A DNA stretch of 59,884 nucleotides from Bacteroidales bacterium (lineage in GTDB: Bacteria > Bacteroidota > Bacteroidia > Bacteroidales > JAAYUG01), in NCBI GenBank assembly GCA_012517825.1, contig JAAYUG010000089.1, positions 1 to 59,884 on the forward strand, read 5' to 3'. The notes beneath the pieces were generated by a model. The model was not told the DNA's origin. It ran no database searches and worked only from the letters and a program-made list of their open reading frames with translations. Of the stretch, positions 1 through 59,884 are shown in pieces. How positions within the stretch are numbered: position 1 is the first letter of the stretch; the number at the start of each line of letters is the position of its first letter. The translations under genes were made by a program, and so were the position numbers.

Positions 1-323
1 CTGTTGACTTTTTCGAAATCGATGATGATGATTTTTCTTGCAAGAGCAATCATGGCAACTTCCAGAACAATTTCAGTATGGACTATTTTTTCATCGAGAT
101 ACATTTTGATTGTCTGGAGAAGTTCCAGAGAAATAAGAAGCAGCAAAATGAATCCAAAAAGGTTGAACAGCTGATCAATGCCAAGGACCAGAAAATCGGA
201 CGACAGGATAAGCTGAACCAGCTGGTAAATAAGGTCAATCAGGGAAAGAGAAATGACAACCATCATAACACCCAGCAGGATAAAGATGATTGCTTTCTCA
301 AAAATTTTCAGGGCTTTATCCAC
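1..323 (-). CDS. PsiE-like small membrane protein, partial (C-terminus beyond the window)
   Basis: Reading leftward from a GTG at 323, an open frame of 107 codons runs off the left edge without a stop. It encodes a short N-terminal stretch followed by hydrophobic segments, then a charged linker and a segment ending in A-R-K-I-I-I-I-D-F. That last motif, together with the helix-loop-helix layout, resembles the phosphate-starvation-inducible PsiE family of small inner-membrane proteins, whose biochemical role is not established. An in-frame TAA at about 339-341 limits the start, and no ATG exists between it and the GTG. The frame begins 51 bases downstream of the UspA stop on the same strand, so the two are probably co-transcribed. 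Family assignment is by pattern only and the C-terminus is not visible. Confidence 0.6.
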   Translation of the reverse strand, partial: MDKALKIFEKAIIFILLGVMMVVISLSLIDLIYQLVQLILSSDFLVLGIDQLFNLFGFILLLLISLELLQTIKMYLDEKIVHTEIVLEVAMIALARKIIIIDFEKVN

Positions 324-374
324 GTCCGGAATATTTACTTATTCGTCTGTGATAATACCAAGTTACCTCATCCG

Positions 375-1232
375 TCAGGTACTTCCCCACATGAATTGCC
401 CCACTCCGGCGCTGGTTGCATGGGGGTTAACACACAATACCGGAATATTGGACGGGTTGCTCAGCATTCTTTGTTCCCGGTTTCCGAAGAGGTAATCGAG
501 GAAGGTAAAATGGCGGGAGGTTATGATGATGATCAGATCTGCTTTGATATCAACGGCAAACTGAATTGTTTCCCTGTCAAAACTTATTTTTCCCGGGGCT
601 TCAACAATTTCATACTCCAGGTTGTTCTGGCGAAGGAAGCGAATGGCAAAATTCAGGTTAGTATTGGTTTTTTTTAGCAGGGAGCTGTCGCGGAAAGGCC
701 TTTTAAAAAGATAGATCTTGGAATTGAAATATTTTCCGAAATAGATTGCCCACTGAAGCTGTTCTTTGTTTTCTCCTTTGAAATCGACGGGATAGACAAT
801 TTTATTGAATCCAACTGCCGTTCCGGGTTTTTCCTGTATCACGAGGAAGGGAACTTTCGATCCAATAATCACCTTCAGAGCCCAGCTACCGGTAATTTTC
901 TGTGTACCTGTAACACCGTGTGTACCCATTACAACCAGAGCAGCCTTTACTTCCGATGCGTAATCAGAAATTACATTAAATATACTTCCTTTTCTTACAA
1001 CCGGCTGAACCTGAATCTGATATTTTTGCAGAATTTCATCGGCCTGCTTCTCAAGCCTTTTTAAAGCTTCCTTTTCCTGTTCCTCTGTTGCATCCTTGTT
1101 AACAATATGAAGCAGAAAGATTTCCTTTTCAAGAGCATGGGCTGCGTTAATAGCATATTCCAGAGCATACTCCGATATATGGGTAAAGTCCCAGGGAACG
1201 ATTATGATTTTGCTTTCATCCTTGTTGATCAT
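375..1232 (-). CDS. Universal stress protein, two UspA domains
   Basis: A 285-residue protein with two tandem alpha/beta UspA domains (about residues 1-145 and 150-275), the usual size of a double-domain Usp. The first domain keeps the nucleotide-binding signature, GTHG followed about nine residues later by a GS pair, then a closing P-F-L-V-I strand. In the second domain the equivalent loop (TSRHFTF) has lost the glycines, so probably only the N-terminal domain binds ATP. UspA proteins are cytoplasmic stress-associated proteins that often bind ATP; the specific role here is unknown. The gene precedes the PsiE-like frame and lies 168 bases downstream of the SDR gene. A TAATTTTG element at 1276-1283 could be its own promoter. 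Confidence 0.88.
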   Translation of the reverse strand: MINKDESKIIIVPWDFTHISEYALEYAINAAHALEKEIFLLHIVNKDATEEQEKEALKRLEKQADEILQKYQIQVQPVVRKGSIFNVISDYASEVKAALVVMGTHGVTGTQKITGSWALKVIIGSKVPFLVIQEKPGTAVGFNKIVYPVDFKGENKEQLQWAIYFGKYFNSKIYLFKRPFRDSSLLKKTNTNLNFAIRFLRQNNLEYEIVEAPGKISFDRETIQFAVDIKADLIIIITSRHFTFLDYLFGNREQRMLSNPSNIPVLCVNPHATSAGVGQFMWGST

Positions 1233-1275
1233 ATTGTCAGGAAAATATTTACAATCAATTTATTTGCGAATTTAA

Positions 1276-1283
1276 CAAAATTA
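1276..1283 (-). promoter_or_regulatory. Candidate Bacteroidota -7 promoter element for the UspA gene
   Basis: On the minus strand this reads TAATTTTG, matching TAnnTTTG, 44 bases before the UspA start codon and in the gap after the SDR gene. No convincing -33 TTG is seen at the expected spacing, so this is a weak call. Confidence 0.35.
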
Positions 1284-1399
1284 TTGGGTTTTGTTATACT
1301 GCAGAAACGAACAATTCCGGTAAATGTTTTGAACAATCTTAAAAATTTCTATTGAATTTTGATTTCTGCGTACAATACAAAAATCTTTTTTCCCTTTTA

Positions 1400-2446
1400 T
1401 CACTTTTCCGCGCCGGGTGCATTCATTTGCATGTCAGAAAGAAATTTCCGGGCCACAAAATGCACGGTTTCCTGAACCGGAATGAACTGATAACCAATTT
1501 TTTTCTTGATTTTTTGGTTGGAAAACCTGACTATAGACCGGGAGGCTGACAGCATTTCTTTTGTAAGCAAAGGATCCCTGGAGGTGATAAGGGAGAAGGC
1601 GGATGAGAAGATCCAGGCAATACAGGTCATGGCGGGGTTGGCATAATACCGGGGTGGTTCTGTTCCCAGTTCCCTGGCCATCATGGTAAATATTTCCCTA
1701 TAGCTCAGGTTCTGGGATGAAACGATAAAACGTTCCCCTGCAATATCTGACTGCATCAGGAGATCCATTATCTGAACCACGTCGCGAACATCGACGTATC
1801 CGGTAACTCCATTGGTATAAAATTTCATTCCTTTGTGAACGGCAGAAAAAATGGACGGACTTCCTTTGTTCCAGAAGCCGGGCCCGAGGATAATCGAAGG
1901 GTTGACAATAACTGCCTGAAGGCCTTCTTCTATGCCCCGCCAGACTTCCATCTCGGAGCGAAATTTGCTGAAGGCGTAGGCCGAACGTGCCGAAGACGGT
2001 TTCCAGATGCTTTCTTCGGTAACTTCTTCTCCTTCGGTGGCGGAACCAAGAGCAGCAGTAGAGCTTACATAACACATTTTTCTGATGCCCAGTTCAAGGC
2101 ATGCATTAACTATGTTTTCCGTTACGGTAACGTTATTGGCTATCATTTTTTTATGTTCAGAGGCGCGAAATGATACCATGGCCGCGCAATGAAACACCTC
2201 TTCGCATCCGCTGTCCCTGACGGATTCAATTACCGATTCGGGGTCAAGCAGGTCACAGTCGATCCAGGTAATTCTTCTGAAAAAGGATTCAGGATCGGAA
2301 GTATAGTAACTAAAGATCTTCCTGACCATTTCTGTTTTGCTGGAAGATCGTTTGAGGGCAGTTATCTGGTTTTCCTGTTGCAGTAAGTGGTACAGAAGAT
2401 GGCTTCCAACGAGGCCTGTACCTCCGGTTACCAGTATTTTACGCAT
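1400..2446 (-). CDS. NAD(P)-dependent epimerase/dehydratase, extended SDR (dihydroflavonol-reductase-like)
   Basis: A 348-residue extended short-chain dehydrogenase. The N-terminal Rossmann motif TGGTGLVG is at residues 7-14, the active-site serine region (VSST) near 127-130, and the catalytic Tyr-x3-Lys (YAFSK) at 157-161. Architecture and length fit the dihydroflavonol-4-reductase/3-beta-HSD-like group, which reduces or dehydrates small carbonyl substrates or nucleotide sugars; the substrate cannot be read from sequence. The start codon lies 15 bases beyond the stop of the YhbP-like gene upstream, so the two probably form one transcript driven from the element at 2956-2963. Confidence 0.85.
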   Translation of the reverse strand: MRKILVTGGTGLVGSHLLYHLLQQENQITALKRSSSKTEMVRKIFSYYTSDPESFFRRITWIDCDLLDPESVIESVRDSGCEEVFHCAAMVSFRASEHKKMIANNVTVTENIVNACLELGIRKMCYVSSTAALGSATEGEEVTEESIWKPSSARSAYAFSKFRSEMEVWRGIEEGLQAVIVNPSIILGPGFWNKGSPSIFSAVHKGMKFYTNGVTGYVDVRDVVQIMDLLMQSDIAGERFIVSSQNLSYREIFTMMARELGTEPPRYYANPAMTCIAWIFSSAFSLITSRDPLLTKEMLSASRSIVRFSNQKIKKKIGYQFIPVQETVHFVARKFLSDMQMNAPGAEK

Positions 2447-2461
2447 ACTTCAGTTATTTTG

Positions 2462-2941
2462 TCAGGTAGATGATGCTTTTTCCAGCAGGTCGTCAGAGAC
2501 ATACTGACGGTAATCCTGATTGATCCAGTACAGTTTTTTTCCAAATCCGAGACGGTTGTCAGTCATCTTGATCCCTGTGAGGCGGATAGTCCAGAGTTTT
2601 GTATTGGACAGAACAGCAAAAGGGAACCGCTTGAGGTAGGTGATATGTGCTTTCCGGTATATTTCATCATGAGGTTCTTCAAGGAGGCCTTCAAATTGTA
2701 TTCCTCTGATTTTGCCTATCCATCGTGTTTCCAGAACAATGCCTCCTGCAACAAGATGGTTTTTGAGGGCTTCCCTGATGTGTCGTGTTGTATGGTCGGA
2801 AGTAAAAACAAGCATTTGTTCTTTTTCGCAGTATGCATAAAAGCAATGCGCAGACCAGGGTCTTTTTTCCGACATGGTTGAAAGTGTCAGAACGTGATGA
2901 CGCCGTATAAAGCGTATAATGCGTTTGTCAGGAGGGTTCAT
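2462..2941 (-). CDS. YhbP-like (UPF0306) split-barrel flavin-binding family protein
   Basis: About 159 residues from the ATG at 2941. The sequence resembles E. coli YhbP (UPF0306, pyridoxamine-5'-phosphate-oxidase-like split barrel), especially the end, where a W-x-I-R-L strand is followed by K-M-T-D-N-R-L-G-F-G-K-K-L-Y-W. Members are presumed flavin or heme binding but have no firm function. A longer reading from an ATG at 2977 adds 12 residues. I prefer 2941 because a TATATTTG promoter element (2956-2963) would lie inside the longer form and because the shorter form matches the family's length. The gene is divergent from riboflavin synthase, which makes the flavin precursor. Confidence 0.8.
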   Translation of the reverse strand: MNPPDKRIIRFIRRHHVLTLSTMSEKRPWSAHCFYAYCEKEQMLVFTSDHTTRHIREALKNHLVAGGIVLETRWIGKIRGIQFEGLLEEPHDEIYRKAHITYLKRFPFAVLSNTKLWTIRLTGIKMTDNRLGFGKKLYWINQDYRQYVSDDLLEKASST

Positions 2942-2955
2942 AGGCAGGAACGGCA

Positions 2956-2963
2956 CAAATATA
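2956..2963 (-). promoter_or_regulatory. Bacteroidota -7 promoter element for the YhbP-like/SDR operon
   Basis: The minus strand reads TATATTTG, an exact TAnnTTTG, 14 bases before the ATG at 2941. It lies between two possible start codons and supports the downstream one. Confidence 0.55.
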
Positions 2964-2989
2964 GGCCAATTTTTCATTTGTATTTTGTA

Positions 2990-2997
2990 TACCTTTG
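2990..2997 (+). promoter_or_regulatory. Bacteroidota -7 promoter element for riboflavin synthase
   Basis: TACCTTTG followed by C, 12 bases upstream of the ATG at 3010. The spacing implies a leader of only a few bases, leaving no room for an FMN riboswitch. It is 26 bases from the oppositely oriented element of the YhbP-like gene, so the two promoters are nearly back to back. Confidence 0.65.
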
Positions 2998-3009
2998 CGG
3001 AAAAAAGGT

Positions 3010-3606
3010 ATGTTTTCAGGAATAGTTGAAGAGGCAGCCCCGGTAGTTGCGCTGGTTCCCGAAGGAGAAAACCTCCATATCAGCATTGCACCGTCGTTTA
3101 TTAAGGAACTGAAAATTGACCAGAGCATTTCCCACAACGGCGTTTGTCTTACAGTGGTTGATCTAAAAGACACATATTATACCGTTACAGCGATCAAGGA
3201 AACTTTGCTGAAATCCAATCTTGGCCGGCTGAAGGTGGGCGACAAGGTGAATCTGGAACGAAGCATGCTGATGAACGGGAGAATTGACGGGCATATCGTA
3301 CAGGGGCATGTTGACCAGACTGCCGTCTGTACCGCTGTACGGGAAGAAAAAGGAAGCTGGTACTTTTCCTTTTCCTATGATCCTTCTTATGGGAATATCA
3401 CGGTTGAGAAAGGTTCCGTAGCAGTGAACGGCGTTAGTCTTACGGTGGTGAATTCACGGTCTGACGGATTTGATGTTGCCATAATTCCCTATACCCATGA
3501 ACATACAAATTTTCACTCCATCAAGCCGGGAACGGTTGTCAACATTGAATTTGATATCATAGGGAAGTATATCGCGAAGATTCTTAAAGAACAACTGCAA
3601 AAATAA
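3010..3606 (+). CDS. ribE: Riboflavin synthase, alpha subunit
   Basis: A 198-residue cytoplasmic enzyme that dismutates two 6,7-dimethyl-8-ribityllumazine molecules to riboflavin, the last step of riboflavin synthesis. It begins with the diagnostic MFSGIVEE and contains two lumazine-binding repeats (about 1-97 and 98-195); each has a G-V-C/S-L-T-V strand, and the second has the characteristic G-H-V-D-Q segment. An in-frame TTG at 2995 would add five residues but overlaps the promoter element, so ATG 3010 is chosen. The histidine kinase gene follows after 10 bases. The gene is usually ribE in Bacteroidota, ribC in E. coli. Confidence 0.96.
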   Translation: MFSGIVEEAAPVVALVPEGENLHISIAPSFIKELKIDQSISHNGVCLTVVDLKDTYYTVTAIKETLLKSNLGRLKVGDKVNLERSMLMNGRIDGHIVQGHVDQTAVCTAVREEKGSWYFSFSYDPSYGNITVEKGSVAVNGVSLTVVNSRSDGFDVAIIPYTHEHTNFHSIKPGTVVNIEFDIIGKYIAKILKEQLQK

Positions 3607-3616
3607 GCGGAAACAG

Positions 3617-4651
3617 ATGCGTTCATCCGGAGCGGGTTTGGTAGCGATTCTTACGGCTTCAGCGGCCGGAATTCTGGCGGTTATTGCTGTTTTGCTTGGC
3701 CATCAGGAGGTGTTTTCTACCTGGTTTGTTTTTCTTGTCTTTGCGGTGGTTTTTGTTCTGATTTTCCTGCTGGTGTTTTTCCTGCTTCAGGGTTTCATCC
3801 GGCAGAAGATAACTCCTCTTTACCAGATTATTCATGGAACGGGCCGTAAAGATAACAACAAAGGCAATATTGCGGCAACCAGAGCAACTCTGGGGCAGGT
3901 TAGCCAGGATGTGATCAACTGGGTTGTAAGCCGAAACAGAGAAATAGCCAGGCTTAAAGAAATGGAAAAATACCGCAGGGAATTCCTTGGCAATGTTTCA
4001 CACGAGCTGAAAACTCCTATTTTCAACATCCAGGGATATGTACTCACTTTGCTTGACGGCGGGCTTGAGGATCCTTCCATTAACAGGCTGTATCTTGAAA
4101 AAACGGAAAAAAGCATAAACCGTATGATCTCCATTGTGGAAGACCTTGAAGCAATTGCAAGGCTGGAGTCGGGTGAGGCAGAAATGCAATTTGAAGTATT
4201 CAATTTTCTGAAGCTGGTGGAGGAAGTTTTTGAAATGCAGGAGGAAAGGGCCAAAAAAAGGAATATTACCCTGAGGCTGGATCGCAAATATGACAGACCG
4301 GTCAAGGTGTATGCCGACAGAAAACGCATCTACGAGGTAATGAACAATCTGATCATTAACTCAATCAACTACGGTAACGAAGGCGGTTCCACCACAGTCT
4401 CCTGCCTTGACATCGGCGATACCATTCTGGTGGAAGTCATTGATACCGGAATAGGTATTGAAGCGGAGCATTTGCCCAGAATTTTTGAACGTTTTTACCG
4501 GATTGACAAAAGCCGTTCCCGGGATTTCGGGGGTACCGGTCTGGGACTGGCCATTGTCAAGCATATACTGGAGGCACATGGGCAGAACATTTCTGTGAGG
4601 AGCACCCCCGGCAAAGGTTCTGTTTTCAGTTTTACCCTGCGCAAGGGGTAA
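3617..4651 (+). CDS. PhoR-like membrane sensor histidine kinase (orphan)
   Basis: A 344-residue kinase. Two N-terminal membrane helices (about 7-28 and 36-59) leave only a few residues outside the membrane, so there is no periplasmic sensor domain; a short cytoplasmic linker (about 62-115) precedes the catalytic core. The H-box reads NVSHELKTP with the phospho-accepting His at 129. The N-box (NNLIINSINYG), G1 (DTGIGI), F-box (FERFYR) and G2 (GTGLGLAIVK) of the HATPase domain are intact. The layout resembles PhoR or WalK-like kinases. No response regulator is adjacent, so its partner must be encoded elsewhere. It is close behind ribE and probably shares its transcript. Confidence 0.93.
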   Translation: MRSSGAGLVAILTASAAGILAVIAVLLGHQEVFSTWFVFLVFAVVFVLIFLLVFFLLQGFIRQKITPLYQIIHGTGRKDNNKGNIAATRATLGQVSQDVINWVVSRNREIARLKEMEKYRREFLGNVSHELKTPIFNIQGYVLTLLDGGLEDPSINRLYLEKTEKSINRMISIVEDLEAIARLESGEAEMQFEVFNFLKLVEEVFEMQEERAKKRNITLRLDRKYDRPVKVYADRKRIYEVMNNLIINSINYGNEGGSTTVSCLDIGDTILVEVIDTGIGIEAEHLPRIFERFYRIDKSRSRDFGGTGLGLAIVKHILEAHGQNISVRSTPGKGSVFSFTLRKG

Positions 4652-4729
4652 CCCTGTCATGAATTGATTTCCTGATTTTTGGCACTTTCATAGACGGCAA
4701 TCCTGAATTTGAAGTGTGGCAAATTTTTA

Positions 4730-4737
4730 TAAATTTG
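4730..4737 (+). promoter_or_regulatory. Bacteroidota promoter for ileS
   Basis: TAAATTTG at the -7 position, preceded by TTTG at 4708-4711 with 18 bases between, close to the TTTG-N19-TAnnTTTG consensus. It lies 43 bases upstream of the ileS ATG. Confidence 0.6.
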
Positions 4738-4780
4738 TCGGTTTTATTTTTTTAAGGTTTAATACCAGATACATTGGCAT

Positions 4781-7700
4781 ATGAAGAAGTTGTTTCCCGA
4801 ATACAAGGGACTTGATCTTCCCGGAGTGAACCGGGAAATTATGGATTGGTGGAAACAGAACCAGACTTTTGCTAAAAGTATAGAATCGAGACCTGAAGAA
4901 AGAAGGTTTGTTTTTTACGAAGGCCCTCCGTCGGCGAATGGCATTCCGGGAATCCATCATGTAATGGCCCGGACCATAAAGGATATCTTCTGCCGGTATA
5001 AGACCATGCAGGGATTCAGGGTTGAACGCAAAGCCGGGTGGGACACCCATGGCCTTCCGGTGGAGCTTGGGGTTGAAAAAGCTTTGGGCATTACCAAAGA
5101 AGATATCGGGAAAACCATTTCAATTGCCGAATATAACGAATACTGCCGGAAAGATGTGATGCGCTATACCCGCGAATGGGAAGAGCTTACAGAACTTATG
5201 GGATACTGGGTTGACATGAACAACCCTTATATAACCTACGACAACCGGTATATTGAGACCTTGTGGTGGCTTTTGAGACAATTGTACGATAAAGGGTTGT
5301 TGTACAAGGGCTATACCATTCAGCCATATTCTCCCGCAGCAGGAACAGGCCTCAGTACCCATGAACTTAACCAGCCCGGATGTTACAGAGACGTGAAAGA
5401 TACGACAGTTGTGGCCCAGTTTAAGGTAATCCGCGATGCGAAATCGGATTTCCTTTTTAAGGATACCAGACTGGATGTGTTTATTCTCGCATGGACCACT
5501 ACTCCATGGACGCTTCCTTCCAATACAGCCCTGGCTGTTGGCAAAGACATTCTTTACCGGCAGGTCCGTACCTTCAATCCGTATTCAGGTGCTCCGGTAG
5601 AGCTGATATTGGCTGCGGACCTGATGGCGAATTTTTTCCCCGAAAAGAATGCATCACTGAAAATGGAAGAATACCAGCCGGGAAGCAAGCACATCCCCTT
5701 TGAGGTGGTTAGGGAATTCAAAGGTTCCCAGCTGGAAGGCATCCGGTACGAGCAACTCATTCCCTGGGTAAACCCAGGAGAAAATGCTTTTGTGGTCGTG
5801 TCAGGCGATTTTGTTACTACCGAGGAAGGAACAGGGATTGTGCACATCGCCCCTACTTTCGGAGCGGATGACTTTAAAGTGGCTAAGCAATACAATATCC
5901 CCCCGCTTCTGGTAAAAGATAAGTCAGGGAATGACATGCCGATGGTTGACAAAAAAGGCAGGTTTATTCCGGTAGAAGAAATGGATGAAGAGTTCGTGAG
6001 GAAATTTGTCAATGTGGAACTCTACAGGGAATATGCGGGCCGTTATGTCAAGAACGAATACGATGATTCCCTGCCATCCGATGCACCGGCTCTTGATGTG
6101 GATCTTGCCGTGATGCTGAAAAAGGAAAACAAAGCTTTCCGCATTGAAAAATACGAACACAGCTACCCGCATTGCTGGAGAACAGATAAACCGGTTCTTT
6201 ATTATCCGCTCGATGCATGGTTCATTCGTACCACGGCACTGCGCGACAAGATGATTGAGCTGAACAATACCATTAACTGGAAGCCTCAGTCAACCGGGAG
6301 CGGGCGTTTTGGCAAATGGCTCGAAAATCTCGTGGATTGGAATCTTTCCCGTTCGCGTTTCTGGGGTACACCTCTTCCTGTATGGACAAGTGAAGACAAA
6401 AAGGAACAGATCTGCATCAGTTCCGTTGCAGAACTTAAGAAAGAAATCGAAAAGTCAGTCAGGGCCGGATTCATGAAATCCAATCCGCTGGAAAAGTTCC
6501 GGGAAGGGGATTATTCTGCTGAAAATTACAGCAGTTTTGATTTGCACCGTCCGTTTGTTGATGAGATCATTCTGGTTTCTCCTTCAGGGAAAAAGATGTA
6601 CCGCGAGGAAGACCTGATTGATGTTTGGTTTGATTCGGGGGCCATGCCTTATGCACAGATGCATTACCCCTTTGAGCATGCCAATGATTTTGCGAAGTAT
6701 TTCCCGGCCGATTTTATAGCCGAAGGAGTGGATCAGACGCGCGGATGGTTCTATACCCTGCATGCCATTTCAACCATGATTTCCGGCTCGGTATCGTTCC
6801 GGAACATTGTTTCCAACGGGCTGGTTCTTGATAAGAATGGGAACAAGATGTCAAAACGACTCGGCAATGCAGTAGATCCGTTTGAAACCATTGAAAAATA
6901 CGGGGCCGACCCGTTGCGCTGGTATATGATTACCAACTCTCAGCCCTGGGATAACCTTAAGTTCGACATCGCAGGGGTTGAAGAGGTAATGCGGAAGTTC
7001 TTCGGCACCCTTTATAATACCTATGCATTCTTTGCATTGTATGCCAATATCGATGGATTTGACAACAGCGCTCCCCAGGTGCCTCTTACGGAACGGCCGG
7101 AAATTGACCGCTGGATCCTCTCACTGTTAAATTCACTGATTGAGGAAGTTAAGAATGATCTGGATGATTATGAACCAACCCGCGCGGCGAGGGCTATTCA
7201 GGAATTTGTTATCGAAAACCTCAGTAACTGGTACGTACGTTTGAACAGAAAACGCTACTGGGGAGGAGGTTTTAGCAAAGACAAGCTGGCTGCTTACCAG
7301 ACGTTGTATACCTGTTTACTCACTGTTGCAAAACTTGCCGCTCCGGTTGCCCCATTTTACATGGAGCGGCTGTATCTTGATCTGACACAGAATTTTGCCG
7401 GTACTTCAGCAGGATCGGTCCATCTGGAAAATTTTCCTGAGCCGGATGCTTCCTGCATTGACAAAGACCTGGAAGAAAGGATGCAGATAGCCCAGAAATT
7501 TTCCTCCATGATCCTGGGTCTGCGTCGTAAGGTAAATATCAAAGTCCGGCAGCCTCTGCGCAGAATTCTGGTGCCGGTGGTGAGCGAAGAATTTAAAAAG
7601 CAGTTTGAAGCAGTCAAGAATTTGATACTTACCGAAGTAAATGTCAAGGAAGCAGAATTCATCTCTGATACCGCCGGTATTATTGTAAAAAGGATTAAAC

Positions 7701-8218
7701 CAAATTTCAAGGAACTTGGACCGCGGTACGGAAAGTTAATGAAACAGATAAGTGCCTCAATTGCCGCGATGACACAGGAAGAGATTGCCCGGTTTGAAAG
7801 AGAAGGGAAATGGGAGTTGGCCATTGACGGGCAGAATATACAGCTGACTGTTAATGATGTGGAGATCATTTCAGAAGATATTCCGGGCTGGCTGGTTGCC
7901 AATGAAGGCAAGTACACGGTTGCCCTCGACATTACCATTACAGAAGAATTGCGGAATGAAGGAATAGCGAGGGAATTTATTAACCGCATTCAGAATCTCA
8001 GAAAGGAAAATGAGTTTGATGTAACTGACAAAATTCGCATAAGGATTCAGAACGATCAATATTTTGCCAAAGCTGTTGAAAAATATCGTGACTATATCAG
8101 CTCACAGACGCTGGCTGTTGGTATTGATCTGGTGGATCGCCTGGATAAAGACCGGGCGTTTGAGGTTGAAATTGACGATGATGTAACAACCTTGCTCGAA
8201 ATTGAACGGGTAAGTTGA
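4781..8218 (+). CDS. ileS: Isoleucyl-tRNA synthetase
   Basis: A 1145-residue class I aminoacyl-tRNA synthetase charging tRNA-Ile in the cytoplasm. The HIGH-equivalent motif is G-I-H-H at about 57-60, preceded by the PPSANG element that marks the Ile/Val/Leu group; KMSKR begins at about residue 689. The large insertion between them (about 190-400, with T-T-P-W-T-L and the GTGIVH loop) is the CP1 editing domain. The long C-terminal part carries the anticodon-binding helices and the extension seen in the longer, eukaryote-like IleS type. The start is the ATG 43 bases after the promoter element. The dksA-like gene follows after 52 bases. Confidence 0.97.
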   Translation: MKKLFPEYKGLDLPGVNREIMDWWKQNQTFAKSIESRPEERRFVFYEGPPSANGIPGIHHVMARTIKDIFCRYKTMQGFRVERKAGWDTHGLPVELGVEKALGITKEDIGKTISIAEYNEYCRKDVMRYTREWEELTELMGYWVDMNNPYITYDNRYIETLWWLLRQLYDKGLLYKGYTIQPYSPAAGTGLSTHELNQPGCYRDVKDTTVVAQFKVIRDAKSDFLFKDTRLDVFILAWTTTPWTLPSNTALAVGKDILYRQVRTFNPYSGAPVELILAADLMANFFPEKNASLKMEEYQPGSKHIPFEVVREFKGSQLEGIRYEQLIPWVNPGENAFVVVSGDFVTTEEGTGIVHIAPTFGADDFKVAKQYNIPPLLVKDKSGNDMPMVDKKGRFIPVEEMDEEFVRKFVNVELYREYAGRYVKNEYDDSLPSDAPALDVDLAVMLKKENKAFRIEKYEHSYPHCWRTDKPVLYYPLDAWFIRTTALRDKMIELNNTINWKPQSTGSGRFGKWLENLVDWNLSRSRFWGTPLPVWTSEDKKEQICISSVAELKKEIEKSVRAGFMKSNPLEKFREGDYSAENYSSFDLHRPFVDEIILVSPSGKKMYREEDLIDVWFDSGAMPYAQMHYPFEHANDFAKYFPADFIAEGVDQTRGWFYTLHAISTMISGSVSFRNIVSNGLVLDKNGNKMSKRLGNAVDPFETIEKYGADPLRWYMITNSQPWDNLKFDIAGVEEVMRKFFGTLYNTYAFFALYANIDGFDNSAPQVPLTERPEIDRWILSLLNSLIEEVKNDLDDYEPTRAARAIQEFVIENLSNWYVRLNRKRYWGGGFSKDKLAAYQTLYTCLLTVAKLAAPVAPFYMERLYLDLTQNFAGTSAGSVHLENFPEPDASCIDKDLEERMQIAQKFSSMILGLRRKVNIKVRQPLRRILVPVVSEEFKKQFEAVKNLILTEVNVKEAEFISDTAGIIVKRIKPNFKELGPRYGKLMKQISASIAAMTQEEIARFEREGKWELAIDGQNIQLTVNDVEIISEDIPGWLVANEGKYTVALDITITEELRNEGIAREFINRIQNLRKENEFDVTDKIRIRIQNDQYFAKAVEKYRDYISSQTLAVGIDLVDRLDKDRAFEVEIDDDVTTLLEIERVS

Positions 8219-8270
8219 ATTTATGTTCCAGTTACGCAAATATTGATTATATTTACAAAAATTCGGACCT

Positions 8271-8654
8271 ATGGCAGAGAAAGAAAAAACACGGTATTCG
8301 GATGAGGAGCTTGCCGAATTCAAGAAGATTATCCTGGAAAAGCTCGAAAAGGCCAAGGCGGATTATGAGCTGCTGAAAAGCGCTATTACACAGACCGAAA
8401 GCAATGACACCGTCGACACATCGCCTACTTTTAAGGTGCTTGAAGAAGGTGCATCAACGCTTTCCAAGGAAGAAGCGGGCAAGCTGGCCCAGCGGCAACT
8501 CAAATTCATACAACACCTGCAGGCTGCCCTGGTCAGAATTGAGAATAAAACCTATGGCATTTGCCGGGAAACAGGAAAGCTTATTCCCAAGGAACGTCTT
8601 CTGGCAGTTCCTCACGCTACTCTCAGTATTGAAGCAAAACAGAATCAACGCTGA
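8271..8654 (+). CDS. TraR/DksA-family protein with degenerate zinc finger
   Basis: A 127-residue protein with an N-terminal coiled-coil (about 10-95) and a C-terminal TraR/DksA motif (about 98-125). Canonical members have C-x2-C...C-x2-C ligands. Here only the first Cys (G-I-C) remains; the second is Thr, and the last pair has become the S-I-E-A stretch. This zinc-less form is widespread in Bacteroidota, where the fold probably holds without metal. DksA-like proteins enter the RNA polymerase secondary channel and can alter initiation; whether this one does so is inferred. It lies between ileS and lspA, a gene order common in the phylum. Confidence 0.9.
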   Translation: MAEKEKTRYSDEELAEFKKIILEKLEKAKADYELLKSAITQTESNDTVDTSPTFKVLEEGASTLSKEEAGKLAQRQLKFIQHLQAALVRIENKTYGICRETGKLIPKERLLAVPHATLSIEAKQNQR

Positions 8655-8694
8655 GAAAAAACAGGAAATACTTCCACCTGAATCGTATCATTCT

Positions 8695-8731
8695 GGAGGG
8701 TAAAATGATTACCTTCCGGGAAAGTGTTTTT
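8695..8731 (+). terminator. Probable intrinsic terminator after the dksA-like gene
   Basis: GGAGGGTAA (8695-8703) pairs with TTACCTTCC (8709-8717) over nine positions with one G-T wobble, around a five-base loop. A T-run follows at 8727-8731, about ten bases after the stem, which is late for a classical terminator. Confidence 0.45.
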
Positions 8732-8833
8732 ATATTGGTTTTTTGCAGAATCATCCAAAAGTAACAGAGGATTGATATTTCTTTGTAAACCAATGGTTTA
8801 TTGAATTTCTGACATATTCTTCAAAGAAAAATA

Positions 8834-8841
8834 TACCTTTG
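8834..8841 (+). promoter_or_regulatory. Bacteroidota -7 promoter element for lspA
   Basis: TACCTTTG followed by C, 18 bases before the ATG at 8860. It overlaps the alternative TTG start at 8839, arguing against that start. Confidence 0.6.
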
Positions 8842-8859
8842 CCGCATTTGTTCCCTGCT

Positions 8860-9504
8860 ATGAAACTCACGAAAACCCATCTGGCTGTTGGAATTATCCT
8901 GCTGGTACTGATTACTGACCAGTTATTGAAAATATATGTCAAAACCCACATGATGATTGGGGACGAAATACATCTGGTCCGTAACAAAATCATCATTCAT
9001 TTTACTGAAAATAACGGAATGGCTTTCGGTATACAGCTGGGAGGGGAGTTTGGAAAACTGGCACTCAGTCTTTTCCGTATAATAGCAGTAGCAGTCATAG
9101 GATTTTATCTTTCAAAGCTGGTTAAACAAAATGCTCCTGCGGGAGTTATTATTGGCGTTGCTCTCATATTGGCCGGTGCAGCAGGCAACATTTTTGATTC
9201 GTTGTTTTATGGAGTGATTTTCGACGACAGTTACGGAAAAATTGCAACTCTTTTCCCTCCGGGAGGCGGTTACTCTTCATTCCTCCATGGCCGCGTGGTC
9301 GATATGTTGTATATGCCAGTTATCCAGACAGTATGGCCCAAATGGATACCCTTTGTAGGAGGAACGGAACTCATTTTCTTTCGCCCTGTTTTTAACCTGG
9401 CTGATACAGCAATTACAACAGGTGTTTTGTACATCCTGATTTTTCAGCGCCGTTTTTTTGCCCAGCCCGTTCCGGCTAAAAGTTCCGAAGAAACTGTTCA
9501 ATAG
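8860..9504 (+). CDS. lspA: Lipoprotein signal peptidase (signal peptidase II)
   Basis: A 214-residue inner-membrane aspartic peptidase that cleaves signal peptides from diacylglyceryl-modified prolipoproteins; this window encodes several lipoprotein substrates. Four hydrophobic segments are visible. The conserved N-N-G-M-A-F-G loop lies near 51-57, and the catalytic aspartates are Asp113 (G-N-I-F-D) and Asp182 (F-N-L-A-D). It is longer than the usual ~160 residues because of an insertion between the catalytic blocks (about 118-172), a feature of Bacteroidota LspA. The start is ATG 8860; a TTG at 8839 would overlap the promoter. Confidence 0.94.
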   Translation: MKLTKTHLAVGIILLVLITDQLLKIYVKTHMMIGDEIHLVRNKIIIHFTENNGMAFGIQLGGEFGKLALSLFRIIAVAVIGFYLSKLVKQNAPAGVIIGVALILAGAAGNIFDSLFYGVIFDDSYGKIATLFPPGGGYSSFLHGRVVDMLYMPVIQTVWPKWIPFVGGTELIFFRPVFNLADTAITTGVLYILIFQRRFFAQPVPAKSSEETVQ

Positions 9505-9820
9505 TTTTGACTTTGGTTACGGGGTTTTGTCAGTTGGTTTGGTAAGTATTCCGGCCAAAAAGTCTGAAATACCATGCCGGATAAGGGATGTTTCTTTTGG
9601 TTTCTGCTTCTTTTCTGTCAATTCATCATGTTTGCAGCGTATTAATTCGGTTTGATTAGTTGCTTGGCTTCCTCTGTTACTTCAGTCTGCATTGTTCTGA
9701 TGATCTTTTCGTAAATGCTGGTCTTCTTATCTGCGAATTATATGTCGGATAACATAATTTTACAACATATTTCCTCAAATTGTACTATCATTGCACATTG
9801 GCAAAGAATTTTTCGTTGAT
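9505..9820. other. Intergenic region with a short coding-like remnant
   Basis: No intact gene is visible. On the minus strand, roughly 9650-9743, a 31-codon open stretch ending in TAA translates to a hydrophilic, helix-like tail (ending E-A-K-Q-L-I-K-P-N) with a stop immediately upstream and no start codon, so it may be a gene remnant or chance. A near-consensus -7 element, TATCATTG (9786-9793, one mismatch to TAnnTTTG), precedes the synthase start by 27 bases. Confidence 0.4.
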
Positions 9821-11329
9821 ATGGAACGGCATATTGAAATAATGGATACCACGCTGAGAGATGGTGAGCAGACCTCCGGTGTGGCTTTTCTCGAATCGGA
9901 AAAATCTGCAATCGCCAGGATGCTGCTGGACGAGGTGAAGGTTGACCGGATCGAAATTGCTTCGGCCAAGGTTTCAGAGGGAGAATTCAGGGCAGCGGCC
10001 CGTATTCTGGAATGGGCAGGGAAAAAGGGCTATTCAGATCGGGTTGAAATACTTGGGTTTGTTGATGGAACGGCATCAATCGACTGGATTGTTTCCGCCG
10101 GAGGGAAAGTTCTTAATCTGCTGACCAAGGGATCATTGAATCATGTTCAGGGACAATTGCGAAAAACACCTGAACAACATCTTGCCGACATAAAGCAGTG
10201 CATTCAGTATGCCTTGAAAAAAGGGCTGACAGTGAATATCTACCTTGAAGACTGGTCAAACGGGATGAAAAATTCCCGCGACTATGTCTTTTTTCTGATG
10301 GATCATCTTAAAAATGAACCTGTCAGACGGTTTATGCTTCCTGATACCCTGGGAATACTCAATCATGAGAATACCTTTGAATTTTGTGAGATAATGGTAA
10401 AGAGGTACCCGGGACTGCATTTTGATTTTCATGCGCACAATGATTATGATCTGGCCACAGGTAATGTTTATGCTGCAGTGAAAGCCGGTGTGAAAGGGGT
10501 TCATACTACCGTGAATGGTCTTGGTGAACGGGCCGGAAATGTACCGCTTACAAGCGTGGTTGCCGTTCTTAAGGACCATCTGGGGGTAAAATGTTCGGTG
10601 AAGGAAAAAACAATCTATCAGCTGTCAAAGATGGTAGAGACCTTTTCCGGTATCCGTATTCCGCACAACAAACCTGTTATCGGGGAAAACGTCTTTACAC
10701 AAACCTGCGGGGTCCATGCCGATGGAGACAACAAAAACAATCTGTACTTCAATGATTTATTACCGGAACGTTTCGGCAGGGTGCGTCAATACGCCCTTGG
10801 GAAAACGGCAGGGAAAGCAAATATTCTGAAAAATCTTGAAGAACTTGGGTTGCAGTTGAGTGCCGAGGAAATGAAGCGTGTTACCCAAAGGGTGATTGAA
10901 CTGGGAGATAAAAAAGAAACCGTGACAAGGGAAGATCTTCCATACATTATAGCAGACGTACTGAACAGTGAGATTATCAAGCAACGGATTAAAATTGTCA
11001 ATTATGCTCTCAGCGTTGCGAAAGGTCTGAAATCAGTTGCCACCGTCAGCCTTGACATTGATGGAAAAATTTACGAGGAAACAGCTTCCGGAGACGGCCA
11101 GTATGATGCCTTTATGAACGCGGTGAAAAGAATTTACGATAAACAGAAGCTCAGCCTGCCCAAACTTGTGGATTATACTGTTTCGATTCCTCCCGGAGGC
11201 AAAACAGATGCACTTGTTGAAACGGTGATAACATGGAATGACGGCAGAAGGGATTTCAAAACCCGCGGTCTGGATCCTGACCAGACGGTTGCTGCCATTA
11301 CCGCCACGATGAAGATGCTGAACATGTAA
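9821..11329 (+). CDS. 2-isopropylmalate / (R)-citramalate synthase family protein
   Basis: A 502-residue acyl-CoA condensing enzyme of the LeuA/CimA group. The N-terminal TIM barrel begins with D-T-T-L-R-D-G-E-Q (substrate Arg and metal Asp). The metal-binding F-H-A-H-N-D motif is near residue 205 and the G-L-G-E-R-A-G-N loop near 234. A C-terminal LeuA-type regulatory domain spans about 385-500. The family condenses acetyl-CoA with 2-oxoisovalerate (leucine pathway) or pyruvate (isoleucine pathway); the L-E-D-W-S-N-G-M segment recurs in proteins annotated either way, so I do not choose. ATG 9821 is taken as start; a TTG at 9791 overlaps a possible promoter. No leuB, C or D neighbour is present. 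Confidence 0.88.
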   Translation: MERHIEIMDTTLRDGEQTSGVAFLESEKSAIARMLLDEVKVDRIEIASAKVSEGEFRAAARILEWAGKKGYSDRVEILGFVDGTASIDWIVSAGGKVLNLLTKGSLNHVQGQLRKTPEQHLADIKQCIQYALKKGLTVNIYLEDWSNGMKNSRDYVFFLMDHLKNEPVRRFMLPDTLGILNHENTFEFCEIMVKRYPGLHFDFHAHNDYDLATGNVYAAVKAGVKGVHTTVNGLGERAGNVPLTSVVAVLKDHLGVKCSVKEKTIYQLSKMVETFSGIRIPHNKPVIGENVFTQTCGVHADGDNKNNLYFNDLLPERFGRVRQYALGKTAGKANILKNLEELGLQLSAEEMKRVTQRVIELGDKKETVTREDLPYIIADVLNSEIIKQRIKIVNYALSVAKGLKSVATVSLDIDGKIYEETASGDGQYDAFMNAVKRIYDKQKLSLPKLVDYTVSIPPGGKTDALVETVITWNDGRRDFKTRGLDPDQTVAAITATMKMLNM

Positions 11330-11429
11330 TCTTTTCCTTCTGGTGCGGTCCCCTTCGGTAAAAAAGCAAACCTGACCAGTTGTTGGGTTTATTGCATAAA
11401 AGTTGTAATATTGGAAGGGGAAAAAATAA

Positions 11430-11525
11430 TATGAAACCCTCATGTTTTGCAAACACAAACGGTAATAAAATGACGAACATATGGGTTCCATCGTACCATT
11501 GAAAATGAATTTTATTATGATGAAA
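11430..11525 (+). repeat. Repeated hairpin leader, copy A (before the LEA-type lipoprotein gene)
   Basis: This 96-base segment matches 42328-42428 (opposite strand) with seven substitutions and one five-base gap. It holds an imperfect inverted repeat, GAAACCCTCATGTT (11432-11445) against AACATATGGGTTCC (11477-11490), then a conserved stretch with a near-palindrome AAAATGAATTTT, and ends at tandem ATG codons and an AAA. Both copies sit in the same orientation and position relative to the downstream start codon. It could be a shared 5' regulatory element or a small mobile repeat that supplies a start site. Confidence 0.8.
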
Positions 11526-12098
11526 AAGATTGCGGTATTTGTACTCATCGTATCTCTGGGTTCATGTTCCACCTTACGCGAACTGGCTTCCCTTAAACAG
11601 TGTGAGTTCAGAATGCAGGGAGTAAGAAATGTGGTAGCTGCAGGAGTGAACATCAGTGGACAAACATCCATTTCAGGGCTTAACTTACTGGATGCCGGGA
11701 AAATTCTTGCCGCCCTGAAGCAGGGTTCTCTTCCCGTGAATATGATTCTTGACGTGGAAATTCGCAACCCCAATCAGCAGATGGCTGCTCTGAACAGGAC
11801 CGACTATATTGCTTACCTTGATGGCAATGAAATCTTTAACGGCTCTACTTCGCAGAGGGTTGAAATTCCCGGTAATAACCAGACAGCTACCTTGCCTTTG
11901 AATGTTCAGTTCGACCTGATTAAGCTTATGCAGGGGAAAACGCAGAATGCCATCCTCAATCTGTTGTTCAATCTTGCCGGTGCCGGCAGTGTGCCTTCCA
12001 CCCTTACTCTGAAGGTGAAGCCGTCCATTTCATTGGCCGGAATGATGATACCTTATCCGGGCTTTATTGATGTAACTACACAATTTGGAGGAAAATAA
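11517..12098 (+). CDS. LEA-type-2-like lipoprotein
   Basis: About 193 residues. A lipoprotein signal (positively charged start, hydrophobic core, lipobox L-G-S-C with Cys17) predicts membrane anchoring after processing by LspA. The rest resembles the LEA14/WHy-type beta-sandwich seen in many Bacteroidota lipoproteins: alternating strands, an N-P-N-x-Q turn and a closing V-T-x-Q-F strand. Function is unknown. The tandem ATGs at 11517 and 11520 are equally possible. A longer in-frame reading from 11481 would translate part of the duplicated leader and spoil the signal peptide, so it is rejected. The next gene begins about eight bases after the stop. Confidence 0.72.
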   Translation: MMKKIAVFVLIVSLGSCSTLRELASLKQCEFRMQGVRNVVAAGVNISGQTSISGLNLLDAGKILAALKQGSLPVNMILDVEIRNPNQQMAALNRTDYIAYLDGNEIFNGSTSQRVEIPGNNQTATLPLNVQFDLIKLMQGKTQNAILNLLFNLAGAGSVPSTLTLKVKPSISLAGMMIPYPGFIDVTTQFGGK

Positions 12099-12105
12099 CC
12101 ATCGT

Positions 12106-14796
12106 GTGAAGTGGCTTACAGAACGGGGGGCTATCCTGGCTGCCTCAATGGTTGCCATAATTATAATCATTGGCGGGGTTATTCTTTTTCAGACGGGACA
12201 GCCTGAGAAAGGCAATACTCTTTGGGATGGAATTCCTGAAAATGCCGCCATTCTTCTCAGTGTTCGTGATGTTTCATTGTTCGGCAAAGAAATCACAACC
12301 CTTGAATTAGAAGGAAATTTGCCCGAATTCTCATTTGTTCAGAAAGGACTTCTGCCCTTGCTCCGGTATTCCGATTCGTTGCTTTCGCCTGTGTTTCCTG
12401 GTGAGCAGGTGCTGATTTCCTTTCACAGGGAAGGAAAAGGAAATACAGGAATACTGTTTCATTTATTACCCAAAAGGGAGCATTGGCAAAAGAAATTCCG
12501 TTCCTTTCTCAGCAGGCGATTTCAGGATAACAATATAAGTACCCGTCGGTTGGGCTTCGTTAAAATTTATGACATTACTGTACCAGGGGAAAATATCAGC
12601 TTCACTGCCATACCAGTACGGGGCCATCTTTTTATCAGCAACTCACCTGTGCTGGCTGAAAATGCATTGTTCTGCCTGCAGAAAAAGAAGTCACTGTCAG
12701 AAAATAAGACCCTGAAGAAGGCTATCAATGCCGCAGGAAAGAGCGTAAACGTTTCGCTGTTTGTTCATCATCTCTTTCTGGGTGAGTTTTTTCAGCTTCT
12801 GTGCCCTTCCCTTGACCCGGAAAAGCTTGTTCTGATCCAGCATCTGGCTGAATGGTCGGTAATGGATGTTTTTGTCCGCAATCAAACAATGTTTTTCTCT
12901 GGTATACTATTCAGCACTGATTCCCTTGGAGCAACAGGAAATTATTTTGTAAAGCAGAAACCAAGAGAACCATTTCTATTACGGTATTTCCCTTCCGGAA
13001 CGAAATCCTTTATGACATTCAGTTTCGATACCATTTCCGATTTTTTTCACAAGGATTTTCTGCATTCTGACAATCAGAAAGGAAGGGAAGCCCATAAAAA
13101 CACTCTTAAGGTACTTGCCAAAACTTACGGGAAAGACCTTGAACAGCTTTTTGGTGAAATAGCAGGTCATCATGCGGCAATGTGTATAGTGGGTGATTCG
13201 GCTACAGGTCTGACAGAAAATGTTTTTCATTTTCTCGAAGTGAGAGATCAGTCGGCTGCGGAAAGAAGCCTTGCCCTTCTTAAACGTTCCGGCAAGGAAA
13301 GTGCCATTTTGCCTGAAAAAACCATTCGTACCGAAGATGGTTCGTCGTTCAGAATATATCGCTCCGAAATACCATTTCTTACAAGGTATATTTTCGGTCT
13401 TCCGGTAGGTAAATCAGAAAACAGCTATTTTACTGTCATCAACAATGCCATTGTATGGGGAAATTCACCTTCGGCTCTGGCTTCCCTGGCAAACGATTAT
13501 GTTCAGCAGAGAACCCTCTTCTATCAGGCGCGTTTCAACGGATTTTGTGAACAGTTCGATACAGCAGGTGTATTGTTTGCCTGGCTTCGCTATCCAACGT
13601 CCTCCGCTGTGGTGCAGACGGACAGACGTAGCGGAAATATAGGAATTCAGCTGACGAGTACCGGAGGTAACCTGTATGCCAATGCGATTGTTCAGATAAA
13701 GCCGGTTTCCGTGTATAAACCGATGGATACAATCTGGAAATTGTCAATCGACAATGCGTTGATTGTTAAAGTATTTCAGGTGATCAACCATATCACAAAA
13801 CTGGAGGAGTTGCTGGTTCTTTGCCAGGATAACACACTTGCCCTGCTAAGTTCTTCAGGGAAAATTTTATGGAAAGTGCGGTTATCTGATACTCCCGTGG
13901 GGCAGATCAGGCAAATTGATTTTTACCGGAACGGCAAGCTGCAATATCTCATTTTTTCACGTACTGCAATGTACCTGATCGACAGAAACGGGAAACAGGT
14001 GGAAAAATTCCCTGTGCAATTACCATCTGCCGCGAGGAATGACCCTGTTGTTTTTGATTATGAACAGAAAAGAGATTACCGGATAGTATATAACGGAACC
14101 GACGGGAAAATCTATTGTCTTGATAAGTACGGAAAGCAGGTGAAAGGCTGGATTTCTCCGGCTCAACCGTTGCATGCCATTGGTCCTATACAGTATTTCA
14201 CATCCGGAACGCTTGACTATCTGGCTGTTCCGACAGAGAAAGGCTGGATTTTTCTCAACAGAAGGGGCGGTGTGCGGATGCAACCTCAATGTTCTTTCGT
14301 TCCCTCTGCCAATCCGTTGTTCCTATGGAAACGTGCCACCGGAGACCAGTTTATCGGAACGGATACCACGGGTATTGTTTACTTCATCAAGCCCAATGGT
14401 CAGTGCAATAAGGATACCATTTCCAGCGGGAACAAAAATCATGGTTTTCTTTTTTCAGATATTAACCGGGATGGTATGAATGAGATGGTGTTTGTACTGG
14501 GGGATTCCGTTTTTATTCAATCGGTTGGTTCTGGGAAACGATTGTTTTTCAAAGGTGATGGTTCTGTTATTTCCAATGTATTGCCTTATAAAAATCCGGC
14601 CGGGGAAGTATTTCTTGGCGTATGGTCGGATGAAAAAGATCTGCTTTGGATTGTTAATTCTGAAGGAACAGTATTGAAAGGATTTCCTCTTGCATGCTCC
14701 GCATTGCCGGTATTTCTGCCTCCGGTTGATGTTGGTCAAAAATTCCGCCTGATTGCTGTGCAGAATAACTTTTTGTGTAATTTTATCGTACAATAA
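12106..14796 (+). CDS. Large membrane-anchored protein of unknown function (DUF3352-like N-part, beta-propeller-like C-part)
   Basis: About 896 residues with one N-terminal membrane helix (about residues 8-28), so the bulk is probably periplasmic. Residues ~40-500 resemble the loosely defined DUF3352 group (P-E-N-A-A-I-L-L-S-V start, long alpha/beta stretches). Residues ~530-890 contain repeated short units of the type D-G-K-I-Y-C-L-D or x-L-I-D-R-N-G-K, as in PQQ or VCBS-type propellers. No catalytic motif is recognised. Start is uncertain: GTG 12106 just after the preceding stop, or TTG 12085 overlapping it; no ATG is suitably placed. It is the second of four consecutive envelope genes and probably translationally coupled to the lipoprotein. 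Confidence 0.72.
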   Translation: MKWLTERGAILAASMVAIIIIIGGVILFQTGQPEKGNTLWDGIPENAAILLSVRDVSLFGKEITTLELEGNLPEFSFVQKGLLPLLRYSDSLLSPVFPGEQVLISFHREGKGNTGILFHLLPKREHWQKKFRSFLSRRFQDNNISTRRLGFVKIYDITVPGENISFTAIPVRGHLFISNSPVLAENALFCLQKKKSLSENKTLKKAINAAGKSVNVSLFVHHLFLGEFFQLLCPSLDPEKLVLIQHLAEWSVMDVFVRNQTMFFSGILFSTDSLGATGNYFVKQKPREPFLLRYFPSGTKSFMTFSFDTISDFFHKDFLHSDNQKGREAHKNTLKVLAKTYGKDLEQLFGEIAGHHAAMCIVGDSATGLTENVFHFLEVRDQSAAERSLALLKRSGKESAILPEKTIRTEDGSSFRIYRSEIPFLTRYIFGLPVGKSENSYFTVINNAIVWGNSPSALASLANDYVQQRTLFYQARFNGFCEQFDTAGVLFAWLRYPTSSAVVQTDRRSGNIGIQLTSTGGNLYANAIVQIKPVSVYKPMDTIWKLSIDNALIVKVFQVINHITKLEELLVLCQDNTLALLSSSGKILWKVRLSDTPVGQIRQIDFYRNGKLQYLIFSRTAMYLIDRNGKQVEKFPVQLPSAARNDPVVFDYEQKRDYRIVYNGTDGKIYCLDKYGKQVKGWISPAQPLHAIGPIQYFTSGTLDYLAVPTEKGWIFLNRRGGVRMQPQCSFVPSANPLFLWKRATGDQFIGTDTTGIVYFIKPNGQCNKDTISSGNKNHGFLFSDINRDGMNEMVFVLGDSVFIQSVGSGKRLFFKGDGSVISNVLPYKNPAGEVFLGVWSDEKDLLWIVNSEGTVLKGFPLACSALPVFLPPVDVGQKFRLIAVQNNFLCNFIVQ

Positions 14797-14852
14797 ATTC
14801 AGCCGCAATACTTCCTTGTGAGAAAATTGATTCAAATTAACCCTGGTCTGCC

Positions 14853-16520
14853 ATGAAAAAAATCGTTCAGTTCCTGTTACGAGTCCTTCCGGCAGGTTTT
14901 CTGCTGGTTGGCGCGGGAGGGTGCATTAAGGATACAATTGACCTCGAACATTTTTCAGACCGGTTTGAACTGACACCCGGAATTGCTCTTCCCCTTGGAT
15001 ATGGCTCCCTTGGAATGGATGACCTGATTGCCCGTTTTGATTCGACAGGATTTGTCAAAAAAGATGCATCAGGCTTGCTGGAGCTCAGCTACAATTCTCA
15101 GCTTCTTTCTCTCAAGGCATCTGATGTTGTCAGTATTCCTGACCAGCATTTTGATCAGTTTTTTGTTCGTTCCGAAATAGCACTGCCTACAATAACTGAC
15201 AGTGTTGTGCTGAACAAATCAAAGGATTACGCATTCAGTCTTCAGCCCGATGAGCGGATTGACAGTATTATCCTGAAAGCGGGAAATTTTCATTTCAGTA
15301 TTCAGTCCACTTTTCGGCATACCGGAAGGCTGGTTGTCTCCTCGTCTTATATTTTGAAAAACGGGAAAGCCTGGAAAGAAGAATTTTACATTGGCAATAC
15401 CTCAGGGACCTACCAGGGAGAATTTGACCGCAGTCTGAGCGGTCTTGCGCTTCATCTGCTTCACCGGAACGACAGTACATTGCTTCCTTTGAATTTTTCG
15501 CTGACCCTTTACTCGGATGATGGGCAACCCTTGCAGTCCAGTGACCAGGTGACCATTGATCTGGGTTTGCTGAACATTGGTTTCAGGCTGATTTATGGCA
15601 ATATTGGCTATAAAGAATTCCTGGCGCAACAAAGCAGTATATTGGTCAATTTGTTTGAGAAATCAGAAATAGGAGGTACAATCGAGTTTGAAGACCCCAG
15701 ATTTACAGTTCAGATTGATAATGCTTATGGTATGCCTATTCTGATGGAGTTTACGAATGTTTATTCTTCTTCGGAGCGGCAGAATATTACTGTACCGATT
15801 TCGTTCCCTCCGGAAGAAAATCCCGTTCAGATTAATTATCCGGCTTTAAATGAAATTGGGCTTTCAAAGCAAACCTTGTTTACGTTTGAAAATTCAAACC
15901 CTCCGTTCAGAGATGTAATGCAGACGGAACCCAATAAAATCCATTTTACTACCAGGGCTTATACGGATATTTCAAAAGCAGGCAGCATGAATTTTGTTCT
16001 TGATACCAGCCGGTTTACAGCCTCAGTAAATGTGGTACTGCCGGTCTGGTTGCGGGCGGGTGAATTTGTGCTGAGGGATACCATTGATTTTGATTTTCAG
16101 AACATGCTGGGCGAAAAGGAAAGAAGCCTGATTGATACACTCGTTTTATATCTGGAGGTCAATAACGGATTGCCGCTGAACGTAGGTGTTCAGCTTGCCT
16201 TTGTTGATGCTTCGTACCAGGTGCTTGACAGCTTATTTGATTCTAACAGCCTGCCTCAGGTACCTTCAGGTAAGCTTTCGGCCGATTATACAGTTGATCA
16301 GCAAACCGGAAAAACATTAAAGAAAACCTATGCCGGAATTGGAAAGGATAAAATTAAACGGATCGAAAATGCCCGGTATGCTATTGTAAGTGCCGAATTG
16401 AATACTACCGATTTTCAGACAAATCCTTCGCTCAAGGTGAAATTTTATGATTATTATAAGCTGGATTTTAAACTTGCCGCAAAGGCCCTGCTGAGAATCA
16501 ATAATGACAACATTCCCTAA
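14853..16520 (+). CDS. Lipoprotein of unknown function
   Basis: A 555-residue protein with a clear lipoprotein signal (M-K-K start, hydrophobic core, lipobox G-A-G-G-C with Cys24). The mature part is rich in beta strands and in D-S/D-T-rich loops typical of Bacteroidota surface or outer-membrane-associated proteins; I recognise no domain. It follows the 900-residue protein by 56 bases and precedes the DUF5723 barrel by 11, so the three are almost certainly one transcript. Its function may be inferred only as part of an envelope complex with those neighbours. Confidence 0.7.
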   Translation: MKKIVQFLLRVLPAGFLLVGAGGCIKDTIDLEHFSDRFELTPGIALPLGYGSLGMDDLIARFDSTGFVKKDASGLLELSYNSQLLSLKASDVVSIPDQHFDQFFVRSEIALPTITDSVVLNKSKDYAFSLQPDERIDSIILKAGNFHFSIQSTFRHTGRLVVSSSYILKNGKAWKEEFYIGNTSGTYQGEFDRSLSGLALHLLHRNDSTLLPLNFSLTLYSDDGQPLQSSDQVTIDLGLLNIGFRLIYGNIGYKEFLAQQSSILVNLFEKSEIGGTIEFEDPRFTVQIDNAYGMPILMEFTNVYSSSERQNITVPISFPPEENPVQINYPALNEIGLSKQTLFTFENSNPPFRDVMQTEPNKIHFTTRAYTDISKAGSMNFVLDTSRFTASVNVVLPVWLRAGEFVLRDTIDFDFQNMLGEKERSLIDTLVLYLEVNNGLPLNVGVQLAFVDASYQVLDSLFDSNSLPQVPSGKLSADYTVDQQTGKTLKKTYAGIGKDKIKRIENARYAIVSAELNTTDFQTNPSLKVKFYDYYKLDFKLAAKALLRINNDNIP

Positions 16521-16531
16521 CCGGTAATAAA

Positions 16532-18016
16532 ATGGTTTCCATGGACAATATGCGCCGATTACTCATTATGGCTGTTGCGCTGCTGAGTGTTTCCCATGCG
16601 GGTGCACAATACAGCAATACCATGTATTTCATGAAGGGTTTGCCCCAGGTTCATATTCTGAATCCTGCCTATCAGCCGGGATGCCGTTTTTATATCGGGT
16701 TCCCAGGGCTTTCACCTCTGCAGGTTTCACTTGACAACAATGCCCTTGCACCGCACGATGTTCTTTTTTATAATCCCACGCTGGATTCTACCATTCTTTT
16801 TCTGCATCCTGAGGCAGACAAAGAAAAATTTCTGTCGAATTTTCTGGAGAAGAAGAATTACCTGAATACCGACGTAAGCGCCGGAATTTTTTCCTTTGGG
16901 TTCAGGACAGGGAAAATGTATTTCACTTTTGACCTGAGTGAAAAGGCGTTTGTGCGGTTCAATTATCCAAAAGATCTGCCTTCCCTGCCGGTCTATTTCT
17001 CACTTGACAGGGAAGGAAACCCGCGGGATTTTGACCTGAGCTCCCTGGCTGTTAATGCTTCAGTTTACAGTGAAATTGCCCTTGGCGTTTCCCGTTCCTT
17101 TCTGGAAGGGAAGCTTAACGCCGGTATCAAAGGAAAAATATTGCTGGGCCAGGGAAATCTGTATACCCGGAACTCATCAATTACAGTGAAAACCAGTTTC
17201 GAGGATAACTGGCTGATTAACTCCGATTTCGGAGCATACGGAAGCATTCCTTTTTCAGATATTCCCTCTGACAGTGCGGGAAAATTTGATTTTGGCAACA
17301 TGTCGTTTACCAACCCTAAGGCCAGTGACTTTACCGATGTTTTTCTTCGTAAGCCGAATCCTGGCTTTGCCTTTGACCTGGGCCTGGAATATTCTCCCGT
17401 TAAACTGATAACCTTATCAGTTAGTCTGCTGGATGTAGGTTTTATCCGGTGGAAAAATTATACCTACAACATGACGCAGAATACTTCTTATGCATTCAAG
17501 GGTGTTGACATGAGCGGGTTTGTATCAGGAGAAGACACATCGGATTTCGGCCAGGCATTGCTGGATACTCTTAAGAATTCATTCGCTTTCAGTTATTTAA
17601 GAAATCCTTATACTACCCGGTTGCCGATGCACCTTATGGGCGGGGCTACGCTGAATCTAACGAAGGGGATTTCTTTGGGAATAATGGACCATTTGGAAAT
17701 TTTTCAGAAGCAGGTCATCAATGAGATAACCGTGTCGGCGAACCTGAGGGCGGGAAGATTTTTCGGTACAACAGTCAATTATTCGTTACTGAATAACGAA
17801 TACCATGATCTGGGTTTTGGTTTGATGTTCAAGCCCGGCCCGTTCCAGTGGTATATGCTTTTTGACCATATTCCGCTAACATTTGATAAGGAGAAAAACT
17901 GGGGGATTCCTGTTCCGATGTATGCTAAAGCATTCAGCTTCAGAATCGGATTGAATCTTGTCTTTGGTTGCAACCCCAAAAAAGCCTTGACCAGGGATAT
18001 CCCTCTTGTTGAATAA
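16532..18016 (+). CDS. DUF5723-like outer-membrane beta-barrel protein
   Basis: Up to 494 residues. A Sec signal peptide begins at an internal Met (ATG 16550: M-R-R-L-L, core, A-G-A-Q cleavage region); in-frame ATGs at 16532 and 16541 are also possible starts. The mature protein opens with the motif L-P-Q-V-H-I-L-N-P-A-Y-Q-P, where N-P-A-Y is characteristic of PorP/DUF5723-type barrels. It continues with many amphipathic strands ending in a barrel-closing segment around residue 475. It is the last gene of the four-gene envelope cluster. Members are outer-membrane proteins of unknown function. Confidence 0.75.
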   Translation: MVSMDNMRRLLIMAVALLSVSHAGAQYSNTMYFMKGLPQVHILNPAYQPGCRFYIGFPGLSPLQVSLDNNALAPHDVLFYNPTLDSTILFLHPEADKEKFLSNFLEKKNYLNTDVSAGIFSFGFRTGKMYFTFDLSEKAFVRFNYPKDLPSLPVYFSLDREGNPRDFDLSSLAVNASVYSEIALGVSRSFLEGKLNAGIKGKILLGQGNLYTRNSSITVKTSFEDNWLINSDFGAYGSIPFSDIPSDSAGKFDFGNMSFTNPKASDFTDVFLRKPNPGFAFDLGLEYSPVKLITLSVSLLDVGFIRWKNYTYNMTQNTSYAFKGVDMSGFVSGEDTSDFGQALLDTLKNSFAFSYLRNPYTTRLPMHLMGGATLNLTKGISLGIMDHLEIFQKQVINEITVSANLRAGRFFGTTVNYSLLNNEYHDLGFGLMFKPGPFQWYMLFDHIPLTFDKEKNWGIPVPMYAKAFSFRIGLNLVFGCNPKKALTRDIPLVE

Positions 18017-18054
18017 GGCGAGGCATTCACAACCGAGGTTAGTGAAATTTGTAC

Positions 18055-18062
18055 TACCTTTG
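18055..18062 (+). promoter_or_regulatory. Bacteroidota -7 promoter element for the DUF4834 gene
   Basis: TACCTTTG followed by C, 19 bases upstream of ATG 18082. It overlaps the alternative upstream start (18049) and thereby favours 18082. Confidence 0.55.
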
Positions 18063-18081
18063 CCTCACAAATTCGTATCGG

Positions 18082-18336
18082 ATGCTGAGGTTACTGCTGA
18101 AATTTTTTCTTTATTTCATTCTCTTTTACTATTTGTACCGCATTATTGACCGAGCGTTGTTTGGTGACAGAAAAGAAGCCGAACGGCTGAGAAAACAACA
18201 GCAGAAAGAATGGGAGAAATTTTACCGGACATATAAGAAAAAGGAAGGTACAGTTATCATTGATACCTCTGCCCGCCCCGCAAAGAAGATCCGGAAAGAC
18301 GAAGGAGAATACGTTGACTACGAAGAAGTGAAATAA
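18082..18336 (+). CDS. DUF4834-like small membrane protein
   Basis: An 84-residue protein with one N-terminal hydrophobic helix (about 4-20, Leu/Phe/Tyr rich), then a strongly charged region (K-Q-Q-Q-K-E-W-E-K-F) and an acidic tail ending D-Y-E-E-V-K. This layout fits the DUF4834 family of small Bacteroidota membrane proteins with unknown function. A longer reading from 18049 lies across the promoter element, so ATG 18082 is preferred. It converges with the FNR-like regulator 11 bases away. Confidence 0.7.
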   Translation: MLRLLLKFFLYFILFYYLYRIIDRALFGDRKEAERLRKQQQKEWEKFYRTYKKKEGTVIIDTSARPAKKIRKDEGEYVDYEEVK

Positions 18337-18347
18337 GCCCTCACTCC

Positions 18348-19031
18348 CTATCCGAGCTCTGCAATAACCGAAAGGCGTTTTTCGTCAGTAATAGAAATTT
18401 CTTTTCCGTTTATTCGTATAATCCCATCTTTTCTGAATTCGGAGAGAATACGGATTACATTTTCCGGGGTCATTTCGATAAATTCGGCGATTTCCTTGCG
18501 TGAAACCGGAAGTTCAAATGTGTTGTTTTTATATACCGAGCGGGCAAAGTAAAGGAGGACGAAAGCTATACGACCGCGAAGGTTTTTCCGGCTGATTTCA
18601 AGGGTGGTATTAATGATTTCATCCGTCATCCGGCTCATTTTTCTGAGAAGGTCAAAGGCAAAATTCCCGTTTTTTTTCACCATTTCCTTCACCGTTTCAA
18701 AATTTACATAACAAACAGTAGTATCTTCCAGAGCCGCTACAGAATACTGAAAATATCTGTCGCTGAAGATGCTGAGAAGATTGATGAAATCGAGTGGTCC
18801 GGCTATTTTGATGATCTGATTTTTCCCGTTGTCAAGATGTTTATACAGTTTTACAAGACCGGTTTTCAGGTAACTGAATTCCTTAATTTCTGCCCCTTGT
18901 TCAATAATCGTTTCCCCTTTCTTGTAGTTACGCTCTTTACGGGTATCACACAGAAGAGCAAATTCCTTTTCAGAAACATTCTGGAAAAACAGGGCTTTTA
19001 ATTCGCAATTTTCACAGTTACACCCGGTCAT
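18348..19031 (-). CDS. FNR-like Crp/Fnr transcriptional regulator with possible Fe-S ligands
   Basis: A 227-residue regulator with an effector domain (about 20-130), a long dimerisation helix and a C-terminal winged HTH (about 160-225). Cysteines cluster at the N-terminus (Cys4, Cys6, Cys9), and Cys107 lies in A-L-E-D-T-T-V-C, which aligns with E. coli FNR A-L-E-T-S-M-V-C, where the Cys is FNR Cys122, the fourth [4Fe-4S] ligand. The N-terminal spacing differs from FNR, so a cluster is plausible, not proven. In the recognition helix, P-E-N-V-I-R keeps the Glu and Arg (FNR E209, R213) that read TGAT half-sites. It is divergent from the sulfur operon, with two ATGATnnnnATCAT palindromes between. 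Confidence 0.88.
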   Translation of the reverse strand: MTGCNCENCELKALFFQNVSEKEFALLCDTRKERNYKKGETIIEQGAEIKEFSYLKTGLVKLYKHLDNGKNQIIKIAGPLDFINLLSIFSDRYFQYSVAALEDTTVCYVNFETVKEMVKKNGNFAFDLLRKMSRMTDEIINTTLEISRKNLRGRIAFVLLYFARSVYKNNTFELPVSRKEIAEFIEMTPENVIRILSEFRKDGIIRINGKEISITDEKRLSVIAELG

Positions 19032-19049
19032 ACATTTTGGTTTATGGGT

Positions 19050-19063
19050 ATGATAAATATCAT
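19050..19063. promoter_or_regulatory. FNR-type palindromic operator, site 1
   Basis: ATGATAAATATCAT is a perfect palindrome of 6-base arms around AA and matches the FNR core TGAT-N4-ATCA. It lies 19-32 bases upstream of the regulator's own start codon, a position suited to autorepression (inferred). Confidence 0.72.
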
Positions 19064-19066
19064 ATT

Positions 19067-19080
19067 ATGATAGTTATCAT
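19067..19080. promoter_or_regulatory. FNR-type palindromic operator, site 2
   Basis: ATGATAGTTATCAT has the same arms as site 1, with centres 17 bases apart. It ends 34 bases before the -7 element of the sulfur operon (19115-19122), a position where a Crp/Fnr activator could work upstream of RNA polymerase (inferred). Confidence 0.72.
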
Positions 19081-19114
19081 GCTCATTATAAACAATTGTT
19101 CCAATGGCAGGGTT

Positions 19115-19122
19115 TACTTTTG
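19115..19122 (+). promoter_or_regulatory. Bacteroidota -7 promoter element for the sulfur operon
   Basis: TACTTTTG, exact TAnnTTTG, 48 bases before the SQR start codon. The -33 region is poor (a TTG 16 bases upstream, not 19-21), consistent with a promoter that needs an activator. Confidence 0.55.
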
Positions 19123-19170
19123 TTACAAAAATAACAGAAACTGTAATCAAAATAATTAATCACTAAAAGT

Positions 19171-20403
19171 ATGAAAAAATTGCTGATTCTTGGTGCCGGT
19201 ACAGGAGGGACCATCATGGCCAATAAGATGAGGAAAGCTCTTCCGAGGGAGGAATGGGAAATAACCGTTGTTGATCAGGAAAAAACGCATTACTACCAAC
19301 CCGGTTTTCTTTTTATTCCTTTTGGAATTTACAAAAAAGAGGATGTAATCAAGCCGAAGAATGATTTTATTCCGTATGGGGTGAACCTTATATTTTCGGA
19401 AATTGATCGCATTGCACCTGACGAAAACAAAGTATTCCTGAAAGAAGGAACTGTGCTGGGGTATGATTACCTGATCATAGCAACGGGTTCACGGACTGTT
19501 CCTGAAGAAACGCCCGGCCTAAAGGGGGAACTCTGGCACAAGCGGATTTTTGATTTTTACAATATTGAAGGCGCGCTGGCTTTGCAGGATTTTTTCAAAC
19601 GCTGTGAGGGAGGCAATCTGGTTGTCAACATTGCAGAACTTCCTTTTAAGTGTCCGGTTGCTCCTCTTGAATTTGTCATGTACGCCGATTCATTTTTCAC
19701 AAAGAGAGGAATGCGCAGCAAGGTTAATATTTATTATGTGACACCAATGTCGGGCGCATTTACCAAACCCAGGGCTTCCAAAGTACTGGGGGGCATGCTC
19801 GAAGAAAAAAACATCCACATTGTGCCTGACTTTTACATCAGTGAGGTTGATAATGAAAGGAAGACAATAAAAGACTATGGAGGGCAGGAAGTGCCTTTTG
19901 ACTGCCTGGTTACCATTCCGGTGCATATGGGATCAGAAGCCATCATACGTAGTGGAATGGGCGACGATCTTGGGTTTGTGCCTACTGATCCCTATACACT
20001 TCGTTCAAAACAGTTTGAGAATGTTTTTGTTATAGGTGATGCTTCGGATATTCCTACTTCAAAAGCCGGATCTGTTGTACATTTTTCGTCTGATGTAGTT
20101 TTTGAAAATCTGATGTGCGCCATTGAGAACCGTGCGTTTACAGCTAAATTCGACGGGCATTCCAATTGCTATATTGAAACCGGTGATGGCAAGGGTGCCT
20201 TGATTGATTTCAATTATGAAACGGAACCGCTGCCGGGTTACTATCCGTTTCCCGGTGTTGGTCCTTTTTCCCTTCTTAAGGAAACACGGATGAATCATTA
20301 CGGGAAACTCATTTTCCGTTGGATTTACTGGCACCTTCTTCTGAAGGGCAAAGAGATGCCAATCAGCAATGAGATGTCGATGGCCGGAAAAATTATCGGA
20401 TAA
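19171..20403 (+). CDS. sqr: Sulfide:quinone oxidoreductase-like flavoprotein
   Basis: A 410-residue FAD protein of the SQR/FCSD group. The dinucleotide fold opens with G-A-G-T-G-G (8-13), the second FAD motif is Y-L-I-I-A-T-G (100-106), and the third is V-F-V-I-G-D-A-S-D (285-293). Cys161 in K-C-P-V-A-P-L-E matches the conserved active-site Cys. The region where many SQRs carry another redox Cys (S-K-A-G-S-V, 297-302) has none; other cysteines are at 145, 245, 315 and 333. A C-terminal aromatic/basic stretch (about 378-392, W-I-Y-W-H-L-L-L) could anchor it to the membrane. Expected reaction: sulfide to polysulfide with electrons to quinone. First gene of the operon. Confidence 0.87.
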   Translation: MKKLLILGAGTGGTIMANKMRKALPREEWEITVVDQEKTHYYQPGFLFIPFGIYKKEDVIKPKNDFIPYGVNLIFSEIDRIAPDENKVFLKEGTVLGYDYLIIATGSRTVPEETPGLKGELWHKRIFDFYNIEGALALQDFFKRCEGGNLVVNIAELPFKCPVAPLEFVMYADSFFTKRGMRSKVNIYYVTPMSGAFTKPRASKVLGGMLEEKNIHIVPDFYISEVDNERKTIKDYGGQEVPFDCLVTIPVHMGSEAIIRSGMGDDLGFVPTDPYTLRSKQFENVFVIGDASDIPTSKAGSVVHFSSDVVFENLMCAIENRAFTAKFDGHSNCYIETGDGKGALIDFNYETEPLPGYYPFPGVGPFSLLKETRMNHYGKLIFRWIYWHLLLKGKEMPISNEMSMAGKIIG

Positions 20404-20407
20404 TACA

Positions 20408-21106
20408 ATGAAAATGGAAACCATGAATACACTTCCGGTTGAACAACAACTTGCCGAGATGAACAGCAAGTTGGATTTTCTGATGGAAGAAATGCTGCAT
20501 CAGCGGCGCAGAAGGCAGGAAACAGAGGACCTGATGCAGGACATTTCCTTGATCGGAAAGGATTTATCGGCAACAGCGGTTGAAAAACTCGATAAAGCCG
20601 GGATCGCAATTGATTATGATCAGTTGACAGGTTTTGGCATCAGGCTGTTACGTAATATTGAGACATTCAGCCGACTGCTGGATCTTGTTGAAAGTGCCGA
20701 TGACCTGCTTCGGGATGTTGGTCCTATTCTTCATCAGGCAGGGCTTGATGCCATTAATAAACTGCATGAGCTTGAAGCCAAAGGCTATTTTGAATTTATG
20801 AGGGAACTTATGGCATTGATCGATAAGATTGTAACCAATTTTTCGGCCAAAGACCTTCATGATCTTTCAGAAAATATTCTTCCCCTTCTTGAAACCATGA
20901 AGAATCTTCCTCAACCCGGAGTCACCGGAGCTCTGAATCAAGCCCTGAAGGCTTACGGAAACACTGTCGGGCAAAAGGAGATTCCCCGGTATTCGCTCTG
21001 GAAGTTAATAAGGGAGCTGAATTCACCCGAGATGAAAAAGGCAATTGGCTTTACCATCACGTTTATGAAACAGATGGCAGCAGAAACAGATAAACAATCA
21101 ATGTAA
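20408..21106 (+). CDS. DUF1641-like protein
   Basis: About 232 residues, entirely alpha-helical by pattern, no signal peptide. An N-terminal coiled-coil (about 10-45) precedes repeated amphipathic helices, with a C-terminal segment (P-R-Y-S-L-W-K-L onward) typical of DUF1641 proteins. DUF1641 genes commonly accompany SQR-like, DsrE/TusA or formate-dehydrogenase genes, and the protein is presumed an accessory or interaction partner; no activity is known. The ATG at 20408 is four bases after the sqr stop; a longer reading from 20369 overlaps sqr and lacks support. Confidence 0.78.
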   Translation: MKMETMNTLPVEQQLAEMNSKLDFLMEEMLHQRRRRQETEDLMQDISLIGKDLSATAVEKLDKAGIAIDYDQLTGFGIRLLRNIETFSRLLDLVESADDLLRDVGPILHQAGLDAINKLHELEAKGYFEFMRELMALIDKIVTNFSAKDLHDLSENILPLLETMKNLPQPGVTGALNQALKAYGNTVGQKEIPRYSLWKLIRELNSPEMKKAIGFTITFMKQMAAETDKQSM

Positions 21107-21127
21107 TAACGTAAAAACCAAAAAATT

Positions 21128-21442
21128 ATGGCAACAAAAACCTATGCTGGTAAAACAGTAGAAGTAACTGAAGAAGGATACTTTAAAAATCCTTCTGACT
21201 GGACCCGTGAAATGGCGGCTGAAATTGCCCGTGAAGAGGGTATCGAGCAGCTTACCGATAAACATTATGCCGTACTTGAGTATATCAGGTCGAAAGTTAT
21301 GGCCGGCGAACAACTGACCATCCGGGCGATGAACAAATCGGGGGTGGTTGACATCAAGCAGTTTTATGAATTGTTTCCCGGTGCACCTCTTAAAAAGGCA
21401 ACGAAGATTGCCGGAGTGCCCAAACCAACAAGTTGTGTTTAA
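21128..21442 (+). CDS. DsrC/TusE-family sulfur carrier with a single C-terminal cysteine
   Basis: A 104-residue DsrC-like protein. The body (E-V-T-E-E-G-Y-F, then a P-x-D-W segment) and the C-terminal arm K-I-A-G-V-P-K-P-T-S-C-V are diagnostic. The penultimate Cys103 corresponds to CysA, the persulfide-carrying residue. CysB, eleven residues before it in true DsrC, is Thr92 here, so it cannot form the CysA-CysB trisulfide used with DsrAB. It is also shorter than DsrC because of a trimmed central loop. It thus resembles TusE or DsrC-like transfer proteins, and its position suggests it accepts sulfur from the SQR/DsrE2 step. 21 bases separate it from the DUF1641 gene. Confidence 0.88.
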   Translation: MATKTYAGKTVEVTEEGYFKNPSDWTREMAAEIAREEGIEQLTDKHYAVLEYIRSKVMAGEQLTIRAMNKSGVVDIKQFYELFPGAPLKKATKIAGVPKPTSCV

Positions 21443-21460
21443 CCTATAAATCAATATAAT

Positions 21461-21961
21461 ATGGCTGAAAAATCAGATAAACTTAAGAAAGTCTGCATAA
21501 TATGTGCCAAAGGGACAATTGAGGACGTATATGCAGCACTGGTACTGGCCAATGGCGCAGTGATGGAAGGAATTGAGGCAAAAATGTTCTTTACCTTCTT
21601 CGGGCTTGATGCTATTACCAAGAACCGCATGGATAAACTGCATACAGCAGTAGTCGGAAATCCTGCACTTCGCATGCCGGGAGGCCTTCCTTTTCCAACC
21701 CTGCTTGGAATCATTCCCGGTGTTGAAGCCGGCGTTTCGGCCATGATGAAAAGCCAGATGGAAAAGCTGGATATTCCCCCCGTCAGTGAATTTTTTGACA
21801 TGATTACCGCAGGTGGAGGGGAAGTTTATGCATGCAAGCTGGCTATGGATATGTTCAAGTTGACAAAGGAAGACCTTTCCGACCATGTAAAGGGGGTTCT
21901 GACGGTAGGTGAATTTTATGAGTTAGCCGGTGGAGAGGGTTCCCAGATAATTTTTGTTTAA
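21461..21961 (+). CDS. DsrE2-like (DsrE/DsrF-fold) sulfurtransferase-family protein
   Basis: A 166-residue protein with the DsrE/DsrF fold; the extended form with G-I-P-G-V-E and a G-G-G-E-V-Y-A-C segment fits DsrE2 (DrsE_2). Cys125 in Y-A-C-K-L is the conserved candidate sulfur-accepting Cys; Cys12 and Cys15 form an N-terminal C-I-I-C pair that might be redox active. DsrE2 proteins usually mobilise persulfide sulfur with TusA or rhodanese partners, often at the membrane; here the DsrC-like protein is the neighbour. Last gene of the operon, followed by a clear terminator. Confidence 0.85.
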   Translation: MAEKSDKLKKVCIICAKGTIEDVYAALVLANGAVMEGIEAKMFFTFFGLDAITKNRMDKLHTAVVGNPALRMPGGLPFPTLLGIIPGVEAGVSAMMKSQMEKLDIPPVSEFFDMITAGGGEVYACKLAMDMFKLTKEDLSDHVKGVLTVGEFYELAGGEGSQIIFV

Positions 21962-21983
21962 AAATCGAATGGATCTGATTAAA

Positions 21984-22008
21984 GGGGATGCCGCGACATC
22001 CCCTTTTT
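21984..22008 (+). terminator. Intrinsic terminator after the sulfur operon
   Basis: GGGGATG (21984-21990) pairs with CATCCCC (21997-22003) around a six-base loop, extended by A-T pairs and followed by TTTTTCTTTT. It lies 22 bases after the DsrE2-like stop and before the convergent ABC gene. Confidence 0.85.
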
Positions 22009-22027
22009 CTTTTGAGCAAGGCCGAAG

Positions 22028-22786
22028 CTATTTTGTCATATAATCTCGGATGCGTTTAGCCATATTGGAAGCGAAAATAAAATCGCTGAGTTCTTTATTG
22101 TCAGCGTCGAGAATATCATCTTTTGAGCCTTCCCACATTTTGAATCCATTATGGATAAAAACTACTTTTTCTCCGATCTCCATAACGGAATTCATGTCGT
22201 GGGTGTTAATAATGGTAGTGATATTGAATTCCTTGGTGATTTCGCTGATCAGATTGTCAATCAGGATAGCGGTCTGGGGGTCGAGGCCTGAATTGGGTTC
22301 GTCGCAGAACAGATATTTGGGATTCAGAGCAATGGCCCTGGCAATGGCTACCCGTTTGCGCATACCTCCGCTTAGTTCAGCGGGATAAAGCTGGTTTTTG
22401 TTGATTATGTCCACCCGCTTCAGGCAGAAGTTTGCACGCTCACGTTTTTGCTCGAGAGTCCATTCAGTGAACATATCCATCGGAAACATGACATTTTCTT
22501 CAACCGTAGCCGAATCGAACAATGCTGCCCCCTGAAAAAGCATACCAAATTCCTTCCTGATTTCCTTTTTTTCATGGAATGACATTCTGGTGAAGTCGCG
22601 TCCATCAAAGAAAATGCTTCCGGAATCGATGGGATGGAGACCGACAATGGATTTCAGCAGGACAGTTTTTCCGGAACCGCTCCTGCCAATAATCAGGTTG
22701 GTTTTTCCGGGTTCAAAGACAACCGAGAAGTCCCTGATAACCGGGATTCCGTCGAATGATTTATTTACACTTTTCAGTTCGATCAT
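22028..22786 (-). CDS. MlaF-type ABC transporter ATP-binding protein
   Basis: A 252-residue ABC ATPase: Walker A G-R-S-G-S-G-K-T (35-42), Q-loop F-Q-G, signature L-S-G-G-M-R-K-R, Walker B Y-L-F-C-D-E-P and switch His in T-H-D. The L-S-G-G-M-x-K-R-V-x-I-A-R-A form is typical of the MlaF/Mkl branch, which powers phospholipid or lipid movement with MlaE permeases. Its start overlaps the permease stop by four bases (ATGA), indicating translational coupling. The MCE/MlaD substrate-binding subunit expected of a full system is not in the window. Confidence 0.92.
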   Translation of the reverse strand: MIELKSVNKSFDGIPVIRDFSVVFEPGKTNLIIGRSGSGKTVLLKSIVGLHPIDSGSIFFDGRDFTRMSFHEKKEIRKEFGMLFQGAALFDSATVEENVMFPMDMFTEWTLEQKRERANFCLKRVDIINKNQLYPAELSGGMRKRVAIARAIALNPKYLFCDEPNSGLDPQTAILIDNLISEITKEFNITTIINTHDMNSVMEIGEKVVFIHNGFKMWEGSKDDILDADNKELSDFIFASNMAKRIRDYMTK

Positions 22787-23526
22787 TTTGCCAGCATTAT
22801 CTGGGTAATAAGAAGATTGGCGAGCAGAATAAAAATACTGCTGAACACTACACCCTTTGTACTGGCTTTTCCCACTTCCAATGCGCCGCCTTCAACATAA
22901 TATCCATAAAAGGAAGGAATTGTGGTTATAATAAAGGCAAAAACTACTGTTTTCACGAGAGCATACGTAATATAAAAAGGAATAAACCAGTACTGGATGC
23001 CGTATATATAATCCGAAGGGCTTAGGGCCCCTGTAAAAACACAGGCGAGATATCCACCGACAATACCTGTAAACATACTGATCAGGGTGAGAAACGGGTT
23101 AATGAACATCGCTCCGATTACCTTTGGTAAAACCAGGTAACAGGCTGAATTAACACCCATGATTTCCAGGGCATCAATTTGTTCTGTAATGCGCATTGTA
23201 CCTATTTCCGAGCCAATATTGGAACCGACTTTGCCTGCCAGGATCAGCCCTACCATGGTTGATGAAAATTCAAGGAGCATGGTATCGCGCGCAGTAAGCC
23301 CGATAAGATACAACGGAATCAGTGGGTTTTCCAGATTATATCGGGTTTGAAGAGTAACAACAGCCCCCATGAACACCGAAATAATGATGACAATACCTAC
23401 CGAATCAATTCCCAGCTTTTCAATTTCTTTCAGGGTTTGCTGGAAATAAATCTTCGATTTTTCCGGACGGGAAAACACCTTATATATAAACAGGCAGTAT
23501 TTTCCGAAAAGTTCCAGGGACTTCAT
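22783..23526 (-). CDS. MlaE-type ABC transporter permease
   Basis: A 247-residue integral membrane protein of the MlaE family with about five hydrophobic segments. The conserved central block G-K-V-G-S-N-I-G-S-E-I-G-T-M and E-Q-I-D-A-L-E-x-M-G is intact; it is the cytoplasmic coupling region of these permeases. With the MlaF-type ATPase it should form the inner-membrane part of a lipid transporter that maintains outer-membrane asymmetry. An MCE subunit must be encoded elsewhere. Its promoter is the TACTTTTG at 23543-23550. Confidence 0.93.
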   Translation of the reverse strand: MKSLELFGKYCLFIYKVFSRPEKSKIYFQQTLKEIEKLGIDSVGIVIIISVFMGAVVTLQTRYNLENPLIPLYLIGLTARDTMLLEFSSTMVGLILAGKVGSNIGSEIGTMRITEQIDALEIMGVNSACYLVLPKVIGAMFINPFLTLISMFTGIVGGYLACVFTGALSPSDYIYGIQYWFIPFYITYALVKTVVFAFIITTIPSFYGYYVEGGALEVGKASTKGVVFSSIFILLANLLITQIMLAK

Positions 23527-23542
23527 TTCTGCATGTTTTGGT

Positions 23543-23550
23543 CAAAAGTA
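23543..23550 (-). promoter_or_regulatory. Bacteroidota promoter for the mlaE/mlaF-like operon
   Basis: The minus strand reads TACTTTTG, 16 bases before the mlaE-like ATG, with a TTG 21 bases further upstream, fitting the TTG-N19-21-TAnnTTTG consensus. Confidence 0.62.
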
Positions 23551-23599
23551 CAAATAATTTGGTATTGAAATCAATCTCCTGCCGGTACTATATTTTTCC

Positions 23600-23607
23600 T
23601 ATTTTTG
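23600..23607 (+). promoter_or_regulatory. Bacteroidota -7 promoter element for the manC-like gene
   Basis: TATTTTTG followed by C, 34 bases upstream of ATG 23642, divergent from the mlaE-side element. Confidence 0.5.
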
Positions 23608-23641
23608 CAGCGTTTTATACTGAAAACAAATTCTCCACTTC

Positions 23642-24739
23642 ATGAACAAGAACCAGTATTGCGTAATTATGGCCGGAGGAATAGGAGTACGATTCTGGCC
23701 TTTAAGCAGAGAAGCTCGTCCGAAGCAGTTTCTTGATATTCTTGGAACCGGGCGTACGTTTCTTCAGGAGACCTATGACAGGTTTTCGAAGATCATTCCA
23801 GCCGGGAATATATATATAGTAACCAATAAGATTTATAAACAACTGGTCAGAGAGCAGGTTCCGGAGGTAGCAGAAGATCATATTTTGCTGGAACCTTTGC
23901 GAAAGAATACTGCTCCCTGTGTGGCGTATGCAAGTTACCGGATTCGGACGGAAAATCCGGATGCCATCATGGTAGTAGCCCCTTCTGACCACCTGATAAC
24001 AAGGGAAGAGGAATTCCTGCGTACAGTGCAGCAAGGACTCGAATTTGCGGCGGGAAATGATGCACTTCTCACATTGGGAATAAAACCCAGCAGGCCGGAG
24101 ACAGGCTATGGCTACATTCAGGTTAATGGCAATGATAATGGTACTGCATTGCAGCGTGCAGGAATAAGGAAAGTAAAAACCTTTACCGAGAAGCCCAATG
24201 CCGAACTGGCAAGGGTATTTTATGAAAGCGGTGAGTTTTTCTGGAATGCCGGTATTTTTTTGTGGTCGGTAAAGTCAATCATTCAGGCCTTCGAAAAATA
24301 CCTGCCGGAAGTCAGCGTCCTTTTTGAAGAAGGGAACAATGTGTATGGAACCAATACGGAAGAAAACTTCATAGAGGGTGTTTATCCTCAGTGCAGAAGC
24401 ATCTCGGTTGATTATGCCATTATGGAAAAGGCTGACAATGTATATGTTCTCTGTTCCGACTTCGGCTGGTCTGATATTGGAACCTGGGGTTCCCTCCATG
24501 AGCACCAGGAAAAGGATGAGATGGGGAACTCGGTTAAAGGAGACAGTGTGTTTGGTTACAATATCAGTGACTGCATCATTAATCTTCCGCAGGGGAAGTT
24601 GGCTGTTATTGAAGGGTTGCAGGGTTACATCGTGGTGGAATCGGATGGCATTTTACTGATATGCCGCAAAAGCCAGGAACAGGAAATCAGGCAGTTTGTC
24701 AATGATGTAAAGCTTCGTAAAGGAGATGAATATATGTAA
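23642..24739 (+). CDS. manC: Mannose-1-phosphate guanylyltransferase
   Basis: A 365-residue nucleotidyltransferase making GDP-mannose from GTP and mannose 1-phosphate. The N-terminal signature A-G-G-I-G-V-R-F-W-P-L-S-R and P-K-Q-F (about 11-30) is intact. The F-T-E-K-P loop (about 183-187), the N-A-G-I-F-L-W motif and a short left-handed-helix tail follow. It lacks the C-terminal phosphomannose isomerase domain of the long bifunctional form, so it is the single-function type. GDP-mannose or GDP-fucose would feed surface polysaccharides. It is monocistronic by position, between a promoter and a terminator. Confidence 0.93.
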   Translation: MNKNQYCVIMAGGIGVRFWPLSREARPKQFLDILGTGRTFLQETYDRFSKIIPAGNIYIVTNKIYKQLVREQVPEVAEDHILLEPLRKNTAPCVAYASYRIRTENPDAIMVVAPSDHLITREEEFLRTVQQGLEFAAGNDALLTLGIKPSRPETGYGYIQVNGNDNGTALQRAGIRKVKTFTEKPNAELARVFYESGEFFWNAGIFLWSVKSIIQAFEKYLPEVSVLFEEGNNVYGTNTEENFIEGVYPQCRSISVDYAIMEKADNVYVLCSDFGWSDIGTWGSLHEHQEKDEMGNSVKGDSVFGYNISDCIINLPQGKLAVIEGLQGYIVVESDGILLICRKSQEQEIRQFVNDVKLRKGDEYM

Positions 24740-24805
24740 GAAATAATAATATGGTTGTTGGAAGGAGTCAATTAATAGTATCCTTATCTGGTGTCCAAAA
24801 AATGA

Positions 24806-24834
24806 AAAACGGTTGACTATATGCCAACCGTTTT
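24806..24834. terminator. Bidirectional intrinsic terminator between manC and gldN
   Basis: AAAACGGTTG (24806-24815) pairs with CAACCGTTTT (24825-24834), a ten-base perfect stem with a nine-base loop. T-rich tracts follow on both strands (TTTTCTATTATT on plus, TTTTTCATTTTTT on minus), as expected between convergent genes. Confidence 0.82.
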
Positions 24835-24857
24835 CTATTATTCACAGAAGCAAATTT

Positions 24858-25730
24858 TTAGTATTCCCAGAGGTCGTGTTCGAAGTTGAATATAAAGTTC
24901 TTTATTCTTTCTGATTCATAAAGAGCATCAACTCCACGTGCATACGAGCTTATCAGACGGTTGTTGTAGACATTGGTTTCCCGGTAGATATAGCTGTCGA
25001 AGCGGCGTTGCATGAAAAGGTCATCAAAAGATACATTCTGTGCGTCATTATGCCGGTTAAATACTTCGTGGCTGGCAAGGAGATTGCGGGCGTCGGGATA
25101 ATAGACCCAGAACAGGGGAATGGTCCTGTAATCGCCTGTCGGATTGCCCTGCTCGTCGAGTCGGGGTGTAATGGATACCGGACAGATGCCAATAATGCGA
25201 ACCTGAAGGGTGCTGTAGTTCTTGTCAAAGAACCATTTTTCCTTGATGTTGATCTGCTTGACATTCTGGATGAGGTCATTCCTGGTGATTTTGGAAACTT
25301 TCTTCACCATCTGACCGGGGTTATCAGGGTCTTCCACAAGGATGGTATCCATGCGTACACCAAGGCGCTTGTCAACCTCTTCCTTGGTGGTTTCCATTTT
25401 GAACTCATTGTTTTCATCATAGGGGTCATATACCTTCAAGCCTTCATAATCCATACCCCACAGCAGAAGGTTGACAAGGTTCATTCTGTTCCCTATTGTC
25501 TGTAAGGGATAATAGAGATTCAGATTCATTTTCTGGCGGAGGTCAATGGTTCTCCAGACGATTTTTGACCACATAACATCCGCTTCCCTGGTGTAAGGAT
25601 AGGGAATAGGCTTTTTGTTAGGTATGTGAATCTTATCGTACACTTCCTTTTTGAGATCCTGGGCTTTCGCTGCATTCTGAGCTGCGACCACAAACGTCAA
25701 ACCAAGGAATATGGCAACAATGCTTCTCAT
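24858..25730 (-). CDS. gldN: Type IX secretion/gliding protein GldN (PorN)
   Basis: A 290-residue periplasmic protein with an N-terminal signal peptide (cleavage near A-K-A-Q). GldN/PorN binds GldK/PorK to form the large ring under the outer membrane in the type IX secretion system. Recognisable family features include the early P-I-P-Y-P-x-x-R-E-A-D-V-M-W-S-K segment and R-x-I-D-L-R-x-K-M-N. It lies three bases after gldM and is last in a porP-gldK-gldL-gldM-gldN array, followed by a terminator. Confidence 0.93.
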   Translation of the reverse strand: MRSIVAIFLGLTFVVAAQNAAKAQDLKKEVYDKIHIPNKKPIPYPYTREADVMWSKIVWRTIDLRQKMNLNLYYPLQTIGNRMNLVNLLLWGMDYEGLKVYDPYDENNEFKMETTKEEVDKRLGVRMDTILVEDPDNPGQMVKKVSKITRNDLIQNVKQINIKEKWFFDKNYSTLQVRIIGICPVSITPRLDEQGNPTGDYRTIPLFWVYYPDARNLLASHEVFNRHNDAQNVSFDDLFMQRRFDSYIYRETNVYNNRLISSYARGVDALYESERIKNFIFNFEHDLWEY

Positions 25731-25733
25731 AGG

Positions 25734-27362
25734 TTAAATTATTTTTAAAGTGATTGATCCTAAATCGCGGGTACTGCCATCGGGCAGTGATGCTTTAATG
25801 TCTTCAAAATATACCTTGGAGCCTTTTCCGAGGCGTTCGAGTATATTAAGCTGTTCCTGGGTAAATTTATTGGAGTTGGAAGTAGCTTCCATGTCGAACT
25901 GGCCAACCTTTGCCGAAACTTTAAAGCTAACGACTTTTACTATTGCTTCGAATTCAAAATTTTCCATTTCAGCTATAACTCCTGATTGGGCGAGCAAAGT
26001 AGAACGGGCAATATTTCCTCCCCGCAATCCACCAACTTTAGGAACGGGTGAAGGCAACATTTTTACGCGGAATTCCTTGTAGCCGAAATCTCTTTTCTGA
26101 TTCCCGCCCATATCGGCTGTAACCCGTATCTGGGCAGAACCGGCCCTTTCAGGATTTACGATATACTGGTTACCGGAGATTTTTCGTATGCGTCCGTTAT
26201 TGATGGTAGCAGTTACCTTATCGGCAGCCACGCCGGAAACCGATATTTCAACCGGGTTATCAAGACCCATGTAAAATACGTTCATTTTGGTAGGCGAAAC
26301 GGTCATGGAAGGTTCCTCAACGATATATTCCGATTCAAACGGGCGTTTGATATCAGGACCACCGGAAGGAGACTTCAGTACAATCAGTCCGCCCCATTTT
26401 TTATTTCCTACTGTGGTTCCGGGCACTTTGTAAACTCCAACACCCTTATCAACAGGAAGTTGCTGGCTGGGACCCGTCATTTCATAGTCAATTGTACCAT
26501 CCTCGCGCACAACTTTTTTGTAGCTACCCACCAGGATGGTTGGATCCTGCGTACTGTCGGATGCTGCAATAAATACTTTGGCTTCGTAATTATTTCCGCG
26601 AACAATGTAGTTTGAATTCGGGATGACGATAGCTTCCAGCTTGTTGAACTTAAAGGCTCCGGCATCAATTTCATTGTAAAGGTAGCGGAGAATTTCGGTT
26701 TCAGCATTTCGGACATTGTTCTGCAAAGCCGACAGGATTGTAACAACTGCAATCAGCGGGATATGTTCAAAGTGTTCCGATTCCCATGATTCGGTTTTTC
26801 CTTCCTTGGGCGGGGGATCTTTTGTATCGAGAGCTTTTTCTATAGCTGCTCTTACATTGGGTGCATCATCCTTGACCATTCCCAGCAGAATATTGCGGAA
26901 GTTATCAATTTGTGCCTTGAGGGGTTTCGCTTCACCGTTATTATTGGTGCCCACCATGATCTGGGCCGGCTTGTCAGTATTATCTTTCGCTTGGATTTTA
27001 TCGGTGTAAATTTCCCCGTCCTTGCCAATAGCGGGAGCATCTTTTCCGTCACCGAGCTGAATGATTTTAATTTTCAGGTCCTGCATTTTGTTATACAGGT
27101 CGTTGGCCAGTTGTTTTACCTGGTTGGCTTTTTCAAGCCAGGGACCAGCCTTGACCGGGTTTTCTGCTGCCGCTCTTTCAAACTGGTCATAAATTACGGC
27201 ATTCTTCTCGTAGAAGTTGACATTGGTTTTCGACAATCCTTCATCTACCAGGGCAAAAGCATTAAGAACGTCTTTGGAGACGTTAAGGGCGAGTAAGGCA
27301 GTAAGGACCAGGTACATCATCCCGATCATCTTCTGTCTTGGTGTTTCTTTGCCGTGTGCCAT
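25734..27362 (-). CDS. gldM: Type IX secretion motor subunit GldM (PorM)
   Basis: A 542-residue protein: a short cytoplasmic start, one membrane helix (about 13-32, M-M-Y-L-V-L-T-A-L-L-A-L) and a long periplasmic part of consecutive beta-rich domains reaching to the GldK/N ring. Arg9, which in Flavobacterium GldM pairs with the GldL glutamate, is present. With GldL it forms the proton-driven motor powering gliding and T9SS. It starts 38 bases after gldL. Length and order match the family. Confidence 0.94.
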   Translation of the reverse strand: MAHGKETPRQKMIGMMYLVLTALLALNVSKDVLNAFALVDEGLSKTNVNFYEKNAVIYDQFERAAAENPVKAGPWLEKANQVKQLANDLYNKMQDLKIKIIQLGDGKDAPAIGKDGEIYTDKIQAKDNTDKPAQIMVGTNNNGEAKPLKAQIDNFRNILLGMVKDDAPNVRAAIEKALDTKDPPPKEGKTESWESEHFEHIPLIAVVTILSALQNNVRNAETEILRYLYNEIDAGAFKFNKLEAIVIPNSNYIVRGNNYEAKVFIAASDSTQDPTILVGSYKKVVREDGTIDYEMTGPSQQLPVDKGVGVYKVPGTTVGNKKWGGLIVLKSPSGGPDIKRPFESEYIVEEPSMTVSPTKMNVFYMGLDNPVEISVSGVAADKVTATINNGRIRKISGNQYIVNPERAGSAQIRVTADMGGNQKRDFGYKEFRVKMLPSPVPKVGGLRGGNIARSTLLAQSGVIAEMENFEFEAIVKVVSFKVSAKVGQFDMEATSNSNKFTQEQLNILERLGKGSKVYFEDIKASLPDGSTRDLGSITLKII

Positions 27363-27400
27363 TTTACTTGAGAACTATTAGATTTAGGGCAGATGTTGGT

Positions 27401-28375
27401 TTATTTTTTACTAACAACATTCATGGCAGAAAGCATATTGCCATAAATATTGTTCAGGGTAGCGATGTTTTCGCTCAATCTTGCCATTTCCTCCCTGTAC
27501 TTCTTTGTTTCCTCCACGGATTCCTTGAGGTTTTTCATCATGGAACCCAGTTCTCCGAACACTTGTTGATTTTCCTTAATGTGCTGGTCTGTTTCCTTCA
27601 GCTGGAGTTCATAGACAGCATTCAGGGCAGCAAGGTTTTTATTGAGGGTTTCGAGCTGGCTTGAATATCCTTTACCCCCGTTATTAATACTTTCCTGATA
27701 AGCGGCAATGGACTGTGTGAGTTTTTCATAAGTACCTGCCAGGTTTTCTCCGGAACGTGCGATGTGATTTGAAATTTCCTGGCCTGATCTGGCAACAGCT
27801 TCAGCTGTCTGCTGATATGACTGGCTGAGGAGGTTGACCGATTCCTGCAGTGTTTGAGTATTTGTAGTATAATTGACCGCCATATTGCTCAAGGCCTGGG
27901 CAGCAGATTTAAAGTTGCTGACATATTCATTGGTTGCTACGGAAGCATCTGTAATTTCAGAGATCTTGGCTGCAGTAGCATTAATTTTATGCAGGCCTTC
28001 GCTAAGTTTGTTAAAATCCTCGGCTGAGATACTGCTCTGGCTGACGATCTGGTCAAATCGTTCGAGCACGGAACCTGCCCTGCCGGCAGTAAGGGCTTCC
28101 CGATAGTTTTCCATTTCATCAGGATCGGTCATTCCGGCCAGTTCAGGGTATACGAGCGTCCAGTCGAGTTCTTCGTGAAGTGGTTCGAAAGCAGAGAAGA
28201 AGAAGATGATTGCTTCCGTACTCAATCCAAGGGTTATCATAACACCTGCTCCAGGCCAGTGCTGAATTTTGAACATGGCGCCGATAATTACCACCGAAGC
28301 TCCGATACCATAGAGCTTGGCCATAAAGTTTTTCCAGCCGGTTGACTGGACGAGGTCGGTTAAGCTGAAGGCCAT
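27401..28375 (-). CDS. gldL: Type IX secretion motor subunit GldL (PorL)
   Basis: A 324-residue protein with two N-terminal membrane helices (about 22-35 and 44-62) and a long cytoplasmic coiled-coil tail, longer than some GldL. Lys36 and Glu54 occupy the positions of the Flavobacterium GldL residues (K27, E49) implicated in the proton pathway, and the F-E-P-x-H motif after helix 2 is conserved. It makes the pentameric stator-like ring around the GldM helices. Immediately downstream of gldK. Confidence 0.94.
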   Translation of the reverse strand: MAFSLTDLVQSTGWKNFMAKLYGIGASVVIIGAMFKIQHWPGAGVMITLGLSTEAIIFFFSAFEPLHEELDWTLVYPELAGMTDPDEMENYREALTAGRAGSVLERFDQIVSQSSISAEDFNKLSEGLHKINATAAKISEITDASVATNEYVSNFKSAAQALSNMAVNYTTNTQTLQESVNLLSQSYQQTAEAVARSGQEISNHIARSGENLAGTYEKLTQSIAAYQESINNGGKGYSSQLETLNKNLAALNAVYELQLKETDQHIKENQQVFGELGSMMKNLKESVEETKKYREEMARLSENIATLNNIYGNMLSAMNVVSKK

Positions 28376-28405
28376 AGTATTAAGTTTACAGGTTTTTCAA
28401 CAGGT

Positions 28406-29737
28406 TTATTTATTGCTGCCAAGATACGTTCTCACACAACGGAAACCGATGTATGATTTGGCGGTATCCTGGTATTCATATGAACGTGTGCCGCACTGGA
28501 GATAGTATGCAATGTCTTTCCAGGATCCTCCGCGAATCACTTTACGTTTCATGGAAGGAGGATCATCGGGTTTGGCATTGTATTTATAATCCGGGTTCAG
28601 GTCGTGGGTAAAGATATAGGCAGATTCATCGTACGCATTGGCAGTCCATTCAGCTACGTTACCAGCCATATCGTAGAGGCCCCATTCGTTGGGTTCAAAG
28701 GAACCGACTTTCATTGTGGTAACACCGCCGTCGTCGGAATAATTTCCACGGAGGGGTTTGAAGTTGGCGAGGAAGCATCCCTTATAGTTGCGGGTATACA
28801 TACCTCCCCAGGGATACATGGAAAGGTCAAGTCCTCCGCGGGCGGCATATTCCCATTCTGATTCGGTGGGCAGGCGGTAATCATGGACAAAATAACGGCC
28901 ATCTTTCTGAAGGGCATCATTCAGGTATTTTGTTCTCCAGATGCAGAAAGCGGTGGCCTGCTTCCAGGTTACTCCAACAACGGGGTAGTTATCGTAGGCC
29001 GGATGCCAGAAGTACATAGTAGTCATAGGTTCATTGTACGAATAGGTAAAATCGGCAACCCAGCAGAGGGTATCAGGGTACACATTGATAACATCCCTGA
29101 AGACGAAGGCAGAACGGTTTGTGATATCCACTTTCTGTCCTTCAGGATTGGTAACCTGGCCCTGGTATTGTTTTGTCTGGAAATTGTAGCGGTTATTCTT
29201 ATTGGCCGCCTGCTGAAGGTCAATCCAGTAATATTCGTACATCAGTTTGCGGGTATCAAGCTCTTTGCGGCCGAAGAAACGTTCGTTCGGCTGAAGGTAA
29301 AGCTCCTGAAGAATGTTATTGACTTCTTCGTCTTTGTAATCGATTTTGGTTTCCCAGTTCAGGTATGGAGGATCAATCGGGTTTCCGAAGGCATCTTCGG
29401 AAATGGCGAAATCCTCAATCTGGGCGGCCAGCATGCGGCGGATGATGGAATCGCGGACCCAGTAAACGAATTGGCGGTATTCGTTATTGGTAATTTCGGT
29501 TTCATCCATCCAGAAAGCTTCAACGGTAACCGTTTTGGAAGTAACGTTTTCGGCCCAGGGTACATCCTGGTCACTGGGGCCCATATTGAAGCTTCCCTGA
29601 GGAATAAATACCATTCCGTAAGGATCGGGTTCAAAGTATTTTTCCCTGCCGGGAACTCCTGTAAGTTCACCATTGTCAGATCCTCCGCAACTGGTGATAA
29701 GCACTAAGATAACTGTCAGGCCAATGATCTTTTTCAT
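28406..29737 (-). CDS. gldK: Type IX secretion lipoprotein GldK (PorK), FGE-sulfatase domain
   Basis: A 443-residue lipoprotein: signal with lipobox L-I-T-S-C (Cys17), then a formylglycine-generating-enzyme-like (FGE-sulfatase) domain from about residue 40 to the C-terminus. Domain marks are F-I-P-Q-G-S-F-N-M-G, the D-E-T-E-I-T-N substrate loop, L-P-T-E-S-E-W-E-Y-A-A-R-G and G-N-V-A-E-W-T, ending R-G-G-S-W and F-R-C-V-R. In this family the fold is structural, forming the periplasmic ring with GldN. The position after porP and before gldL is standard. Confidence 0.94.
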   Translation of the reverse strand: MKKIIGLTVILVLITSCGGSDNGELTGVPGREKYFEPDPYGMVFIPQGSFNMGPSDQDVPWAENVTSKTVTVEAFWMDETEITNNEYRQFVYWVRDSIIRRMLAAQIEDFAISEDAFGNPIDPPYLNWETKIDYKDEEVNNILQELYLQPNERFFGRKELDTRKLMYEYYWIDLQQAANKNNRYNFQTKQYQGQVTNPEGQKVDITNRSAFVFRDVINVYPDTLCWVADFTYSYNEPMTTMYFWHPAYDNYPVVGVTWKQATAFCIWRTKYLNDALQKDGRYFVHDYRLPTESEWEYAARGGLDLSMYPWGGMYTRNYKGCFLANFKPLRGNYSDDGGVTTMKVGSFEPNEWGLYDMAGNVAEWTANAYDESAYIFTHDLNPDYKYNAKPDDPPSMKRKVIRGGSWKDIAYYLQCGTRSYEYQDTAKSYIGFRCVRTYLGSNK

Positions 29738-29820
29738 AACACGTCAGGTATTATTCTTTGGTTGTTATTTTCTTTATTACAATATAGTTTCTGCAAAATT
29801 GATATAAAAGTAAAAAAAAA

Positions 29821-30753
29821 TTATAAAAATCGAACGCTTTTAAATTTCTGAGGAGATTTTTCCACTTTCATGCGGAAACAATAGGCTACACTGAATTCAT
29901 GGGAACCGCTGTTGTATTTCCGCAGATCGGTCATGGAGAAATCATAGGAATACGTAACCCGTATACCGTTAAAAATCTCCAGTCCCAGCATGCCGATGAG
30001 GGCATCGCCCATACGGTATGCAACTCCACCCCAGAATTTCTGATTATACACAATATTTGTGTTTAATGTTACCTGTGAGTTTTTTGCATCTGAAGCTACC
30101 AGGGCTGAGGGTTGAATCTCAAAGGCAGGATTCGGCAATTGCATTTTGTACCCTGCCATGAGATAATAGTGCATGCGGGATTGGGTAGTGGCCTGGTCAA
30201 AATTCATTTTTGAACTCACAAGGTGTTTTACGGAAAAACCGGCAAAAAGGTTATCAGTTTCGTAAAAAGTACCCAGGCCCATATCAAAACCAAAGGCACT
30301 CTCTCCATCCTTGGGGATAGCATTATCTCCTTCGGTTTGCACAGGAGGTTTCCATTGTGCCCCGTTAAGAGCTTTGTTCAGCAAACCCGCATTGATTCCG
30401 ATACCGAGTTTTCCTTCGCCGAGAGTTATATGGTAGGCATAGGCCAGGGCGATAGCAAGGTCTTTATCGAAGCCGATGTTATCGCTCATAAGGTTAACGC
30501 CAATGCCGCCGGGAATTCCGAATGGCCGGAAAGGAGTATTGGCATGGAAAACGGTTGTCTGTGGCGCTCCGTCAATACCAACCCATTGTTGCCTTGTATC
30601 AAGCCCAAGGCAGATCATATTGCTGATACCGGCAAATCCCGGGTTAAATGTCATTTTATTGAACATATATTGGCTGAAAATAGGATCCTGCTGTGCATGC
30701 AGTATTCCATTCACAGCCAGCAGAAAAATCAGTGTACCGGAGAGCCTTTTCAT
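29821..30753 (-). CDS. porP: PorP/SprF-family type IX secretion outer-membrane protein
   Basis: About 310 residues from ATG 30753, which gives a proper signal peptide (M-K-R-L-S, core, L-H-A-Q). A reading from 30828 adds 25 residues ahead of it and is rejected. The mature protein starts Q-D-P-I-F-S-Q-Y and has the N-P-G-F-A-G motif of PorP/SprF barrels, then beta strands to the C-terminus. PorP/SprF proteins attach to the PorK/N ring or help export adhesins such as SprB. Placement before gldK mirrors porPKLMN of Porphyromonas. The 84-base gap to gldK has a weak CAATTTTG element only. Confidence 0.92.
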   Translation of the reverse strand: MKRLSGTLIFLLAVNGILHAQQDPIFSQYMFNKMTFNPGFAGISNMICLGLDTRQQWVGIDGAPQTTVFHANTPFRPFGIPGGIGVNLMSDNIGFDKDLAIALAYAYHITLGEGKLGIGINAGLLNKALNGAQWKPPVQTEGDNAIPKDGESAFGFDMGLGTFYETDNLFAGFSVKHLVSSKMNFDQATTQSRMHYYLMAGYKMQLPNPAFEIQPSALVASDAKNSQVTLNTNIVYNQKFWGGVAYRMGDALIGMLGLEIFNGIRVTYSYDFSMTDLRKYNSGSHEFSVAYCFRMKVEKSPQKFKSVRFL

Positions 30754-30915
30754 AATATAATCCGGGGGTAAACTGTTCCGGTTTAATTTGAAAACAGTAA
30801 AATAAGTAAAATTATTGTATACCTCCAAATATTATTAACAATTAGATGTTGATAACCTGAGGCCTGAAAAGGGAAAAGGTGTTTATAAAGAAATGAATAT
30901 CAATAAAAAACGCAA

Positions 30916-32079
30916 CTAAGATTTTCTGAAAATTCTCCATAATCTGTCTGTAATCTGGTGGTTGCAGGCTGCTTCATAATCCTCCTTGCCACAGGAATAT
31001 ACCAGGGGTTTCTTATCGGCAGATTCCGGGGGAACTTCAATCCACCAGCGTTCCGTGGTAAGGCTTTGGTAGAATGTGAGGTCGGTGGGTATTTCTTCGT
31101 TGGCGACAATATATTTTCTGAATTTTTCGGGTTGTTCAAGAGGATTTTCATAGAGGTTCTGGGAGAGCCCTTCCAGAAAATACCATATGGTCTGGGCTGC
31201 CAGTTGAGCCGTAACATTGAACGGGTCGTGGTCAGGAAGTATATCAAAAACGCCAAATACGGAAGTTTTTCCTCCCAGTCCTGCGTATCGTGCCAGCTGG
31301 CATAATTCTTCCCCATATAATCCGTTGGCGCAGGGTATTAAGGTGCCCGGCGCGTCGGCGTAGCGTACAGCGTTCATATCAATGCTTACCAGATCAGCAT
31401 CGCGCAGCAGCGGTTCGGAACGGCTAATGTCTTCGCGGAGTTGACCAAGGCGAAGCGGGTCCATATAAAGCTTCTCGAGGATATCGATGGCTGATTTGTC
31501 GGTGAGGTATTGCTGAAAGCCTAATAAAGTAGACTGGTGAAGAATTTTGGCTTTTTCCTGAACGATGGTTCGCAGGAAGCTAAAGGAATGGGCTGATTTA
31601 TCAGGTGAGGGAAGCAGATCAGGACGGTTGTCAATAACCAGCAGGGAGCAGGGCCGGCGTAGTTTTTTGTAGGCTCTGAACAGAGGAACGGTCAGATCCT
31701 GGCTTCCGCCCAGTACAACAATGGTAAGGTTTTTCTGAAGAAGATCAACAGCCACGTCTGTGAGTCCGGCATAGGTGTCATTTACAGTCTGTCCTCTTTT
31801 GATGTTTCCCAGGTCAATAATTTTAATGTTTCTGGGGATCCGTGCCGTTTGGTAGAGAGCTTCCCTGATTTTGTCGGGAGCCATGGCAAAACCGGAAGCA
31901 GGACTGTTTCTTGCCTCGGGAACTCCCAGCAATGCAACCCGGTAATCTGCAAGGTCGCCGGCTTTTGCTCCGGCTGTGTGGACCTTAATATTGGCAGAGA
32001 AGGTATAATCCCTTGGCAGAAATTCCAGCAGAGGCTTATCAAGGCTGACCGGATCAAAATAGTCGGGGAACAGCTTCAT
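30916..32079 (-). CDS. Arginase-fold protein lacking most metal ligands (formimidoylglutamase-like relative)
   Basis: A 387-residue protein of the ureohydrolase/arginase fold. The three metal-binding signatures are altered: G-G-x-H-D reads G-G-S-Q-D, D-A-H-x-D reads D-N-R-P-D, and S-x-D-x-D-x-x-D-P reads S-I-D-M-N followed by A-D-A-P-G. The first His, the second His and the second Asp are thus missing, so a dimanganese hydrolase is unlikely and a non-catalytic role is probable (inferred). In Bacteroidota such proteins are often annotated arginase or formimidoylglutamase, typically near topA and T9SS genes, as here. The start ATG is six bases past the topA stop, so the two genes are co-transcribed. 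Confidence 0.78.
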   Translation of the reverse strand: MKLFPDYFDPVSLDKPLLEFLPRDYTFSANIKVHTAGAKAGDLADYRVALLGVPEARNSPASGFAMAPDKIREALYQTARIPRNIKIIDLGNIKRGQTVNDTYAGLTDVAVDLLQKNLTIVVLGGSQDLTVPLFRAYKKLRRPCSLLVIDNRPDLLPSPDKSAHSFSFLRTIVQEKAKILHQSTLLGFQQYLTDKSAIDILEKLYMDPLRLGQLREDISRSEPLLRDADLVSIDMNAVRYADAPGTLIPCANGLYGEELCQLARYAGLGGKTSVFGVFDILPDHDPFNVTAQLAAQTIWYFLEGLSQNLYENPLEQPEKFRKYIVANEEIPTDLTFYQSLTTERWWIEVPPESADKKPLVYSCGKEDYEAACNHQITDRLWRIFRKS

Positions 32080-32085
32080 GGTTTG

Positions 32086-34413
32086 TTATGATTTTTTTCT
32101 ACGAACGGTTTTGCGGGGAGTTTTTTCCTTATTCCCGATGATGGCAATGCATTCATCGAGAGTGAGTTCAGCGGGATTTTTCGTTTTGGGAATCCGGTAG
32201 TTTTCGTTGTTAAATGCAATGTACGGGCCATAGCGTCCGTTAAGAATGCGCAATCCGGGTTTTTCAGGAAATTCCTTGATCAGTTTATTCTGATCCTTTT
32301 GTTTTTTTTCTTCGATAATTTCGATGGCTCTTTCAAGGGTAACCGTTAACGGATTATCGGTATTTCTGTTGAGCGAGTAAAATTTCTTGTCGTGAAGGAT
32401 GTAGGGGCCGAATCGTCCGATTCCGACTGTGACTTCCGATTTCATGTATGTGCCAAGTTTTCTCGGGAACCGGAACATAGCGAGAGCATCTTCAAGGGTG
32501 ACAGAATCCATGCTTTGTCCTTTGACCAGGCTAGCAAACCGAGGTTTTCCGTCGTTGGCATCTCCGATCTGGACCATGGGGCCGAAACGGCCGATTTTAA
32601 CAAAGACAGGTTTGCCGGTTTCGGGGTCGGTTCCGAGCAGCCGTTCTCCTTTTGATTTTTCCTTGCTGGTAAGGGTTTCTTCTACCTTTTTGTGGAACGA
32701 ACTGTAGAATTTGCGGATCATTTTTGTCCATTCGAGCTGGCCTTCGGCAATGAGGTCAAATTCTTTTTCGACGGTAGCTGTGAAGTTATAGTCGAGGATA
32801 TCCTGGAAGTTTTGCACCAGGAAGTCGTTAACGATCATTCCGATATCGGTGGGGAAGAGTTTGGCTTTTTCGGCGCCGGTGATCTCTGTTTTAATCTGTT
32901 CAGTGATTTTGTTTTTTGACAGGGAAATCACCATATAATCGCGGGGTTTTCCGGGGCGGTCTTCCTTGACTACATACCCACGTTGCTGGATGGTAGAGAT
33001 AGTGGGTGCATAGGTTGAAGGCCGGCCAATTCCAAGTTCCTCCAGTTTTTTTACCAGGCTTGCTTCGGTATAGCGGGGAGGATGGTAGGTAAATTTCTGC
33101 ACGGCATTGACTGACTGAAGCAGGGCGTCCTGGTTTTGCCGGAGCGGAGGAAGAAAGTTCCCTTTCTTTTCTTCTCCTTCCTCGTCTTCCGATTCCCTGT
33201 ACACTTTCAGGAAACCGTCAAATTTAATGACTTCCCCGGTAGCAATAAAGTGTTCATCAATTCCCGGAGCTTCAATTACGGCGGTGGTTTTTTCGATGAG
33301 GGCATCGCTCATCTGGGAGGCGAGGGTTCTCTTGCGGATGAGGTCATAGAGTTTTTTTTCAGCGGCCGATCCGGTAATTGTTTCCTTTTCAATGTAGGTA
33401 GGCCGGATTGCCTCGTGTGCTTCCTGTGCCCCTTTGGTTTTTGTTTTGTACTGTCTTGGTTGGGAGTATTCGGCACCGAATTCGCTGGCAATAACCTTTT
33501 TGCTGACGTTCAGGGCAAGGTCAGAAAGGTTCACTGAATCGGTACGCATGTAAGTAATTTTTCCTGCCTCATAGAGTTTCTGGGCGAGGGTCATAGTTTG
33601 GGAAACTGAGAATCCGAGTTTTCTGGAGGCTTCCTGTTGCAGGGTGGAGGTAGTAAAAGGCGGTGGAGGAGATTTTCGTGAGGGTTTTGTTGTAACTTCG
33701 GTTATCCGGAATGCTGCGTTTTTGCATTTTTCCAGAAACTTTCGTGTTTCCTCAGCTGATTGAAATCTGACTGACAATTCAGCAGGGAATGTTTCCGCTG
33801 ATCCTTTGGGATCTTTGACTTCAAAAAGGGCTGTAACCTTGAAGTAGGAGACAGACTGGAACGCATTGATTTCCCTTTCTCTTTCAACGAGAAGCCTCAC
33901 AGCAACTGACTGGACGCGGCCGGCTGAAAGAGCAGGCTTAATTTTCTTCCAGAGGATAGGGGAAAGTTCAAAACCTACCAGGCGGTCGAGAATACGGCGG
34001 GCCTGCTGGGCATTAACCAGATTGAGATCAATGTTCCGCGGTTTTTTAATGGCATTGAGGATAGCATCTTTGGTTATTTCATTGAAGACAATCCGGCGGG
34101 TTTGAGCGTCGTTCAGCTGAAGAACTTCGGCAAGGTGCCAGGCAATAGCTTCTCCTTCCCGGTCTTCGTCTGAAGCAAGCCATACCAGTTTTGCTTCCTT
34201 TACAAGTTTTTTCAGTTCAGCTACAACCTTTTTCTTGTCATCGGAAATAACATATTCGGGTTTGAAATTATGTTCAATGTCGATGCCGAGATTTTTTTTG
34301 GAAAGGTCACGAATGTGTCCGAAGCTTGATTTTACAAGGAAATCTTTTCCGAGAAATTTTTCAATGGTTTTGGCTTTGGCGGGTGACTCTACAATAACGA
34401 GGTTTTCCTGCAT
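32086..34413 (-). CDS. topA: DNA topoisomerase I
   Basis: A 775-residue type IA topoisomerase that relaxes negative supercoils. An N-terminal Toprim domain starts V-I-V-E-S-P-A-K-A-K-T-I with acidic D-x-D-R-E-G-E-A motifs, the active-site Tyr lies in Y-M-R-T-D-S and the G-R-P-S-T-Y segment follows. The C-terminus has about three zinc-less repeats of the form G-R-F/Y-G-P-x, at about 600, 680 and 745, in place of zinc fingers. It precedes the arginase-fold gene on the same transcript. A CAACTTTGC element (one mismatch to the -7 consensus) lies about 31-38 bases upstream. Confidence 0.96.
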   Translation of the reverse strand: MQENLVIVESPAKAKTIEKFLGKDFLVKSSFGHIRDLSKKNLGIDIEHNFKPEYVISDDKKKVVAELKKLVKEAKLVWLASDEDREGEAIAWHLAEVLQLNDAQTRRIVFNEITKDAILNAIKKPRNIDLNLVNAQQARRILDRLVGFELSPILWKKIKPALSAGRVQSVAVRLLVEREREINAFQSVSYFKVTALFEVKDPKGSAETFPAELSVRFQSAEETRKFLEKCKNAAFRITEVTTKPSRKSPPPPFTTSTLQQEASRKLGFSVSQTMTLAQKLYEAGKITYMRTDSVNLSDLALNVSKKVIASEFGAEYSQPRQYKTKTKGAQEAHEAIRPTYIEKETITGSAAEKKLYDLIRKRTLASQMSDALIEKTTAVIEAPGIDEHFIATGEVIKFDGFLKVYRESEDEEGEEKKGNFLPPLRQNQDALLQSVNAVQKFTYHPPRYTEASLVKKLEELGIGRPSTYAPTISTIQQRGYVVKEDRPGKPRDYMVISLSKNKITEQIKTEITGAEKAKLFPTDIGMIVNDFLVQNFQDILDYNFTATVEKEFDLIAEGQLEWTKMIRKFYSSFHKKVEETLTSKEKSKGERLLGTDPETGKPVFVKIGRFGPMVQIGDANDGKPRFASLVKGQSMDSVTLEDALAMFRFPRKLGTYMKSEVTVGIGRFGPYILHDKKFYSLNRNTDNPLTVTLERAIEIIEEKKQKDQNKLIKEFPEKPGLRILNGRYGPYIAFNNENYRIPKTKNPAELTLDECIAIIGNKEKTPRKTVRRKKS

Positions 34414-34474
34414 ACCGATATATTAATATATGTTAACGACCCGCAAAGTTGAAAATTTTAAATCAAATAATTGC

Positions 34475-34482
34475 TATTTTTG
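34475..34482 (+). promoter_or_regulatory. Bacteroidota -7 promoter element for the PBP1A gene
   Basis: TATTTTTG followed by G, 17 bases upstream of ATG 34500. It lies inside the longer reading that begins with TTG at 34449, arguing for 34500 as the start. Confidence 0.5.
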
Positions 34483-34499
34483 GCCCAACCTTCAAATTT

Positions 34500-36839
34500 A
34501 TGCAAGCTGACGGGCAAAAGCAGAGACTTTATCTTCGTATTTTCTGGATTGCGTTTGCTACTCCTTTTGTTTTCCTGGCATTGATCTTTTATCTGATCAT
34601 CCAGGGCCGGCTGGGCTTTATGCCTTCATTTGCCGATCTTGAGAATCCGCGCAGCAATCTGGCTTCGGAAGTTATCAGCGAGGATGGTCAGTTGCTGGGC
34701 AAGTTTTACGTTGAGAACAGGAGTTTTATCAATTTTGATGAGCTGACGCCCGTTCTCGAAAAAGCGTTGCTTGCTACGGAGGACATACGTTTTTACCGCC
34801 ATGCCGGAATTGATATCAGAGGTTTGGCGCGGGTGATGGTGAGGACGATTCTTCTGGGAGAGAAGACTTCTGGCGGGGGCAGCACGATTACCCAGCAGCT
34901 GGCCAAAAACCTGTTTCCGCGCGATACGGCTGATTATCATTGGGCTGTAGCCCGTAAATGGGCTCTGGTGAAATCCAAATTCAAGGAATGGGTCATAGCT
35001 GTAAGGCTGGAGAGGAACTATACCAAGAAGGAAATACTGGTCATGTACTTAAACACTGTTCCTTTCGGGCACCAGTCGTACGGAATCAAATCAGCGGCCA
35101 AAACCTATTTTAATACAAGTCCTGATTCGTTGAAGGTGGAACAGGCGGCTCTTCTGATAGGCCTTCTGAAGGGACAGACCAAATTCAGTCCGATTCTCAA
35201 TCCGGAAAAGGCGTTATTCAGAAGGAATATTGTTCTTTCCCAGATGAACAAATACGGTTTTCTTACTGATCATGAACTGGATTCTCTTATTGCCCTCCCG
35301 ATAGAGTTGCATTATAATGTTCAGGATCATACAGAGGGATATGGAACGTATTTCAGGGAGTATCTGCGGCAGATCATGAGTGCGACGGAACCCAAAAGGG
35401 AGGCATTCCGGAATCCTCTCAGCTATTCTGAAGACTCTGCCAGATGGGCTTCCGATCCGTTGTATGGATGGTGCAATAAACATTTTAAGCCGAACGGAGA
35501 ACCGTACGATTTGTACCGGGATGGGCTGAAGATTTATACGACCATTAACTTTACCATGCAAAAGTATGCTGAAGAAGCTGTCAGGGAGCATATCGGAAGC
35601 TATCTTCAGCCGGCATTCTGGAAAGAAAAAAAGGGACGGAAGAATGCTCCTTTTGCGAAGGAACTGCAGTCAAAGGAAATTGAAAGTATTCTTACCAGTT
35701 CGATGGTTCGTTCTGACCGCTACCGTACAATGTGGAGAAGCGGGGTTTCACCTGATTCGATCCGGAAGGCTTTTCATACTCCTGTTCCTATGAGGGTTTT
35801 TTCGTGGGATGGAGAACGGGACACTGTGATGACCCCCTGGGACTCCATACGCTACTATAAGTTTTTTCTTCATGCGGGCCTTTTGTCGGTTGATCCTTTG
35901 ACCGGATATGTAAAGGCATATGTAGGAGGGGTAAACTTCAAGCATTTTAAGTATGATCATGTGATGGTAGGGAGGAGGCAGGTGGGATCGACCATCAAGC
36001 CTTTTATATATACCCTGGCCATGATGGAAGGGCTTTCACCCTGCCAGCAGGTTCCCAACCGGCCGGTTTCCTTTGTGATTGGAGATACCGTTTGGACACC
36101 AAAAAACTCAGGACCTTCGAAGTATGACGGTAAGATGGTTACCCTGAAATGGGGCCTGGCCAATTCGGTCAATTATATTTCGGCCTGGCTGATGAAGCAG
36201 TATAATCCGCAGGCGGTGGTGGATATTATGCGAAAAATGGGTGTCAAAAGTCCTATAGACCCGGTTCCCTCTCTGGTGCTGGGAACCTCCGATATCACCC
36301 TGTATGAAATGGTTGGAGCTTACGGAACTTATCCCAACAAAGGAGTATATATCAAACCCCTTTTTGTAACCAGGATTGAAGATAAAAACGGCAATGTTCT
36401 GTCAACCTTTCAGCCCGAATCCGTAGAGGCGATTCCGGAAAACATAGCCTATCTTATGGTGCAGATGCTCAGGGGAGTTGTTGATCACGGCACGGCTGTC
36501 AGGTTACGATTCCGTTATAATTTTACCAATCAGATTGCAGGAAAAACGGGAACCACCCAGAACCATTCCGATGGCTGGTTCTGCGGGTTCACTCCTAATC
36601 TTGTAACGGGAGTATGGGTAGGGGGCGAGGAACGTTCCATTCACTTTGATGAAATCAGTATGGGCCAGGGGGCCAACATGGCGCTTCCCATCTGGGCAAT
36701 TTATATGAAAAAGATTCTTGAAAACAAGAGTCTTGGTGTTTATGACGCTGATTTTGAGGCTCCTGCAGGCTTTCATGTCTCGATAGACTGTGGAGAGAAG
36801 TATGTGCCTCCGGCGGAAGGGGAAGATAGTTTTGAGTAA
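34500..36839 (+). CDS. Class A penicillin-binding protein (PBP1A type)
   Basis: About 779 residues: short cytoplasmic start, one membrane helix (about 13-33), glycosyltransferase-51 domain (E-D-I-R-F-Y-R-H and G-G-S-T-I-T-Q-Q-L-A-K-N, about 88-150) and transpeptidase domain with S-T-I-K (nucleophile Ser, about 505), S-V-N and K-T-G-T-T. It polymerises and cross-links peptidoglycan in the periplasm. All catalytic motifs are intact. A longer reading from TTG 34449 spans the promoter element and is rejected. It converges with the ABC gene two bases away. Confidence 0.94.
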   Translation: MQADGQKQRLYLRIFWIAFATPFVFLALIFYLIIQGRLGFMPSFADLENPRSNLASEVISEDGQLLGKFYVENRSFINFDELTPVLEKALLATEDIRFYRHAGIDIRGLARVMVRTILLGEKTSGGGSTITQQLAKNLFPRDTADYHWAVARKWALVKSKFKEWVIAVRLERNYTKKEILVMYLNTVPFGHQSYGIKSAAKTYFNTSPDSLKVEQAALLIGLLKGQTKFSPILNPEKALFRRNIVLSQMNKYGFLTDHELDSLIALPIELHYNVQDHTEGYGTYFREYLRQIMSATEPKREAFRNPLSYSEDSARWASDPLYGWCNKHFKPNGEPYDLYRDGLKIYTTINFTMQKYAEEAVREHIGSYLQPAFWKEKKGRKNAPFAKELQSKEIESILTSSMVRSDRYRTMWRSGVSPDSIRKAFHTPVPMRVFSWDGERDTVMTPWDSIRYYKFFLHAGLLSVDPLTGYVKAYVGGVNFKHFKYDHVMVGRRQVGSTIKPFIYTLAMMEGLSPCQQVPNRPVSFVIGDTVWTPKNSGPSKYDGKMVTLKWGLANSVNYISAWLMKQYNPQAVVDIMRKMGVKSPIDPVPSLVLGTSDITLYEMVGAYGTYPNKGVYIKPLFVTRIEDKNGNVLSTFQPESVEAIPENIAYLMVQMLRGVVDHGTAVRLRFRYNFTNQIAGKTGTTQNHSDGWFCGFTPNLVTGVWVGGEERSIHFDEISMGQGANMALPIWAIYMKKILENKSLGVYDADFEAPAGFHVSIDCGEKYVPPAEGEDSFE

Positions 36840-36841
36840 TT

Positions 36842-38530
36842 TCAAACGATTGACAGCGAATCAATCAGGTTTTTCAGGTAGTCACTTTCGGGTTTTTTCC
36901 AGAGGGCATCGGTGTAGCCGGCATCGGTTATTATTCCGTTACGAAGAACGATGATGCGCGGGGCCATATATTTTACCACGGCCAGATCATGCGAAATAAA
37001 GAGGTAGGATAGGCCCAGTTCATCTTTCAGATCGCTGAGCAGGTTGAGGATTTGTGCCTGAATGGATACATCAAGGGACGCCACGCATTCGTCACATATA
37101 ACCAGGTCGGGATTCAGGATAAGAGCACGGGCAATAGCTATCCGTTGCCGCTGACCGCCGGAAAATTCATGCGGATATTTTGGGAGGGCTGTTTCAGGCA
37201 GTCTGACCTGATCAAGCATTTGTTTCACTTTTTTCGTGCGCTCCTCCCTTGGCAAGGTTTCATGGACCAACAGAGGTTCCTCCAGAATCATCTGTACAGT
37301 ATGTCTTGGATTCAGCGAGGAGTAAGGGTCCTGAAAGATAATCTGCATTTTCTTCCTCACATTGGCGGGCATTTTTCTGTTTTTCGCATGAAGGGGCAGG
37401 CCGTTAAAATGTATTTCTCCGGAAACATTGGGTATCAGGCCGAGAATGCTTCGGGCGAGGGTTGTTTTTCCGGAACCTGATTCTCCGATGATGCCGAGGG
37501 TTTCGTTTTTCAACAGGCGGAAGGAAACATCCTGCAGGGCGGGATAAATATGTTTGCCCCAGGGAAACTTGTCCCTTTCATACCAGGCTTGGAGATTTTT
37601 TACTTCGAGAAGGATATGGTTTCCGGCATTTTGCTCAGTTATGTTTTCTGCCAGATTACCATGTGCCGTATTGAAGGAGGGAGAATGTCTGGTTTTTTCC
37701 GGCAGGCCAAGCCGGTGAGGACGATAATCAAGCGGAGGAATTGATCTGATAAGAATTTGTGAAGGTTCAGTTTCTGGATTCTGCAAAATATGCGCAGTAT
37801 TGCCTGCTTCGATAATTTCGCCGTTATGCATGATAACGATTTTGGGAGCTATGTCTTTGAGGATACGCAGATCGTGCGATATGAAGATCAGGCTCATGTT
37901 CCGGCTGGTGCAGAGATTTCTCAGAAGTTCTATTACGGCTTTCTGCAGGGAAACGTCGAGAGCGGTGGTTGGTTCATCGGCAATGAGCAGTTGAGGGTTT
38001 CCTGCCACAGCCATGGCAATCATAACCCGTTGCCGCTGTCCGCCTGAAAGCTGGAAGGGATAACTTATGCTGATTCTTTCAGGTTCCGGTATGCCGGTTT
38101 CATAAAGAAGGCGAAGACATTGCCCGTGCAGATCCTCTGATGGAATATTTCCGCAGGCACGCAATGCCTCTCTGATCTGAAATCCGCAGGTCAGGGAAGG
38201 ATTCAGGGATGTCATGGGGTCCTGAAAGACAATACCGATCTGTTTTCCTCTGATTTTTCTCCAGTCTTTTTCAGGAAGCCGGCATAGATCCAAACGATGA
38301 TTTCCGGTTGCCTGGAACCAGATGTTGCCTGAGAGGACCCGGAAAGGAGGAGGCAGTAATCCAAGAACAGAGAGGGCCGTTAACGATTTTCCGCTTCCTG
38401 ATTCACCTGCAATTCCCAGGGTTTCCCCTTTAAGAAGCCGGAAAGAAATATCCTTTACTACCCTGGTTTCACCCGGAGACAAAGTTCCAATGGTCAGATG
38501 GTTCACATCCAGAAGGACATTGTTATCCAT
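36842..38530 (-). CDS. Tandem ABC ATPase (oligopeptide-type, two nucleotide-binding domains)
   Basis: A 562-residue protein with two complete ABC domains, each with Walker A G-E-S-G-S-G-K-S/T, signature S-G-G-Q-R-Q-R and Walker B (L-I-A-D-E-P and L-V-I-C-D-E-C), so both sites look active. Each domain shows the D-P-x-x-S-L-N-P segment typical of Dpp/Opp/Gsi/Yej-type importers. It is a fused DppD-DppF equivalent such as YejF or GsiA. No permease or solute-binding gene is near, so the transported substrate is not evident. Its start overlaps the upstream unknown gene by eight bases. Confidence 0.9.
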   Translation of the reverse strand: MDNNVLLDVNHLTIGTLSPGETRVVKDISFRLLKGETLGIAGESGSGKSLTALSVLGLLPPPFRVLSGNIWFQATGNHRLDLCRLPEKDWRKIRGKQIGIVFQDPMTSLNPSLTCGFQIREALRACGNIPSEDLHGQCLRLLYETGIPEPERISISYPFQLSGGQRQRVMIAMAVAGNPQLLIADEPTTALDVSLQKAVIELLRNLCTSRNMSLIFISHDLRILKDIAPKIVIMHNGEIIEAGNTAHILQNPETEPSQILIRSIPPLDYRPHRLGLPEKTRHSPSFNTAHGNLAENITEQNAGNHILLEVKNLQAWYERDKFPWGKHIYPALQDVSFRLLKNETLGIIGESGSGKTTLARSILGLIPNVSGEIHFNGLPLHAKNRKMPANVRKKMQIIFQDPYSSLNPRHTVQMILEEPLLVHETLPREERTKKVKQMLDQVRLPETALPKYPHEFSGGQRQRIAIARALILNPDLVICDECVASLDVSIQAQILNLLSDLKDELGLSYLFISHDLAVVKYMAPRIIVLRNGIITDAGYTDALWKKPESDYLKNLIDSLSIV

Positions 38531-39005
38531 GAGGTGTTTGTTTGCGGATGACTATTACCCTGTTTCCCTGAATTTCGACTTTCCAGTAGGCAGGGTGAAC
38601 CACCCGTGATGCCGTTCGGTAAAAAAGGCGGGTACGAACACTGGATGGTTTGTTTTTCTCCGTTTCCCTGAATTCTCCGTTGAATTCAAAATATTCGGTA
38701 AGCGGGTGCTGAAGAAAAAAGCGCCGGACGATTTCAATTACGGTGGCGATTATGCGGAAAGCCTCGTTTTCGTGGGTCATGGCGTATTCATTTTCGAACG
38801 ATTCGTTCAGAACGCCGAAGTTGATCACAAATCCGAAATAATTGTCTCTTTTTCGTCCAAACTGCACTTCGTAAAGCAGTCCGCTTTGTGTGCTGAAATG
38901 ATAGATTTCTCCTGAAGGAATAGCGGGATCCTCAATCCGGAAGACGGGCACTCCGGGTTTATAATCGGGGTGAAGGAGGGGAATACCGGCATGTGAGGAA
39001 GGCAT
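38523..39005 (-). CDS. Conserved-looking hypothetical protein in the radA operon
   Basis: A 160-residue soluble protein of no recognised family. It is strand-rich in the first half (I-Y-H-F-S-T-x-S-G-L-L-Y-E-V-Q-F), has one long helix (about 80-100, I-I-A-T-V-I-E-I-V) and ends in a basic strand-like tail. It sits three bases after the radA stop and overlaps the ABC gene by eight bases, which argues for a real, co-translated gene. No signal peptide or membrane segment. It may be part of a small beta-alpha family found in this phylum, but I cannot name it. Confidence 0.62.
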   Translation of the reverse strand: MPSSHAGIPLLHPDYKPGVPVFRIEDPAIPSGEIYHFSTQSGLLYEVQFGRKRDNYFGFVINFGVLNESFENEYAMTHENEAFRIIATVIEIVRRFFLQHPLTEYFEFNGEFRETEKNKPSSVRTRLFYRTASRVVHPAYWKVEIQGNRVIVIRKQTPHG

Positions 39006-39008
39006 GGT

Positions 39009-40367
39009 TCAGTGATTAAACAATCGTCCGATGAGCTGGTCAATTCGTTCCAGCCGCACGACTTCCAGGTCTTTGACAAGAGAGGAGGGTATTTTTGCGT
39101 GGCGTGAAATGTAAATTCCTGAGAATCCGAGTTTTCTGGCTTCGGCAATTCGCTGTTCGAGGCGGGTTACTGGTCGGATTTCTCCTGAAAGGCCTACTTC
39201 ACCGGCGAAGCACAGATTGGTGGGGATGGGGATATCGGCTCCGGAAGAAAGGATGGATGCTATCACAGCGAGGTCGATAGCAGGATCATCAACGCGGATA
39301 CCTCCGGCAATGTTCAGAAACACATCTTTGGCCAGCAGTTTGAAACCGGCCCGTTTTTCAAGAACAGCCAGAAGCATGTGCAGGCGGCGAATGTCAAAAC
39401 CAGTGGTACTGCGTTGCGGTGTGCCGTAGGTAGCTGTACTGACCAGGGCCTGGGTTTCGATCAGAAAAGGTCGGAGGCCTTCGATGGTGGCAGCTACCGC
39501 CACACCGGAAAGGTTTTCCTGATGAAGTCCAAGAAGAATCTCTGACGGATTAAGAACCTCCTTAAGGCCTTTCTGATCCATTTCGAAGATGCCGATTTCG
39601 GAAGTTGAACCGAAACGGTTTTTGGCGGCCCTCAGAATCCGGTACAGGTGCTGTGTATCACCTTCGAACTGAAGCACAACATCTACAATATGTTCCAGAA
39701 CCTTGGGCCCTGCAATGGTACCGTCTTTGGTGATGTGGCCTATCAGCAGGATGGGAACGGAATTTTCTTTTGCATAGCGGAGCAGCGACTGGGCACATTC
39801 TCTGATTTGCGCCACACTCCCTGCGCTGCTTTCAATGCGTTCGGTAAAAAGGGTCTGGATGGAATCGATAATGACCAGTGCAGGATTGATCTGGCTGAAC
39901 TGTTCGAGAATATTTTCGAGACAGGTTTCACTCAGAACAAACAGATGTTCGTTTTTATTTTCCAGACGTTCTGCTCTCAGCCGGATCTGCTGCAAGCTTT
40001 CCTCTCCGGTAACATAGAGTACGGTGCGATCTTTCTGCTGGAGGGCAAGTTGAAGGGCAAGGGTTGATTTCCCAATACCCGGTTCACCGCCGAGCAGGAT
40101 GACCGAACCGGGGACAATTCCTCCTCCGAGCACCCTGTTGAGTTCCTGGCTGTGGGTATCATTTCGGGGAGATTCATCCAGACGTATTTCGGAAATCCGG
40201 CGGGCAGGCTGATGGCTTAATGAAGAGCCGGTGCCGGTTTGTTTCCCTGATGAAACGGTTTCCTCAACATAGGTATTCCATTCATGGCAGACCGGGCAGC
40301 GGCCAATCCATTTAGGAGCTTCGGCGCCACAATTCTGACAAACATATACTGTCCGCTGTTTGGACAT
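39009..40367 (-). CDS. radA: DNA repair protein RadA (Sms)
   Basis: A 452-residue protein. It has an N-terminal C4 zinc finger (Cys10, 13, 24, 27), a RecA-like ATPase with Walker A G-G-E-P-G-I-G-K-S-T, the RadA-specific K-N-R-F-G motif near the middle and a C-terminal Lon-protease-like domain (about 275-450) without the catalytic dyad. RadA is a DnaB-type helicase that promotes branch migration in recombination and repair. It is encoded two bases after the heptose-phosphate adenylyltransferase stop, third from the end of an operon. Confidence 0.96.
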   Translation of the reverse strand: MSKQRTVYVCQNCGAEAPKWIGRCPVCHEWNTYVEETVSSGKQTGTGSSLSHQPARRISEIRLDESPRNDTHSQELNRVLGGGIVPGSVILLGGEPGIGKSTLALQLALQQKDRTVLYVTGEESLQQIRLRAERLENKNEHLFVLSETCLENILEQFSQINPALVIIDSIQTLFTERIESSAGSVAQIRECAQSLLRYAKENSVPILLIGHITKDGTIAGPKVLEHIVDVVLQFEGDTQHLYRILRAAKNRFGSTSEIGIFEMDQKGLKEVLNPSEILLGLHQENLSGVAVAATIEGLRPFLIETQALVSTATYGTPQRSTTGFDIRRLHMLLAVLEKRAGFKLLAKDVFLNIAGGIRVDDPAIDLAVIASILSSGADIPIPTNLCFAGEVGLSGEIRPVTRLEQRIAEARKLGFSGIYISRHAKIPSSLVKDLEVVRLERIDQLIGRLFNH

Positions 40368-40369
40368 AA

Positions 40370-40894
40370 TCAGAAAAGCTTCAGTTTTTTCTTGCTGCTT
40401 TTTCGGATTTTCTTTATGAGCCGGGTAGTACTAAAGTTTTCAACCAGTTCAATAGTCACCACCTTCCCTCCTTTTGCCGTAACAATATCGTAGCCAACGA
40501 TTTCGGATGGCTTGTAGTCGCCGCCTTTGACCAATACATCGGGCTGGATTTTACGGATAAGATTTTCCGGGGTATCTTCATCAAAAAGGACAACATAATC
40601 AACAAACCGCATTGCTGCCAGTATCAATGCACGGGAATATTCATCCTGCAAAGGTCTTGAGCGTCCCTTAATAGATCGCACAGAAGCATCAGTATTAAGG
40701 CCAACAACAAGCACATCACCCAGAGCTGAAGCTTTGGCAAGGTACTCAACATGCCCGCGATGAATCAGATCAAAGCATCCGTTGGTGAAGACAATCTTGT
40801 TTTCCTTGAATTTCCATACCGCAATAAGTCGGTCCAGCACGACAGGATCGGTAATGATTTTAGCCTGCAGTACTTCAAGATCTGTTTTCGACAT
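40370..40894 (-). CDS. rfaE2: D-glycero-beta-D-manno-heptose 1-phosphate adenylyltransferase (HldE C-domain type)
   Basis: About 174 residues: a stand-alone nucleotidyltransferase of the rfaE domain II type. The H-R-G-H motif (HxGH), T-N-G-C-F-D-L-I before it, and G-R-S-R-P loop are intact, with K-G-G-D-Y later. It transfers AMP to heptose 1-phosphate on the way to ADP-heptose, used for LPS core or glycoproteins. The ATG at 40894 is preferred over the TTG at 40900, since a promoter element ends 15 bases upstream. First gene of the rfaE2-radA-unknown-ABC operon. Confidence 0.93.
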   Translation of the reverse strand: MSKTDLEVLQAKIITDPVVLDRLIAVWKFKENKIVFTNGCFDLIHRGHVEYLAKASALGDVLVVGLNTDASVRSIKGRSRPLQDEYSRALILAAMRFVDYVVLFDEDTPENLIRKIQPDVLVKGGDYKPSEIVGYDIVTAKGGKVVTIELVENFSTTRLIKKIRKSSKKKLKLF

Positions 40895-40908
40895 AATCAA
40901 ACGTTTTT

Positions 40909-40927
40909 CAAAGGTACTACAAAAGTA
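40909..40927 (-). promoter_or_regulatory. Two adjacent -7 elements for the rfaE2-radA operon
   Basis: On the minus strand TACTTTTG (40920-40927) and TACCTTTG (40909-40916) occur 11 bases apart, both exact TAnnTTTG matches. The second lies 14 bases before ATG 40894. Two close start sites are possible. Confidence 0.6.
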
Positions 40928-41070
40928 AAATTATTCCCTGAAGCTGAATGGGAGAAATGAGACAATAAGGGGAAGTTTCAAAACTTCGTTTTTTGTTATC
41001 CCGGGAGAGAATTTAACCCAGGTACCATGAAGTAACAAATTCATGATACTTCGGTTTAACAAATCAGCCG

Positions 41071-41089
41071 GTTTACGCTATAGGTAAAC
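41071..41089. other. Small hairpin in the panD-rfaE2 intergenic region
   Basis: GTTTAC (41071-41076) pairs with GTAAAC (41084-41089) around a seven-base loop, 35 bases after the panD stop on the minus strand. There is no T-run, so it is not a typical terminator. The rest of 40928-41123 holds no gene. Confidence 0.3.
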
Positions 41090-41123
41090 GACTGAACTAT
41101 AATCATTTAGAAATTTTGTGCTT

Positions 41124-41474
41124 TCAGGGGATGGTATTGGTAGCCGTATCGGGGAAGACAAGAGCCGGCTTGAAATTTCGTGCTTCATCCGGTTCCATCA
41201 GGGCGTAGGCCATAATGGTAACAACATCTCCCGGGATAGCTTTCCTGGCAGCCGGACCGTTGAGGGCAATGGTTCCGGAACCTCTTTTTCCACGGATGAC
41301 GTAAGTTTCCAGCCTTTCTCCGTTATGGAGGTTTACTACCTGCACTTTTTCTCCTTCAAAAAGGTTGGCCGCCTCCATGAGAAGTTCATCGATGGTGATG
41401 CTTCCAATGTAGTTGAGGTTGGCTTCAGTTACCGTTACCCTGTGAATTTTTGATTTGAGAATTTCGATGAGCAT
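41124..41474 (-). CDS. panD: Aspartate 1-decarboxylase (pantothenate pathway)
   Basis: A 116-residue pyruvoyl enzyme converting L-aspartate to beta-alanine. The self-cleavage site is Gly24-Ser25 (Y-I-G-S-I), with Ser25 becoming the pyruvoyl group; Lys9, Arg54-region and Tyr58-region residues typical of the active site are present (H-N-G-E-R-L-E-T-Y and R-G-S-G). It works with PanC next door. It starts 14 bases after the panC stop and a -7 element (41483-41490) overlaps that stop, so it may be transcribed both with panC and on its own. Confidence 0.96.
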
Positions 41475-41482
41475 AACGGGTA

Positions 41483-41490
41483 CAAAGTTA
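41483..41490 (-). promoter_or_regulatory. -7 promoter element overlapping the panC stop, before panD
   Basis: TAACTTTG on the minus strand, exact TAnnTTTG, 8 bases upstream of the panD ATG and covering the last codon of panC. It may give panD transcription independent of panC. Confidence 0.45.
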
Positions 41491-42333
41491 AGGCAAAAAT
41501 CTGATATTATCGATCAATCTGATTTCGCCTGCCCATACAGCTATACATCCAACTGCGGCTTTTGAAGGAATCCAGTTATCAATTTGTTCAAGCGTGTCGG
41601 GGTCGACAATTTCAAAATATTCTGTTTTGAGATAGGGATCCTTGTTGATGGTTTCAATGACCCATTTTTCGAGATCGCGGGGAGAAAAGGAGCGGCCCTT
41701 TTCTGCCGCCAGAAAAAGCGTTTGTGCAATAAGCGGGGCATGCTGCCGGTGTGCAGGACTAAGGCGGAGATTTCTGGAGCTCATGGCGAGTCCGTCGGGT
41801 TCCCTGACAATGGGGCAGGGTATGATTTCAACCGGAAGATGCAAGTCAGAGACCATTTTCCTGATGATGGCGAGTTGCTGAAAATCTTTTTCTCCAAAAT
41901 AGGCGCGGTGGGGGGTAACAATTTCAAATAGCCGGTAAACAACGGTAACAACACCACGAAAATGACCCGGCCTGAATTTTCCTTCCATTTTTTCTTCCAG
42001 GGGACCAATCGTATAGGAGAAGTGGTATGAGGGAGGGTATATTTCTTCGACAGGGGGCATGAACACAAAATCGCAACCTGCACCGGAGAGCAGGGCGAGG
42101 TCTTTCTCAGGAGTACGGGGATAGTTTCGCAGATCATCGGGGTCGTTAAACTGGGTTGGGTTGACAAAAATGCTGACCACGGTAATATCGTTAGCTTTCC
42201 TTGCATTTTCAAGGAGGGAAAGATGGCCGGCGTGCAATGCTCCCATTGTGGGCACAAATCCGACCGTATTTCCTGCTTTTTTCTTTTCTTCTATAACCTG
42301 ATGAAGCTCGGATGCCGTGTTTATTAATTTCAT
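41488..42333 (-). CDS. panC: Pantothenate synthetase
   Basis: About 281 residues: joins pantoate and beta-alanine with ATP. The nucleotidyltransferase HIGH equivalent (M-G-A-L-H-A-G-H), the S-I-F-V-N-P-T-Q-F segment, the G-E-K-D-F-Q block and the M-S-S-R-N loop are intact. Tandem ATGs at 42336 and 42333 are the plausible starts. A longer in-frame reading to 42372 would translate the repeated leader and is rejected. The leader (copy B at 42328-42428) is nearly identical to that of the LEA-type lipoprotein gene 31 kb away. Confidence 0.95.
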
Positions 42334-42428
42334 CATAATAAAATTAATTTTCAATGGTATGATGGAACCCACATGTTCGGAATTTTATTACCGCTGTGTT
42401 TGTGTTTGTAAAACATGTGGGTTTCATA
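42328..42428 (-). repeat. Repeated hairpin leader, copy B (before panC)
   Basis: A 101-base segment on the minus strand matching 11430-11525 with seven substitutions and a five-base insertion. Its inverted repeat is nearly perfect: AACATGTGGGTTTC (42412-42425) against GGAACCCACATGTT (42364-42377), 13 of 14 bases paired across a 34-base loop. The last 36 bases before the start codons hold the 12-base palindrome AAAATTAATTTT. It is the less decayed of the two copies. Confidence 0.8.
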
Positions 42429-42570
42429 AGAGTTGGTAATGCAAGAATAAGGAGCGGTAAAGATAGGTTAATGCCGGGAAAAATAGGTAAAGGGTTTTTA
42501 TTTATTGTAATTGGTAACACTGTCAGCATATTGAATATATGTTTCTTAACAGAATGTTGATAATTTTTTG

Positions 42571-42578
42571 TACCTTTG
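42571..42578 (+). promoter_or_regulatory. Bacteroidota -7 promoter element for the GT5-like/DUF4270/glmS operon
   Basis: TACCTTTG followed by C, 23 bases before ATG 42602. Confidence 0.62.
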
Positions 42579-42601
42579 CCTGATTAAAAACTCCCAATTA
42601 C

Positions 42602-43432
42602 ATGGAAAGCATCAGGGTCTTATTTGTATCACAGGAAATCACACCCTATCTGCCTGAAACCGAAATGTCACTGATTGCCCGTACCTTACCTCAGAAAGTT
42701 CAGGAACGGGGAATGGAAATCCGGACCTTCATGCCGAGGTATGGTTTGATTAACGAAAGGCGCAATCAGTTGCATGAAGTAATCCGGTTGTCGGGCATGA
42801 ATCTGATTATCAACGATACAGATCATCCGCTGATCATTAAGGTTGCCTCGATTCAGTCGGCAAGGATGCAGGTGTATTTTATTGATAACGAGGATTATTT
42901 TCAGCGCAAATTTGTTTTCACGGATGAAAAAGGGGAAGAATTTGCAGATAATGATGAACGGGCGATATTTTTCGCGCGGGGTGTGATTGAAACTGTCCGA
43001 AAACTGCGCTGGGCCCCTGATATTGTTCACTGTCATGGCTGGTTTACAAGCTTCATTCCTTTGTACTTAAAGAAAGTTTACTTTGATGATCCGCTTTTTG
43101 TACAATCCCGGGTTGTATATTCATTTTATAATGATGCCTTTGAAAAGCCATTAAGCAGGAACCTGAAGCAGAAACTTGTGATGGAAGGGGTACATGCACG
43201 GGACATTGAGATGCTCGATAATCCCAGCTATCAGAATGTGATGCAGATGGTAGCGAAAATGTCTGACGGCCTTGTACTTGGAAGCAGGGAAGTTGATTCC
43301 GGAGTGCTGGAAATGGTATCCCGGTTAAAGAAACCATTGCTTCGCCATTTTGAAGATGGAGAAGAATATGTAGATTTGTACACTGCTTTTTATGATAAAA
43401 TTTTAGCGGCGAATAAAGTTGTACATACATAA
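42602..43432 (+). CDS. Half-length GT5 (glycogen/starch synthase-like) N-terminal domain protein
   Basis: A 276-residue protein matching the N-terminal Rossmann half of glycogen/starch synthase (GT5, normally ~480 residues): V-L-F-V-S-Q-E start, L-P-Q-K-V-Q-E-R-G, P-R-Y-G, and H-C-H-G-W-F-T-S-F-I-P corresponding to the H-x-H-D-W block. The ADP-glucose-binding K-x-G-G-L motif is replaced by P-E-T-E-M and the entire C-terminal half is absent, so synthase activity is unlikely. There is no frameshift: the next gene starts 14 bases after a clean stop. The trio with DUF4270 and glmS is a typical Bacteroidota arrangement. Function unknown. Confidence 0.82.
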   Translation: MESIRVLFVSQEITPYLPETEMSLIARTLPQKVQERGMEIRTFMPRYGLINERRNQLHEVIRLSGMNLIINDTDHPLIIKVASIQSARMQVYFIDNEDYFQRKFVFTDEKGEEFADNDERAIFFARGVIETVRKLRWAPDIVHCHGWFTSFIPLYLKKVYFDDPLFVQSRVVYSFYNDAFEKPLSRNLKQKLVMEGVHARDIEMLDNPSYQNVMQMVAKMSDGLVLGSREVDSGVLEMVSRLKKPLLRHFEDGEEYVDLYTAFYDKILAANKVVHT

Positions 43433-43446
43433 AGATTGCGAGGATT

Positions 43447-44733
43447 GTGCAGAAAAGAGTACCGTTTTTTCTCAGTTTGATTGCCGGAGCGTGCATCATA
43501 GCGATATCATCCTGTAATGAAGAACCAACCCTGTTTGGGCTGGATCTGCTCCCTACCCGTGACAAGGAATCGGTTTTTTACAACGAAGCCGGAACGCTTG
43601 CCGGTAATATGTTCAGCATAGATTCAATTGCCGGCTACAGGGCGGTAAAGCCTTTTCTGGGTTGCATGAATGATCGTGTATTTGGGGTTACCGAAGGTTC
43701 GGTTGCCGTGCAATTTCTTTATACGGTATCCAACAAGCAATTTGGTCCTTCTCCGGTTGCTGACTCACTCTTACTGTTTATAAAAGTAGATACGGTGTAC
43801 GGGGATACCGTAACACCCCAGATATTCAGGATTTACCCTCTTACTGAAAGGCTTTATGCCGATTCGGTGTATTTTTCCAATAAAACCATGGAAGGGCTTT
43901 ATGACCCGAATGAAATTGGTTCGGTTAGCTTTGTTCCCACTGATACGCTGATTAAAATCAGGATTGATAATGCCCTTGGTCAGTTGCTTCTTTCTGCCGA
44001 TTCAGCTACCAAATCCAATCCGAATACTTTTCTTGACTATTTCAAGGGATTCTACATCAAACCTGACAGAGTAACCACACCCGGTAAAGGATCTCTGGCA
44101 AGTGCCAACCTGTTTGCAACGCAGACCTATTTAAAGCTGTATTATCATAATGATACGACCGATTCCCTTATTGCCGATTATGATGTCAATTCAACTTTTT
44201 CGGCGCGGTTGGGTTTGCTGAAGCATGATTATACCGCTACAGGGATTGCCGGGATCAATGATACCTTGCGGAACGATTCGGTATTGTATATTCAGTCTTT
44301 GTCGGGCCTGGGTGTTCATCTTTCCTTTCCGGGTCTGGAAAGCTGGAAGGATTCGCTGCCAATAGCCATTCATAAGGCGGAGCTTTTACTGTATCCGGAT
44401 CCTGTTCAGAATGAAAGTTTTTTCACACGGCCTTCACGGTTGGATGCTTACATCAAAACTTCCAGCGGGAATTTTGGTACGATTGCTGATGCATCCCTCT
44501 CTACCAGTACCGGAGGGACCACATATGATTTTCTCGGAGGTAGTTATAATGAGACTTTGAAGGCTTACCGTTTCACACTTACCTATCATTTCCAGAGGTA
44601 TTTGCAGGGGAAATCGGAGCGATCCGATATTTATGTTTTCCCATCCAACCAGGGTTCAGAAGTTACCGGCCTTGTTTTGAGGAACGGGACAAATATCCGT
44701 TTCAGGCTGAAAATAACCTATTCAAAATACTGA
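43447..44733 (+). CDS. DUF4270 lipoprotein
   Basis: A 428-residue protein starting at GTG 43447, with a lipoprotein signal (Q-K-R-V start, core, lipobox I-S-S-C with Cys23). After it the L-F-G-L-D-L-L-P segment and a beta-rich C-terminal region, ending in R-F-R-L-K-I-T-Y strand, match DUF4270. This family is common in Bacteroidota envelopes and has no known function. It lies between the GT5-like protein and glmS, one base before the glmS start. Confidence 0.86.
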   Translation: MQKRVPFFLSLIAGACIIAISSCNEEPTLFGLDLLPTRDKESVFYNEAGTLAGNMFSIDSIAGYRAVKPFLGCMNDRVFGVTEGSVAVQFLYTVSNKQFGPSPVADSLLLFIKVDTVYGDTVTPQIFRIYPLTERLYADSVYFSNKTMEGLYDPNEIGSVSFVPTDTLIKIRIDNALGQLLLSADSATKSNPNTFLDYFKGFYIKPDRVTTPGKGSLASANLFATQTYLKLYYHNDTTDSLIADYDVNSTFSARLGLLKHDYTATGIAGINDTLRNDSVLYIQSLSGLGVHLSFPGLESWKDSLPIAIHKAELLLYPDPVQNESFFTRPSRLDAYIKTSSGNFGTIADASLSTSTGGTTYDFLGGSYNETLKAYRFTLTYHFQRYLQGKSERSDIYVFPSNQGSEVTGLVLRNGTNIRFRLKITYSKY

Positions 44734-44734
44734 A

Positions 44735-46570
44735 ATGTGCGGCATAGTTGCCTACATTGGCAAGCGTGAAGCTTTTCCGGTGGTTGTCAATGGGCTGAAG
44801 CGTCTTGAATACCGTGGGTACGATTCGGCGGGCATTACCGTAGTAGGGGATGTGCCGGTTACGGTAAAATGCAGGGGCAAAGTTGCTGAGCTCGAGCAGA
44901 AGGCTTTGCCGATGCATCTTTCGGGTACAGCGGCGATCGGGCATACCCGCTGGGCAACCCATGGAGAACCAAACGACATAAATGCCCATCCTCATACTTC
45001 TCATCATGGCCGTTTTACCATCGTTCATAACGGAATTATTGAAAACTATTCGGTGCTGCGCAAGCGGTTGGCAGAAGAGGGGTATTCCTTTGCCAGCGAG
45101 ACGGATACGGAAGTGCTGGCCAATCTGATTGAATATGTTTATCTGCAGGACAAGATGCCTGCTGAGATGGCTGTTAGAATTGCCCTGAGCAAGGTAGAAG
45201 GGGCATATGGCATTGTTGTCATTTGCCGGGATGAACCTGACAAGCTGATTGCCGCACGCAAAAGCAGTCCGCTTGTGGTTGGCATCGGAGAGGGTGAATA
45301 TTTTATCGCTTCGGATGCAACTCCGATTGTTGAGTACACAAAAAGCGTTATCTATCTGAATGATGAGGATGTAGCCATCGTAAGCCGCACAGAGCTTCTT
45401 TTGAAGAAAATCAACAACCTTCGTGTTGTTCCGCAGGTTCAGACAGTGGATCTCAACATTGGGGAAATTGATAAAGGAGGCTATGAACATTTCATGCTCA
45501 AGGAAATCTTTGAACAGTCGCGCAGTATCAAAGATACCTTTCGGGGCCGCATCGCTTCAGACGGGTCGGGAATTCATCTGGGCGGTCTTTTTCAGGTTCT
45601 TGACCGTATTATTGAATCGCGAAGAATTATTCTTGTCGGATGCGGCACCTCATGGCATGCTGCCCTGGTAGGAGAATATCTCCTTGAGGAATTTGCGCGG
45701 ATACCGGTTGAGGTGGAATATGCTTCTGAATTCAGATACCGAAATCCATTGCTGTTCAGGGATGATGTGGTTATAGCCATCAGCCAGAGTGGTGAGACGG
45801 CCGATACCCTGGCTGCGATACGTCTGGCCCGACGGTCGGAAGCGCTTGTTCTGGGTATCTGCAATGTGGTTGGTTCAAGCATTGCCCGGGAAACGCAGGC
45901 AGGTGTATACACCCATGCCGGGCCGGAAATTGGTGTGGCTTCAACAAAAGCTTTCACGGCTCAGGTTACCGTGCTTGCCATGATGGCTTTTCTGATAGGT
46001 TACCGGAGGGGAATCCTTGATAATGAAACGTACAGAACGCTGATCCGTGAGCTTTCGGAGGTACCTGAGAAAATTGAAAAAATTCTCCGGAATAATGCCT
46101 TAATTAAATCACTGGCTGAACGTTTTGCCGCATCGCCCAATTGTCTTTACCTGGGCAGAGGATACCTGTTCCCGGTAGCGCTGGAAGGGGCTCTCAAGCT
46201 GAAGGAAATTTCCTACATTCATGCCGAAGGGTATCCTGCGGCTGAGATGAAACATGGCCCCATTGCCCTGATTGACAAAAACATGCCTGTGGTGTTTCTG
46301 GCTACCAGAGATAAATCGTACGATAAGATTGTTTCAAATATTCAGGAAGTTAAGGCCCGCAAGGGTATAGTAATTGCTGTTGTAACCGAAGGGGATTCGG
46401 TGATCAGGGGGCTTGCCGACCATGTGATTGAAATTCCTGAAGCTCATGAGGCGGTATCAGCCCTTCTGGCAGTAATTCCCCTGCAGTTGTTTGCTTACCA
46501 TATTGCTGTCATCAGGGGCTGTAATGTTGATCAGCCGCGCAACCTGGCAAAATCTGTTACTGTAGAGTAA
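44735..46570 (+). CDS. glmS: Glutamine--fructose-6-phosphate aminotransferase (isomerizing)
   Basis: A 611-residue enzyme making glucosamine 6-phosphate, first step to UDP-GlcNAc for peptidoglycan and the surface polysaccharide genes downstream. The N-terminal Ntn glutaminase begins with catalytic Cys2 (M-C-G-I-V) and has R-W-A-T-H-G. Two SIS domains follow (about 290-430, with G-C-G-T-S-W, and 460-600), ending in L-A-K-S-V-T-V-E. Intact. Nearly overlapping with DUF4270, so co-translated. Confidence 0.97.
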   Translation: MCGIVAYIGKREAFPVVVNGLKRLEYRGYDSAGITVVGDVPVTVKCRGKVAELEQKALPMHLSGTAAIGHTRWATHGEPNDINAHPHTSHHGRFTIVHNGIIENYSVLRKRLAEEGYSFASETDTEVLANLIEYVYLQDKMPAEMAVRIALSKVEGAYGIVVICRDEPDKLIAARKSSPLVVGIGEGEYFIASDATPIVEYTKSVIYLNDEDVAIVSRTELLLKKINNLRVVPQVQTVDLNIGEIDKGGYEHFMLKEIFEQSRSIKDTFRGRIASDGSGIHLGGLFQVLDRIIESRRIILVGCGTSWHAALVGEYLLEEFARIPVEVEYASEFRYRNPLLFRDDVVIAISQSGETADTLAAIRLARRSEALVLGICNVVGSSIARETQAGVYTHAGPEIGVASTKAFTAQVTVLAMMAFLIGYRRGILDNETYRTLIRELSEVPEKIEKILRNNALIKSLAERFAASPNCLYLGRGYLFPVALEGALKLKEISYIHAEGYPAAEMKHGPIALIDKNMPVVFLATRDKSYDKIVSNIQEVKARKGIVIAVVTEGDSVIRGLADHVIEIPEAHEAVSALLAVIPLQLFAYHIAVIRGCNVDQPRNLAKSVTVE

Positions 46571-46582
46571 TCAGGGTGCGGA

Positions 46583-47650
46583 TTATCGTTTCAGGTATTG
46601 TTTTTCGTAATACGTTTCGTATTCTCCGGTAATAACATGGCGTATCCATTCCTGATTGGAAAGGTACCAGTCGACGGTCTTTTCGAGGCCTTCCTTAAAA
46701 CCGGTCAGTGGTTTCCATCCAAGTTCGCTGCGGACTTTGGATGCATCAATGGCATACCGCAAATCGTGCCCGGCCCGGTCTTTAACAAAAGTGATAAGTT
46801 TTTCTGAGGTTCCCGGCGTACGGTTTAGCTTCCGGTCAAGAATACGGCATAATTCACGTACGAGGTCAATATTTTTCCATTCGTTGTTACCCCCAATAGC
46901 ATATGTTTCACCTGGTTTCCCCTTATGAAAAATCAGGTCAATGGCCTCGGCGTGGTCTTCAACGTAAAGCCAATCGCGGATATTTTCTCCTTTTCCGTAT
47001 ACAGGAATCGGCTTACTGTTGATGATATTGATAATGACAAGTGGGATGAGTTTTTCAGGGAACTGATAAGGGCCATAATTGTTGGAGCAGTTGGAAATGA
47101 TAACCGGAAGGCCATAGGTATGATGATAGGCCCTGACAAGATGGTCGGCACTTGCCTTGGAAGCAGAATAGGGACTTCTGGGGTCGTAAGCGGTTTTTTC
47201 ATTGAAATAGCCTGAAGCACCGAGGGAACCAAAAACTTCATCCGTAGAAATCTGATAAAACAACTTGCCGGCAAAATCGTTTTTCCATTGCCCAAGTGCA
47301 GCATTGAGAAGATTGACGGTTCCGACGATGTTGGTCATTACAAACCGGAGTGGTTCTGCAATTGAACGGTCAACATGTGATTCGGCCGCAAGATGGATTA
47401 TACCGTCGAACACAAATTCACTGAATAGACTGCTGATAAAACCGGCATCAGCAATATCCCCCTGCCGGAAAACGTAGTTGGAAGTATTTTCGATGTCTTT
47501 GAGGTTTTCGAGGTTTCCTGCGTAGGTAAGTTTATCGAGGTTTACAATCTGATAATCAGGATACTGGTTTACCAACCGGCGCACCACATGTGAACCGATG
47601 AATCCGGCTCCTCCGGTGATAAGAATGGTTTTTGAATAGGCGCTTTTCAT
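46583..47650 (-). CDS. rfbB: dTDP-glucose 4,6-dehydratase
   Basis: A 355-residue extended SDR converting dTDP-glucose to dTDP-4-keto-6-deoxyglucose, entry to dTDP-rhamnose and related sugars. N-terminal T-G-G-A-G-F-I-G-S-H, D-K-L-T-Y-A-G-N-L, the catalytic S-T-D-E-V-F-G (Asp-Glu pair) and Y-S-A-S-K (Tyr-x3-Lys) are all present. rfbA, rfbC and rfbD are not adjacent, so the pathway is scattered. Converges with glmS; about 107 bases separate it from galE, with no promoter hexamer seen. Confidence 0.93.
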   Translation of the reverse strand: MKSAYSKTILITGGAGFIGSHVVRRLVNQYPDYQIVNLDKLTYAGNLENLKDIENTSNYVFRQGDIADAGFISSLFSEFVFDGIIHLAAESHVDRSIAEPLRFVMTNIVGTVNLLNAALGQWKNDFAGKLFYQISTDEVFGSLGASGYFNEKTAYDPRSPYSASKASADHLVRAYHHTYGLPVIISNCSNNYGPYQFPEKLIPLVIINIINSKPIPVYGKGENIRDWLYVEDHAEAIDLIFHKGKPGETYAIGGNNEWKNIDLVRELCRILDRKLNRTPGTSEKLITFVKDRAGHDLRYAIDASKVRSELGWKPLTGFKEGLEKTVDWYLSNQEWIRHVITGEYETYYEKQYLKR

Positions 47651-47757
47651 AGCGGATTTATTGTTTTGCGTTTCGGGTTCCGTAAATCGGGCTTGCCTTG
47701 CATATTCAGTTCGTTTGTTGGTTTGAACTTTTTTCAGCTTGTTTTGAGCAGTGTGGC

Positions 47758-48804
47758 TTAGGGATTCGGATTCTCACACAGATTTTTCCGGTAATACTGT
47801 TCCCATTTCCAGGCTGAGGCGAGGGTTTCTTCCAGGGTTTTTTCAGCTTTCCAGCCGAGTTCATGGTTAGCAAGGGAGGTATCGGCCCAGACCTTTTCGA
47901 TATCTCCGGGGCGACGACCAGTTATCCGGTAGTTGATTTTAACGCCGGTAACTTTTTCGAAGGTTTTTATAATTTCCAGTACGGAATATCCTCTTCCTGT
48001 GCCAAGGTTAAATACTTCATAAGGCGCCTTCTGCCGGAGGTTGAGAAGGCGTTGTATAGCTACCACATGTGCCTTTGACAGGTCGACCACATTAATATAG
48101 TCGCGAATGGCTGTACCGTCGGGTGTGGAATAGTCATTGCCGAATACCAGCAGTTCTTTACGGATGCCGGCAGCAGTTTGTGTGATAAAAGGTACCAGGT
48201 TGTTGGGTACACCCAGGGGAAGTTCTCCGATGAGGCCGGAGGGATGTGCTCCAATCGGGTTGAAGTAGCGCAGGGAAATGGCCCGGAGGGGAGCATTTGA
48301 GCTGATGGTGTCCCTGATGATTTCTTCGGAAATCTGCTTGGTATTCCCATAAGGGGACAAAGCCGGTTTAACCGGGCTGTTTTCCGTAACCGGCAGCTGG
48401 TCGGGCTGGCCGTAAACTGTACAGGAGGAAGAGAATACCAGATGCCTGATTCCGGAAGCAATCATACCTTCGAGAAGGTTGATCAGGGAGAGGAGGTTGT
48501 TCCGATAGTAAAGCAAAGGTTTTTCAACCGATTCGCCGACGGCTTTGGAGGCGGCAAAATGAATGACGGCTTCAATGGAAATATAGCGCGCAAAAAACTG
48601 ATCAAGAGAAATTTTGTCGCATAAATCCAGTTTCTCAAACAGGGGTCTTTTGCCGGTTATTTTCTCTATTCGGTCAAGAACTTCGATGGACGAATTGGAG
48701 AGGTTGTCGATGATGACAACATCAAACCCGCTCTCCATCAGTTCCACTACGGTGTGGGATCCGATATATCCTGTTCCGCCGGTTACAAGTATCAGTGAGT
48801 TCAT
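47758..48804 (-). CDS. galE: UDP-glucose 4-epimerase
   Basis: A 348-residue SDR interconverting UDP-Glc/UDP-Gal or the N-acetyl forms. T-G-G-T-G-Y-I-G-S-H at the N-terminus, the S-S-S-C-T-V-Y-G block with the catalytic Ser/Thr, and Y-G-N-T-K (Tyr-x3-Lys) are intact, as is the C-terminal R-x-G-D substrate region. The ATG is one base after the stop of the nucleotide-sugar dehydrogenase gene, so it is in the same operon and likely serves the same polysaccharide. Confidence 0.93.
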   Translation of the reverse strand: MNSLILVTGGTGYIGSHTVVELMESGFDVVIIDNLSNSSIEVLDRIEKITGKRPLFEKLDLCDKISLDQFFARYISIEAVIHFAASKAVGESVEKPLLYYRNNLLSLINLLEGMIASGIRHLVFSSSCTVYGQPDQLPVTENSPVKPALSPYGNTKQISEEIIRDTISSNAPLRAISLRYFNPIGAHPSGLIGELPLGVPNNLVPFITQTAAGIRKELLVFGNDYSTPDGTAIRDYINVVDLSKAHVVAIQRLLNLRQKAPYEVFNLGTGRGYSVLEIIKTFEKVTGVKINYRITGRRPGDIEKVWADTSLANHELGWKAEKTLEETLASAWKWEQYYRKNLCENPNP

Positions 48805-48805
48805 A

Positions 48806-50095
48806 TCACAGGCTCCAGTAGGTTAACTGATGGATTTTTCCTCTGTAAACGCCTTTGACATCGGCAAAGATACCGCGGGGGGATGAAAGATCCACAAAGA
48901 ACTGTTCGGGAAAGGAAAGATATTCTTTATGGGCTACGGCCAGGACGACTGCATCATAAGGTCCTGATGGGTTTTCAACCAGGTGGTAGCCGTATTCTTC
49001 AAAAACTTCTTCGGAGGAAGCGTGGGGGTCGATAACATCGACGTTTACGGCATAGGATTCCAGTTCGCGGACCAGGTCAGCCACTTTCGAGTTTCGGATA
49101 TCGCTCACATTTTCCTTAAAGGTGGTTCCCATGACAAGCGCCCTGGCTCCTTTGAGGTTTTTATCGGCTGCAATGATTTTTTTTACCACCTGCTTGGCTA
49201 TATATCCCCCCATGGAGTCGTTGATGTACCGGCCGGCAGTGATAATCTGAGCGTGGTATCCGAGTTTCCGTGCTTTATAAACGAGGTAATAGGGATCGAC
49301 GCCTATACAATGGCCTCCCACCAGCCCGGGGTAGAACCTGAGAAAGTTCCATTTGGTGGCGGCCGCTTCAATTACTTCGTAGGTATTTATACCCATACGG
49401 TTGAAGATGATGGACAATTCATTCATAAAGGCGATATTGATATCGCGCTGGGAGTTTTCAATGATTTTGGCGGCTTCGGCTACCTTAATGGAGCTTGCCC
49501 TGTATATGCCGGCAGTGATGATGGATTCATACACGCGTGCAACAACTTCTGCTGATTCCTCATCGCAACCTGAGGTAATTTTTTTGATGCGTGTGAGGGT
49601 ATGTTCTTTATCGCCCGGATTGATCCGTTCGGGTGAATAGCCTACTTTGAAGTCGGTTTTGTATTTCAGTCCGGATATTTTTTCAAGAACCGGTACACAG
49701 TCTTCTTCAGTACATCCGGGGTAAACCGTTGATTCGTAAACCACGTAATCGCCTTTTTTCAGTACTTTGGCTACAGTTTCCGAAGCGCTGATAACGGGTT
49801 TCAGATCGGGCAGGTTATAGTCATCAATCGGGGTTGGGACGGCAATTATGTAAAATCTGGCTTTTCTGAGATCGTCGAGCGAAGAAGTAAAAGTAATGTC
49901 GCATCCATCAAATGCTTCCGGGGGGAGCTCATTGCTGGGGTCGATTCCGCGTTTCATAAGTTCCACGCGGTCTTCCTTAATATCAAACCCGATAACTTTC
50001 ATTTTCCGGGCGAATTCAAGGGCGATGGGAAGGCCGACATATCCGAGCCCGACAACAGCCAGTTGCTCTTTTTTTTCGATGAGTTCGTTCAGCAT
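48806..50095 (-). CDS. UDP-N-acetylhexosamine 6-dehydrogenase, TviB/WbpO type
   Basis: A 429-residue UDP-glucose/GDP-mannose dehydrogenase family member. The N-terminal NAD fold has G-L-G-Y-V-G-L-P, followed by the P-T-P-I region and E-S-T-V-Y-P-G. The active-site Cys is in G-G-H-C-I-G-V-D-P. The central S-Q-R-D-I-N-I-A-F-M-N-E-L block and K-W-N-F-L resemble TviB/WbpO dehydrogenases (UDP-GalNAc or UDP-GlcNAc to the uronic acid) more than WbpA. In this operon, with WbpB, WbpD and WbpE homologs, it probably supplies UDP-GlcNAcA (inferred). Stop is one base from the galE start. Confidence 0.9.
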   Translation of the reverse strand: MLNELIEKKEQLAVVGLGYVGLPIALEFARKMKVIGFDIKEDRVELMKRGIDPSNELPPEAFDGCDITFTSSLDDLRKARFYIIAVPTPIDDYNLPDLKPVISASETVAKVLKKGDYVVYESTVYPGCTEEDCVPVLEKISGLKYKTDFKVGYSPERINPGDKEHTLTRIKKITSGCDEESAEVVARVYESIITAGIYRASSIKVAEAAKIIENSQRDINIAFMNELSIIFNRMGINTYEVIEAAATKWNFLRFYPGLVGGHCIGVDPYYLVYKARKLGYHAQIITAGRYINDSMGGYIAKQVVKKIIAADKNLKGARALVMGTTFKENVSDIRNSKVADLVRELESYAVNVDVIDPHASSEEVFEEYGYHLVENPSGPYDAVVLAVAHKEYLSFPEQFFVDLSSPRGIFADVKGVYRGKIHQLTYWSL

Positions 50096-50112
50096 AGTAA
50101 TAGTATTCAGAC

Positions 50113-51063
50113 TTATAGTTTCAAAAACGGATGGTATTCTCCCGCAGGTGCCTGTGGTTTCTGATGCCGGATGGTGTAGGCAATTTCAACCGAGGGTCTA
50201 ACATCTTCCAGGCCGAAGCCATTTCCTTTCAGAATTTCCTCATAACTCCGGGTATGAAGATCAGTAAATCCTTCGCTGAATTCAATTTCTTCCCCATTGA
50301 TTTTAATGGAGCGGAATGTACGTTGGCCCCGGTTCGCGACTTCCGTTGGAAGATCCCCGGCGTCGATGCTCAGGTACCATCGCACATAGGCATTTTGCAG
50401 CTCAAGAATCCCTGCTGCCTTATCGGGTTGTGAAAGGTGCACTGTATTTCCCGTAACTTTACCGAAAATCCAGCTGAGCATGTCAAAGAAATGGATGCCG
50501 ATGTTGGTGGCCACGCCGCCTGATTTCTGGACATCTCCTTTCCAGGAAAAGGCATACCAGCGTCCGCGGCTTGTTATATAGGTAAGATCAACGTCGTACA
50601 GTTTTTTGGAAGGATTGGACCGGATTTTTTCCTTCAAGGCTATGATAGCAGGGTGAAGCCGGAGCTGAAGGATATTGAAAACGCGGTGGCCGCTTTCTTC
50701 TTCCATTGCTTTAAGCCCGTCGACGTTCCAGGGGTTGAGCACAAGAGGTTTTTCGCAAATAGCATCGGCTTTGTTCCGGAGAGCAAAGCGGACGTGGGAG
50801 TCGTGCAGATAATTGGGTGAGCAGATGCTGACATAATGAATGGGTGATCCATGCCTCCGCAGCTTATCGATATGCCGGTCAAAACGTTCGAATTCCACAA
50901 AGAAATCCGTTTCCGGAAAAAAGCTGTCGAGGATTCCGACATTATCACTTTTGTCAAGAGCTGCCAGAAGGATATTCCCGGTTTCCTTGATTGCTTTCAG
51001 GTGCCGGGGAGCCACATATCCGGCTACTCCTATCAGGGCGAAGTTGTAGGGTTTGGTTTCCAA
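50113..51063 (-). CDS. wbpB: UDP-N-acetyl-2-amino-2-deoxyglucuronate dehydrogenase (WbpB/WlbA)
   Basis: A 316-residue Gfo/Idh/MocA oxidoreductase that oxidises the C3 hydroxyl of UDP-GlcNAcA using NAD. Features: an N-terminal G-V-A-G-Y-V-A-P-R-H loop, C-S-P-N-Y-L-H and C-E-K-P-L-V-L-N-P-W (catalytic Lys), W-K-G and N-I-G-I-H-F-F-D-M-L. The high conservation to WbpB/WlbA is visible across the length. It is preceded by wbpD and followed by the dehydrogenase on the same strand. Confidence 0.93.
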   Translation of the reverse strand: METKPYNFALIGVAGYVAPRHLKAIKETGNILLAALDKSDNVGILDSFFPETDFFVEFERFDRHIDKLRRHGSPIHYVSICSPNYLHDSHVRFALRNKADAICEKPLVLNPWNVDGLKAMEEESGHRVFNILQLRLHPAIIALKEKIRSNPSKKLYDVDLTYITSRGRWYAFSWKGDVQKSGGVATNIGIHFFDMLSWIFGKVTGNTVHLSQPDKAAGILELQNAYVRWYLSIDAGDLPTEVANRGQRTFRSIKINGEEIEFSEGFTDLHTRSYEEILKGNGFGLEDVRPSVEIAYTIRHQKPQAPAGEYHPFLKL

Positions 51064-51099
51064 GTCAGTTTTTTTTAAGAAACGGTGAAATTACAAAAT

Positions 51100-51684
51100 T
51101 TATTCGGAAGAGATTTTTCGCACCCTATCCTGCTCGAGCTTGTACTTCTGTCCGCTTTCAGGGCACACTGCGACACCGTTTTCATCGAAATGAAGCCGGT
51201 GGCCGTATTCACTTACCCAGCCGACTTGCCGGGCAGGATTGCCAACAACAAGGGCATAAGGCTTTACATCTTTTGTTACTACGGCACCTGCTCCTACCAT
51301 GGAATACTCTCCGATGGTATGGCCGCAGATGATGGTTGCATTGGCTCCGATGGAAGCTCCTTTTTTCACCAGGGTGGCAACATATTGGTTGCGCCGAACG
51401 ATAGCACTCCGCGGGTTCAGAATGTTGGTAAAAACCATGGATGGCCCCAGAAACACATCATCTTCGCAAATAACTCCGGTGTAAATGGACACATTGTTCT
51501 GTACCTTAACATTCCGGCCCAGCCTCACGCCAGGGGAAACAACAACGTTTTGTCCCAGGTTGCAGTTTTCACCGATTTCACACCCTGTCATAATGTGGGT
51601 AAAATGCCATATTTTCGTGCCTTTTCCGATGGTACAGCCTTCGTCAATCACGGCCGTCGGGTGGGCAAAATATTCTTTTTCCAT
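51100..51684 (-). CDS. wbpD: UDP-2-acetamido-3-amino-glucuronate N-acetyltransferase (WbpD-type)
   Basis: A 194-residue left-handed beta-helix acyltransferase with hexapeptide repeats over about 15-150. The N-terminus ([10 protein letters not shown]) and G-A-N-A-T-I-I-C-G block resemble WbpD, which N-acetylates the 3-amino group made by WbpE. Acceptor specificity is inferred from the neighbours. The wbpB start is 36 bases away; the wbpE stop is 80 bases upstream. Confidence 0.88.
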
Positions 51685-51764
51685 AATGAACAGCTCAAAA
51701 TTGGTTGCAAGAAACGAAGGTAATGAGAATCAACAGAAAATCAAACGCGCAACAGTGGGTCCGG

Positions 51765-52892
51765 CTACTGAAAAAACTCCCGGATGGCTGAAGAGATGTA
51801 CTGTAATTGTTCCTCATCGAGTTCGGTGTGCATGGGAAGGGAGAGAACAACGGAGCAGAGCTTTTCTGTTACCGGAAACCCGCCCTGCCGGTATCCAAGC
51901 CAGGAATAAGCTTTCTGAAGATGGAGGGGTACCGGGTAATAAATCATGGATGGAATTCCTTTTTTTTCGAGGTATTCTTTCAGTTTATCGCGTTTATTGT
52001 CTGAAACCTTCAGTGTATACTGATGAAAAATGTGATCTGACCAGGGGGCTCTTGCTGGTACCGATAGGGCTGGCAGATCGTTCAGGGAAGCATCGTAGAA
52101 TGCTGCTGCATTTTGCCTGGCTGTGTTGTAGGCCTTAAGGTATCTGAGTTTTACCTTCAGAATGGCAGCCTGCAGGGTATCGAGACGTGAGTTTACCCCT
52201 ATACGGTCGTGATAATACCTGACCTTCATTCCATGGTTGGCGATGGATCGGAGCTTTTCGGCCAGGGCATCATCGTTTGTCATGATGGCCCCTCCGTCGC
52301 CATAACAGCCCAGGTTTTTGCTGGGAAAGAAGGAGGTACATCCGATGTCGCCCATGGTACCTGCTTTGGCTTTCCGTCCGTCGGGAAAAGTATATTCAGC
52401 ACCGGTAGCCTGAGCAACGTCTTCAATTACAAACAGATTGTGCTTACGCGCAACAGACAAAACAGAATGCATATCACAGCATTGCCCGAACAGATGCACA
52501 GGAATTACGGCCCTGGTGCGGGGGGTAATGGCAGCTTCGAAGGCTTCGGGTCTCATGAGAAAAGTATCCGGGTCAACGTCCACGAAAACGGGTTTGAGCC
52601 CCAGCAGGGCAACTACTTCTACGGTGGCAACAAAGGTAAAGTCGGGAGTAATCACCTCATCTCCCGGCTTCAGGTCAAGGGACATCAGTGCAATCTGAAG
52701 CGCATCGGTTCCGTTTCCGCAGGGAATGACGTGGCGCACTCCCAGAAAGGACTGAAGCGCCTCCTGAAATTCCCGCACGGCAGGGCCGTTAATAAATGCC
52801 GTACTCTCGATAACCCGTTGCATTTCTCCGTCAATCTCGGGCTTTATCTTTACATATTGCCCGTAGAGATCAACCATATGGATCTTTTTCAT
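51765..52892 (-). CDS. wbpE: DegT/DnrJ/EryC1/StrS aminotransferase (WbpE-type)
   Basis: A 375-residue PLP-dependent aminotransferase for the 3-keto sugar nucleotide made by WbpB. Pattern: G-N-G-T-D-A-L (PLP phosphate site), E-D-V-A-Q-A, and F-F-P-S-K-N-L-G with the PLP Lys. It matches WbpE/WlbC in length and arrangement. First gene of the block (wbpE-wbpD-wbpB-dehydrogenase-galE). No -7 consensus was found in the 188 AT-rich bases to the exporter gene. Confidence 0.92.
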   Translation of the reverse strand: MKKIHMVDLYGQYVKIKPEIDGEMQRVIESTAFINGPAVREFQEALQSFLGVRHVIPCGNGTDALQIALMSLDLKPGDEVITPDFTFVATVEVVALLGLKPVFVDVDPDTFLMRPEAFEAAITPRTRAVIPVHLFGQCCDMHSVLSVARKHNLFVIEDVAQATGAEYTFPDGRKAKAGTMGDIGCTSFFPSKNLGCYGDGGAIMTNDDALAEKLRSIANHGMKVRYYHDRIGVNSRLDTLQAAILKVKLRYLKAYNTARQNAAAFYDASLNDLPALSVPARAPWSDHIFHQYTLKVSDNKRDKLKEYLEKKGIPSMIYYPVPLHLQKAYSWLGYRQGGFPVTEKLCSVVLSLPMHTELDEEQLQYISSAIREFFQ

Positions 52893-53079
52893 TGTTGTTG
52901 TGTTGGGAGTGAAACCAAAAAACTTTTGAATTTTAACGGATATTTTGGTAATTATTTGTGTTAATATTTAAAATCAAATTATTAATAAAATGGTTATCAG
53001 TTAAATAGTGATTTTGAATTACCTTTTTAGTGCCCAATTTACTATTATTATGCACCTAATAAATGAATTAATTAAGATA

Positions 53080-55650
53080 TTACCACTTTATATTATTAAT
53101 TAGGGATACAATGATTAAGCTCATGGATGCAAGGGCTGAAGCAATACTGATAGTTTGAGCCGGTGAGGTCTTTTCTTTCTGGACTTTCTTTGGTATCACA
53201 ATCTCAGAACCAGGTATTATGGGTGGGTAATCATTGAAGATAAGAAAGTTTTTGGTTTTTTCGACCTTGCCATTGGGATAAATGACAAAAGCTTTGCTTT
53301 TACGGGCATCATCAGTTATACCTCCTGCATTAGAAATGTAATCGTTGAAGGAATAGGTGGTTCTGTACTTGACTGTTGTTGGATAAAGCAAAGCCCCTGT
53401 AAGTTTAACAGTCTCAAGTTTCTTGGGTACCTCCAGTATGTCTCCTTCCTGCATTAGCAAGTCAAAGTCAGAACCTGGATTATTGATAATTTTATCCAGT
53501 TCAATACCAATGGTTGTTTCTTTTTGAGTAAAGCTGAAGATATCTACTGTATCCTTTGTTGATTGTAGCAAATTCTTAATGAGCTGCATTTTCTGTTTGT
53601 TGTCTTCTTGGATTTTTCGTATTAGTCTGGCTCCTTCGGGATAGGCAAAAGGTGTGAGGCCACCTGCACGTTTAACAACTTCTGATACCCTCTCTCCTTT
53701 TGATGAAAGCGCATAGCTCCCGGGAAATGTAAATTCCCCCAATAAGGTGACAATTTTCTGCTTTTCATATGCAGGAGAGCGTCTAATAAAAACATGATCG
53801 AAAGGTTGTAATACAAATGATGAGGCTTCAGAGGACAATTGCAGTCCGGCTGATATCGGAAAACGGTAAATATTGGCAATTTTCTCAGAACTTTCCAGGG
53901 CATTTGGATCATTTATACGGCGGGCCAACTCGAGAATTGACTGGGAAGCAGATTCAAGAATGCCTCCTGCTTGAAGAATAAGGTCTTCAACAGTCATATT
54001 CTGTGCAAAGGGATAAATGCCCGGCCTTTTTATATCTCCTTCAATTTGCACAGTATATTCTTCAGTAATATCAAAATGGGAGGGGACGAGAACAAAATCA
54101 TCTTTTTGTAAAGGAATATCTCTCGAATTTTGCAAAAACAGTTCTTTCAGATCAACGGGGATTACTTCAATAGTAAAGTCTTCACGTGTACGGTAAATAG
54201 CCGCCCGGTTCAAAAAGGCATCTCCCCGAAGTCCTTCAGCTTTGGCTATAAGTTGTCTGAGAGTGAGGCTGTCGTCTATTGCATAAAAACCTTCCCGAAA
54301 AACAGCGCCTCGAATTTCAACTTTATTGGCAAAACGGTCAAGTACCGAATCTATCATTACCTGGTCACCGTTAGCAAGGGAAAAGCTATCTGCGGCTGTT
54401 ATTGTAACATCGTGAATTTCCTTTTCGCGACCGTTCATCCTTACCACTTTTACCTTTTCTCTGTATGATTTTCCTGTAAAACCACCAGTGTATGAAATCA
54501 GGTTTTTTAAGACTTCTTTCTCTTTAAGGTCATAAATACCAGGTCGCTTAACTTCCCCTGTAACTTCAACACGTCTGGAATAGGGTTCAACAAAAATAAC
54601 ATCTTGGTCTTCCAGACGAAGGTTTTCCGGCAGTTTTCCTTCCAGAAGGAACCTGTAAAAATCAATTTCTGCGACGATATTGTTGTCGCGAATAAGCTTA
54701 ACATTTCGCAAGGTTCCGTTCAGCGAAGGCCCACCTGCAGCATATAAAGCATTGAGAACAGTGGCAACCGAAGGGAGTGTATAGGTGCCGGGTACTTTTA
54801 CTTCGCCCACCAGATTGACCTTAATACTTCGTATTTGTCCCAGAGACAAACTCATAAAGGTATTGGGCGAAGGTTTCTTTAATCCACTGTAAATAATTGC
54901 TAAACGGCGTTTAAGCTGGTTAGTAGCTTCTTCTACAGTAAGACCGGCAATAGAAACGGGTCCAATATTATTAATCAGTATCAATCCTTCCGGAGAAATT
55001 ATCTGGCGGTATGTATGTTCTGATGCTCCCCACACATCAATAATCACTTCGTCTCCCGGCCCAAGAATATAATTTTTAGGTGTGGGAAGGTTAAGGGAAG
55101 GTTCAAATGTAATTTTCTCATTGTTGAAAAGAGAAAATCCAAACAATTTTTCTTCTGAGGAAAGTTCTTTCTTTTTTTCAGCAAGAAAAGAACTGCGGAA
55201 AATTTGTTCAGCTATTAATTCTTCATAGGTTTTTTCTTGAGTTTTCTGAGCTTGTTTCCCCTGAATTAATGCTTGTTTACTGTCAGCCTCCGTTTTTTTG
55301 CCAAAATTGAGAGATCTTGTACGGCTGATAAAACGGTTGTCTTCATTTCCCAATACCTGGGTATATTGAAGTGAATCAATTTTGTTTCGTAGTTTGATTA
55401 CTTCCGATTGAGACATTCCCCTTGCCGTGGCTGCAGCTTCGAGCTGTTCAATTGTTAATCCTGCGGCCTGGGCTTGCTGAATATAGTTTTTGATCTGTTG
55501 ATCTGAAAGATCTTCGACTCTGATATTGCTCAGATCAACCTCCGTCATTGTTCTTGTCTGGCTCAATGCCGCAGGTATAGTTAGTACTATCAGAAGCATA
55601 ACAATCAAGCACTTATGCCGATTAAACATCATAGAAAGCAATTTGAACAT
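53080..55650 (-). CDS. Large Wza-type polysaccharide export protein with multiple SLBB domains
   Basis: An 856-residue protein: signal peptide (about 1-30, ending A-L-S-Q), an N-terminal helical and low-complexity region (about 35-170), a Poly_export domain starting about 190 (P-K-N-Y-I-L-G-P-G-D-E-V-I-I-D-V-W-G) and several SLBB beta-grasp repeats (marks such as V-x-G-E-V-K-x-P-G-x-Y-x-L, repeated about five times between 275 and 790), then a C-terminal hydrophobic helix (about 825-850). It is much longer than E. coli Wza (~380). No N-terminal lipobox is evident. Presumed outer-membrane export channel component for the sugar block. Confidence 0.9.
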   Translation of the reverse strand: MFKLLSMMFNRHKCLIVMLLIVLTIPAALSQTRTMTEVDLSNIRVEDLSDQQIKNYIQQAQAAGLTIEQLEAAATARGMSQSEVIKLRNKIDSLQYTQVLGNEDNRFISRTRSLNFGKKTEADSKQALIQGKQAQKTQEKTYEELIAEQIFRSSFLAEKKKELSSEEKLFGFSLFNNEKITFEPSLNLPTPKNYILGPGDEVIIDVWGASEHTYRQIISPEGLILINNIGPVSIAGLTVEEATNQLKRRLAIIYSGLKKPSPNTFMSLSLGQIRSIKVNLVGEVKVPGTYTLPSVATVLNALYAAGGPSLNGTLRNVKLIRDNNIVAEIDFYRFLLEGKLPENLRLEDQDVIFVEPYSRRVEVTGEVKRPGIYDLKEKEVLKNLISYTGGFTGKSYREKVKVVRMNGREKEIHDVTITAADSFSLANGDQVMIDSVLDRFANKVEIRGAVFREGFYAIDDSLTLRQLIAKAEGLRGDAFLNRAAIYRTREDFTIEVIPVDLKELFLQNSRDIPLQKDDFVLVPSHFDITEEYTVQIEGDIKRPGIYPFAQNMTVEDLILQAGGILESASQSILELARRINDPNALESSEKIANIYRFPISAGLQLSSEASSFVLQPFDHVFIRRSPAYEKQKIVTLLGEFTFPGSYALSSKGERVSEVVKRAGGLTPFAYPEGARLIRKIQEDNKQKMQLIKNLLQSTKDTVDIFSFTQKETTIGIELDKIINNPGSDFDLLMQEGDILEVPKKLETVKLTGALLYPTTVKYRTTYSFNDYISNAGGITDDARKSKAFVIYPNGKVEKTKNFLIFNDYPPIIPGSEIVIPKKVQKEKTSPAQTISIASALASMSLIIVSLINNIKW

Positions 55651-55676
55651 AATTCTTCCTTTGGTAATAGTATTGA

Positions 55677-55684
55677 CAAAAATA
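55677..55684 (-). promoter_or_regulatory. Candidate -7 promoter element for the Wza-type gene
   Basis: The minus strand reads TATTTTTG, 26 bases before the ATG at 55650. It lies in a 151-base AT-rich gap after the FlaA1-type gene, which has no gene in it. No -33 element at the usual spacing. Confidence 0.4.
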
Positions 55685-55801
55685 AACTTTTTAATTGATA
55701 GTGTTTAACACAAAAGACTAATTAAAAAAAGTTGTCATCTTTACTGTTTCGTGTCGAACTTATGCAGCAAACATCTCAAAGCAGATGCCAATATAGGTAG
55801 A

Positions 55802-57760
55802 TTAATTACCTGAAATATTACTTTTCTTTATCATTGTTTTCTCTTTCATCTGATTATCTATAAGACAATATTTGGAATTATTGCTAACATATTCAGGAAT
55901 TAGTTCTTTCATCTTTCTTACAATTTCTTCGGCATTGCGTTGATTCAAAAAAAACTGGAATTCCTGTATCTGTTCATGAAGAGTATGGAAATTGATTTCT
56001 CTGGTCCTGGCAATCATTATTTTTGGATGATACGTCGGGATGTTGTTTTCTTTATCATGTATTAATTCTTCGTATAATTTTTCACCGGGTCTGAGGCCTG
56101 TAAAAACAATTTTAATGTCCTCGTTGGGAATAAACCCGGAAAGTTTAATCATTTTTGTAGCAAGATCAAGGATCTTAATACGTTCACCCATGTCGAACAC
56201 GAATATTTCACCTCCTTTACCAGCCATACTGGCTTCGAGTACCAGCTGGCAGGCTTCGGGGATTGTCATAAAAAATCGGGTAACTTCGGGGTGGGTAATA
56301 GTGACCGGACCGCCATTTTCAATTTGACGTTTGAAAAGTAGTACTGCCGAACCATTTGATCCAATGACATTACCAAAACGGGTAGTAATGAATTTTGTAG
56401 AGGTAAATTTCTGGGAAGCCTGTACGTACATTTCAGCAAGACGTTTTGTGGCTCCCATGACGTTGGTTGGGTTGACAGCTTTATCAGTTGAAATCATGAT
56501 AAACTTTGTGACCTGGTATTTCAAAGAACATTGTACTAGGTTAACCGTACCCAAAACATTCGTTTTAAATGCTTCACATGGATTTTCTTCCATTAGGGGT
56601 ACATGCTTGTAAGCTGCGGCATGATAAACTATTTCAGGTTTATATTGGGCAAAAATTTTTTCCATGTGGTTTTTATCGCAAATGTCTCCAATAATTAATG
56701 AATACCTGACTTGCGGAAAGAGTTTTTTCAAATCCATTTCCAACTCGTACATTGGAGATTCTGCCTGATCGACAAGGATTAATATTTTAGGGTTGAAGCT
56801 GGCAATTTGTTTAACTATTTCACTTCCAATAGAACCGGCAGCTCCTGTAATCAGGATGCTTCTGTCAATAAGAAAGCGCGAAATTTCCTGTAGATTTAAT
56901 TTGATGGGTTCCCGCTCCAAAAGATCTTCCATCCGGAGTTCTTTCAGTTGAAAAATACTGAGAGATAATCCTTTGGTTGATCTCAAATTGGGAACTGTCA
57001 TGACGCGAATATGTTCCTGCAAACAGTAATCGATTAATTGCAATTTTTGATCCGGATTAAGATAACCTTTTTGCAAAACAACCGCTTCAACAGACTCTTT
57101 TTCTATTATTTCGGAAAACTTTTCAATGGTATAGGTCGGTATTCCTTTCAGATAAAAGCCGTTTTTATTTCTATCTTTATCAAAGATAGCAATGATTTTA
57201 TGTTTTCTGTTTCTGTCGAGTTCCAAAAGCTGCATCATGAGCAAAGCATTTTCCCAGGATCCAATTAGAACAGTTTGCATTACTCCTCTTTCCCATTGAC
57301 TGAGTTGCTCATACGAATATTTAACGGCAATCCTCAGCAACATCATACCGAGTGTGGAAAGAATAAAGTCAATGAGAAGAACTGAAAGAGGAATAATTGC
57401 TTCCTTATGCATTGAAATAAATAGAGTGTTGATAACCAACAAAATAATAAGAGCTATTATGCCGAAGGTCAATATCCGTATCAAATCAGTTAATCCCGAA
57501 TAACGCACAGAGCCGGCAAAAAGTTTTAAGCCGAAGAATAAGGAACACTTCAGTATTATTATCAGAGGGAAGACCACTTTCCAGGTTTTAATATAATGTT
57601 GGGGAATCTGAAAGTTGAATCGGAGGAGGTAAGCAATCAAGATAGCTACAAACACAATTATCGTATCAACAATAAAGACAAGCCATCGTGGATTCGGTTT
57701 GTTCCTGAGGAATAATTTTGTAAATCCATTATATCTTGAATTCTCAAAGAGATTGTTCAT
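55802..57760 (-). CDS. Membrane nucleotide-sugar 4,6-dehydratase (FlaA1/PglF/WbpM type)
   Basis: A 652-residue protein: about four N-terminal membrane helices (roughly 25-48, 60-78, 92-112, 123-143), a linker resembling CoA-binding/transferase folds (about 165-275), then an SDR domain (about 300-590). The domain has T-G-A-A-G-S-I-G-S-E and the S-T-D-K-A-V-N-P-T-N-V-M-G-A-T-K motif; Asp-Lys and Met/Lys replace Tyr-Lys as catalytic residues in this family. Such enzymes make UDP-4-keto-6-deoxy-GlcNAc, the starting step for QuiNAc, FucNAc or bacillosamine sugars. It probably defines one sugar of the surface polymer. A weak CAAAAATA element at 57970-57977 could be its -7 site. Confidence 0.93.
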   Translation of the reverse strand: MNNLFENSRYNGFTKLFLRNKPNPRWLVFIVDTIIVFVAILIAYLLRFNFQIPQHYIKTWKVVFPLIIILKCSLFFGLKLFAGSVRYSGLTDLIRILTFGIIALIILLVINTLFISMHKEAIIPLSVLLIDFILSTLGMMLLRIAVKYSYEQLSQWERGVMQTVLIGSWENALLMMQLLELDRNRKHKIIAIFDKDRNKNGFYLKGIPTYTIEKFSEIIEKESVEAVVLQKGYLNPDQKLQLIDYCLQEHIRVMTVPNLRSTKGLSLSIFQLKELRMEDLLEREPIKLNLQEISRFLIDRSILITGAAGSIGSEIVKQIASFNPKILILVDQAESPMYELEMDLKKLFPQVRYSLIIGDICDKNHMEKIFAQYKPEIVYHAAAYKHVPLMEENPCEAFKTNVLGTVNLVQCSLKYQVTKFIMISTDKAVNPTNVMGATKRLAEMYVQASQKFTSTKFITTRFGNVIGSNGSAVLLFKRQIENGGPVTITHPEVTRFFMTIPEACQLVLEASMAGKGGEIFVFDMGERIKILDLATKMIKLSGFIPNEDIKIVFTGLRPGEKLYEELIHDKENNIPTYHPKIMIARTREINFHTLHEQIQEFQFFLNQRNAEEIVRKMKELIPEYVSNNSKYCLIDNQMKEKTMIKKSNISGN

Positions 57761-58270
57761 ATCGGACCCCTTTTCTTTTATTAAAAATTCAATAGGTACT
57801 GGCTTTGAAATAAGTTTCTGATAGCATAATTAATGTCAAACAAAATGAACATAACATAGAATTGCTAATAGGATTAACTTTTCTACCCAAAGGTTGCGTA
57901 CGAATGAACGCAATTTACCCCCATCGCTTATTATATTTCATAGCTCTATGTTAATAATATTCTTAATCTCAAAAATAAAAAATTAACGGGTTGACGTTAT
58001 TAAAAATGTTATACGAAGTTAAACATATTTTTGAAAGATGCAAAAAAGTGAAATAACTTTTGTTAAATAATGGTTCCATCTATTTCAATCTGAATGCTTT
58101 ATAAGAGTGTAAAACATTTATAATTCCGATCGAATTTCTTCTGCAAGGTATTTATTATGCTTTTAAAAGCGAATAGGCAAATGTCGGAATTGACTACCTT
58201 AGAAGACAGGGAATTATCGGACTAATTTATGCTTGCCGCAAATACTGTAATACGCTAATAACAAAGGGGT
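57761..58270. other. AT-rich intergenic region without a gene
   Basis: No open frame of note in either direction. It contains TTGCGT (57894-57899) facing ACGCAA (57908-57913), an eight-base-loop hairpin of unknown meaning, and CAAAAATA (57970-57977), a minus-strand TAnnTTTG far from the next start. The right part lies downstream of the pseudogene and may include its former 3' region. Confidence 0.45.
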
Positions 58271-59105
58271 TCATTCTGTTTTCCTCTGATGGGTTAGCAG
58301 AATTGCATCAATAAGTGCCGGGTGCGACAGTGTATCTGCAATTACTTCCAAGGTATAGTTACCAGGCGATGGGAAGGTATATTCCCCCAGAAACAACCAA
58401 TTATCATTGGCTGTAGTTAATTAAGGACGAGAATGGTATCGAACTGGGGTCCCTTTATTCTAACAGGCATAGCAGGAGCGGGCATTCCCTCCTCTTTTAA
58501 ATTCCTGTAGCCGGGGACAAAATTAAATCCTGCATATTTCCCGGGAACGATTATAATACATTGAAAAACGGCACGTTTTTTACTGTTTCCAGCCGGATAT
58601 CCAACATAAAAATCGCTCATATACTGGCGCGTTTAGCGAGAAGTAGTATCCCATTGCCCGTAATAAAATACATTTTCAGAAAAGGTGTTATCTACTCTCA
58701 CGTCAGGTGGCACATTATTGCGGTAAGGATTGGTATTTAGAATGTTTTTAAGTTTGTTCCCATCTACATCCTGCACACTGCAATGATTTTTAATGGCAAG
58801 GTGAGCGGCAACGGCTGCGCTTTGGCCAAGGACCATAAAAACGGGCTCCATTCGTATGGAAACATAGGCTGCGAGGCTGCAAGGCAAACCGGAACCAGCA
58901 GATTCACGCATTCATTTTTTTTCGGTGTAATTGACCGGTATGAAACAGGATAGGGAGGAAAGCCCCCGAACTGAACATCTCTTTCATTTTTCACCATTCC
59001 ATTAACTACTATCCGCTGGCAGTTACTTGAATCCATGGTATAAGCTGCCAAATCAATACCGTCGTTAACAACAGAGTCTCCTAAACAATTATGTTTCAAT
59101 GTCGT
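58271..59105 (-). pseudogene. Decayed C-terminal part of an FAD-dependent oxidoreductase (xanthan-lyase-like annotation) with a golvesin-like tail
   Basis: Three reading-frame pieces on the minus strand together give one protein. From 59099 the frame shows A-A-Y-T-M-D-S, G-G-F-P-P-Y-P-V-S-Y-R-S-I-T-P-K and N-L-L-V-P-V-C, the end of the FAD domain. The frame then changes at a tandem eight-base duplication (58866-58881), continuing S-I-R-M-E-P-V-F-M-V-L-G-Q-S-A-A. An in-frame TAA at 58633-58635 interrupts it, and near 58417 another frame change leads to E-Y-T-F-P-S-P-G-N-Y ending in a TGA at 58271. The C-terminal piece is beta-rich, as in golvesin-type domains. The N-terminal half is missing at the junction with the transposase fragment at about 59106. 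Several independent lesions make this a pseudogene. Confidence 0.8.
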
Positions 59106-59109
59106 TTAG

Positions 59110-59884
59110 TTAAGGAAAAAATGTATCAGGCCTAAGGCTGACAGCAAACGTTCACTGGCGATAGGTTCGTTTTTATACGACCCGATTAATATGCTCACTC
59201 TTGATGCGCAATTAGCCCCTTATGCATCAAGCGAAAGAGATTTGCTCTATAAGCATCTTGAAAAAGTAAAAAAGGGGGATCTGTTGTTGCTGGACAGAGG
59301 ATACGCTAGCATTGCCCTGATATTTTTGCTTAAGGCCAAAGGGATTAAGTTTTGCATGAGAATGAAAGAAAACTGGTGGCTTAATGTAAAAGAATTTTCA
59401 GAGAGTGGAAGGGCGCAACAAATTGTATCATTCCGGTTACCACAAAAAGACAGGGAACTGCTAAAAGATTATCCATGGATGTTTGAAAAGGAAATAAAAT
59501 GCAGACTTGTAAGTATCGCACTACCTGGTGGAGAAAAAGAGATCCTTTGTACATCTTTAATGGACAGCCGGAAATTCCCGGTAGAAGATGTTGCCGAACT
59601 ATACCACTTTCGGTGGAATGAAGAAGAAGGGTACAAACTTTTTAAAGCACGGATGGAGATAGAAAATTTTTCGGGAAAAACCGCCTTGGCCGTGAAGCAG
59701 GATTTTTTCGCTAAAGTCTTTATTATGAGCCTGTGCGCGGACCTTGCATTTCCAATTGAGGAAAAAGTAAAGAAAGAATATGAGCAGGAGAAAGCCCTTA
59801 AACACCAACAAAAAATAAACAGGACAAACGCTTTGTCCATGACAAGAGAGATATGCATAGGGCTTTTTCTCAAGAAATTGATAA
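59110..59884 (+). pseudogene. 5'-truncated IS4-family transposase fragment (right end beyond the window)
   Basis: An open frame on the plus strand from just after a TAG at 59107 to the window end, about 258 codons. It has the second catalytic Asp in L-L-L-D-R-G-Y-A-S and the catalytic Glu block H-F-R-W-N-E-E-E-G-Y-K-L-F-K, as in DDE transposases of the IS4 family, plus F-S-G-K-T-A-L-A-V-K. The N-terminal ~150 residues carrying the first Asp are absent, and no start codon or inverted repeat is visible at the left end. It begins within a few bases of where the FAD-oxidoreductase pseudogene ends. The 3' end is outside the window, so completeness there cannot be judged. Confidence 0.85.

Follow-up and report, generated by a model that had tools for sequence, protein, structure and literature searches.

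A Crp/Fnr-family regulator encoded next to a sulfide:quinone reductase (sqr) operon of a Bacteroidales bacterium very probably binds two palindromes in the gap between the two genes and activates the operon from these tandem sites, as judged from sequence comparison. The conservation of the palindromes, their dependence on the regulator, the match between recognition helix and site, and the fixed distance to the -7 box together make cognate binding with activation of the sqr operon the best reading. The initial annotation had suggested that this regulator controls sulfide oxidation. Comparison bears out the link between regulator, sites and sqr promoter, and on that basis we infer the remaining parts of the explanation, namely physical binding, activation rather than repression, and control by the state of the cysteines. 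Regulator dimers would occupy the tandem palindromes, with site 2 at about -53 and site 1 at about -70, and the bound regulator would activate the operon sqr-DUF1641-DsrC-DsrE2 at its TAnnTTTG promoter. The regulator may in turn be controlled through the state of Cys6, Cys9 and Cys107, all of them conserved.

The palindromes, the regulator and the sqr operon

The features discussed are listed in Table 1, with coordinates in the window, the whole stretch of 59,884 bases that was analysed.

Table 1. Features of the regulator-sqr region (positions in the window; "." means that no strand is assigned).
Feature	Position	Strand	Remarks
Crp/Fnr-family regulator, 227 aa	18348..19031	minus	Cys4, Cys6, Cys9, Cys107; recognition helix TPENVIR
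Palindrome 1 (site 1), ATGATAAATATCAT	19050..19063	.	upstream (distal) tandem member, centre about -70.5
Palindrome 2 (site 2), ATGATAGTTATCAT	19067..19080	.	sqr-proximal; conserved, predicted activator position, centre about -53.5
-7 promoter element of sqr operon, TACTTTTG (TAnnTTTG)	19115..19122	plus	
Rex-like operator (likely), TTGTTACAAAAATAACA (TTGTTA-N6-TAACA)	19120..19136	.	overlaps -7 box and inferred transcription start near 19127
sqr, type III sulfide:quinone reductase, Cys form of selenoprotein subtype	19171..20403	plus	NF049943
DUF1641 protein	20369..21106 (ORF as listed)	plus	PF07849 6.9e-07
DsrC/TusE sulfur-relay protein, single C-terminal Cys	21128..21442	plus	PF04358 2.4e-26
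DsrE2-like sulfur carrier	21461..21961	plus	PF13686 1e-26

Both palindromes lie inside the sole gap between the regulator (minus strand, start codon ending at 19031) and sqr (start at 19171). Their positions, their identical arms ATGATA/TATCAT and the 17 bp between their centres are as the initial annotation had described them, and the promoter element TACTTTTG was likewise found where it had been placed. In the window, ATGATN4ATCAT occurs just at these two sites, with 0.15 expected and two or more reached in 2 of 100 shuffles; across the whole assembly (3.3 Mb, 95% complete) it occurs 15 times. The short core TGATN4ATCA by itself is weak evidence, since the window holds five matches against 1.9 expected. 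Regulon counts in the own genome were obtained by pattern searches. The extended form TGATAnnTATCA has three copies in the 3.3-Mb assembly, two being the pair in the window and the third lying within an acyltransferase-like ORF; elsewhere in relatives, the inspected matches were mostly within coding sequence. At this strict consensus, the notion of a local switch fits this genome.

The regulator is a member of the Crp/Fnr superfamily, with a cNMP-binding fold and a Crp-type winged helix (PF00027 7e-19, PF13545 3e-17; PF00325 also over its cut-off). Its AlphaFold2 model (pLDDT 89, residues 1-5 of low confidence) was closest to 2gau, a Crp/Fnr protein of Porphyromonas (Z 26.3, rmsd 1.7, 213 residues), and gave Z 25.1 and rmsd 2.8 against A. 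fischeri FNR (5e44). The Glu and Arg that read the core in FNR had been said to be kept in this protein, and alignment places E190 and R194 at FNR Glu209 and Arg213.

The sqr product is a type III sulfide:quinone reductase by its model score (640.7 bits against NF049943, cut-off 525) and by the two redox cysteines, C161 and C333, which are invariant. The frame is without in-frame TGA, so the protein is a Cys form within a family whose model is based on selenoproteins. The DUF1641 protein likely starts at an internal Met immediately past the sqr stop. The DsrC/TusE protein scored 75.7 bits against TIGR03342 (cut-off 53.5), and the DsrE2-like carrier 96.9 bits against NF047629, under the cut-off of 210. 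Further downstream, past the sulfur operon and an MlaE/ABC pair, translations of 24858-30828 resemble GldN, GldM, GldL and GldK (gliding/type IX secretion), together with a PorP-like gene.

Conservation across sqr loci and distance to the promoter

Relatives of sqr were collected in 60 genomes of the order, then in 393, and in addition from 80 loci of a public genome collection. After upstream stretches of further genomes had been added and duplicates removed, 137 distinct sqr loci were obtained, 106 of which have the regulator divergent to sqr. The conservation check on orthologous loci that the initial annotation had proposed could thus be run, and the palindromes are conserved there: TGAYN4RTCA was present in the gap of 92 of the 106 loci with a divergent regulator (exact core in 81, TGATAnnTATCA in 75), and this relaxed site was absent from the other 14. 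A site was found in only 7 of the 28 loci that lack an adjacent regulator and have complete upstream sequence (Fisher p 6e-10 versus 92/106); in total nine loci have a site but no regulator beside it, and some of these lie at contig ends. When palindromes with 4-base arms were ranked without bias, TGAT-N4-ATCA came first, in 49 of 68 gaps with 0.2 expected. Regulator, sites and promoter geometry are retained together over many genera.

The -7 element occupies -12 to -5 (PMC9723704). Of the site-box pairs, 56 have the palindrome 46-47 bp before TAnnTTTG, 35 have it 62-65 bp before, which is the conserved distal tandem position, and three 68 bp before; seven values are stray. Where sites form a tandem, their spacing is 16 or 17 bp, roughly one and a half helical turns, in 45 of 47 cases. 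Centres accordingly fall near -52.5 (proximal) and -69 (distal) across loci, and at -53.5 and -70.5 in the window. Only the palindromes and the -7 box are conserved. Palindrome columns mostly carry 1 to 2.6 bits, and no column between palindrome and -7 box exceeds 0.34 bits; the difference stems in part from selection, although the unselected outer and inner bases are conserved too.

A fixed distance upstream of the sqr -7 box is as expected for an activator of sqr, and the earlier proposal that site 2 is positioned for activation agrees with the proximal site being fixed 46-47 bp before that box. The same proposal assigned autorepression to site 1. That the regulator represses sqr, or that site 1 is an autorepression site, we consider unlikely. 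Some 20 bp do separate site 1 from the start codon of the regulator, and a TATTTTTG box on the minus strand (19133-19126), if a promoter, would have both sites downstream of it. However, it is the sqr promoter to which the sites keep a fixed distance, and they lie upstream of its -7 box, whereas a search of the regulator side found no preferred distance on the minus strand across loci. Site 1 is the upstream half of a tandem of fixed spacing, and loci with a single site mostly retain the sqr-proximal one (at 46-47 bp in 26 of 34) and not site 1.

When the whole order was searched for TGATN4ATCA followed at 33-36 bp by a -7 box, 206 of 393 genomes gave hits, many at non-sqr genes, and the reversed control gave far fewer. 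This palindrome/-7 geometry is probably common to other Crp/Fnr regulators as well, so the search does not isolate the regulon of the sqr regulator.

Recognition helix and paralogous regulators

In 103 regulator sequences, the equivalents of FNR Glu209 and Arg213 were invariant. Most regulators have Ile at the FNR-212 position, and there the outer base was A in 207 of 250 half-sites; some have Val, and there it was T in 20 of 22 half-sites and A in none. All 89 scorable loci fit this helix-base rule (81 Ile/A, 8 Val/T). The regulator tree needs just two Ile/Val-A/T changes, so that the covariation amounts to one or two independent events, and an independent-pairs test of it had little power. 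The window regulator is of the Ile type with outer base A, and its sites share the core of the FNR box TTGATN4ATCAA but not the outer T. A Val-type subclade has TTGTTATATAACAA-like palindromes in its gaps instead of TTGATN4ATCAA (loci L031, L046 and L089), which are possibly a drifted operator.

Among genomes with a site and without an adjacent regulator, three encode a good homologue elsewhere: G250 (helix TENVIR, site ATGAT), G174 (helix MENTVR, site TTGAT) and G248 (helix TENAVR, TTGATATAAATCAA among its sites). The regulators of G250 and G174, although distant from sqr, follow the Ile/A and Val/T rule. A fourth genome, G391, has just a weaker regulator match with a different helix.

The genome of the window encodes seven other Crp/Fnr homologues. 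A paralogous regulator at C29 is divergent from DsrE, DsrE2, TusA, FlpD-like, two HdrA-like and QmoC-like genes (L261:1886-9057). The gap between them contains TGTGATATACATCACA, which is of the CRP type (TGTGAN6TCACA), as well as a Rex-like site. The helix of the C29 regulator has Arg at the CRP-180 position, for which the Arg180-G rule (PMC1274295) predicts a CRP-type site, as is found. Thus each of the two sulfur clusters found in the genome lies opposite a Crp/Fnr gene of its own, and the site in the gap matches. Another paralogue, at C16 (L001:748-1514), lacks an N-terminal CxxC and has Ile at the FNR-212 position. Upstream of this gene lies ATGATTTTAATCAT; a TAACTTTG box belonging to a divergent response-regulator gene follows 50 bp on.

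With so many homologues, the palindromes might be bound mainly by a different Crp/Fnr paralogue, such as a global FNR-like factor, and the divergent gene might be a mere neighbour. Some of the seven could bind similar cores: the paralogue at C16 has ATGATTTTAATCAT upstream of itself, and three paralogues carry an N-terminal CxxC together with a cysteine at the Cys122 position. Nevertheless, we regard this as quite unlikely, because the sites track the divergent gene (92/106 versus 7/28) and its helix residue, and because a different helix goes with a different site at C29. Moreover, sqr genomes without the site keep other paralogues, but their matches to the divergent regulator are weaker even than that of G391 (169-205 bits versus a median of 318). 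Binding by the divergent regulator itself thus remains the preferred reading. That the palindromes reflect common ancestry or chance, without regulatory function, is highly improbable: the AT-rich gaps and the relatedness of many loci would favour it, but dinucleotide-shuffled upstream sequences gave about one site-bearing locus in 137 (range 0-3), the palindrome is near invariant next to unconserved positions between it and the -7 box, and it recurs in many families of the order.

Possible signals and relation to known regulators

Among the 106 divergent regulators, Cys6 is present in 103, Cys9 in 105 and Cys107 in 102; at Cys107 the others have gaps. These residues align with Cys20, Cys23 and Cys122 of FNR. 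The equivalent of Cys29 is absent. Its position is hydrophobic: the window protein has Phe there, and 100 of 106 regulators have Leu, Phe, Ala, Ile, Val or Tyr. The window protein has an extra cysteine, Cys4 (CxCxxC), which is found in a minority of regulators and might replace the missing fourth cluster ligand. The CxxC and the Cys122 position are common to three paralogues of the same genome, so this signature is not unique to the sqr-adjacent regulator. Cys6, Cys9 and Cys107 may hold an FNR-like iron-sulfur cluster, responding to oxygen or redox, or may act as a sulfur-species thiol sensor. We put the chance that the regulator senses through an iron-sulfur cluster at about even; that it senses sulfide or persulfide directly through the three cysteines seems doubtful, and the signal may also be another one. 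If it does sense sulfide or persulfide in this way, it would be a direct sulfide/persulfide-sensing Crp/Fnr activator, a sensor class for which we found no description in the literature, and one that acts at a Bacteroidota promoter from tandem sites in opposite phase, 16-17 bp from each other.

A second input may come from the repeat at 19120-19136, which is likely a Rex operator. Of the 137 loci, 31 have TGTTAN6TAACA in the 150 bp ahead of sqr, versus 0-1 in dinucleotide shuffles; counted from where the -7 box begins, it lies mostly at -3, +6 or +11. In the own genome, which has two Rex genes, copies of the motif are also found ahead of V-type ATPase, F-type ATP synthase beta and NuoE-like genes. 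Such an operator over the sqr promoter would add NADH control.

Like FNR, the [4Fe-4S] oxygen sensor known from E. coli and A. fischeri, the regulator has the same whole-chain fold, Glu209/Arg213, the TGAT-N4-ATCA core and aligned counterparts of three of the four cluster cysteines. Unlike FNR, it has no Cys29 equivalent, carries Ile/Val for Ser212 and faces an outer A in most sites; FNR also serves a large regulon, whereas here there is a dedicated neighbour operon with sites near -52.5 and -69. The designation FNR-type is therefore apt for fold and core motif but not for the outer base (A instead of T) or the full cysteine set. We rejected the regulator as FNR proper, given the cysteine and Ser212 differences and a score of 86.4 bits against NCBIfam Fnr, its best NCBIfam model, yet below the cut-off of 228.

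The sulfide/persulfide sensors SqrR/BigR (ArsR family) and CstR (CsoR family) are likewise local regulators beside sulfide-oxidation genes, but they belong to unrelated families and are repressors, whereas the protein described here is a Crp/Fnr protein at a predicted activator position. HcpR is a Crp/Fnr regulator adjoining hcp in anaerobes, including Bacteroides (PMC1274295). It resembles the present case as a local Crp/Fnr regulator with one redox operon, whose helix residue and site co-vary; it differs in having no FNR cysteines, in being a haem/NO regulator of hcp and in its motifs.

A literature search found no Crp/Fnr regulator of sqr in Bacteroidota, and such absence is not proof. By sequence comparison, the system is apparently a conserved and undescribed Crp/Fnr switch for sulfide oxidation in Bacteroidota. 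For the Bacteroidota of sulfidic sediments and vents, whose regulator of sulfide oxidation is not described in the literature searched, it offers a concrete candidate whose operator sequence and promoter position are given, along with a rule for its specificity and the cysteines that may act as sensor. It would also provide a conserved activator geometry, at about -52.5 with an optional second site 16-17 bp upstream, in a phylum with an unusual sigma factor and unusual promoters.
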